Shown here: one piece after another, positions 1-28,495 of the stretch
Layout of the letters: every line of letters begins with the position of its first letter
Position numbering within the stretch: the stretch's first letter is position 1
From: a virus
Length of the DNA: 28,495 nucleotides
Reading direction: 5' to 3' (one strand)
Virus record (IMG/VR): IMGVR_UViG_3300021379_000981
Location: 1 to 28,495 of that record
The notes under the pieces: model-generated
What the model was told of the DNA's origin: nothing
The model's database searches: none
Seen by the model: only the letters and a program-made list of their open reading frames with translations
Program-made: the position numbers and the translations under genes

Positions 1-247
1 TGTTTCTTATTATTCTTAAGCAATGATTTACAGGTTCAACGATAGTATATCTTTCAAGGGTATAATGGATATTTAGCTCTTTTTCTTTTTCTCTAAGCAT
101 TTTTATTATTTTTGTCTTAGTGAATCGATCTGCTAAATCCCTACTATTCCCATTTTTTGTTGTTATGATATAACCAGTGCGTTGTACAGCAAATGCAGCT
201 CTATATATTATTTCATCACATTCGACGTTTAATATTGTATCACTCAT
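1..247 (-). CDS. Probable 5'-3' exonuclease (FEN/RNase H-like), N-terminal part only
   Basis: This leftward reading frame starts at an ATG at 247 and runs off the left edge of the window, so only about 82 N-terminal residues are visible. The start overlaps the stop of the upstream membrane-protein gene by 8 bases, which suggests translational coupling in the replication operon. Near the N-terminus, a D-E-I-I-Y-R-A-A-F-A stretch resembles the first strand and helix of phage 5'-3' exonucleases of the FEN/RNase H-like group, which often begin D-x-x-x-Y-R-A-A-F. Position directly after polymerase and SSB-like genes fits a primer-removal or exonuclease role. The catalytic acidic residues lie outside the window, so this remains a family guess. 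Confidence 0.45.
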   Translation of the reverse strand, partial: MSDTILNVECDEIIYRAAFAVQRTGYIITTKNGNSRDLADRFTKTKIIKMLREKEKELNIHYTLERYTIVEPVNHCLRIIRN

Positions 248-446
248 CTTTATCCTTGTTAGTATCTACGATGTCCTGTAGGGCTTGATACAACTCCCGT
301 TGTCTCTTTAGATCTTTATACTTCTGTCGTATCTTAAATAAAATCTCTATCCCAAAGGGAAGCATAACAAGCAACCAACTCGCATCAGTGACATGTAGGA
401 GCTTCATAGCCACCATACATGCACTTACTGTTGATAGGAAACCCAT
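240..446 (-). CDS. Small membrane protein, unknown function
   Basis: A 68-residue protein with two hydrophobic stretches (about residues 3-17 and 24-37) is followed by a highly charged tail rich in K, R, D and E. It looks like a small inner-membrane protein with a cytoplasmic tail. Its ATG overlaps the stop codon of the SSB-like gene (TAATG), and its own stop overlaps the next gene, so it is firmly inside the replication operon. A membrane protein here could tether replication proteins, but nothing in the sequence shows that. Function is not recognised. Confidence 0.75.
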   Translation of the reverse strand: MGFLSTVSACMVAMKLLHVTDASWLLVMLPFGIEILFKIRQKYKDLKRQRELYQALQDIVDTNKDKDE

Positions 447-1084
447 TACAAGTCTCCGGCGAAAAGGTCATCCAATTCCGTACTGGTCGCGTCTATTTCG
501 GATCCGGTGTCTGTTTTGGTCGCTCCGATAGTGGAGGAAGCTGCACTACTTTGTTCTCTAGTAGCCGTTGTAGATTTTTGTGACGCTGATTTTTGCGCTG
601 CGCTATTTTGAATTGCTGACGTAGTTCCTGATAATCCTTTACTAGTACCATTTTGTACCTCCTCTCCGAGTTTTAACATCCTAGGGATCAATGACAATAT
701 ATATTCATCATCATGTGCCCGTCCTTCTGCTATTGCTACTTGCATTGCTAGATTCAATGCTTGTCCTTTAGCTGCTCTATCATTATAGTCGCCTGAGGCG
801 GCTTTCGCAAATTTTTTCTTCTCTCCTTTAGTTACATCCATAAGATTTCTAAACTTAGTCCCTTCTGGCTGCTCCACTTCTAATGTGATTATATCACCTT
901 CTTTTAATGACTTTAGCACATCTATGGTAGGTTTGTCAAATCTAGTTGCAAAATTTCCTACTCCTACTTCTTTTCCAGCTAGTGGACCAGAATTAGGAAT
1001 ATGTATCACTTGTACATAAGGGCTATTACCCCTCTTAAGTTTTTCTATTCTTACGAATGATGCTATATTATTGAATGTAGCCAT
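446..1084 (-). CDS. Probable single-stranded DNA-binding protein
   Basis: A 212-residue protein directly downstream of the DNA polymerase gene. Residues 1-95 look like a compact beta-rich (OB-fold-like) domain. Residues about 143-200 form a low-complexity linker of Ser, Thr, Ala and Gln. The extreme C-terminus is acidic and ends in aromatic and aliphatic residues (E-L-D-D-L-F-A-G-D-L). A globular domain, disordered linker and acidic tip is the plan of SSB proteins, whose tail recruits replication partners. Gene order (helicase, polymerase, this gene) also fits. No strict SSB sequence motif is recognised, so the assignment rests on architecture and context. Start and stop overlap neighbouring genes by one base each. 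Confidence 0.6.
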   Translation of the reverse strand: MATFNNIASFVRIEKLKRGNSPYVQVIHIPNSGPLAGKEVGVGNFATRFDKPTIDVLKSLKEGDIITLEVEQPEGTKFRNLMDVTKGEKKKFAKAASGDYNDRAAKGQALNLAMQVAIAEGRAHDDEYILSLIPRMLKLGEEVQNGTSKGLSGTTSAIQNSAAQKSASQKSTTATREQSSAASSTIGATKTDTGSEIDATSTELDDLFAGDL

Positions 1085-3243
1085 TATTTTCTCCTATTAT
1101 ATGTTTCTAATTCTGCAAAATTATCCCCTATTTCCGCATCAACTGGTACATGGAACGGCATGTCTATTCCTAAATACTTTTTAAACAACGCAGGTGTTGC
1201 TTCTAGTATGGCACATAATTTAGGAACAATCAAGTCTAAAAACTCACTTTTTACATAAAACCATTTACTATCATGTATCTCATTGATAAATTGTACTTTA
1301 TCTGAATGCTTCAATAATAAGGGGAGAAGAGCTGCGCTTGTTACAGCTTGGATATCACTAGCTGTCCCTTGTATTTGATAATTTTTAGTTTGTGTGGGGC
1401 TGAACCCAACTCTAATACTTCCATCTTTATTGACTCTCGCGTATTCTTCAAATGCATATCGCTTGCCAGTGATAGACTGATAATACCCACAATGACGACT
1501 GTAGCTCTCATCAAAATGAATTTTATCCCCTTGTTGAATTGGAAGGAGTTCAAAGCCTTCCTTATTAAACCTTTTGCCATTTACTCCTCCTTTCTTTAAC
1601 ACTTCTGGAATATGATTAGCATGTGATGGTTCTGCTGTCTGCTCTACTTGAGAGAATACGTGGTCATTAAAACACTTAACACGCCAATAAATCTTATCTT
1701 CTTTATCAAATATTTCTTTTACTAAGTCTTCTTCCAACCCTGTTGTACGAGCTAAAGACTTATAACTAGCTCCATATGCCTTCTGATAACTAATTGTTTT
1801 GGCTTTAGACCTCTTCAAGGACCATTCTGGAACCTCCTGCACCTTACTAAGGTTGTATATCTCTTCATACGTTTTATTATTAGCTAAGGACGATGCCCAT
1901 GATAGACGTAAGCAATGGAAATCTACACCATTTAACAGGTCTTTAGTCATCTTCTCGTCACCAGACAGCCAAGCAACAACGTATATCTCTAACTGGCTAA
2001 AATCTATCTGCACGCATTTCCAGCCCTCAGGAGCCACAAAACAGCCCTGAATGGATTTAGCCATAGGACCCTTAGATGGTACATTCTGTAAATTTGGATT
2101 ACTTGAAGACAATCTACTAGTGGCCGTTTTCGTAATGTTGAAATTCGGGTATAATCTGTTCTTTATGTCTAAGCTCAGGAATGCCTCCAAGTAAGTATTT
2201 GCCATCTTATGAATATTCATAGCTTCCACTTGCAGCTTACAATATTCTGTGGCTATGTCGTTATCTCCAATCTCTATTATTTTCTGTATGACATTGGAGC
2301 CTGTCGCAAATCTTCCCTTTATTTTTGATTCTTTAGTTAAACTTTTAGGTAATTGAAATCCTTTCACCTCTACCATGTATTCTACATTCTTAAATTTGTC
2401 TGTACCGTTCTTATATTGTCCTACATGTTCCCTAACAACACATTTTATTTCCCCGCCAAATAATAGGGCCGACTTATGAGTAGGCGAGTTTACGTTGAAC
2501 TCTGGTAATCTAGGATCAGCCCAATAGGGTTCTATAAGTTGTTGCGCTTTCTGCAACAGCTCAATAGATTTCACTTTAAAATCTCTTAATGTATGTTCAC
2601 ACTTTATTTTATCGACGACAATCCCTGTATTCATACATTGTATTAGAGACAAAAGATAATCATTGAACAAGCGTATTATTTTTGTCATACCTAATTTCTT
2701 AGCACGTTTCACTTGCTCATGATATATTTTTATTGTTGTTTCCCCATCATCTCTTGCATACTTGTCGTAAAGGTTAAACAATCTAGGACATCTAGTTTCT
2801 ATAGATAAGAATCTATCTGCTCCTATTCCCTTCTTGTATAACTTACTTATTCTATCTTCTTTTATTTTAGTACCCAAGTAGATACGCTGTAATTCCCCTA
2901 AACTAGGGAATGCATGTCTTTGCCCAGACATGAGATACTCAGCTAATTGCGTATCCCATATTCTCCCTCCTTCTAACATCCACATCTTAAACTTATGATT
3001 ATTCCAAATATATGATAGGTCAAAAGGGAGATTATGTCCCACCACTAAATCCGTTTCATCTAATAATCTAAAGAAATGTGAATTTGGTTCTCTCTCAAAA
3101 CCAGTTTTATTATGCACTACATGGACATCTTCTGCTGTCTGTCCATAAATGATAGTGTAGAAGTCATTCACTGGGTCCTTAGCAGCAGGACCGTGTTTCT
3201 CACTATTGATAGTAGTTTCTAAATCCATTACTAATATACTCAA
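1084..3243 (-). CDS. Family A DNA polymerase with 3'-5' proofreading domain
   Basis: A 719-residue replicative polymerase of the Pol I/T7 type. The exonuclease domain shows ExoI D7-x-E9, ExoII in G-H-N-L-P-F-D75, and ExoIII Y162-A-R-D-D166. The polymerase domain shows the S-R-L-S-S-S-N-P-N-L-Q-N block (about 376-387), motif A at D414-F-S-Q-L-E-I-Y421, motif B from R478 through K482 and Y486 to Y490-G491, and motif C at H657-D658-S659. Two normally conserved positions differ: motif A ends in Tyr where ELR is usual, and motif C is HDS instead of HDE. The start is a TTG at 3243. An AAGGAG lies 8 bases before it and the TTG overlaps the helicase stop, whereas the in-frame ATG at 3228 has no well-placed ribosome binding site. 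Confidence 0.95.
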   Translation of the reverse strand: MSILVMDLETTINSEKHGPAAKDPVNDFYTIIYGQTAEDVHVVHNKTGFEREPNSHFFRLLDETDLVVGHNLPFDLSYIWNNHKFKMWMLEGGRIWDTQLAEYLMSGQRHAFPSLGELQRIYLGTKIKEDRISKLYKKGIGADRFLSIETRCPRLFNLYDKYARDDGETTIKIYHEQVKRAKKLGMTKIIRLFNDYLLSLIQCMNTGIVVDKIKCEHTLRDFKVKSIELLQKAQQLIEPYWADPRLPEFNVNSPTHKSALLFGGEIKCVVREHVGQYKNGTDKFKNVEYMVEVKGFQLPKSLTKESKIKGRFATGSNVIQKIIEIGDNDIATEYCKLQVEAMNIHKMANTYLEAFLSLDIKNRLYPNFNITKTATSRLSSSNPNLQNVPSKGPMAKSIQGCFVAPEGWKCVQIDFSQLEIYVVAWLSGDEKMTKDLLNGVDFHCLRLSWASSLANNKTYEEIYNLSKVQEVPEWSLKRSKAKTISYQKAYGASYKSLARTTGLEEDLVKEIFDKEDKIYWRVKCFNDHVFSQVEQTAEPSHANHIPEVLKKGGVNGKRFNKEGFELLPIQQGDKIHFDESYSRHCGYYQSITGKRYAFEEYARVNKDGSIRVGFSPTQTKNYQIQGTASDIQAVTSAALLPLLLKHSDKVQFINEIHDSKWFYVKSEFLDLIVPKLCAILEATPALFKKYLGIDMPFHVPVDAEIGDNFAELETYNRRK

Positions 3244-4523
3244 AACGAAAACTCCTTGTAATTACTGTATATATCTTCCAATTCACATGTCACCTTAACA
3301 GGTATGCCACGTTTCTTCTTAGGAGTGTTTATATATCTAATGGCAGAATTAGCTTCATCTTTACCAATAGTAATGATTGTATCTGCTGCTCCACCTTTAC
3401 CTGTCTTACTCCCATACAATGATTTATCACCCAGCCACTTCACGGTCTTGAGTTTACCAGTTTCTTTATCAAGATACTCTGTATTCCCTGATTGGGTAGT
3501 GCCTATTATAGGACAATATGTCCCAGATATCAATCGTAAATTATCATAAAGTTTTTTCAATAGAGACGGAGTCTCTTCTGCTGCTAATACATCACAGATA
3601 TCTATAATAACTAATGAAGGGTTATACTTCTGTATCTTTGATTTAAGATAGGCAAGATTATTACTAGCAATCTGAAACACTAAGAATTTGTTAGTGTCAT
3701 AAACTCTGTTGAATGCAGATTTAACTCTATCTATATTATCCAGAATAGCTTCGAAACCAGCACTGACTTTATCTTTGTATAGATTAGATAAGAACCTAGC
3801 ATAAACATCAGCTTCTGTACCTTCTGAATTAAAATAAAGGATTGGTCTATCTATATCTTTTTCATGAAGATAACGAAATGCTTCGACAGCTTGAGACAAG
3901 ACAAAAGCAGACTTACCAGCTCCATAATCAGCACTAACCACAACAAACTGGCCCTTAACAAGACTCCCAAGACCTGCTTGAAGAGAGGGAAGACACCACG
4001 GTATTCCTTGTTGTTTGTTAAGCACTCCGAAATCAATATTAGCAATATTATAGCAATCATTATCATACTCCCTTATAATCTGGCTTTGTTTCGTCCTATA
4101 TCTATCTACTAACTCATCAATTTTGTCTGGGTTAAAATCCTGTTGCGCTAGGTTTACAATAGAATCTAGGGTTTGTTTCTGTATTAATCCTAGTAGACTA
4201 GACTCAACTTCATCATCTTTAGCTTTCTCTATGGCAGGAAACACATAATTACGATAATAATCAATAGTCTCATCATCAAGATCAGTAGTGTGCCAAGATT
4301 GACAGAATTGCGTGTAGAACAATTCGAAATCGACTTGTGAGTGTTCGTTATATAATTTAAAATACTTCTGGTAATCATTTAATAATAAATCCGTTGCTTC
4401 AAATACTCGTTTCCTATTAATTATATCTGCATATGTTTCAAAATTTTCTCTCTTAGACATAGCTTTTAGTAAAGCTGTTTCAATCTCAATAGATTGTTGT
4501 AATTTTTTGTCTACATCTTGCAT
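3240..4523 (-). CDS. DnaB-like replicative helicase (RecA-fold)
   Basis: A 427-residue protein using the ATG at 4523, preceded by GGAG six bases upstream. An upstream in-frame GTG at 4592 would add 23 residues but would overlap the dUTPase gene and lacks a good ribosome binding site. The C-terminal ATPase core has a Walker A loop A-D-Y-G-A-G-K-S (198-205), a glutamate in N-S-E-G-T-E (about 234), a Walker B strand S-L-V-I-I-D (D308), a G-T-T-Q-S-G-N motif (Q344), and a late lysine- and glycine-rich segment. This order matches DnaB/T7 gp4-type ring helicases. The N-terminal ~170 residues are helical and would hold the primase or loader contact region. The primase is a separate gene two genes upstream. 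Confidence 0.85.
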   Translation of the reverse strand: MQDVDKKLQQSIEIETALLKAMSKRENFETYADIINRKRVFEATDLLLNDYQKYFKLYNEHSQVDFELFYTQFCQSWHTTDLDDETIDYYRNYVFPAIEKAKDDEVESSLLGLIQKQTLDSIVNLAQQDFNPDKIDELVDRYRTKQSQIIREYDNDCYNIANIDFGVLNKQQGIPWCLPSLQAGLGSLVKGQFVVVSADYGAGKSAFVLSQAVEAFRYLHEKDIDRPILYFNSEGTEADVYARFLSNLYKDKVSAGFEAILDNIDRVKSAFNRVYDTNKFLVFQIASNNLAYLKSKIQKYNPSLVIIDICDVLAAEETPSLLKKLYDNLRLISGTYCPIIGTTQSGNTEYLDKETGKLKTVKWLGDKSLYGSKTGKGGAADTIITIGKDEANSAIRYINTPKKKRGIPVKVTCELEDIYSNYKEFSF

Positions 4524-4545
4524 TATGCACTCCATTTCCCAATTA

Positions 4546-4965
4546 TTATCTACCGCTTGAGCCAAACCCTCCAGTTCCACGGCTTGTGTCACTTAATTCA
4601 TCTACTATATCAATGGGTAATTGTAACACAGGAGTTATGATTAGCTGTGCTATCCTATCTCCATACTCAGGTATTTCAAACTCTGAGTCTTTATCTGTTT
4701 TAATAACAATCTCTCCACGATAATCAGAGTCTATAGCACCTGTTGTATTAGCTAAGCGTAAACCTTTTATACCTACACTACTACGGGGAATAAGAAATCC
4801 CCCATACCCTTGAGGAATCTCCACTGCTAATCCCGTATGATAGTCTACAGTTTTTGCATTTATTGATACTTTATAGAAGCTTAAATCATAACCCATTGCA
4901 TACTCTGATCCTCGTACAGGAACTCGTGCAGCTGGATCAAGCTTCTTAAAATTTAATGTCCTCAT
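4546..4965 (-). CDS. dut: dUTPase (deoxyuridine 5'-triphosphate nucleotidohydrolase)
   Basis: A complete 139-residue trimeric-type dUTPase that hydrolyses dUTP to dUMP and pyrophosphate. This keeps uracil out of phage DNA and supplies the substrate of thymidylate synthase. All five family motifs are visible in order: G-Y-D-L-S-F, P-R-S-S-V-G-I-K-G, G-A-I-D-S-D-Y-R-G-E, D-R-I-A-Q-L, and the C-terminal R-G-T-G-G-F-G-S-S-G that closes over the active site. The start has a strong AGGAGGT six bases upstream and overlaps the stop of the metallopeptidase gene (ATGA). ThyX, which uses the product, is encoded in the same operon. Confidence 0.96.
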   Translation of the reverse strand: MRTLNFKKLDPAARVPVRGSEYAMGYDLSFYKVSINAKTVDYHTGLAVEIPQGYGGFLIPRSSVGIKGLRLANTTGAIDSDYRGEIVIKTDKDSEFEIPEYGDRIAQLIITPVLQLPIDIVDELSDTSRGTGGFGSSGR

Positions 4966-5549
4966 CGTATTACCTCCTGTACTCTACTTATAGCAAACGC
5001 ATTAATTATTGGTCTATCCCATACTTGGAATATCACTTTTCTTCTAATATCTAGCCGTATTGATTTCTTCATCTCTGCCCATATAGCTTCTGCATCCTCT
5101 TTTGTTACAGGTTCCTTAGCTAACACTGTACTACAATCTGGAAGAGTCATATACTGCTCTCTAGTAATCTTTATAGGGTGCGAGGTGGGGGATAAGGATA
5201 TTATATCTCCTTTTAATCTACCCCATAATTGGGCTGCTCCACATGGACTATACCCTGCTCGTCTCACATAATACAAGCCTAACATATCAGCATGGTACTC
5301 GTCAAGATAAGAATGTTCTTTTGTTCTATTATGTCCTAACTCCAAATGAGCTATCTCATGTCCAATAATACTTGCCAATTCATGTTTATTATTTACAAAA
5401 TTCAATAATCCTGTAGTGACAACAACAGAATGACCTACAACTTCATACTCTTTGCTTACGTAAGTGAGGTTTTGTTTATAGAACATTTCTAACAATAGTA
5501 GGTAAGTTAGTACCCACAATATTAAAAATAAACGATCAATTGTTTTCAT
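4962..5549 (-). CDS. Membrane-anchored M48-type zinc metallopeptidase
   Basis: A 195-residue protein with an N-terminal hydrophobic segment (about residues 6-20) and an M48-like catalytic core. The zinc motif is H64-E65-I-A-H68, and the third ligand lies in D-E84-Y-H-A-D, the E-x-x-A-D arrangement typical of M48 peptidases (HtpX, BepA and LoiP group), followed by R-R-A-G-Y. It is shorter than cellular M48 enzymes but keeps the full zinc site, so it is probably active. The ATG at 5549 follows AGAGGA at 6-base spacing; an upstream TTG at 5564 is less likely. It sits between primase and dUTPase, an unusual place for a protease. Possible roles are remodelling a host membrane or periplasmic protein, but no substrate is suggested by sequence. 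Confidence 0.8.
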   Translation of the reverse strand: MKTIDRLFLILWVLTYLLLLEMFYKQNLTYVSKEYEVVGHSVVVTTGLLNFVNNKHELASIIGHEIAHLELGHNRTKEHSYLDEYHADMLGLYYVRRAGYSPCGAAQLWGRLKGDIISLSPTSHPIKITREQYMTLPDCSTVLAKEPVTKEDAEAIWAEMKKSIRLDIRRKVIFQVWDRPIINAFAISRVQEVIR

Positions 5550-6282
5550 ATAAAATCCTCTCAATTTCGGTAGGTGAATATTCTTTCGGGTCTTTCTCTG
5601 TTATGATAAGCTTAACATGCCATGACACATCATATTTATATGGGAATTTCTTTTTAAGATATATCATCTTTCTCACTAACTGGTCTTCCATCTTATAAGC
5701 CCCAGTCATACCAGGCTTATCACCGTCTAACCATATTTTTATATAATTATATTTATCAAGAAGGGTGGACACATCTCCAGAGTTTATTGAAGTACCGAAT
5801 AACACCCATACATCGGCAAACTCGCTAACTCTCACACCACTGATATAATCTTCTACTAACACTACAGTTTTGTTTCCATTTTCAAACTTATCCACGTGTT
5901 TATATCCTACATTCTTTATACGTTTATCAGGAAAGAATCGTTGTACATAAAATACAACTTCATTATCTTGTATTACAGGAAAGATTAAACTATTATCTTG
6001 ATACCATATAGGAGCATTCCTGATTTCAGAATCTCGAATATAGTATTTGTATAACCAGGACAGAGTTTCTAAACTGAACTCCCGAGGATTACTCGTATAT
6101 TGAGGTAGTGGCACGTCTTTAGCAGCTTTGGTTATTGGAGTTTTCATAAAGGCACGGCGCTCTTTATTATAACTCTTTGCAATCCCACATGTAAAGCATT
6201 TATAACCGTCTGTAAACTCTGCGTAACACGGTGTGTTTATACCACTACCACAATGAGGGCAGCTTGTCATCCTGACTAACAT
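5536..6282 (-). CDS. DNA primase (zinc finger plus TOPRIM)
   Basis: A 248-residue primase of the T7 gp4A type but without a helicase domain. The N-terminus has a zinc-binding element C8-P-H-C11 ... C29-F-T-C32. The TOPRIM fold shows E144 in V-L-V-E-D-Y-I-S-G and D186-x-D188 in W-L-D-G-D-K-P-G, followed by D231-P-K, where primases of this group have a conserved K-D-x-x-E. It would make short RNA primers for the family A polymerase, working with the separate helicase. The start has AAGGAGA seven bases upstream. The gene begins 3 bases after the csrA stop and overlaps the peptidase gene by 14 bases. Confidence 0.9.
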   Translation of the reverse strand: MLVRMTSCPHCGSGINTPCYAEFTDGYKCFTCGIAKSYNKERRAFMKTPITKAAKDVPLPQYTSNPREFSLETLSWLYKYYIRDSEIRNAPIWYQDNSLIFPVIQDNEVVFYVQRFFPDKRIKNVGYKHVDKFENGNKTVVLVEDYISGVRVSEFADVWVLFGTSINSGDVSTLLDKYNYIKIWLDGDKPGMTGAYKMEDQLVRKMIYLKKKFPYKYDVSWHVKLIITEKDPKEYSPTEIERILYENN

Positions 6283-6285
6283 GTA

Positions 6286-6468
6286 TTACTCTCCTTGTTG
6301 CTTTTTGTCTTCTTGTATCTTTAAATAAATTTCTTGTCTATAGATTGGCACATTCTTCTTAGCATTAATACCAATTCTCACTTGATTACCAGCAATACCT
6401 AATACAGCTATGTTGATATCATCCCCAATAATTATTGATTCACCTATTCTTCTCGTAAGTACAAGCAT
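6286..6468 (-). CDS. csrA: CsrA/RsmA-family translational regulator
   Basis: A 60-residue protein that matches the whole length of bacterial CsrA (usually about 61 residues). It begins [10 protein letters not shown], continues through [10 protein letters not shown], and ends with Y43-R44-Q-E-I-Y. The RNA-contacting residues L4, R6 and R44 known for CsrA are present. In the family, the dimer binds GGA motifs, usually in hairpin loops near ribosome binding sites, and represses or stabilises mRNAs. Here it lies two bases after an upstream gene and three before primase. The region just before its ATG carries three GGA triplets within 17 bases, overlapping the ribosome binding site, so autoregulation is plausible. 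Host CsrA could compete for or share targets. Confidence 0.95.
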
Positions 6469-6470
6469 CC

Positions 6471-6740
6471 TTATTCCTCCATTAATTTAAATAAATGTTT
6501 ATAAAATTTTCTCACTTCCCAGTAATCTAATTCTAACACATAACAATGATCTCGTAAAGTGGTATATACATATTCTCTGTCTCTTTCTAAAGCTGCGGAT
6601 TCCATCACTTTAATCCACATCCTAACAGAAGGAAGATCATCATGTCCAAAATGTCTCTCTACAACATGGTAGAGGCCAAACTTCTTCACTACCCCTCTTT
6701 CTTCAACTCCCCAAAAATACCGCTTAATTAAGCTTCTCAT
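6471..6740 (-). CDS. Hypothetical protein
   Basis: An 89-residue, basic, aromatic-rich protein with no motif I recognise. It contains several W, Y and H residues and a C-terminal helical stretch (about residues 60-87). The ATG overlaps the stop of the upstream diphosphohydrolase-like gene (ATGA) and there is no clear independent ribosome binding site, so it is probably translated by coupling. The csrA ribosome binding site overlaps its last codons. Confidence 0.7.
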
Positions 6741-7300
6741 AACTTATGCAGCCTAGCCTGTGTATTAATCATTAACAAATTAGCTGCAATATGCCCTAGA
6801 TGATGAAACCCACTCTCCTCGTCTATATCACCAATATAGATAATCTTAAGAAAGTGCCTAGCAGCTGCATCTAACAACTCTTCTATAGGAATTGCTTTCC
6901 TATATCCATACAACTGGTATTTACCACTAGCAACAGCATTAGCTCTAACACCACACAGGTTTGTAATGAAATCATCATCTAAATCACGTACAGCATGTAA
7001 AGCCATTTCACAGCAATGCTTCACTGCTGCTGTATTCTTCATATCAACAGAGTCAGTAAGGTCTTTTAACATAGACTCAAGCTGGTAATATTTATTAAGA
7101 TTCATAGCAAGAGAATGCTCACCAAGATAGCAATACCTTGCTCCTTTAGCTTTCCCTTCTGATTGTTTCAAAGGTTGTGTAGGGTATAATGGGACGAATT
7201 CTACTTTAGCTGCCTTGTCATCAGCTAACTGTTCAACAATACTTTTAGCTTTTACATCTTCAACCATCTGTTCTAATTCAAATTCATCATAATGAGCCAT
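6737..7300 (-). CDS. Probable dATP/dGTP diphosphohydrolase-like protein (DUF5664-type)
   Basis: A 187-residue protein whose C-terminal half matches the phage DUF5664 (dATP/dGTP diphosphohydrolase N-terminal) pattern. It has P-I-E-E-L-L-D-A-A-A-R-H-F (about 137-149), then D-I-D-E-E-S-G-F-H-H-L-G-H-I-A-A-N-L-L. The conserved R-H, the E-S-G and the H-L-G-H-x-x-x-N are the recognisable pieces. Related proteins belong to the all-alpha NTP pyrophosphatase-like group and would trim purine deoxynucleotide pools. The neighbours ThyX and, further down, dUTPase support a nucleotide-pool role. The first 60 residues are acidic and not recognised. AAGGAG lies before the ATG. Confidence 0.65.
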   Translation of the reverse strand: MAHYDEFELEQMVEDVKAKSIVEQLADDKAAKVEFVPLYPTQPLKQSEGKAKGARYCYLGEHSLAMNLNKYYQLESMLKDLTDSVDMKNTAAVKHCCEMALHAVRDLDDDFITNLCGVRANAVASGKYQLYGYRKAIPIEELLDAAARHFLKIIYIGDIDEESGFHHLGHIAANLLMINTQARLHKL

Positions 7301-7301
7301 G

Positions 7302-7931
7302 TTATTCTCCTTTTAAGTCCTTATAAGCATTATACACAATTGGTAGATGCTCTGCAAGAATTAATTCTATCTCCTGTGCTATTTCTCTATGTTCTAGCTG
7401 GGTAGATTCATGGGTTCTTAATTGCAGGTAATGCAACCAAGACCTAATCGTTCCATTCATATATAATTTAGTTTCAGCTGCTCCTGGTAGGAGGAATCTA
7501 GCTGATTCTTTAGCAATACCTTTATCAAGAGCCTCTCTGTATTTATCTAAAGCATACTTATGTAGGTCATGTTCAACACAATCCCACCATGTGAGCGTAT
7601 CTACATCTAAATCTTCAAAGCTATTCTGTCTATTCTTGGTGTCTTGTCTTCTCGGTGTTGTTGGTGTTAACCCGGGACATGCTGCATATCGTTGACTAAA
7701 CTCTTGAAAGCTAAAGCTTCTGTGTCTCAAGATTTGTGGGGATATAGCTCTGGTAGTGGTTATTTCGATACACATGTTAGCCATTTCAAATATTGACCAG
7801 TGTCCGTGGTTTATACAATAGTTCAATAATCTAGTATTACTAGAATCTTGGTTATTAGAAGAAACTCTTGCACAATACATAATATTCTTTTCAGCTTCTG
7901 GTGTTATCCATACTAATTTAGTTTTAGTCAT
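7302..7931 (-). CDS. thyX: Flavin-dependent thymidylate synthase ThyX
   Basis: A complete 209-residue ThyX, which methylates dUMP to dTMP using methylene-tetrahydrofolate, FAD and NADPH. The signature R-H-R-x7-S is exact at R69-H70-R71 to S79 (R-H-R-S-F-S-F-Q-E-F-S). Downstream, A-R-F-L-L-P (144-149) and the helix with R-S-W-L-H-Y-L-Q-L-R (163-172), then E-H-R-E-I, are typical dUMP- and flavin-site segments. It overlaps the upstream gene by 8 bases and the ribosome binding site is weak, suggesting coupled translation. Together with dUTPase it makes a dUTP to dTMP route independent of the host ThyA. Confidence 0.96.
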   Translation of the reverse strand: MTKTKLVWITPEAEKNIMYCARVSSNNQDSSNTRLLNYCINHGHWSIFEMANMCIEITTTRAISPQILRHRSFSFQEFSQRYAACPGLTPTTPRRQDTKNRQNSFEDLDVDTLTWWDCVEHDLHKYALDKYREALDKGIAKESARFLLPGAAETKLYMNGTIRSWLHYLQLRTHESTQLEHREIAQEIELILAEHLPIVYNAYKDLKGE

Positions 7932-8259
7932 CCTTTGCTAACTCCTCTATTACATCCGCATGTTTTTCTGTTACATATTCAAGAGCATCTGGAAAAACAT
8001 CTTGGTCCTTTGCATCTTTCGACAGCTCCTTTAATACGTCATAATCCTCTTTCATTATTTCTTCTACTTCCTTATATTCAATATCACATAATAAGTTATC
8101 TATGTCAACTAGTATATTAAAGTATTCATCTGCATCTTCTGCTTCCTTTAACATATCAAATAAATCTCTTAATCCTTCATAACACTTCATCTCTGGACTA
8201 TAGAAATTCTCTATTGCTTCTTCTATATAATGTAAGACATATGTATTATTATTCGTCAT
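7924..8259 (-). CDS. Acidic hypothetical protein, first gene after the leader RNA
   Basis: A 111-residue, strongly acidic, mostly helical protein (many D and E, few basic residues). The ATG at 8259 is preferred because the GGGAG upstream is about 10 bases away, while the ATG at 8268 is only one base from it. No family is recognised. High acidity is often seen in phage DNA-mimic or inhibitor proteins, but that is speculation. It is the first gene downstream of the structured leader at 8268-8440, so its expression may respond to that leader. Confidence 0.7.
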   Translation of the reverse strand: MTNNNTYVLHYIEEAIENFYSPEMKCYEGLRDLFDMLKEAEDADEYFNILVDIDNLLCDIEYKEVEEIMKEDYDVLKELSKDAKDQDVFPDALEYVTEKHADVIEELAKDD

Positions 8260-8267
8260 CCGACTCA

Positions 8268-8396
8268 TACTCCCTTTCTGTTGATTCGCAGTCGCTCATC
8301 CTAACTTGTATCAACCCCATCCAAAGGGTTGAGGCTTGGAAACAAATCCAGGTCCAAGCCTAATCAGTTGTGTTCGTACATCGTGTACTCACTGTT
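8268..8396 (-). promoter_or_regulatory. Structured leader RNA of the leftward replication operon with GGA hairpin loops
   Basis: No gene occupies 8269-8444. On the minus strand, two perfect stems follow one another. Bases 8333-8360 form an 8-bp stem (GGCTTGGA with TCCAAGCC) and a 12-base loop containing TGGAT. Bases 8312-8331 form a 6-bp stem (CAACCC with GGGTTG) and an 8-base loop TTTGGATG. A weaker third stem at 8290-8306 exposes AGGA. GGA displayed in loops is the known CsrA recognition form, and CsrA is encoded in this operon. The 14-base sequence AACTGATTAGGCTT leading into the first hairpin (8356-8369) recurs exactly before a similar hairpin in the rightward RNA at 17035-17048. Confidence 0.6.
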
Positions 8397-8421
8397 TTAT
8401 ATATAGTAAACTGTTTGTCAA
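8396..8421 (-). promoter_or_regulatory. Possible weak promoter before the leader RNA
   Basis: On the minus strand a perfect -35 TTGACA (8416-8421) is followed by TATAAA at 8396-8401. The spacer is only 14 bases, so strength is doubtful. It would start transcripts just upstream of the structured leader and so bypass the 72-residue gene. The alternative is read-through from the strong promoter at 8702-8730. Confidence 0.35.
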
Positions 8422-8444
8422 CTTTTTTCAAGAATCTTTACAAT

Positions 8445-8663
8445 TTATATTAGTTCCCATATGTTGTGGTTGGTAGCTTCTTGATAAGAAATCTCAATAT
8501 CACTAGCTTCTTTCTTGATATATAATTCCTTGAGTGCTTTTATATGATCTTCTGGTTTCTGATTATCATATACATATTTAGTTACATATTCTACTGCCAG
8601 TTCTCCATGTCTGTCTGTAAATACAACTCTATATCTATATATTGAAAAATTTAAATTTGACAT
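8445..8663 (-). CDS. Hypothetical protein, first gene of the leftward operon
   Basis: A 72-residue protein with alternating beta-like and helical stretches and no recognised motif. AGAAGGAG stands 7 bases before the ATG. It is the first gene after the perfect leftward promoter at 8702-8730 and is likely expressed early. A roughly 185-base gene-free stretch holding the leader RNA separates it from the rest of the operon. Confidence 0.75.
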   Translation of the reverse strand: MSNLNFSIYRYRVVFTDRHGELAVEYVTKYVYDNQKPEDHIKALKELYIKKEASDIEISYQEATNHNIWELI

Positions 8664-8691
8664 TGCAATACTCCTTCTGTCATGTTATAAT
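8663..8691 (+). promoter_or_regulatory. Rightward sigma70-type promoter
   Basis: TTGCAA (8663-8668), a 17-base spacer, then perfect TATAAT (8686-8691). The predicted start is near 8698, giving a leader of about 26 bases before the ATG at 8724. It drives the endolysin operon. It faces the leftward promoter at 8702-8730, and the two polymerase footprints would overlap. Confidence 0.75.
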
Positions 8692-8701
8692 TACATTGTT
8701 C

Positions 8702-8730
8702 ATTATAGATAAGGAAGCTAATTATGTCAA
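8702..8730 (-). promoter_or_regulatory. Leftward consensus sigma70 promoter
   Basis: On the minus strand TTGACA (8725-8730), a 17-base spacer, and TATAAT (8702-8707) match the sigma70 consensus perfectly. The start is near 8696, about 33 bases before the first leftward ATG at 8663. This is probably the main early promoter for replication genes. Its -35 overlaps the start codon of the rightward gene at 8724. Confidence 0.85.
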
Positions 8731-8993
8731 AAAAAGACCTAAAAGGATTATCTCTTGAAGAATTACTTTCACACAAAAAAGACCTTGATGATATATATGA
8801 TAGACTGCAGTTTGAGATAGATAACTTCTCTAAAGCATATCGAGCTTTGAGAGAAGAGCTAAAGCTCAGACAAGAAGAGATTATTCTTGAAATAGACTTA
8901 TTAAATGAGCAGAATGAGCACAATCTCATTGAACCAGGTGATATGGAGAAAGTGTTAGAAAGAATGAAAAGAGATGATATTAACATCCATTAG
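8724..8993 (+). CDS. Coiled-coil hypothetical protein
   Basis: An 89-residue, highly charged protein that is almost entirely helical, with heptad-like spacing of L and I through about residues 8-60, so probably a coiled coil. AAGGA lies 8 bases before the ATG. It is the first gene of the rightward operon, directly ahead of the endolysin, and its stop codon sits inside the endolysin's ribosome binding site. No hydrophobic segment is present, so it is not a spanin or holin. Function unknown. Confidence 0.75.
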   Translation: MSKKDLKGLSLEELLSHKKDLDDIYDRLQFEIDNFSKAYRALREELKLRQEEIILEIDLLNEQNEHNLIEPGDMEKVLERMKRDDINIH

Positions 8994-9001
8994 GAGGGGT
9001 G

Positions 9002-10237
9002 ATGTTTGATAAGACAACAAAGGGTGTAGAATTGTTTTTACGCGGTATACTTGATAATAAGCCCGTGAAGGGGATTTCTTCTGAACCCGCTACCTTACTA
9101 CCCATACTTAAAGAAAATAGCTTAGAAGAGCCTCAAGACGGCTTACAGCGTATGTCTCCTAAAGGGAGAGGAATGTTAGCCAACCTAGAAGATATTGTTC
9201 TTACTAAATATAAAGACAGTGTGAATGTATGGACAATTGGAATAGGAGCTACACGTACAGAGATACCAGACATAGCTGATTGGCCTTTAAATAAACAAAT
9301 ATCTGTATCAGAAGCCTTCAGTTTATTTGATGCTAGTTTACAGAAATACGAGAAAGCTGTTAGAGAAGCTCTCACTGTAGAAGTAGAGCAGCATGTATTC
9401 GATGCTATGGTTAGTTGGTGTTATAATGTAGGTACTGGATGGTGTAAAAAAGACAAAAATGGTAAAATACGTGCTACATTTATTAGATTAATCAATGATG
9501 GTGTAAAACCTTCTGATAAAAGAGTGTATAAAGCCTTTATGAGGTTTAAAAAACCAGCTGAAATTATAGGAAGACGAAAGAAAGAGGCTAAATTATTAAC
9601 TAAAGGTGTATATAGTCATTGGACTACCGCTGAAGTGGTTCCAGTTAGTAAGAAAGGCTCTCCTCTGTACTCAAAAGCTGAAACAATTGATATTACTCAG
9701 TATTTAAAGAATTCTAAAGCAGAAAGGTCGAAGAGTGTTGACACTATGCTACGTTATTATGAGAAATATAAGCATCATATCAAGAATCACGACTATAAAG
9801 TGGTTATTGAGATGGAAAAACATAGTAAATACAAGAGATTCTTTGTTTTAGATAAAAATAATAACATTATCCGTAGACATCATGTTTCTCATGGTGTAAA
9901 CTCATCATGTAAAGACAATAAAGCTTATGCTTGTACATTTAGTAATGTATTTGGTAGTAGGCAGTCTAGTTTAGGAGCTTTTGTTACAGGAACTACGTAT
10001 TATGGTAAGCATGGATACTCTCTCAACCTGCATGGGTTAGAAGAACGTAACAATAAAGCGTTTGATAGACGTGTTGTTATACATAAGGCTAGTTATGTAA
10101 CTAATTCTTATATAAAACGTCATGGTAGATGTGGAAATTCATGGGGATGCCCAGCTTTAGACCCAGCTATCTACCGAGAAGTGATAGATTTAATCAAAAA
10201 TGGTGCTTTTTTATACATTTCATACAAGGGAGACTAG
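9002..10237 (+). CDS. Modular endolysin: GH24 lysozyme fused to YkuD_2-type L,D-transpeptidase domain
   Basis: The chosen ATG (9002) gives 411 residues; a GTG one codon earlier (8999) lies too close to the AGGAGG. Positions below are counted from that GTG. The lysozyme part (about 50-208) has the T4-type triad spacing exactly: E64, D73, T79 in L-E-D-I-V-L-T-K-Y-K-D-S-V-N-V-W-T-I-G. It should cut the glycan MurNAc-GlcNAc bond. After a linker, residues about 265-412 match the YkuD_2 (murein L,D-transpeptidase) pattern: S-L-G-A-F-V-T-G, then Y-G-K-H-G-Y-S-L-N-L-H-G-L-E, R-V-V-I-H362-K-A, and G-N-S-W-G-C384-P-A. The catalytic His and Cys are both present. No signal peptide is visible, so export would depend on a holin. 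The second domain could cleave, exchange or bind stem-peptide cross-links. Confidence 0.88.
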   Translation: MFDKTTKGVELFLRGILDNKPVKGISSEPATLLPILKENSLEEPQDGLQRMSPKGRGMLANLEDIVLTKYKDSVNVWTIGIGATRTEIPDIADWPLNKQISVSEAFSLFDASLQKYEKAVREALTVEVEQHVFDAMVSWCYNVGTGWCKKDKNGKIRATFIRLINDGVKPSDKRVYKAFMRFKKPAEIIGRRKKEAKLLTKGVYSHWTTAEVVPVSKKGSPLYSKAETIDITQYLKNSKAERSKSVDTMLRYYEKYKHHIKNHDYKVVIEMEKHSKYKRFFVLDKNNNIIRRHHVSHGVNSSCKDNKAYACTFSNVFGSRQSSLGAFVTGTTYYGKHGYSLNLHGLEERNNKAFDRRVVIHKASYVTNSYIKRHGRCGNSWGCPALDPAIYREVIDLIKNGAFLYISYKGD

Positions 10238-10238
10238 A

Positions 10239-10418
10239 ATGGTCGGTTTAATTAATGCAATTTTATACATAACAAGTGGTGCTGGTTTATTATTGGAATA
10301 CTTCGGTATTATTAATTTCGGTTTAGTGGCTCTTTTAACACCAGGCTTCCTTGGTATATTAAGTAGTGTGTTAAATGTAACGTATCAAAAGAGGTTGGAA
10401 TCTAAAAAGGATAAATAA
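10239..10418 (+). CDS. Small two-helix membrane protein, possible holin
   Basis: The ATG at 10239 follows AGGGAG with 6-base spacing, immediately after the endolysin stop, and gives 59 residues. Two hydrophobic segments (about residues 3-23 and 26-46) are followed by a short basic tail ending K-K-D-K. Small size, two membrane helices, charged tail and placement next to the endolysin fit a holin or a phage lysis accessory protein. A second, better holin candidate lies at 17550. Confidence 0.7.
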   Translation: MVGLINAILYITSGAGLLLEYFGIINFGLVALLTPGFLGILSSVLNVTYQKRLESKKDK

Positions 10419-10682
10419 ATGGATAGATTGAGCAATAAACCTGTATTTATTAGTCAAAAACTCCAAGAAAACACTAATATTGAAGGAGATATACTGTGTA
10501 TCGAATGTGAAATTGGGTATATGGTGGATCAAGATGTAACCATCCAAGTGAGTGATGGTTATTTCAAACCTAAACAAACTATAAATATTCATACAAAACA
10601 ATGCCTTGTGTGTGAATCCTACGTTCTAAACGATGAACAAACCAAAGAAATACGAAAAAAATTAAAAATTCATGCAATTTAG
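10419..10682 (+). CDS. Small zinc-ribbon-like protein
   Basis: An 87-residue protein with two C-x-x-C knuckles (C27-C30 in C-I-E-C and C62-C65 in C-L-V-C) about 31 residues apart, suggesting one bound zinc. The region between is beta-rich, and the tail is lysine-rich. It starts one base after the previous stop with AAGGA upstream, and a terminator begins at its stop codon. Function unknown. Confidence 0.7.
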   Translation: MDRLSNKPVFISQKLQENTNIEGDILCIECEIGYMVDQDVTIQVSDGYFKPKQTINIHTKQCLVCESYVLNDEQTKEIRKKLKIHAI

Positions 10683-10704
10683 AGGGAACTTTTCCCTCTT
10701 TTTT
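10681..10704 (+). terminator. Rho-independent terminator
   Basis: A perfect 8-bp stem AGAGGGAA / TTCCCTCT with a 3-base loop is followed by a run of six T. It overlaps the stop codon of the preceding gene and probably ends or attenuates the endolysin transcript before the small-gene cluster. Confidence 0.85.
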
Positions 10705-10726
10705 ACGTCTAACGGAGTATACAATC

Positions 10727-10942
10727 TTGAAAATGGACAGTGAGATGACTACCCAAACCCAACGAAACTTCTGTTTCAGTATCACAAGGATCGTGATATT
10801 TCTATTAATCTGTGTTACAATACTAACTGAAAGCCCTATAAGCGACGCATGTGCTATAATTAGTGCTGCTATGTGGCTTTGGCTTCCTAATCTTGTAGCA
10901 TGGGAGCTCAAATTAATACAAAAATGGAGAAAAACTCTATGA
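10727..10942 (+). CDS. Small membrane protein
   Basis: A 71-residue protein with two hydrophobic segments (about residues 19-34 and 41-60) and a charged C-terminus. The start is uncertain. A TTG at 10727 is 9 bases from a GGAG, while the in-frame ATG at 10733 is 15 bases from it and ATG 10745 has no good site. It is the first gene after the terminator. Together with the protein at 10239 it makes a second small membrane protein near the endolysin, so a holin/antiholin-like pair is possible but unproven. Confidence 0.55.
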   Translation: MKMDSEMTTQTQRNFCFSITRIVIFLLICVTILTESPISDACAIISAAMWLWLPNLVAWELKLIQKWRKTL

Positions 10943-11133
10943 ACGGATACACATTCTTAGAGGATGGAGATTTTTACGAGCTTCGACAGGAGTATATGGA
11001 ATTTAGAAATAAATATGTGAGTTCTTATGTATTTTGTAAAATAATGTTAAAATTAAGTATTTTTATAAAGGATGATTGGGGTTTTATGTATGTAAATTAT
11101 GATTACTGGGAAGATTTAGTTAAAGGAGAATAA
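10939..11133 (+). CDS. Hypothetical protein
   Basis: A 64-residue, acidic, aromatic-rich protein starting at the ATG at 10939, which overlaps the stop of the membrane protein (ATGA) and has GGAG about 9 bases upstream. Longer in-frame starts at 10900 and 10924 would overlap the upstream gene more and lack support. No motif recognised. Confidence 0.65.
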   Translation: MNGYTFLEDGDFYELRQEYMEFRNKYVSSYVFCKIMLKLSIFIKDDWGFMYVNYDYWEDLVKGE

Positions 11134-11134
11134 A

Positions 11135-11392
11135 ATGAAAAAGATATGTGTATTAGCATTAATAACGTTATTTAGTACAAACACATTTGCATTACGCTGT
11201 AAGGGTGCTATAATTGATACAGGAGACTTCATCACTAAGATGTTTGAGAAATGTGGTGTCCCAAACGGTATGATTAGAGACGAATCTATCAATGGTGATA
11301 GAGTTGTTTATCTATACAAACGTAATGGTGTAACAATTGTTATCTCTACAAGAGATGGTGTTGTTAGGGATATTAGTGAGAGGAGATTCTAA
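11135..11392 (+). CDS. Secreted DUF2845-like small protein
   Basis: An 85-residue protein with a clear Sec signal peptide (M-K-K, hydrophobic core, then T-F-A with cleavage expected near residue 19). The mature part begins L-R-C and has K-C-G-V-P-N, which fits the DUF2845 pattern (secreted L-R-C-G ... V-x-x-x-C-G-x-P followed by a beta hairpin ending R-D-G-x-V-x-x-I). It is expected in the host periplasm. The two Cys could form a disulfide. AAAGGAG lies upstream. A secreted host-like protein in a lysis-proximal cluster may act in superinfection exclusion or envelope modification, but no direct evidence exists. Confidence 0.65.
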   Translation: MKKICVLALITLFSTNTFALRCKGAIIDTGDFITKMFEKCGVPNGMIRDESINGDRVVYLYKRNGVTIVISTRDGVVRDISERRF

Positions 11393-11658
11393 TGAGTGTG
11401 TATTTATATGCTGTAACAAAGCAAAGAAAACTGCTTACATGGAAGTGTAGGGATAGAGTAGAGGCTAAGATAGTGATGTCTAACATTGTTAGAAGCGATC
11501 TATTGAAGAATATAACAACAATGGATATCAGCTATCAAGTGGAACAACCATGGCTTAAAAAGCATAATATGTACGATAAGAGCCAGTTTATTACGTACGA
11601 GAGTAATAAGAGTTATTATTATCCTTGGATTAAGAAGGAAAGACGTATATATCAATAA
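11392..11658 (+). CDS. Hypothetical protein
   Basis: An 88-residue basic protein rich in Tyr, Lys and Arg. The ATG overlaps the previous stop (TAATG) and AGAGGAG lies upstream, so it is a genuine operon member. No motif recognised; the basic tail might bind nucleic acid. Confidence 0.65.
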   Translation: MSVYLYAVTKQRKLLTWKCRDRVEAKIVMSNIVRSDLLKNITTMDISYQVEQPWLKKHNMYDKSQFITYESNKSYYYPWIKKERRIYQ

Positions 11659-11679
11659 GGGATTAAAAGGAGAGATATG

Positions 11680-11910
11680 ATGAGCTTTGATAAATGGTGG
11701 TTAGATAGTATTAAAGAAGCACATGAGAGGTATGCTAAAGAAGAAGCTAAGTTAGATAAAGCTATTCAAGATATGAAGGAATGTAATGAAGAAACAGATA
11801 GAATACTAGATGAAATGTACAGTATTCAGGTTAATGGGAAGGACTATGAAATAAACTTTGATCTAAGCAACCTAGACACGGATTGTGATGTAACCAACAC
11901 AGGTGAATAA
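11680..11910 (+). CDS. Acidic hypothetical protein
   Basis: A 76-residue acidic protein with a long charged helix (about residues 5-48). Two adjacent ATG codons (11677 and 11680) are possible; the second gives a better 7-base spacing from AAAGGAG. Its stop overlaps the start of the methylase gene. Function unknown. Confidence 0.65.
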   Translation: MSFDKWWLDSIKEAHERYAKEEAKLDKAIQDMKECNEETDRILDEMYSIQVNGKDYEINFDLSNLDTDCDVTNTGE

Positions 11911-12413
11911 TGAGAGAAGAAAAAGAATCAGATTTATGGGAAACTCCTGAATCATTGTTCCATGAATTAGACTTAGAGTTTGGTTTTGAAATAGATTTAT
12001 GTGCATCCTATCACAATAGTAAATGTGACATATTTTCAGATGATTTGTTTAGCTGTAATTTATGGATAAAAAGGGATTACTATGGAGAGTTTAGTGGGTT
12101 ATCTGGCGACTGGCAGTGGAGTGATTACAGAGCTGCGTTTATGAATCCTCCATACTCTAATCCTTTACCATTCGTGCAGGAAGCATATTATCTCAGTGAG
12201 TCAATACCAGTCGTATGCCTTATTAAATGTGACACATCAACAAAGACATGGGCTGTATTCTGGGATTATATTAATAACAAACCTAAGCCTGGGATAGAAG
12301 TGAGATTCCTACCAAAGAGACTTAAATTTGAACGTAATGGAGTACCTAGTAAGAATTGTGCCAACTTTCCTAGTGTTATTGTTGTAATGGATAGACGTAA
12401 TGTTAATAAATAA
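11910..12413 (+). CDS. Phage Dam-type N6-adenine DNA methyltransferase
   Basis: A 167-residue protein matching the phage Dam family (Pfam Dam type, pf05869 pattern). It has L-W-E-T-P-E-S-L-F near the N-terminus, F-E-I-D-L-C-A for the cofactor-binding strand, and the catalytic N-P-P-Y-S (DPPY-type motif IV) about residues 73-77, followed by a Rossmann-like second half. It would methylate adenine in phage DNA, possibly shielding it from restriction or marking it for packaging or replication control. The start overlaps the previous stop. It overlaps the next gene by 14 bases. Confidence 0.9.
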   Translation: MREEKESDLWETPESLFHELDLEFGFEIDLCASYHNSKCDIFSDDLFSCNLWIKRDYYGEFSGLSGDWQWSDYRAAFMNPPYSNPLPFVQEAYYLSESIPVVCLIKCDTSTKTWAVFWDYINNKPKPGIEVRFLPKRLKFERNGVPSKNCANFPSVIVVMDRRNVNK

Positions 12414-12660
12414 CAATATACAATACGATACTAAGCAAGCATTAAAGAAACTAAATATAACACTGTCAGAGCTGCGTGCAAGGCGTGGCTTTAAATCAAT
12501 TACTGACAAAAAGAAACTAATCTACTACTATTTACGTAATATACGAGGCTATTCTTGGTCAGAAATAGCTGATTACTGCCACAAAGACCATTCAACTCTA
12601 ATAAAGACCTGCCAAAAACATGTCGATTTCTGTAAGGAATACGTACATATTCTTTCTTAA
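12400..12660 (+). CDS. Stand-alone DnaA domain IV-like DNA-binding protein
   Basis: An 86-residue protein resembling only the C-terminal DNA-binding domain of the initiator DnaA. Residues about 27-75 read R-A-R-R-G-F-K-S-I-T-D-K-K-K-L-I, then R-G-Y-S-W-S-E-I-A-D-Y, then D-H-S-T-L-I-K. The last is the D-H-S-T motif by which DnaA domain IV reads DnaA boxes, though the residues before it are C-H-K instead of the usual G-x-R. No ATPase domain is present. It could bind DnaA boxes in host or phage DNA and compete with host DnaA, or act as a simple transcription factor. The start overlaps the methylase gene and lacks an obvious ribosome binding site, so coupling is likely. Confidence 0.8.
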   Translation: MLINNNIQYDTKQALKKLNITLSELRARRGFKSITDKKKLIYYYLRNIRGYSWSEIADYCHKDHSTLIKTCQKHVDFCKEYVHILS

Positions 12661-13100
12661 TGTTTATACTATAAATATATAATATAATCAGATGCTTACG
12701 CGAATCAAAGAGAGCGTAAGCATGCAATACTACTATACACGGCTATGGAAATAGCCTGTGGAGAGGCGGTATATGTCTAAATATATCCCTCTACACTCGC
12801 TCCCGCTCCTGGAATATTTTATATATTCCACCTTCGGTTGCATGGGGGCTGCATCCCCCCACTGGGGTGGTGGTATGGGTTTTGCCCCCACCCATACACA
12901 TAATATGAGAAATCGAATATTAAGTGAAGCTTAAGGATTCGTTGCACTTATCCGTAGGTATATTCGCCATTCGGCTTATGGGTGACACCCGGTGTTACCG
13001 GGCGAGTAGGATTAGATAGCGTAGATTAACCTCTACGAGGACATCTACTTAAGCATGCCTTAACTAAAGTACGGCATGTACTGAGGTCTTCATCTTTGAT
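12661..13100. ncRNA. Gene-free, hairpin-dense region, candidate structured RNA
   Basis: This 440-base stretch lies between a rightward and a leftward operon that converge on it. It is visibly richer in G and C than its surroundings and holds no credible gene. Successive perfect stems include 12692-12723 (10 bp), 12741-12756 (6 bp, GGAA loop), 12810-12830 (8 bp), 12873-12897 (8 bp), 12988-13002 (6 bp), 13021-13048 (6 bp with an inner 4-bp stem) and 13054-13078 (6 bp). None is followed by a T-run, so these are not simple terminators. A TATAAT-containing AT-rich block at 12670-12690 could start a rightward RNA, but its -35 is poor. The strand is undetermined. Confidence 0.5.
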
Positions 13101-13364
13101 TCATTCTTTTTCTGTAATTTCTATACATTCATCAAAAGTCTTACCAAGAGCTTGTATTGAATGCTTTAATGTCTGCAAAAAAAGAGCACACTCTTCATTG
13201 ACAGGTCTACCGTCACATATAGTATAATATTGTTCATTACACGGACAATAAAACCTCTCTTCTTCCTTTAGACTTTCTACACCTTCTTCAAACAAATTAA
13301 CCGGAGGGTTTAAGAAGTTTATTCCTATTGGTTCTTTAGATTTAAAACTTTTTATTTCACTCAT
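13101..13364 (-). CDS. Hypothetical protein, last gene of the leftward operon
   Basis: An 87-residue acidic protein with four or five Cys (C-P-C near residue 40, plus C49, C59 and C79) that could bind a metal, though spacing does not match a standard zinc ribbon. TAGGAGA precedes the ATG. It lies 9 bases downstream of the ClpX-like gene, so it is co-transcribed and might be its adaptor or client. That is inference from position only. Confidence 0.65.
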   Translation of the reverse strand: MSEIKSFKSKEPIGINFLNPPVNLFEEGVESLKEEERFYCPCNEQYYTICDGRPVNEECALFLQTLKHSIQALGKTFDECIEITEKE

Positions 13365-13373
13365 ACTATTCTC

Positions 13374-14318
13374 CTACTGTGTTATAACAGCTGGCAGTTG
13401 TTTTGATTCATATTCAAACTCTAAATCAAGAAACATATCATTGATTTTACGTTTTAGATATCTTACGCCTTGACCAGAGTCAAGAGCATCTTTAATTAAC
13501 TTATCTTTGAATGCTTCTGTAAACATATCTATTCCATTACTAGTGAAATGTGATATATCTTGTAGTTTATTAGGAATAATAAGAGTTTCTAAGATGGTAA
13601 GCATTGTATCATATGTCATAACATCTAATTCATTAATAGCTGTAATACGTCCTAACAGTTCTGTTGTTAATCCTATCTTGATTAAGTCTTTTTCTGTTAT
13701 ACATTCCTTTGTTACATCGTCTCCGACATCTGTAGAGCTAAATCCTATTGAGCTAGACTTGGTTGTTTGTCTTAATTGTGTAAATGCTCCTGCAAATACA
13801 AAACTAACATTCTTGAAGTCTTCTTGGTCTTCCACTAGCGTTAGGAGTTCTCCTTGAGTACGGGTGTTCCACCCTTCTGTTTTACCAAAAGAGATACATA
13901 GCTTATCCATTTCATCTATAAACACCACAGTTTGGTCTATTGTCCCTTCTAAAGAGAAATATGGCTGACTAGAGTCGGCTACAAGCCTCTTAGCGTTCGC
14001 TACAATAGCTTTTTGTATATCCTTATAGCTATATGTGGCATTAGCCTCAGGATTGAGTCTAGAGCCATCTATCTTAACTAGAGGGAAGTTTATTAACTTC
14101 TGTAAGCTCTCTATTAGATGGGTTTTCCCTGTTCCTGATGCTCCTATAAGCAGTAGGTTCATCTTTTCTAATGGAGGCTCTCCTTCTAAGAACTTACGTC
14201 TATGAGACATCTTAGAGCGGTTAACAAGGGTTATGAGAAGCTTCTTAGCTTTCTCATGTCCTATAACGAGATCATCCATTTCTGATAGAATTTGTTGATT
14301 TGTAGCATGTCCTAACAT
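13374..14318 (-). CDS. ClpX-like AAA+ unfoldase without zinc finger
   Basis: A 314-residue AAA+ ATPase clearly related to ClpX. It begins with V-I-G-H-E-K-A-K-K (ClpX-like V-I-G-Q-E). It has Walker A G59-A-S-G-T-G-K-T66, Walker B V-F-I-D135-E136-M-D-K, an R224 finger in L-L-G-R-I, and sensor 2 in G284-V-R286-Y-L-K-R. Residues 187-197 read K-S-S-S-I-G-F-S-S-T-D, which retains I191-G-F193, the loop by which ClpX docks on ClpP. The N-terminal zinc domain of ClpX is missing. The pore-loop region has A-T-Y-S-Y instead of G-Y-V-G, so substrate choice may differ. AAAGGAG is upstream. The likely role is to redirect host ClpP or unfold selected proteins. Confidence 0.88.
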   Translation of the reverse strand: MLGHATNQQILSEMDDLVIGHEKAKKLLITLVNRSKMSHRRKFLEGEPPLEKMNLLLIGASGTGKTHLIESLQKLINFPLVKIDGSRLNPEANATYSYKDIQKAIVANAKRLVADSSQPYFSLEGTIDQTVVFIDEMDKLCISFGKTEGWNTRTQGELLTLVEDQEDFKNVSFVFAGAFTQLRQTTKSSSIGFSSTDVGDDVTKECITEKDLIKIGLTTELLGRITAINELDVMTYDTMLTILETLIIPNKLQDISHFTSNGIDMFTEAFKDKLIKDALDSGQGVRYLKRKINDMFLDLEFEYESKQLPAVITQ

Positions 14319-14319
14319 A

Positions 14320-14424
14320 TTAAAACTCTCCTTTAGATAACTTCCTTTTTAAAGTGTTGAACTCTTCTTCGTCAGCATTAACTTTCCTATGAATTAAATA
14401 CACTATCCAAGTTGTTGTATGCAT
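14320..14424 (-). CDS. 34-residue hypothetical protein
   Basis: A short leftward gene of 34 residues, basic at the C-terminus. Its ATG overlaps the stop of the upstream gene by one base (TAATG), with GGGG just before. Its stop falls between the ribosome binding site and ATG of the ClpX-like gene. This tight fit at both ends argues for real translation. Function unknown. Confidence 0.55.
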   Translation of the reverse strand: MHTTTWIVYLIHRKVNADEEEFNTLKRKLSKGEF

Positions 14425-14669
14425 TATCCCCTACTTTTCCTTGCTTTTTCCTTTCTAATTATCTCTCTAGCTTCTTCTTTAATAGTTTCTATTAACATAA
14501 ATAAATTATTATTATCCAGTAATGAAGGCTCAGACAACATTACTTCTAACAAAACTTTTCTTGCCACCTTATAAGTTATATTAGCCGTAACTTCTTCAGT
14601 GACTCTTTGCCTAACTTCATGTCTTATTAGATTTTCTCTTATTTTTAATTTCCATCTACTAATCCACAT
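14424..14669 (-). CDS. Helical hypothetical protein
   Basis: An 81-residue, basic, mostly helical protein rich in R, K, E and V with no membrane segment. GAGGAG lies 6 bases before the ATG. No family recognised. It sits upstream of the ClpX-like gene with overlapping codons. Confidence 0.7.
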   Translation of the reverse strand: MWISRWKLKIRENLIRHEVRQRVTEEVTANITYKVARKVLLEVMLSEPSLLDNNNLFMLIETIKEEAREIIRKEKARKSRG

Positions 14670-14718
14670 ATCTATCTCCTCAATGCTTTCCTGGGATTAA
14701 AGCAAAGCTTTAGCCCTA

Positions 14719-14934
14719 TCAGTGTTTGCCAGGGTCGTAAAACCCACCACATCCTCTATTTAGTTTAAATTGTGGAGTTCCTAAAAGGATTCTCATTTCC
14801 CCTGCTGGGGGTTCTTTACATACATGACACATCCTTTCTCCATTTCCTATAGCTTCTCTTTCTTCTTGAGAAGCCCATATCTCTTCTTGATACCCACATT
14901 TATTACATTTAATATCAATTATTATTTTTGGCAT
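14719..14934 (-). CDS. FmdB-like zinc-ribbon protein
   Basis: A 71-residue protein that begins M-P-K-I and has C10-x-x-C13-G then C36-x-x-C39, and ends with T-P-Q-F-K-L-N-R-G-C-G-G-F-Y. This arrangement (M-P start, C-x-x-C-G, later C-x-x-C, then P-x-F-K-L near a glycine-rich aromatic end) is that of FmdB-type small zinc ribbons. Such proteins are thought to act as regulators, but evidence is thin. The ribosome binding site is weak (GGGAAAA). Confidence 0.75.
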   Translation of the reverse strand: MPKIIIDIKCNKCGYQEEIWASQEEREAIGNGERMCHVCKEPPAGEMRILLGTPQFKLNRGCGGFYDPGKH

Positions 14935-14952
14935 TTCTTTTTCCCATGTCTC

Positions 14953-15402
14953 TTATATACTTTCTATAAAACTTCCATACCTTTTTATCTCAGCTTCACT
15001 ATAACCCTCCTTTTTACCAACAGCTTTATAATTCTCTAGCCACCAGCTAACAGATTCACAAAGACAGCCTATTTTAATATAGCTATCGGCATAATAAGCA
15101 AAATGCTTCCCAGCTTGGAAGCTGATAATCTCTTTTCCTTTTATATCTTCTAAGAAAGCTCCTTGTAAATTAGCTCCTTGTAAATCAGCTTCTTGTAAAT
15201 AAGTTCCTTGTAAATTAGCTCCTTGTAAATAAGCTCCTTGTAAACCAGCTCTTTCTAAATTAGCGTGCCGTAAATCAGCTTCTCGTAAAGCAACGTATCG
15301 TAAATCAGTGTATCGTAAATCAGCTTTCCTACCCTCAGCTCCGGCAGTCTCTAGCCATAGTCTATGCTCTTCTAATATGCTGTTTAATTGTTGTTCGTTC
15401 AT
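14953..15402 (-). CDS. Pentapeptide-repeat protein
   Basis: A 149-residue protein with about twelve consecutive A-(D/N/x)-L-x-x repeats between residues 25 and 87, for example A-D-L-R-Y, A-N-L-Q-G and A-D-L-Q-G. These should fold into a right-handed quadrilateral beta helix. Charged and helical flanks lie on both sides; the C-terminal 60 residues are not repeats and contain W-W and Cys. Some pentapeptide-repeat proteins mimic DNA and block gyrase (Qnr, MfpA), but with only about three coils this one is short for that and its role is open. AGGAGA is upstream. Confidence 0.88.
   Translation of the reverse strand: MNEQQLNSILEEHRLWLETAGAEGRKADLRYTDLRYVALREADLRHANLERAGLQGAYLQGANLQGTYLQEADLQGANLQGAFLEDIKGKEIISFQAGKHFAYYADSYIKIGCLCESVSWWLENYKAVGKKEGYSEAEIKRYGSFIESI
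15150..15330 (-). repeat. 15-base tandem repeats inside the pentapeptide-repeat gene
   Basis: The DNA encoding the pentapeptides is itself a tandem array of near-identical 15-base units, about eleven copies, many sharing CTTGTAAAT on the plus strand. High identity between units suggests recent expansion by slippage or recombination, so copy number may vary between related phages. Confidence 0.85.
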
Positions 15403-15617
15403 ACACTTCTCCTGTGTAAGAAGTTAAACAATCTACGTAGAAGATATACTCTACATAGCCCTACAAATGTAAAATATAATGCTATCAATAGGTTATCTGT
15501 AAAAGATGTCTCTATATGAAATATGGGAAATATAACTATCTGAGAGAGAACAGCTATAACATACCCTATTAAAATATTTACAATAGCTTCTATAAGGGAT
15601 TGTCTTCTACTTTGCAT
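15399..15617 (-). CDS. DUF7220-like membrane protein
   Basis: The ATG at 15617 (72 residues) has AAGGA 9 bases upstream; the in-frame ATG at 15635 has no such site. The sequence M-Q-S-R-R-Q-S-L-I-E-A, then N-I-L-I-G-Y, F-P-I-F and a C-terminal R-R-L-F-N matches the phage DUF7220 family pattern of a short basic N-terminus, two membrane helices and a terminal arginine-rich motif. Two hydrophobic segments are visible (about residues 11-30 and 41-57). Function of the family is unknown to me. It overlaps both neighbours. Confidence 0.75.
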   Translation of the reverse strand: MQSRRQSLIEAIVNILIGYVIAVLSQIVIFPIFHIETSFTDNLLIALYFTFVGLCRVYLLRRLFNFLHRRSV

Positions 15618-16047
15618 TACGTTTTGTCCTTCCATATTCTAACACTTCAGCTACCCACCCTTTATGTTGTACACTCACTCCTCTTGCTACCGCAGAGAGA
15701 GCAGAGGCTGTAAGACTATGTTTCTTACTGAATTGTTGTAAGTTATCAACAATGTACACCACTCCTTCAGGAGATGTTATTTTCCATTTCTTAGCATGTG
15801 TACTCCATCCTTGTTTCTTCTTCATCTTACTAATCCTATTTAGTATTATAGCACATATTTCTTCACTTGTCATTGTTCTATCATCAATATTTAATGCTTT
15901 TGATAATACATTCTCTGGTATATAGTCAAGATACATTCTAGACAGCTTAGATTCAAAGAATCTTACATCTCTTGTTCTAATAGCATCTTCTATAATACTT
16001 AAGATGAAGTTAACACATCCTTCTGTTCTAAAATCATTTATATTCAT
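15607..16047 (-). CDS. Hypothetical protein with C-terminal endonuclease-module DNA-binding domain
   Basis: A 146-residue protein. The N-terminal 75 residues are helical and unrecognised. Residues about 86-137 (W-K-I-T-S-P-E-G-V-V-Y, then N-L-Q-Q-F-S-K-K-H-S-L, and H-K-G-W near the end) match the repeat module found next to HNH and GIY-YIG homing endonucleases (IENR1/NUMOD type), which binds DNA with a helix-turn-helix. No nuclease domain is present, so it may be a remnant of a homing endonuclease or a domesticated DNA-binding protein. It overlaps genes on both sides. Confidence 0.7.
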   Translation of the reverse strand: MNINDFRTEGCVNFILSIIEDAIRTRDVRFFESKLSRMYLDYIPENVLSKALNIDDRTMTSEEICAIILNRISKMKKKQGWSTHAKKWKITSPEGVVYIVDNLQQFSKKHSLTASALSAVARGVSVQHKGWVAEVLEYGRTKRNAK

Positions 16048-16546
16048 GTCTCATCTCCTTTAATAAGAAATCTGGTATTGGTCTATGTGTGTAACGCATA
16101 CGTGTGCGTCTACTACGTAAGCTATACATATATTTATAACAATAATAAGCTCTATATGCTTCTATAGGGTCAGAACATTGGTATTCAGAAGGCATACACT
16201 GTGGAAACGGTGTAAGGCCTGTAGAATCCAGCATAGGAACATTATGATAAGCCCAGTCAATAACACTAGCTGATTTATGTGTTTTATTATATCTAACATG
16301 ATACTCAGCACACATCTCTTGACCTAATCTCACTAACCAATTGTAATTATCAAGAGATTGTCTAGCCCATAAAGCACAAGGATGATTCTTATGACTAAGT
16401 TTATAAGGTATGTCACTATTAACATGTAACACGTGATGTACTGAACATAATAACTGAGCTGTTTCAATAATCATCTTAACAATATGCTGATCACAATACA
16501 TACGTACATTAGTTCTAGAACATTTATCTAATACAAATATATTCAA
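16034..16546 (-). CDS. Conserved phage protein of unknown function (MNIFVLD family)
   Basis: A 170-residue protein starting M-N-I-F-V-L-D, followed by C-D-Q-H-I-V-K-M-I-I-E-T-A-Q-L-L, then H-K-N-H-P-C-A-L-W-A-R, and G-L-T-P-F-P-Q-C-M-P. I recognise these as conserved landmarks of a protein widespread in tailed phages and generally annotated as hypothetical. The conserved H, D, E and R residues suggest an enzyme acting on nucleic acid, but this is inference. The ATG overlaps the stop of the upstream gene. Confidence 0.75.
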   Translation of the reverse strand: MNIFVLDKCSRTNVRMYCDQHIVKMIIETAQLLCSVHHVLHVNSDIPYKLSHKNHPCALWARQSLDNYNWLVRLGQEMCAEYHVRYNKTHKSASVIDWAYHNVPMLDSTGLTPFPQCMPSEYQCSDPIEAYRAYYCYKYMYSLRSRRTRMRYTHRPIPDFLLKEMRHEYK

Positions 16547-16794
16547 GAATACACCTCCATTTCAATACTTCTAACCAACTGTCTTAATCCTAAATACTCT
16601 AAATCAGACAATGTTTCTATTATAGCATTATCTTGATCATCTGCAAATCTACTAAATTCTACTCGCATGTAATCTGCCATCATTGTCAGATCATACTCGT
16701 AGGTTTCATCTCCTTGAAGGCTATCAAGGAGCTCTGTAAGCTGTTTTTTAGTATAACAAGGTATATTATACAATAATACTGATATATGATGCAT
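16543..16794 (-). CDS. Hypothetical protein, first gene of the leftward accessory operon
   Basis: An 83-residue acidic protein using the ATG at 16794, preceded by TAGGAG with about 6-base spacing; the in-frame TTG at 16833 has no such site. Mixed helix and strand, no motif recognised. It lies about 60 bases downstream of the expected start of the promoter at 16859-16887. Confidence 0.75.
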   Translation of the reverse strand: MHHISVLLYNIPCYTKKQLTELLDSLQGDETYEYDLTMMADYMRVEFSRFADDQDNAIIETLSDLEYLGLRQLVRSIEMEVYS

Positions 16795-16858
16795 GTTATC
16801 TCCTAGTTGTTTGTATAAGTTAAGTATACTCAAGATATCTTAACTAAACCTTAAAACT

Positions 16859-16887
16859 ATAGTAAAGTTTTGTAACAATATTGTAAA
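16859..16887 (-). promoter_or_regulatory. Leftward sigma70-type promoter with phased repeats
   Basis: On the minus strand TTTACA (16882-16887), 17-base spacer, TACTAT (16859-16864). It would drive the 16794 to 13101 operon. Three TTGTAA copies begin at 16870, 16881 and 16892 on the plus strand, exactly 11 bases apart, spanning the spacer, the -35 and the region just upstream. They could be a repressor site or an A/T-rich upstream element. Confidence 0.65.
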
Positions 16888-16934
16888 AATTTTGTAAAGA
16901 CTTTAAATTTTAGTATACTTTTTGACCAAAAGTA

Positions 16935-16963
16935 TTGACATGTTGTTATCAACGTGATAATAT
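16935..16963 (+). promoter_or_regulatory. Rightward sigma70 promoter with palindromic operator
   Basis: TTGACA (16935-16940), 17-base spacer, TAATAT (16958-16963). A perfect inverted repeat TTATCA-ACG-TGATAA (16946-16960) occupies the spacer and the first bases of the -10, where a bound repressor would block polymerase. The start is expected near 16970, at the head of a structured RNA. Confidence 0.8.
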
Positions 16964-16969
16964 ACTTAT

Positions 16970-17098
16970 TATAATGAGCCTTCGGCTCCTAAGAGTTGAA
17001 GGCGAATGAACTAGTCAGTACAGTAAACGAAGTGAACTGATTAGGCTTCGGATGCAATTGTGCCGAAGCCCTAAGCGACCTTTTGGGTGGTCGCTTTT
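16970..17098 (+). ncRNA. Candidate small structured RNA with its own promoter and terminator
   Basis: About 130 bases between the promoter above and a terminator, without a credible reading frame. Four stems follow in order: 16976-16988 (GAGCC/GGCTC), 17011-17044 (9 bp CTAGTCAGT/ACTGATTAG with one G-U), 17044-17070 (8 bp GGCTTCGG/CCGAAGCC) and the terminator stem. AACTGATTAGGCTT (17035-17048) is repeated exactly in the leftward leader RNA at 8356-8369, also just before an 8-bp hairpin. It may be a small regulatory RNA, or a leader for the late operon if the terminator is leaky. Confidence 0.65.
17073..17098 (+). terminator. Rho-independent terminator of the small RNA
   Basis: An 8-bp stem AAGCGACC / GGTCGCTT with an 8-base loop, ending in four T. 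The T-run is short, so read-through toward the late genes is possible. Confidence 0.65.
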
Positions 17099-17230
17099 GA
17101 GTGAACTTGGAAAGTGAACTGACAGTAAACAGATAGTGAGTCAGATGACGAACTATATATTATATACTAAAATATAAGTAATATGTATAAAAAAGAGTGT
17201 AAAGTATACATATCACAATAATATGTAAAG
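17099..17230. other. Short direct repeats and AT-rich block, possible replication origin
   Basis: AGTGAACTGA occurs at 17031-17040 and 17113-17122, with a variant GTGAACTTGG at 17101; ACAGTAAAC occurs at 17020-17028 and 17122-17130. They are followed by an almost purely A/T tract at about 17150-17230. Repeats beside an AT-rich stretch between divergent operons are a common phage origin layout. No canonical DnaA box cluster is seen, so this stays tentative. Confidence 0.3.
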
Positions 17231-17461
17231 TTTCTCTCCGGTTGCATGTCACCATTAGCTGCTAGTCCTTCTCCTACTACCAATTAGCTATAAAGACATG
17301 TTCTTATTAGTCCGGGCATGCCTCTCATTGAAGCACAAACCGTTTTGTAGATTGGATGCATACAGTCTACATTTACCGGACATGTTATTAACCAGACTAG
17401 TGACTCTATAACTATAACAATGACTAGCTGGAACCCTAGCCCCTTTATTGGGGCCTTTTTT
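17231..17461 (+). ncRNA. Second candidate structured RNA ending in a terminator
   Basis: No reading frame with a ribosome binding site is present. Visible stems are a long-range GTCCGG (17310-17315) with CCGGAC (17376-17381) enclosing a hairpin at 17347-17370 (GTAGATTG/CAGTCTAC, one G-U), then 17392-17431 (CCAG-A-CTAG with CTAG-CTGG, one bulged A), then the terminator at 17439. The promoter is unclear; a TAATAT at 17219 has no good -35. It could instead be the 5' leader of the late operon. Confidence 0.45.
17439..17461 (+). terminator. Rho-independent terminator ahead of the late operon
   Basis: Stem GCCCC / GGGGC with loop TTTATT, followed by C and six T. It ends rightward transcripts from the regulatory region, so late gene expression may need antitermination or a promoter between 17462 and 17549. 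Confidence 0.85.
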
Positions 17462-17475
17462 CGTTACAGAGAAAT

Positions 17476-17513
17476 TAGTATATTGTGTTGTATAAGTTTT
17501 AGTATATAGTGTT
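17476..17513 (+). repeat. Direct repeat upstream of the late operon
   Basis: TAGTATATTGTGTT (17476-17489) and TAGTATATAGTGTT (17500-17513) are 13/14 identical with a 24-base period, between the terminator and the holin gene. They may be binding sites for a late activator; no standard sigma70 promoter is obvious here. Confidence 0.55.
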
Positions 17514-17549
17514 ACTTAATTACGTTATTTATAAATAAATAGGGAAAAT

Positions 17550-18011
17550 ATGTTACAACTACTGATAGGACCACTCACTACTCTTATTGAGAGGTTATTC
17601 CCAGACAAAATAGACCAAGATAAAGCCAAATCAGAAATGATGGCTATTCTTGCTGAATCTGAGGCTAAGCAATTAGAAGCTAAGTCTAAGGTGGTTGTGG
17701 CAGAAGCTAAAGGAGAATCATGGATACAGCGAAATTGGCGGCCAATTACGATGTTGTTCTTCCTATTATTGTTAGGAAGTTATTGGTTTGGATTCGCTCC
17801 TCAGTATCTTATAGATAACCCAGAGATAGTTAGTAACCTATTTACCCTTCTTGAAATAGGTATAGGTGGGTATATAGTAGGCAGGTCAATCGAGAAGACA
17901 GCGGGCAAGTTGTCACATAAACAAATATTTAACGCTATAAGGCGTGAGAAGGGGTATCTTACCCAAGAAGATGTAGATGATGTCAACCGGATCCTCAAAG
18001 GAAAAGAATAA
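17550..18011 (+). CDS. Holin of the 3TM/GTA type
   Basis: A 153-residue protein with an amphipathic N-terminus, a long A/E/K-rich helix (about 22-56), then S-W-I-Q-R-N-W-R-P-I-T-M-L leading into a hydrophobic segment (about 65-83) and a second one (about 96-112), ending in a charged tail. The A-E-A ... W-R-P-x-x-M pattern before the first membrane helix is characteristic of the 3TM holin family (Pfam holin_3TM, found in phages and gene transfer agents). AGGGAAA lies before the ATG. It opens the inner membrane so the endolysin, encoded 7 kb away, can reach the wall. It is the first gene of the late operon. Confidence 0.8.
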   Translation: MLQLLIGPLTTLIERLFPDKIDQDKAKSEMMAILAESEAKQLEAKSKVVVAEAKGESWIQRNWRPITMLFFLLLLGSYWFGFAPQYLIDNPEIVSNLFTLLEIGIGGYIVGRSIEKTAGKLSHKQIFNAIRREKGYLTQEDVDDVNRILKGKE

Positions 18012-18012
18012 A

Positions 18013-18243
18013 ATGGAACCATTTTTAGAATCAATGATTAAAGTGTTGAGTTATTGCGCTGGTCCAATAATTGGATTATTCGCTTGGTTAGGGAAAAGAT
18101 TACATAATCGTATTGATTCATTAGAACAAGAACAAAAAGAAAATAAGATAGAAATAACAATATTAAAGACACAACAGTTAGATATCAAGGAAGACATTCA
18201 GAAGATGGATGAGAAATTAGACAAGATTCTTGATAGAGTGTAA
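18013..18243 (+). CDS. Membrane-anchored coiled-coil protein, possible spanin-like
   Basis: The ATG at 18013 (76 residues) follows AAAGGAA; the in-frame ATG at 17977 overlaps the holin gene and is unlikely. One N-terminal hydrophobic segment (about residues 10-25) is followed by a 45-residue charged helix with heptad-spaced I and L, that is, a membrane-anchored coiled coil. An inner-membrane spanin (Rz type) or an XhlA-like accessory would look like this. No outer-membrane partner with a lipobox is visible nearby, so the assignment is open. Confidence 0.6.
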   Translation: MEPFLESMIKVLSYCAGPIIGLFAWLGKRLHNRIDSLEQEQKENKIEITILKTQQLDIKEDIQKMDEKLDKILDRV

Positions 18244-18704
18244 TGGCTAGACACGGTAACGATAAATATAAAAAGAAATACGCTAAACAGCTTAAAGAAG
18301 GGCTTAGAGATAATAAGTTTATGACAATTAACGCTGTTTGTAAACTTTGGGGTATTACAAAAGCAACCTACTACTCTTGGATAGAGAGACATCCTGATTT
18401 TAAAGCAGCAGCTGAAATAGGGGAAAGAGATTACCATATCCAACTAGAAGAGATAGTTATAAAGAATACAACAGGAGAGCTTAGAGGGAATGCTGGAAGC
18501 ATAAACCTTATAGCTACTAATGTGTTAGGCTGGAATAAAGAAGAAAAGACAGATGCCCCTAAAGCAATCAATAAGATAGAGATTGAAATACTACAAAATA
18601 AGCCAGCTCTAGAACAATTAGAACAAGAGAAGGTGATTGAGAGTGTAAAGGATATAGACTACTCTAACATCGAAGTGTACTCAGAGAAGGAAGAAGATGA
18701 CTAG
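18243..18704 (+). CDS. terS: Terminase small subunit
   Basis: A 153-residue protein with an N-terminal helix-turn-helix (about 25-52), in which I-N-A-V-C-K-L-W-G-I-T and T-Y-Y-S-W-I-E-R-H-P-D-F stand out, typical of phage DNA-packaging small subunits. It is followed by a helical oligomerisation region and an acidic C-terminal tail. It recognises phage DNA and loads the large subunit. The ATG overlaps the previous stop, and the gene overlaps terL by 8 bases. Confidence 0.85.
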   Translation: MARHGNDKYKKKYAKQLKEGLRDNKFMTINAVCKLWGITKATYYSWIERHPDFKAAAEIGERDYHIQLEEIVIKNTTGELRGNAGSINLIATNVLGWNKEEKTDAPKAINKIEIEILQNKPALEQLEQEKVIESVKDIDYSNIEVYSEKEEDD

Positions 18705-20001
18705 TCAAAAGATATCCCTTACACCAAGCCAGGCTAAGTTTCTTGAACTAAAAGAAGCATATACGTTATTCTGTGCAGGATATGGGTCTGGTAAGTCATA
18801 TCTTATGGGATTAATGGTGGTGTTAGATGCGATGCATAGTAAAGATGCTACGATTGGTGTGTACGAGCCTGAGAAGAAACATATACGTACTGTTGCTTAC
18901 CCCGCTGTTAGCTATTGGCTTGATGAGTTTAATATTAAGTATCATTATAATAAGAATGAGTCAGTTATCTATGTTGATAGCCCCGGTGTGGGGAATATTA
19001 TGTTTTTTCCAATGGATAACCCAGCTACTCTCGTAGGGTATGAGACATATAGAAGCCATATAGATGAGTTTGACACATTAGACGAAGACAAAGCTTCTGA
19101 GATATGGGCTAGAATATTAGGTCGTAACCGTAAGAACCCTTCTGACATTCCTGAAGAAGAGAAGATATGGTCTGAGGTTAAGAAGAAGAAAGAAGCTAAT
19201 AATAAGATAAGAGCATATTCCACACCTGAGGGATTCAAGTTTTGTTACAAGAAGTGGAAAGCTAAACAGCTCCCCAATCATGCGTTAGTGCATGGATGTA
19301 GTTTAGAGAACCCAGCTCTACCGTCTAATTACTTTGATGAGATGAGAGCACAGTATACAGAGCAACAATTAGATGCCTACCTTAATGGGCAGTTTGTTAA
19401 TATGACCTCTGGTACAGTGTATTATGCTTACGATAGAAACATGCATAATAGCAGAGAGGTCGTGAGAGGCCTTGAGACGCTCTATGTGGGCTGCGACTTC
19501 AATGTTAATAACATGGCAGCCACTATATACGTAAAACGCCGTGGTGGGCAAGAATGGCACGCTGTGGACGAATTACACGGTTTACGTGACACCCCAGACA
19601 TGATAGATGTACTTTGTGAGAGATATAAAGACAAAGGACATAGAATAGTGTGTTACCCCGATGCCTCAGGGGGAACAAGGAATACAACAAATGCTAGTAC
19701 ATCAGACCTAGCTATGTTGAGACAAGCTGGATTCTCAGTGAGAGCCAGAAGTACAAACCCAAGAGTTAAAGACAGGATAGCTGCAACTAACAAAGCTTTT
19801 GAAGATAGAGTGTTGTTAGTGAATGAGATGAAATGTCCTCAGGTAGCAGCCTGTTTTGAACAACAAGCTTATGATAAAAACGGAGAACCTGACAAGAAAT
19901 CTGGTTTTGATCACCAGAACGACGCCTCTACATACCCAATAGCGTATGAATTACCTATTAAGAGAAGGGCGTTTAAGCTTGACATTGGGTTTATTATATG
20001 A
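18697..20001 (+). CDS. terL: Terminase large subunit
   Basis: A 434-residue packaging motor. Walker A is G28-Y-G-S-G-K33-S34. Walker B with catalytic Glu is H-I-D123-E124-F-D. The coupling motif is Y-S-T-P-E-G (174-179). The RNase H-like nuclease domain shows D267 in V-G-C-D-F-N and D322 in Y-P-D-A-S-G-G, with a final H-x-x-D near D-H-Q-N-D-A. It translocates DNA into the procapsid and cuts concatemers. AAGGA lies upstream of the ATG. The last codons contain the -35 and part of the spacer of the portal promoter. Confidence 0.95.
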   Translation: MTSQKISLTPSQAKFLELKEAYTLFCAGYGSGKSYLMGLMVVLDAMHSKDATIGVYEPEKKHIRTVAYPAVSYWLDEFNIKYHYNKNESVIYVDSPGVGNIMFFPMDNPATLVGYETYRSHIDEFDTLDEDKASEIWARILGRNRKNPSDIPEEEKIWSEVKKKKEANNKIRAYSTPEGFKFCYKKWKAKQLPNHALVHGCSLENPALPSNYFDEMRAQYTEQQLDAYLNGQFVNMTSGTVYYAYDRNMHNSREVVRGLETLYVGCDFNVNNMAATIYVKRRGGQEWHAVDELHGLRDTPDMIDVLCERYKDKGHRIVCYPDASGGTRNTTNASTSDLAMLRQAGFSVRARSTNPRVKDRIAATNKAFEDRVLLVNEMKCPQVAACFEQQAYDKNGEPDKKSGFDHQNDASTYPIAYELPIKRRAFKLDIGFII

Positions 20002-20007
20002 TATAAT
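19979..20007 (+). promoter_or_regulatory. Consensus sigma70 promoter before the portal gene
   Basis: TTGACA (19979-19984), 17-base spacer, TATAAT (20002-20007): a perfect consensus that begins inside terL. A perfect inverted repeat TTATTATA-TGA-TATAATAA (19991-20009) overlaps the -10 and could be an operator. The start is near 20014, about 17 bases before the portal ATG. Confidence 0.85.
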
Positions 20008-20030
20008 AATACGGATATAAGAATAAAAAT

Positions 20031-21416
20031 ATGGCCATAAATTCACAACATCCAGATTATAAAGCTCATTACCAAAGATGGCAGATGGTGCGATCTGTTA
20101 TAGATAATGACGCTTCCAAATTTATTAGAGCAGTAGACCCTTCCGATAGATATCGTAATGAACAATATCGGGCAGGTGCTGTCCTCACCAACTTTACAGC
20201 CCTTACAAAAGAAGGGTTAGAAGGTTTAGTATTCCGAAGAGACCCTAAATTAGAACTACCCAAAGAGTTGGAGTATCTTAAATTAGATGCTACTGGCGAT
20301 GGTAGGGGGATTCCTCAATTAGCTAAACAGATACTTGGTGAAGTAATGATTACAGGTCGTGCGGGCCTTCTAGTAGATTACCCCCGTAATGAGGGGGGAG
20401 TCTCCATAAGAGATACCGAAGACCTAAAAGCCAGAATAATTATGTATAAAGCAGAAAACATAATTAACTGGGAAATTAAAAGAATAAACAATAAATCTGT
20501 TATACAGTGGATTGTTTTGTATGAGCCTACGTTAGAACATCCAGAAAATGACCCGTTTGAGTGGGAACTAGTAGACAAGTATAGATTGCTGGCCTTAGAT
20601 GACGAAGGATTCTATTATCAAGCTCTGTATGATGAGAATTTAGATATTGTTGACGTTGTATACCCTACTGATATAAATGGACAGGGAATCACTGAAGTTC
20701 CTTTCTGTTTCGTAGGTGCAGCTGATAATAACGAAGATATTGACAAAGCTCCCTTATATGACATAGCTAATGTTAATGTGGGACATTACAGAAACAGTGC
20801 TGACTTCGAAGAGGCAGTGTTTGTCGTAGGACAACCTACAATATTTGTTTCTGGTAGTTGGGGATTAGAAGAGTTTAAAGAAGCTCTTCCACAAGGTATT
20901 AAATTCGGTAGTAGAGCTGGATATTTCCTTGGTGAGAATGGTAATGCTAAGTTAGTGCAAGCCAACCCTAACCAACTTGCTCAAGAAGCTATGCGTTCTA
21001 AAGAGAAACAGATAGCTGCTATTGGAGCTAGGATTATTTCAGAACCAGGCGGAAGAGAGACAGCAGAGGCTGCTCGCTTACGTTATAGTTCTCAGAACAG
21101 CGCATTGCATGTCTTAGTAGAGAATGTAGATCGCGCGCTTGTAAAGTCTCTGGGTTATTGTGTAACGTACATGGGGGGTGATCCTAATATAATTCTATTC
21201 GAATTAAACCGCAGATTCTATGATGAAACTGCTGATCCAAATTTGATAGCTCAGAGCATTTTATTATATGATCGTGGTCTTATGTCTAGAGAAGAGATAA
21301 GAGATGATCTAAAACAGAAGAACGTCATTGATGTCAATAAAACAATAGAAGAACTGGACGAAGAATTGGCAAATACGGATCCGTTTGCTGGAGCTGTAGA
21401 TGAGCCTGACAGATAA
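20031..21416 (+). CDS. Portal protein (DUF4055 family)
   Basis: A 461-residue portal. The N-terminus (I-N-S-Q-H-P-D-Y, then W-Q-M-V-R), followed by Y-R-A-G-A-V-L-T-N-F-T-A-L-T, then G-L-E-G-L-V-F-R-R, and I-T-G-R-A-G-L-L-V-D-Y-P match DUF4055, a portal family of siphoviruses. Twelve copies would form the DNA entry channel at one capsid vertex. It is followed directly by the MuF-like gene, the usual order. The ribosome binding site is weak; strong transcription from the adjacent consensus promoter may compensate. Confidence 0.9.
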   Translation: MAINSQHPDYKAHYQRWQMVRSVIDNDASKFIRAVDPSDRYRNEQYRAGAVLTNFTALTKEGLEGLVFRRDPKLELPKELEYLKLDATGDGRGIPQLAKQILGEVMITGRAGLLVDYPRNEGGVSIRDTEDLKARIIMYKAENIINWEIKRINNKSVIQWIVLYEPTLEHPENDPFEWELVDKYRLLALDDEGFYYQALYDENLDIVDVVYPTDINGQGITEVPFCFVGAADNNEDIDKAPLYDIANVNVGHYRNSADFEEAVFVVGQPTIFVSGSWGLEEFKEALPQGIKFGSRAGYFLGENGNAKLVQANPNQLAQEAMRSKEKQIAAIGARIISEPGGRETAEAARLRYSSQNSALHVLVENVDRALVKSLGYCVTYMGGDPNIILFELNRRFYDETADPNLIAQSILLYDRGLMSREEIRDDLKQKNVIDVNKTIEELDEELANTDPFAGAVDEPDR

Positions 21417-22155
21417 GTTAGTACGACATCAAATATTCCTTGAAAGATTTGCAGGGTCAGTGAGTAGAACCATGCAACAAGGTATTAATCAAGCAAGAGA
21501 TATAGCGATACAAGCCTTTATAGCTACAGGACAGGTTGATGTAGATCTGGATAGGGTAGAGACAGAGATAAGGGCAGTGTTGCAAGCTTCTATGGACCAA
21601 GCCCTTAATAATATAAAAGAGTTAAATCAGTATGAGGGTGAGTTTGCTGCTAGAACGCTTAGAGCGGAAGTGGAGCAGGAAATAGAAGAAGCAGCTAACG
21701 ATATCCTTGAAGCTGCTTTGTTAAATAAAGCTATGCCAGTGGGTACAGCTGATAAGAAAACAAATAGAAAGATAGAGCCTTCTTATAATAAGCTAGCTGA
21801 AGAGAATACGAAGTTATTCATGTCTCAAGTGAAAGAAGCAGATAGAGGCGAGGATGCTTTAGCCACAGCAGGTGGTATAGCAGCCTTAGCAGCAGGTTTA
21901 TTACGATTCAGAGCACAAAGTTTATCTAGAGCTAGTGTTGTCCATGCGTCTAATACAGCTAAAGATGAAACATACAAAGTAAATAAAGATGTAGTAGATA
22001 AAGTGGAGTGGGTAAGTGTACTTGATAGTCGGACCACAGATTTTTGTCGCAATCAAGATAACAAGAGGTACCCCGTTGGACAAGGTCCTAGGCCGCCTGC
22101 TCATTATAATTGTCGTTCAATAACTAAACCAGTAGTGAAGGGTATAGATGAGTGA
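21400..22155 (+). CDS. MuF-like minor head protein
   Basis: A 251-residue protein. The C-terminal part carries the Mu gpF-like signature: V-S-V-L-D-S-R-T-T-D-F-C, then P-R-P-P-A-H-Y-N-C-R-S, with two Cys and the conserved D-S-R-T and H-x-N-C-R-S. The first 200 residues are helical and alanine-rich. Such proteins bind the portal inside the procapsid and may be injected. GGAG precedes the ATG with 6-base spacing, and the gene overlaps the portal gene by 17 bases. No toxin domain is fused. Confidence 0.88.
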   Translation: MSLTDKLVRHQIFLERFAGSVSRTMQQGINQARDIAIQAFIATGQVDVDLDRVETEIRAVLQASMDQALNNIKELNQYEGEFAARTLRAEVEQEIEEAANDILEAALLNKAMPVGTADKKTNRKIEPSYNKLAEENTKLFMSQVKEADRGEDALATAGGIAALAAGLLRFRAQSLSRASVVHASNTAKDETYKVNKDVVDKVEWVSVLDSRTTDFCRNQDNKRYPVGQGPRPPAHYNCRSITKPVVKGIDE

Positions 22156-22306
22156 TTACACAGATTGGTTAAAGGAACAACCATTAGAATTTCAGATGGA
22201 GATATTAAAAGACACGAATGAAATGAAAGATAAGTTTGTAGATGAGAAGTATAGACCTCTCACTTTAGATGAACTTAAATTTCTTGATGATAAATTCAAC
22301 AACTGA
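22148..22306 (+). CDS. 52-residue hypothetical protein
   Basis: A small acidic protein, M-S-D-Y-T-D-W-L to F-N-N, whose ATG overlaps the end of the MuF-like gene by 8 bases. It is helical with many D, E and K. No ribosome binding site beyond coupling is evident. The gap between the MuF-like and scaffold genes is otherwise empty, which supports it. Function unknown. Confidence 0.55.
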   Translation: MSDYTDWLKEQPLEFQMEILKDTNEMKDKFVDEKYRPLTLDELKFLDDKFNN

Positions 22307-22331
22307 GTCAGAGACTCTACCAGAGGTAAAC

Positions 22332-22952
22332 ATGTCAGAAGATAATCAAGAACCAACTGTAGAACAAGAAGAAGCTCCAAAGATAGATTACAAGGCTCTC
22401 TATGAAGAGCAAGTAGCTGCAAATGAAGCATTAAATGCAAAGAAAGAGCAGCTCTTAGGGGAAACAAAGAAGGCCAAAGAGACAGCTAGACGTAACATGG
22501 AGAAGGAATACGCAGAGAAGAATCAAGAATTTGAAAAGCTATTGCGTATGGAACAAGAAGAAAAGGCAAAGCTTTTAGAAGAACATAATGCATTTAAGAA
22601 CACAATCTTGAATGAAAAAATAAATACGCAAGCACATAAACTTGCAAATGAGTTAAAAGCTATTCCAGAGTCAGCAGACATTATGGCTGACTTAATTGCG
22701 AAAGAGCTTAAACAATTAGCTGATGAGAATGGAGCGGTGCCTGAGGCAGCGTTGAAAACATTAAAACATCAGTTTACTAACGATGATAAATATAAACCCC
22801 TTTTAATGGGAAACCAAAGCAATGGTGGCGGAGCCACTGGAGCAAAGAACAGCGTTCAAACTGAAAAAGTAATGACACGTGCTGATTTTGATCAACTCCC
22901 TCCTATGAGGAAAATGGAGTTTATGAAAAACGGCGGTAGAACAATAGATTAA
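22332..22952 (+). CDS. Scaffold-like head protein
   Basis: The ATG at 22332 (206 residues) has AGAGGT just upstream; an in-frame ATG at 22269 would overlap the small gene and is unlikely. Residues about 15-130 are a highly charged K/E/A-rich coiled coil, then a hinge with N-G-G-G-A-T-G, and a C-terminal helix (M-T-R-A-D-F-D-Q-L-P-P-M). This composition and the position immediately before the coat gene are those of procapsid scaffolding proteins, whose C-terminal helix binds coat. Confidence 0.8.
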   Translation: MSEDNQEPTVEQEEAPKIDYKALYEEQVAANEALNAKKEQLLGETKKAKETARRNMEKEYAEKNQEFEKLLRMEQEEKAKLLEEHNAFKNTILNEKINTQAHKLANELKAIPESADIMADLIAKELKQLADENGAVPEAALKTLKHQFTNDDKYKPLLMGNQSNGGGATGAKNSVQTEKVMTRADFDQLPPMRKMEFMKNGGRTID

Positions 22953-22966
22953 AGGAAAAATAAAAA

Positions 22967-24106
22967 ATGGCTAATACATTAACCAATTTACAACCTGATC
23001 TATATGCTGCTCTTGACAGAGTGTCTCGTGAACTAGTAGGTATGATTCCTGCTGTATCTCGTGACTCTGGTGTTGAGCGAGCTGCTAAAGATCAAACAGT
23101 TAGAAGTTTTGTTGCTCCTGCTGCAACAGCTGCTGACATCACCCCAGGTCAACAAGCTCCTAATACTGGTGACCAAACATTCACTAACAAGACAATCACA
23201 ATATCTAAGTCTCGGTCTTGCCCAATCCGTTGGAATGGTGAAGAGCAACTAGGTATGAACACTGGACCTGGTTACAACTTAATGTTCCAAGACCAAGCTG
23301 TTCAAGCTATGCGTGTTCTTGTTAATGAAGTTGAGACTGACCTTGCTGGTTTATATGCTAAAGCTTCTAGAGCTATTGTTCCTAACGGTACAATCCTTTT
23401 TGACGCTGCGGACTATAAAGATTTAGCTGAGTGTCGTAAAGAGCTTAACATTAATGGTGCTGACATGCTAGAGCGTAAGCTTGTTCTTGGTAACAATGCT
23501 GCTTTCGGATTGTTGGGTAATGCTCAAAACACTGCTGTTGATAATGCTGGCGAAATTGATATCTTAAAGCAAGGTATTTTAGCTAGACGTTTTGGCATGG
23601 ACGTTTATGAGTCTAACCAAATAGAAGATGCTCATACTGCAGGTAGTGGTGCTTCTTACTTAGTAAATGATGCTTCTTTAGCAATAGGTGATACTGTTAT
23701 TGCTGCTGATACTGGTTCTGGTACTATTTTAGCTGGTGATATCGTATCTTTTGCTGGTGACAGTAACAAATACGTTGTAACTTCTGCTCTAAGTGGTGGT
23801 TCTTTCACTATTGCTGAGCCTGGCTTAAAAGTTGCTGTAGCTGATAATGCTGCTATCACTGTTGAAGACCACGCAGAAAGAAACATGGCTTTCTCTAAAG
23901 ACGCTATACATCTAGTAACTCGTGCTCCAGCTGCCCCAATTGGTGGTGATGCTGCTGATGACGTTATGATTATGCAAGATCCACGATCTGGCTTAGCGTT
24001 TGAAGTTAGAGCGTACAAAGAATACAGACAAGTACACTACGAAGTAGGCTTGGCTTGGGGTTATGAAATGATTAAACCTGAGCATTGTGTTTTATTAGTA
24101 GACTAA
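22967..24106 (+). CDS. Major capsid protein, P22 coat-like
   Basis: A 379-residue coat protein of the P22 gp5 group within the HK97 fold. The N-terminus A-N-T-L-T-N-L-Q-P-D-L-Y-A-A-L-D, then S-R-E-L-V-G-M-I-P-A-V, D-I-T-P-G-Q and R-W-N-G-E-E-Q are typical landmarks. Residues about 222-303 form a beta-rich insert full of G, D, T and V, in the place where P22-like coats carry an Ig-like or insertion domain. AAAGGA lies before the ATG. A strong hairpin follows the stop and may stabilise or attenuate this abundant mRNA. Confidence 0.92.
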   Translation: MANTLTNLQPDLYAALDRVSRELVGMIPAVSRDSGVERAAKDQTVRSFVAPAATAADITPGQQAPNTGDQTFTNKTITISKSRSCPIRWNGEEQLGMNTGPGYNLMFQDQAVQAMRVLVNEVETDLAGLYAKASRAIVPNGTILFDAADYKDLAECRKELNINGADMLERKLVLGNNAAFGLLGNAQNTAVDNAGEIDILKQGILARRFGMDVYESNQIEDAHTAGSGASYLVNDASLAIGDTVIAADTGSGTILAGDIVSFAGDSNKYVVTSALSGGSFTIAEPGLKVAVADNAAITVEDHAERNMAFSKDAIHLVTRAPAAPIGGDAADDVMIMQDPRSGLAFEVRAYKEYRQVHYEVGLAWGYEMIKPEHCVLLVD

Positions 24107-24113
24107 TCTACTA

Positions 24114-24131
24114 GGAGGGCTACGGCCCTCC
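24114..24131 (+). terminator. Hairpin after the coat gene, partial terminator or mRNA stabiliser
   Basis: Perfect 7-bp stem GGAGGGC / GCCCTCC with loop TACG directly after the coat stop. A short CCCC-TTTA-GGGG stem can form just after (24130-24141). No T-run is present, so full termination is unlikely. The second stem contains the ribosome binding site of the next gene. Confidence 0.6.
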
Positions 24132-24147
24132 CCTTTAGGGGAATACT

Positions 24148-24312
24148 ATGAGTGATAAATTAGAAATAGTAAAGATAAAGTGTGGAGATGACCACGCAAT
24201 AATAAATAAAAAAGACTTCGATCCAAAGAAGCATGAATTATTTGAAGAAAAGAAGAAAGAACCTAAGAAAAAGAAGAAAGTAGTTCGTAAAAAGAAAGAA
24301 GATAAAGAGTAA
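24148..24312 (+). CDS. Small lysine-rich head protein
   Basis: A 54-residue protein. The first part contains I-I-N-K-K-D-F-D-P-K-K-H-E-L-F, a phrase common in small phage proteins encoded after the coat gene; the last 25 residues are almost all K, E and R. AGGGGA is upstream, and the stop overlaps the next ATG (TAATG). Likely a head-tail region accessory; the basic tail may touch DNA. Confidence 0.7.
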   Translation: MSDKLEIVKIKCGDDHAIINKKDFDPKKHELFEEKKKEPKKKKKVVRKKKEDKE

Positions 24313-25109
24313 TGGCAGATAAAATACAACCAGGACGGTTTAAAAACGGTGCACAGTCACTAGAACAAATTGCTAATTATATCCAATTATATGGTAATCA
24401 GGATGATGCCTTTATCGTTCAAAAGTTCGGTGAAAACCAAGATGTTGATAGCGCCGCAATAGAAGACATCTGGTCTTATGGCGGTGTGCGTCCTAAGCCA
24501 GGAGATGCAGAATTATTTAATATAGTCAGTACAAGTACTAACGATACAGCGGCTGGTACGGGTGCTAGGTTAGTATTGGTTAGTGGCCTTGATGAAAATT
24601 ATAATGTACAAGAAGAATATGTGTCAATGAACGGGACATCTAATGTTTCTACAGTAAATACATATAGGAATATTAATAGATTATTGGTTGCTACGGTAGG
24701 TAGTGCAGAAGCTAATCAAGGGGCTATTACAGCAACAGGGGCCACCAGCACTAACGTAATGGCTGAAATACCTACTAGTTACAATATTACGCAGCAATCT
24801 CATTACCAAGTTCCTGATGGGTATATTGGGTATATTAAGAATTTAACAATATCATCTTATAAAGCTGACGGTAGTGGTACAAGACAATCAGAAATTAGTT
24901 TGTGGATGCAAATTCCAGGCTTTGCAGAGTATAGAACGTTTGTATATGGGGTTAATTCAGCTACCCAGACAGTGCCAGCGTTAGCAGGTACAATTGTAAG
25001 ACCTAAAAGCTTAATTTGGTTTGAAGCAAATGCAGCATCTAATAACACATCTGTAGCAGCTCAATATGAGGTAGTATGTATTAGAGACGATTGGGTAAGA
25101 ACTCCATGA
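24312..25109 (+). CDS. Virion structural protein, beta-rich
   Basis: A 265-residue protein with I-E-D-I-W-S-Y-G-G near residue 55 and a repetitive beta-strand pattern rich in N, T, S and A, including D-T-A-A-G-T-G-A-R and a V-P-D-G-Y-I-G-Y turn. I recognise this arrangement from structural proteins of marine phages encoded between coat and connector genes. It may be a head decoration or head-fibre protein. Its ATG overlaps the previous stop. Exact role unproven. Confidence 0.7.
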   Translation: MADKIQPGRFKNGAQSLEQIANYIQLYGNQDDAFIVQKFGENQDVDSAAIEDIWSYGGVRPKPGDAELFNIVSTSTNDTAAGTGARLVLVSGLDENYNVQEEYVSMNGTSNVSTVNTYRNINRLLVATVGSAEANQGAITATGATSTNVMAEIPTSYNITQQSHYQVPDGYIGYIKNLTISSYKADGSGTRQSEISLWMQIPGFAEYRTFVYGVNSATQTVPALAGTIVRPKSLIWFEANAASNNTSVAAQYEVVCIRDDWVRTP

Positions 25110-25261
25110 TAAACAAATTGATTAATTTATTTAAGAAGAAATATAACTACCTAGGAATGGTAGTTGTTATTAAAAAGAAAAAAGGTAACTTAGTAGTTGT
25201 AGAAAACTTAGAGAATGGTAAACGCTACAAAGTGCAAAGACATCTAGTGAAGGATTTATAA
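25106..25261 (+). CDS. 51-residue basic protein
   Basis: A small basic protein rich in K, V and N, starting at an ATG that overlaps the previous stop (ATGA) and ending in TAATG that overlaps the next start. The beta-like G-M-V-V-V-I-K-K and later G-K-R-Y-K-V could form a small SH3-like barrel. The tight overlap at both ends supports translation. Function unknown. Confidence 0.6.
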   Translation: MINKLINLFKKKYNYLGMVVVIKKKKGNLVVVENLENGKRYKVQRHLVKDL

Positions 25262-25749
25262 TGGCTGCAACAATAATTCAAGAAACGGGGGCTAGAGTAG
25301 CGGGAGCTAATAGCTATGTAACAGTTGCCGAGCTCACTACATATGCCGACGAAAGAGGTGTAACAATCTCCGCAGCAGAGGAAGAAGATTTACTCATAGA
25401 AGCTATGGACTACTTGGAGTCATTAGATTATATAGGCTATAGGTATACAGAAGACCAGGCTTTAGAATGGCCTAGAGCAGACGCTGTTAAATATAAAATC
25501 TATTGGTATGAAGTAGATGAAATCCCTCAGGATTTAAAAGACGCTCAATGTGAGATAGCTTTAGCTATTGATGCAGGGAATGGACCGTTAGATAATCTCG
25601 ATAGAAAGACAAAGAGAAAGAAAGTTGGCGATATAGAAGTAGAATATGCAGCTGGGTCTAACTCAGATGTGGTAGTGAGAAAAATAAACGCTAAGTTAAA
25701 GAATCTAATTATAGGAGCAGGTGTCTCCTTCCCAGTGGATAAAGCTTAA
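25261..25749 (+). CDS. Head-tail connector protein (DnaT-like/adaptor family)
   Basis: A 162-residue protein with A-G-A-N-S-Y-V-T-V-A-E-L-T-T-Y-A near the N-terminus, a Y-L-E-S-L-D-Y-I-G-Y-R helix, E-W-P-R-A-D, and P-Q-D-L-K-D-A-Q-C-E-I-A-L-A. This is the pattern of the phage family labelled DnaT-like ssDNA-binding, which is in practice a head-tail adaptor forming the ring under the portal. Its place between structural and head-closure genes agrees. Confidence 0.82.
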   Translation: MAATIIQETGARVAGANSYVTVAELTTYADERGVTISAAEEEDLLIEAMDYLESLDYIGYRYTEDQALEWPRADAVKYKIYWYEVDEIPQDLKDAQCEIALAIDAGNGPLDNLDRKTKRKKVGDIEVEYAAGSNSDVVVRKINAKLKNLIIGAGVSFPVDKA

Positions 25750-25946
25750 TGTGTATGATAATTGATTTTGTAAAATACAAAGCAGATAGAGAGATAGATT
25801 ATTATTTCTCTACTATGGATGACACTAATCTTAAATTCTGTTGTCCTGATTGTGATTCTACAGATTTTGAAATATATCTTGATATGAGAGCTAAATGTTC
25901 TAGTTGTGAGTTGGAAGTGTTATTAACAGTCGAGGATGACGAATGA
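25749..25946 (+). CDS. Small zinc-ribbon protein
   Basis: A 65-residue acidic protein with C32-P-D-C35 and C50-S-S-C53, a compact zinc ribbon. It overlaps both neighbours by one or four bases. A second in-frame ATG at 25755 is possible. Presence inside the connector cluster suggests a virion or assembly role, but none is known. Confidence 0.7.
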   Translation: MCMIIDFVKYKADREIDYYFSTMDDTNLKFCCPDCDSTDFEIYLDMRAKCSSCELEVLLTVEDDE

Positions 25947-26305
25947 GTTTTGCAACAGAGATGATAGCATGTGCTAGAGACTTAATCCAAGAGTTTGGGG
26001 AGTCTGTTAGCATACAAAGAGTAGCTGAGGGAGCGTATGACCCTACAGACGGTACAGTTGCAGCAGGTACAACAACCAACTACTCAGCTTATGGTGCTCC
26101 TGTAGATTACAATACAAATGAAATAGACGGTAATACAATCCGTATAAATGATATAAAGCTTTGGTTAGAAACTCCTACAACAGGGGAAGTACCAGCTGTA
26201 GGTGATGTAGTGACATTAAACAGTATAGCTTATAGAGTTATGAATGTAGAACAATTAAGAGCACAAGGAAGCGATATTGTTTATTTGTTGCAGTTGAGGC
26301 TGTAA
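25943..26305 (+). CDS. Head closure / neck protein
   Basis: A 120-residue protein with L-I-Q-E-F-G-E-S-V-S-I near residue 14, Y-D-P-T-D-G-T, a P-A-V-G-D-V-V-T-L turn, and Y-R-V-M-N-V-E-Q near the end. This is the usual layout of small beta-barrel head-closure proteins in siphoviruses (Hc1-like). It overlaps neighbours by 1-4 bases in the connector operon. Confidence 0.75.
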   Translation: MSFATEMIACARDLIQEFGESVSIQRVAEGAYDPTDGTVAAGTTTNYSAYGAPVDYNTNEIDGNTIRINDIKLWLETPTTGEVPAVGDVVTLNSIAYRVMNVEQLRAQGSDIVYLLQLRL

Positions 26306-26739
26306 TGAGCAAGTTTTTACGTCAATGGGCTAAGGTAGAAGAAGAATTAAACGAAGCTTTAAGAAAAGCTGTTGTAGAATCTGCTATGAGAACTTATGGA
26401 GAAATTGTAGATAGAACACCAGTTGGACGTCCTGAGTTATGGACTAGTACTCCTCCAGAAGGATATGTTCCTGGAGACTTACACCAAGCTTGGGAAATAA
26501 GTTTTGGAAAAGGTTTTAAGAAAGTTAGAGCAAAAAGAAATTATAAATCTAAATTAGCTAATTTTGCAGCAGCTACTAGTTATAGATTGGGTGACACAAT
26601 CTGGGTACGGAACAGATTACCGTATGCATATAGAGTTGAGTATGGTTGGTCACAACAAGCTCCTCAAGGAATGATGAGAACTAGTGTTCAAAAATACAAG
26701 ATATTTTTGGACGAAGCTGTAAGAAGGAATGAAAAATAA
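26305..26739 (+). CDS. Tail completion / neck protein (gp10-like)
   Basis: A 144-residue protein. The N-terminal helix is followed by V-D-R-T-P-V-G-R-P, then P-G-D-L-H-Q-A-W, and R-L-P-Y-A-Y-R-V-E-Y-G-W-S, which are landmarks of the HK97 gp10-like neck or tail completion family. It would bridge head closure and tail terminator. Starts with TAATG overlap. Confidence 0.82.
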   Translation: MSKFLRQWAKVEEELNEALRKAVVESAMRTYGEIVDRTPVGRPELWTSTPPEGYVPGDLHQAWEISFGKGFKKVRAKRNYKSKLANFAAATSYRLGDTIWVRNRLPYAYRVEYGWSQQAPQGMMRTSVQKYKIFLDEAVRRNEK

Positions 26740-27146
26740 TGGGCACATTTGTAAATATACAAGCAGCACTAGATACAAAGTTAAACACTATTACAGGTAG
26801 TCCTAGTATAGCTTGGCCTAACACAGAATATACGCCAACTCATGGCACTTTATTTTTAGCACCTAATGTGCTACCAATTTCATCATCGTTAGAAACACTT
26901 AACGACTATCATCGTTACGCAGGTATCTACCAAGTAACAATATACACTCCCGTAGAAAAGGGAACCGCAACTATGAATCTATGGATTGATCGTGTCCATG
27001 ATTTATTTGATAAGCAGACGCTAACATCCGGTGGAGATAGTGTTTTAATTCAAAATATAGAGCGTGGTCCTGTTTTACGAGATACTGATAACGATATTGA
27101 ATATTATCGTTCAGATGTAGATGTTTATTTTATAATTTATTCATGA
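26739..27146 (+). CDS. Tail terminator-like protein
   Basis: A 135-residue protein with A-L-D-T-K-L near the N-terminus, I-A-W-P-N, a G-I-Y-Q-V-T-I-Y-T-P strand pair, and a late E-Y-Y-R-S-D-V-D-V-Y-F. This matches phage tail terminator-like proteins (DUF4128 type), which cap the tail tube and join it to the head. Position before the tail tube gene is standard. Confidence 0.82.
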   Translation: MGTFVNIQAALDTKLNTITGSPSIAWPNTEYTPTHGTLFLAPNVLPISSSLETLNDYHRYAGIYQVTIYTPVEKGTATMNLWIDRVHDLFDKQTLTSGGDSVLIQNIERGPVLRDTDNDIEYYRSDVDVYFIIYS

Positions 27147-27163
27147 ATATAGGAAAATAGGAA

Positions 27164-27577
27164 ATGGCAACACCAATTTTAGCACAAGGTACGACAGTTA
27201 CTGTTGAAGACGGTGCAGCAAGTACAGCTGTTATAGGCGGTATCGTGAGCATCGCAGGTATTGGTAATGGAGCTGCTGGAGAAATTGATGTAACTACTCT
27301 AGCTAGTACAGCAAAGGAATTTAGACAAGGGTTAAAAGACAATGGGTCTATTACCTTTGAATTAATACGTGATGAAGATGACGCAGGACAAGTAGAATTA
27401 CGTGAGATGGAAGATGCTCAGGCTACTCGTGAGTTCGTAATCACATTACCAACTTCAACATTAAATGTATTCACATTTGATGGGTTTGTTACTTCACTAA
27501 GCACAGATATAGGTGCTGATGATGTAGCACGAGGAACCTGTACAGTTAAAATAACTGGCGCAATTACATTATCGTAA
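27164..27577 (+). CDS. Major tail tube protein
   Basis: A 137-residue protein. G-E-I-D-V-T-T-L-A-S-T-A-K-E-F with G-L-K-D-N-G-S-I-T-F-E and D-D-A-G-Q is the recognisable core of siphophage tail tube proteins. The C-terminus is beta-rich (F-D-G-F-V-T-S-L). It polymerises into the tube along the tape measure. AGGAAA lies upstream. Confidence 0.9.
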   Translation: MATPILAQGTTVTVEDGAASTAVIGGIVSIAGIGNGAAGEIDVTTLASTAKEFRQGLKDNGSITFELIRDEDDAGQVELREMEDAQATREFVITLPTSTLNVFTFDGFVTSLSTDIGADDVARGTCTVKITGAITLS

Positions 27578-27592
27578 GAACTAGAGGTAATA

Positions 27593-27934
27593 ATGGCATT
27601 ACTAAATAAACACCAATTCTTAGCCAAGGATGACTTTGAATATAAAGATGTATATATAAAGGAATTAGACGGCGAAATAAGAATTCGTGCTTTATCAGTA
27701 GAGGATCAACTTGCTTTTGAGAAGGATGCTTCTGAATTAGAGCAGGGAAGTGAGTTGATGTTTTCTCTTATATTGAAGTGCTGTGTAGATGAAAACAATA
27801 ATACTCTATTTGAAGAAACTGATTTAAAAGATATTAAAAAGAAATCAGCTAATGTTGTTGTTACCTTATTTCAAGAGATTCTTAAAATAAATAGAATAGG
27901 CCAAGAAGAAATAGACGATTTGGCAAAAAACTAA
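27593..27934 (+). CDS. Tail assembly chaperone, short form (gpG-like)
   Basis: A 113-residue protein between tail tube and tape measure genes, containing E-I-R-I-R-A-L-S-V-E-D-Q-L-A-F and a run of charged helices. In lambda-type tails the short chaperone binds the tape measure while tube protein polymerises. The gene ends in A AAA AAC directly before the stop, so a fraction of ribosomes should slip and make the long form (next entry). AGAGGTAATA precedes the ATG. Confidence 0.88.
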   Translation: MALLNKHQFLAKDDFEYKDVYIKELDGEIRIRALSVEDQLAFEKDASELEQGSELMFSLILKCCVDENNNTLFEETDLKDIKKKSANVVVTLFQEILKINRIGQEEIDDLAKN

Positions 27935-28179
27935 TACGCCACCCTTTATTATATTTTAGTTTTACATTATCAGAAAAACTAAACATGACACAAACAGAAT
28001 TAATAAGAACAATGCCCTTTCAAGAGTTTAAATATTGGGTGGCATATATAAGTCTTCAAGATGAAGATTATGAAGGTAAGATAAAACAGGAAGTACAGAA
28101 GGGCATGACAGAGGAAGAGTTGGGCGAAGCCCTACAAAAACAATTATTAGGATTAATGAATAATGGCACTGATAGCTGA
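27593..28179 (+). CDS. Tail assembly chaperone, long form (gpGT-like) by -1 frameshift
   Basis: The heptamer A-AAA-AAC (27925-27931) is in the correct phase for -1 slippage (GCA AAA AAC then TAA). After the shift, reading continues CTA ATA CGC from 27931 and stays open to 28179, giving about 195 residues in total. The extension begins L-I-R-H-P-L-L-Y-F-S-F and includes L-N-M-T-Q-T-E-L-I-R, like gpT domains of other siphophages. The ATG at 27985 is therefore probably not an independent start. Confidence 0.85.
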
Positions 28180-28495
28180 GATATTAACAAAAATCAATGT
28201 TGATGATAAGAAAGTTCAGCCAGCATTGAAGAAAGCTGAAAAAGGCTTCTTAAAATTCCAAAAGATAAGTGAAAAAGTTAATCAGGGATTAAAAAGAAGT
28301 TTAGTTGGGATCACTGTCGCATTGACAGGATTCACAGCAGCTATGGCTAAAGCCACTATGGAGATAGATCAATTAGCTAAAACCTCAGCTAAATTAGGTG
28401 TAGGTGCTGACGCATTACAAAAATTAAGATTCCAAGCTGAGCTTACTGGAGTTAGTGCTAATACATTAGATATGGCATTACAGAGAATGGTGAGG
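28163..28495 (+). CDS. Tail tape measure protein, N-terminal part
   Basis: It starts at the ATG at 28163, overlaps the chaperone extension by 17 bases, and runs off the window after 111 codons. The visible part has a charged helix, a hydrophobic stretch (L-V-G-I-T-V-A-L-T-G-F), then D-Q-L-A-K-T-S-A-K-L-G-V and A-L-Q-K-L-R-F-Q-A-E-L-T-G-V-S, which are typical of siphophage tape measure N-termini. Length of the full gene would set tail length. Confidence 0.9.
   Translation, partial: MALIAEILTKINVDDKKVQPALKKAEKGFLKFQKISEKVNQGLKRSLVGITVALTGFTAAMAKATMEIDQLAKTSAKLGVGADALQKLRFQAELTGVSANTLDMALQRMVR

Follow-up and report, generated by a model that had tools for sequence, protein, structure and literature searches.

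The 28,495-base IMG/VR record analysed here (the window; G+C 36%) carries at 9002-10237 (+) a single open frame of 411 amino acids plus stop that matches two Pfam families, a GH24 muramidase (PF00959) followed by a YkuD_2 domain (PF13645), and the lysozyme-YkuD_2 fusion put forward in the original prediction is thereby borne out. A ribosome-binding site, AGGAGG, read directly from the sequence, lies at 8992-8997 (+), 5' of the ATG at 9002. The original prediction counted 412 residues and placed the catalytic residues at H362 and C384 because of a GTG at 8999 in frame with this ATG; numbered from the ATG, they are H361 and C383. The junction between the two halves is in frame and without a stop, and the halves are alike in G+C (0.36 and 0.34) and in codon usage.

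The window also contains terminase (TerL), portal, and holin genes, and no tRNA or Rfam RNA was found within its 28,495 bases. TerL is 47% identical to that of a Hafnia phage and to those of Jersey-type Salmonella phages. Thus, the window comes from a distant siphophage relative and, being a fragment, is incomplete. The holin (GTA_holin_3TM; 17550-18011, +) matched PF11351 (1.7e-11) and the holin family phrog_3427 (1.4e-28), and is the likely route by which the endolysin is released. A gene at 17977-18243 (+) encodes a small, holin/spanin-like membrane coiled-coil protein with weak PHROG matches to Rz-like spanin and holin and a blastp homologue in contig L193. Directly 3' of the endolysin gene, a gene with its own ribosome-binding site (10239-10418, +) encodes a 59-aa membrane protein, a possible lysis helper, for which no Pfam or PHROG family was matched. 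Elsewhere the phage encodes a membrane-anchored M48 metallopeptidase (4962-5564, -; PF01435, 3.2e-14), a CsrA-like RNA-binding regulator recognised by eye (6286-6468, -), and, in its early region, an exported protein of the bacterial envelope family DUF2845 (11135-11392, +).

The GH24 half

The GH24 (Phage_lysozyme) domain spans residues 62-184 (9185-9553, +), scoring 73.3 bits against a PF00959 cut-off of 22.3 (E=2.8e-20), and matched PDB lysozymes as well as the endolysin family phrog_7 (8e-31), so that PHROGs also assigns the protein as an endolysin. The lysozyme triad predicted to be intact is present as E63-x8-D72-x5-T78 (codons 9188-9190, 9215-9217, and 9233-9235, +). The protein has no signal peptide and its N-terminus is not hydrophobic; together with the PF00959 match, the triad, and a phage genome that bears a holin, this marks it as a predicted GH24 phage endolysin.

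The nearest phage relative of the GH24 part is gp67 of EBPR siphovirus 2, with 46% identity over the aligned part. The two proteins share the triad and the segment that follows the lysozyme domain (post-GH24 segment and linker, 9554-9715, +), and the likeness extends beyond the fold of the lysozyme, up to residue 235 or so, ending where YkuD_2 starts. From there on they diverge: gp67 continues into a weakly PG_binding-like C-terminus with a membrane segment and has no L,D-transpeptidase domain. This GH24 type therefore exchanges its C-terminus. The BaGTA endolysin BgtA likewise resembles the window protein in its GH24 part, with an NF058676 match of 61 bits that lies below the cut-off of 315, but it too is without an L,D-transpeptidase domain.

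The YkuD_2 half and its relatives

The second domain, residues 244-406 (9731-10219, +), matched PF13645 with E=8.4e-50 and 168.9 bits against a cut-off of 27, covering profile positions 8-168 of 169; the HMM search proposed for the C-terminal half thus did return a YkuD-type family. Structure prediction, also proposed, agreed: an AlphaFold2 model of the YkuD_2 domain alone, built with 38 relatives in the alignment, reached a pLDDT of 96.5, and Foldseek matched it to LdtMt2, YkuD, and Pgp2 (E ~1e-6 to 1e-4, TM ~0.5), with LdtMt2 as the best match. In the PDB no sequence relative of the domain was found. On the strength of the model, the domain is confidently predicted to adopt an L,D-transpeptidase fold. 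The catalytic His and the Cys in an S-W-G-C-P context that had been described are present in the motif H361-x18-S380-W-G-C383-P-A (His361 codon, 10082-10084; Cys383 codon, 10148-10150; both +, assigned from alignments), and the endolysin accordingly carries two intact catalytic domains.

A second GH24-YkuD_2 fusion was not found when IMG/VR and GTDB contigs were scanned, non-exhaustively, with the full-length protein and with window-specific YkuD_2 patterns. A single PF13645-like match came from 50,697 phage records: a prophage-adjacent Pseudomonas aeruginosa chromosomal gene inside a Pf-phage record (OQ658363.1, 'Pseudomonas phage sp.', 4162-4899), which we rejected as a phage YkuD_2. The same gene, again prophage-adjacent, on an IMG/VR contig (L012, 576-1313) was rejected likewise. 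As both records contain genes of the P. aeruginosa chromosome, the YkuD_2 in them is of host origin and was carried along. Scanning with patterns nearer to the window, however, revealed genuine phage YkuD_2 on two IMG/VR contigs of a partly related phage, IMGVR_UViG_3300032249_000788 and 3300032315_001330. Here the domain is a separate gene of 188 aa, without a signal peptide and about 50% identical to the window domain, and it adjoins replication genes, as in the window. These contigs and the window share an AAA+ ATPase (40% identity), a pentapeptide protein, and the holin/spanin-like gene; the remaining shared genes are weak matches. The longer of the two contigs has a separate 150-aa GH24 gene; no GH24 gene was found on the shorter, itself a fragment. 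We also observed on IMGVR_UViG_3300032249_000788 (reverse complement, 6962-11626) what is apparently a PrkA (YeaG)-YeaH-SpoVR-like gene set, names that we assign presumptively from reading the sequence; such a set is usually a cellular stress operon.

In a tree of 82 rows, the two phage YkuD_2 domains grouped together as a clade (99/91), separate from the 80 cellular enzymes. This clade, and the free copy on two contigs, argue that YkuD_2 is, as judged from these sequences, an established phage gene, present either on its own or, as in the window, attached to a lysozyme. These data also bear on whether a host gene was joined to a phage lysozyme by misassembly or misannotation. The fusion is known from one contig only, and the other two 'phage' matches proved to be chromosomal; yet the uninterrupted junction, the matching composition on both sides of it, the shared clade with the free gene of another phage, and the missing signal peptide make such an artefact very improbable.

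YkuD_2 was present in 41 of 274 gammaproteobacterial genomes. Each of the 80 cellular YkuD_2 proteins that we inspected is a single-domain protein, and almost every one has a signal-peptide-like stretch at its start. No lysozyme fusion was found among the three longest YkuD_2 frames of the 274 genomes, which are exported proteins with C-terminal extensions. Cellular members such as Legionella Lpg1697 and its Vibrio homologues share the catalytic residues and the fold with the window domain at about 35-51% identity, but they are exported, single-domain, and have an Arg before SxGC, whereas the window domain lacks a signal peptide, is fused, and has an Asn at this position.

We then considered how far the active site is conserved. 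The window domain sits on a long branch (1.6-2.2 changes per column), and even so it has preserved 25 of the 27 columns whose conservation in 36 cellular YkuD_2 proteins is 97% or more, both His and the catalytic Cys included, which argues for continued catalysis. Endolysins often carry binding domains, and the domain could instead have become a non-catalytic module that binds the wall and targets the lysozyme, all the more as gp67, of the same GH24 type, has its weakly PG_binding-like C-terminus in this place. Since the catalytic residues are kept, and since the standalone phage form too retains nearly all family-invariant residues, we regard a role in binding only as improbable. The conserved columns, the Pfam matches, and the fold support instead the idea, already present in the original prediction, of a lysin with two activities.

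One of the two near-invariant columns that have changed is the residue immediately before SxGC. All 80 cellular enzymes have Arg here; the window has Asn379 (codon 10136-10138, +), and the second phage copy has Gln. In the aligned sequences this Arg is lost in the phage clade. The Arg is absent from the Pfam definition, and therefore the PF13645 membership of the window domain stands. Cross-linking L,D-transpeptidases carry (S/T)xGCh(R/N), while SxGChA has been proposed as a mark of the hydrolase DpaA/YafK (PMC10434034). The YcbB/LdtMt2-type signature is absent from the window domain, whose SWGCPA resembles the DpaA/YafK form but has Pro at the h position. Nearly every YkuD_2 has this motif, which thus cannot distinguish the phage form and serves as a family-level hint only. 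Both the SxGCPA motif, as against (S/T)xGCh(R/N), and the lost Arg may be taken as indirect hints in favour of hydrolysis.

These features weigh on two rival readings of the domain's reaction. The main one holds that it is mainly a transferase that swaps D-Ala4 for a different D-amino acid or makes 3-3 bonds and thereby mis-edits the wall, as does the T6SS effector Tlde1 with its mixed carboxypeptidase/exchange activity (PMC9638812). It has in its favour the fold and catalytic residues of L,D-transpeptidases, the position of LdtMt2 as best structural match, and the finding that the exchange and carboxypeptidase activity of Tlde1a can be toxic (PMC9638812). However, SxGCPA is without the Arg/Asn of the cross-linking enzymes, the otherwise universal Arg near the Cys is lost in the phage clade, and cross-linking would oppose lysis; we therefore consider a transferase unlikely, though it deserves more weight than the other rivals. 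Slightly less probable is a hydrolase that acts specifically on mDAP-linked anchors of the outer membrane (Lpp/OprI, beta-barrel proteins), with which the endolysin would cut glycan and unhook the outer membrane before the spanins act. The YkuD-type enzyme DpaA does so in E. coli (PMC8263019, PMC10653827), and the window domain has the SxGChA-like motif; YkuD_2 is, however, not closely related to DpaA, which was absent among the best 50 structure matches listed.

phrog_3000 and other YkuD-type lysins

One GH24 relative, on contig L013, ends in a different domain with the motif NFHRGG...TSSLGC, which belongs to phrog_3000, a family of unknown function in PHROGs and without a Pfam family. It occurs in at least 225 IMG/VR contigs (loci include L013, 3784-5130; L107, 5185-6684; L108, 5488-6687; L131, 5974-6522; and about 75 others within L106-L185), mostly as a standalone protein some 182 aa long, and gp76 of Bdellovibrio phage phi1422 is a member. 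In several loci small membrane-protein genes adjoin it (ORFs read by eye). On three contigs it is fused to a glycosidase: GH24 (L013), GH24 with PG_binding_1 (L107), and Glucosaminidase (L108). Thus it shares with the window protein the His...SxGC motif and the glycosidase fusions, but not a detectable sequence kinship to YkuD_2: hhalign aligned the His and Cys of the two families with a probability of 3%. In the PDB no sequence relative of phrog_3000 was found, and its model (pLDDT 85.6) gave weak best matches, to Csd6 (E=0.02, prob 0.94) and LdtMt1 (E=0.11). phrog_3000 is therefore a probable, not proven, YkuD-fold family and a putative lysin. Among viral-protein models, YkuD-like folds were also seen in proteins that bear the names of lysins, GH19 proteins, or tail-lysozyme proteins.

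L,D-transpeptidase-type domains in lysis proteins have been recorded before: PhaLP lists 10 phage lysins with YkuD-type domains under PF03734, PF10908, and cd16913 (PMC8310338), gut phages have a lysin of GH25, choline-binding, and YkuD domains (PMC13284279), and Vibrio phage martha 12B12 has an L,D-transpeptidase-like presumed endolysin (PMC9239132). The last is probably VPCG_00031 (L199, 23132-23554, -), a 140-aa protein with the motif HILIHKANRAVQLEGC, which we picked by eye and which looks like DUF5675. All of these resemble the window protein in kind, but they belong to other families (that of martha 12B12 being unnamed), and none combines GH24 with PF13645. The domain had originally been called unusual for an endolysin; this holds for YkuD_2, whose genuine phage copies were limited, in our scans, to the window and one partly related phage, but not for YkuD-type domains generally. 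Within the patterns and collections searched, the new findings are that PF13645 occurs in phages, that it is joined there to GH24, that the phage domains alone have lost the Arg beside the active site, and that phrog_3000 shows fusions of a parallel kind.

Proposed action during lysis

We propose, at a probability of roughly 50%, that the window protein is an endolysin with two enzyme activities that depends on a holin and belongs to a siphophage of Gram-negative bacteria, with GH24 cutting the glycan and YkuD_2 hydrolysing at the L-centre of mDAP. Being without a signal peptide, the endolysin would remain cytoplasmic up to the moment at which the holin opens the inner membrane. The GH24 domain would then cut MurNAc-GlcNAc bonds, while Cys383, aided by His361, would attack the stem peptide at the L-centre carbonyl of mDAP. 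An acyl-enzyme would form at Cys383 and be resolved by water, releasing the group attached at this centre, be it D-Ala4, the neighbouring stem that is 3-3 cross-linked to it, or a tether to the outer membrane (for example Lpp). From the evidence above we infer release through the holin, catalytic activity, hydrolysis over transfer, and the bond that is cut. The free phage YkuD_2 with its separate GH24 and the glycosidase fusions of phrog_3000 support a role as endolysin, as far as sequences can indicate, and a lysin has to achieve net hydrolysis. Three points count against the hydrolase reading: the literature surveyed holds no demonstrated activity for any PF13645 enzyme, loss of Lpg1697 in Legionella left muropeptides unchanged (PMC10117105), and the closest solved folds to the model include cross-linking L,D-transpeptidases.

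More broadly, the relatives suggest a recurring and little-noticed phage tool for opening the Gram-negative wall. L,D-transpeptidase-fold Cys enzymes (the YkuD_2 clade, phrog_3000, and others) may even be a general, overlooked endolysin class among phages of Gram-negative bacteria, made into mDAP-bond hydrolases by changes beside the Cys and fused to glycosidases on several occasions, whereby one protein would cut both the glycan and the peptide links or outer-membrane tethers; this wider proposal we hold tentatively, with rather less than even confidence. L,D-transpeptidases have been studied as wall builders and carbapenem targets. If the proposed reading is true, the phage domain would represent a naturally occurring hydrolase form of their fold that dismantles the wall by the same chemistry, and could be used to cut L,D bonds or outer-membrane anchors. 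The reading would further hint at the reaction of the widespread PF13645 family and provide phrog_3000, one of many phage families without a function, with one that can be tested.

Follow-up and report, generated by a model that had tools for sequence, protein, structure and literature searches.

The window analyzed here, a 28,495-base IMG/VR record of an uncultivated phage taken at its full length, is that of a small tailed phage. Its terminase shares 47% identity with counterparts in ~40-45 kb phages of Hafnia, Salmonella and Escherichia, by which the host is probably a gammaproteobacterium; when the structural half of the window was compared as DNA with cultivated phages, no match emerged. 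Within a minus-strand cluster of small genes lies the gene for a ClpX-like protein, P0001, to which we also refer as mini-ClpX (Table 1). A good Shine-Dalgarno sequence, AAAGGAGAG, directly precedes its ATG, and the frame remains open for only ~10 further codons upstream (324 codons), so that no zinc domain has been overlooked there. P0001 starts at the equivalent of ClpX residue ~61 and has no N-terminal C4 zinc-binding domain, as the earlier note on this DNA had stated.

Table 1. Features of the mini-ClpX locus and other genes mentioned in the text (window coordinates unless a relative is named)
Feature	Position	Strand	Basis
ClpX-like AAA+ unfoldase (P0001), 314 aa, without zinc domain or RKH loop	13374..14318	-	ORF and translation, ClpX homology, clade alignment, tree
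Sensor 2, GQGVR (R286)	13461..13475	-	aligns with ClpX
Arginine finger, ELLGR (R224)	13647..13661	-	aligns with ClpX
IGF loop (residues 180-210), modeled with low confidence and predicted to be flexible	13689..13781	-	model and alignment
IGF tripeptide (residues 191-193), predicted to dock on ClpP	13740..13748	-	aligned with E. coli ClpX 268-270
Junction LTLVEDQEDFKNVSF at site of deleted ClpX RKH loop (218-236)	13800..13844	-	alignment and model
Pore-2 segment with clade-invariant Trp150	13854..13880	-	Trp150 aligned with ClpX Ser203, adjoining substrate-contacting Val202
Walker B, VVFIDE (residues 131-136)	13911..13928	-	aligns with ClpX
Pore-1 loop, NATYSYKD replacing ClpX EAGYVGED	14019..14042	-	alignment
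Walker A, GASGTGKT (residues 59-66)	14121..14144	-	aligns with ClpX
Immediate neighbors of mini-ClpX	13101-13364; 14424-14669		
C4 zinc-ribbon gene, upstream of mini-ClpX	14719-14934	-	
Pentapeptide-repeat protein, 149 aa	14953-15402	-	PF00805
Small M48-type metallopeptidase	4962-5564	-	HEIAHLELGH
CsrA homologue	6286-6468	-	PF02599 (1.4e-23), phrog_9500
Single ORF combining phage lysozyme with a YkuD_2 L,D-transpeptidase domain	8999-10237	+	PF00959 and PF13645
Fis-like helix-turn-helix protein, 65-71 aa (relatives)	L050 5376-5573; L224 12721-12936; L237 716-931; L139 2061-2258; G021 25827-26039		cluster CL6; partly by eye

Several other genes of the window deserve mention in their own right. 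A single reading frame joins lysozyme and L,D-transpeptidase domains, an unusual endolysin arrangement, and the replication cluster includes a CsrA homologue that is a possible phage post-transcriptional regulator. The metallopeptidase has homologues in five other mini-ClpX loci, and the pentapeptide-repeat protein has a similar-looking counterpart, judged by eye, near mini-ClpX in one relative (L243).

P0001 matches AAA in Pfam, and its best NCBIfam family is ClpX. It scores far below both ClpX equivalog cut-offs (TIGR00382/PRK05342; 97.1 versus 359 bits and 86.5 versus 370.75 bits) and below that of HslU (TIGR00390; 53.3 versus 362.45 bits). Its identity to bacterial ClpX is 26-28%, and phmmer, VIA-align and the tree all group it with ClpX-like proteins. 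An AlphaFold monomer (one model, pLDDT 88.5) finds its best PDB matches in ClpX, mostly in ClpXP complexes (Z ~26). HslU, a related HCLR-clade unfoldase that likewise lacks a zinc domain, scores lower in both fold (Z ~22-23) and sequence; it pairs with HslV rather than ClpP and has no IGF motif. Walker A, Walker B, the arginine finger and sensor 2 all align with ClpX, bearing out the core homology first read from the letters alone. Judged from its sequence, P0001 is a ClpX-derived AAA+ protein with a complete ATPase core.

Single-sequence scans of viral contigs with P0001 and with the terminase found no match, and pattern and profile scans were required to recover relatives. These identified at least 25 further proteins on viral contigs, 35-46% identical to P0001 and matching it at E 6e-41 or better, whereas every other ClpX in the same comparison scored 6e-26 or weaker. 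The true size of the clade probably exceeds this count. In a quick tree search with long branches, 18 relatives and P0001 formed one clade (SH-aLRT 100), and the alignment of these 19 sequences shows no variation in the residues of Walker B, the arginine finger and sensor 2 and almost none in those of Walker A. Among 50,697 cultivated phage records, we found no clade member and no full-length match to P0001 above 30% identity; a pattern search of bacterial genome contigs, which was not exhaustive, also found no member. Match counts from INPHARED were not taken as evidence for phage families, because many of the matches are unannotated short contigs resembling ordinary bacterial ClpX. In the open-access literature, our search turned up no publication describing a mini-ClpX from a phage.

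Two other kinds of phage ClpX-like protein differ from this clade. Annotated full-length phage ClpX proteins (phage G gp258, PA5oct, SCTP-2, Phosso, Lak) share with P0001 an IGF-type tripeptide (IGF, LGF, MGF or IGY) but, unlike P0001, are ~400-440 residues long, retain the zinc-domain cysteines and in most cases GYVG, and come from jumbo phages. Short proteins of the better-known PHROG_5534 type (LUZ7, Pylas, phi50-12, R7M, PM135), a label that we assign from their size and from P0001's own match, lack the zinc domain, the canonical RKH motif and a pore-1 aromatic. Their IGF loop, which P0001 has, is wholly deleted, and they form a separate clade (SH-aLRT 100 in the same quick, long-branched tree).

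The elements of ClpX that recognize cellular substrates are the zinc domain, the RKH loop and the GYVG pore-1 loop, and bacterial ClpX has all three where P0001 has none. The zinc domain is absent from every aligned clade member. So is the RKH loop (ClpX 218-236), a loss on which the earlier note was silent; in the P0001 model, helix 148-162 is followed by strand 172-177 with no hairpin between them. We considered whether the deleted segment was pore-2 and rejected this, as E. coli ClpX numbering shows it to be the RKH loop. Replacing RKH with AAA in ClpX abolishes degradation of ssrA substrates with ClpP (PMC7112951).

The pore loops themselves are altered. Pore-1 reads TYSY in P0001, in agreement with the original observation that it departs from GYVG, and is ~3 residues longer than in ClpX. 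A tyrosine occupies the pore-1 position in P0001 only; two near-identical relatives have phenylalanine and the rest of the clade has I, V, L, M or T, such that the aromatic residue, central to the grip of ClpX, is missing in most relatives. Pore-2 is shortened relative to ClpX, and 19/19 clade sequences carry a tryptophan where ClpX has Ser203; neither this residue nor the longer pore-1 was mentioned in the earlier note. In ClpX, Val202 of pore-2 and Tyr153-Val154 of pore-1 touch the substrate (PMC7112951).

Against this background of change, the docking element is retained. The IGF loop of P0001 follows the GAF strand and precedes the arginine-finger helix, as in ClpX, and its tripeptide occupies the position homologous to that of ClpX. 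To avoid circularity, we sorted clade members by discovery route; the set found independently of the motif comprises seven members, P0001 included, from search patterns without IGF and seven from a pore-2 pattern. [ILVMF]-G-F is present in 14/14 of these, and the pore-2-pattern members carry [ILMV]GF in 7/7. Across the first seven members the loop varies in sequence and in length (29-34 residues), and its only invariant columns are G and F. Shuffles put the chance of [ILVMF]G[FY] in one such loop at 1-4%, and the product over the seven members at ~1e-10 to 1e-12, a figure that ignores relatedness and treats as independent members that are not. In the monomer model, the loop appears as a flexible stretch of low confidence and not as a buried element, one of the points on which the earlier note had made its ClpP-docking proposal hinge. 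The N-terminal side of the P0001 loop falls ~5 residues short of that in ClpX; changing the length of the IGF loop lowers affinity for ClpP (PMC7112951). Conservation of the tripeptide across a divergent clade, together with the flexible model loop, makes it a well-supported prediction that P0001, a motor derived from ClpX, is built for docking on ClpP, likely that of the host, as the earlier note suggested.

With the substrate elements changed or lost and the docking loop kept, the substrate-handling face appears to have been remade while the ClpP face was preserved. We therefore favor, at a probability of roughly 0.6, a reading based on alignments and the model in which P0001 would use ATP to unfold proteins while docked on host ClpP, with an altered choice of substrates. 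Mini-ClpX would assemble as a hexameric ring, its six IGF loops would insert into the hydrophobic pockets of ClpP, probably mainly host ClpP, and a set of proteins chosen by the phage would be threaded into the protease, gripped more by the pore-2 tryptophan than by the pore-1 tyrosine. Such a redirection of proteolysis would be consistent with the absence of zinc domain, RKH loop and GYVG. Loss of the loop in the short PHROG_5534 family, which is under a different constraint, speaks for a docking unfoldase, as do the ClpP-like genes of some relatives described below; the mostly lost pore-1 aromatic and the shortened IGF loop speak against one.

Genome context bears on timing and partners. In several relatives, mini-ClpX lies in a replication block, adjoining a primase, a DnaB helicase or a primase/helicase, with PolA following. 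This position suggests early or middle expression, and action probably early or mid infection, either in taking over the host or on the replication machinery of the phage itself. Also beside or near mini-ClpX in several relatives is a Fis-like helix-turn-helix protein (Table 1). The idea that the flanking small genes encode adaptors or clients is not supported, because they are not conserved: neither immediate neighbor has a family match or a homologue in the 19 clade loci compared, the nearest relative included. The C4 zinc-ribbon gene has a 42% identical homologue directly upstream of mini-ClpX in that nearest relative, L136, and beside mini-ClpX in L136 only. We did not accept its product as an adaptor, since L136 has other window genes in common as well.

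A peptidase partner may in some lineages be encoded by the phages themselves. A ClpP-like gene (PHROG_1827) occurs in 5/27 clade records, from four lineages, at E 4.4e-32 or better; it lies 4 nt downstream of mini-ClpX on the same strand in L138, nearby in convergent orientation in G021 and in G016/G018, and 8 kb off in G020. Among 50 control contigs, drawn to gauge chance, none has a match at E <1e-30 and three have weak matches (Fisher p ~0.004, 26 clade records). At a looser E of 1e-5 the difference is not significant (5/26 versus 3/50, p 0.085). That mini-ClpX pairs with this peptidase instead of host ClpP, a reading that overlaps with the favored one and is helped by the retained catalytic Ser and His, nevertheless seems unlikely to us. 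Searches with PF00574 and PHROG_1827 found no ClpP in the window, and the ClpP-like gene is absent from 21 other clade records, many of them fragments but some ~40-46 kb. Moreover, the canonical IGF-pocket positions, which we take to include Phe82, Leu114 and Tyr62, are mostly polar rather than hydrophobic in a low-identity alignment of the ClpP-like proteins; the pocket looks degenerate, making host ClpP the likelier dock.

Rather improbable, too, is that the ring merely occupies host ClpP, blocking or competing with host ClpX or ClpA, or opening the gate as ADEP antibiotics do, and so protects phage proteins and does not degrade chosen substrates. That the docking tripeptide is conserved although the zinc domain, RKH loop and pore-1 aromatic have gone speaks for such an occupier, but a plug would need neither the invariant or nearly invariant ATPase motifs of the clade nor a new invariant pore tryptophan. 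Least plausible to us is a ClpP-independent remodeler of phage replication complexes, in the manner of ClpX on MuA complexes, with IGF retained for some other contact: although the gene lies between or beside primase and DnaB helicase genes in relatives and the ClpX-like protein of PHROG_5534 phages works without the loop, those same phages indicate that the loop can disappear when unneeded, whereas in the clade phi-G-F is strictly kept amid loop positions that otherwise vary, and several relatives have ClpP-like genes near mini-ClpX.

Returning to the docking unfoldase, its broadest form can be put forward only tentatively: an as yet undescribed clade of minimal ClpX motors in phages may amount to a reprogrammed ClpXP, with the gripping aromatic shifted from pore-1 to pore-2, host ClpP hijacked as an exchangeable peptidase and, in some lineages, a ClpP-like partner supplied by the phage. 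Near-complete ClpX genes were already known from annotations of jumbo phages, and small phages with ClpX reduced to its ATPase core and ClpP dock are, within the searches made, undescribed. The sequence features of the clade suggest that phages with mini-ClpX may redirect the destruction of proteins in the cells they infect. An active P0001 would show how little of ClpX suffices to work with ClpP, would be a naturally occurring case in which to ask if pore-2 can stand in for pore-1 in gripping substrates, and would represent a way for phages to bring about targeted degradation in bacteria.
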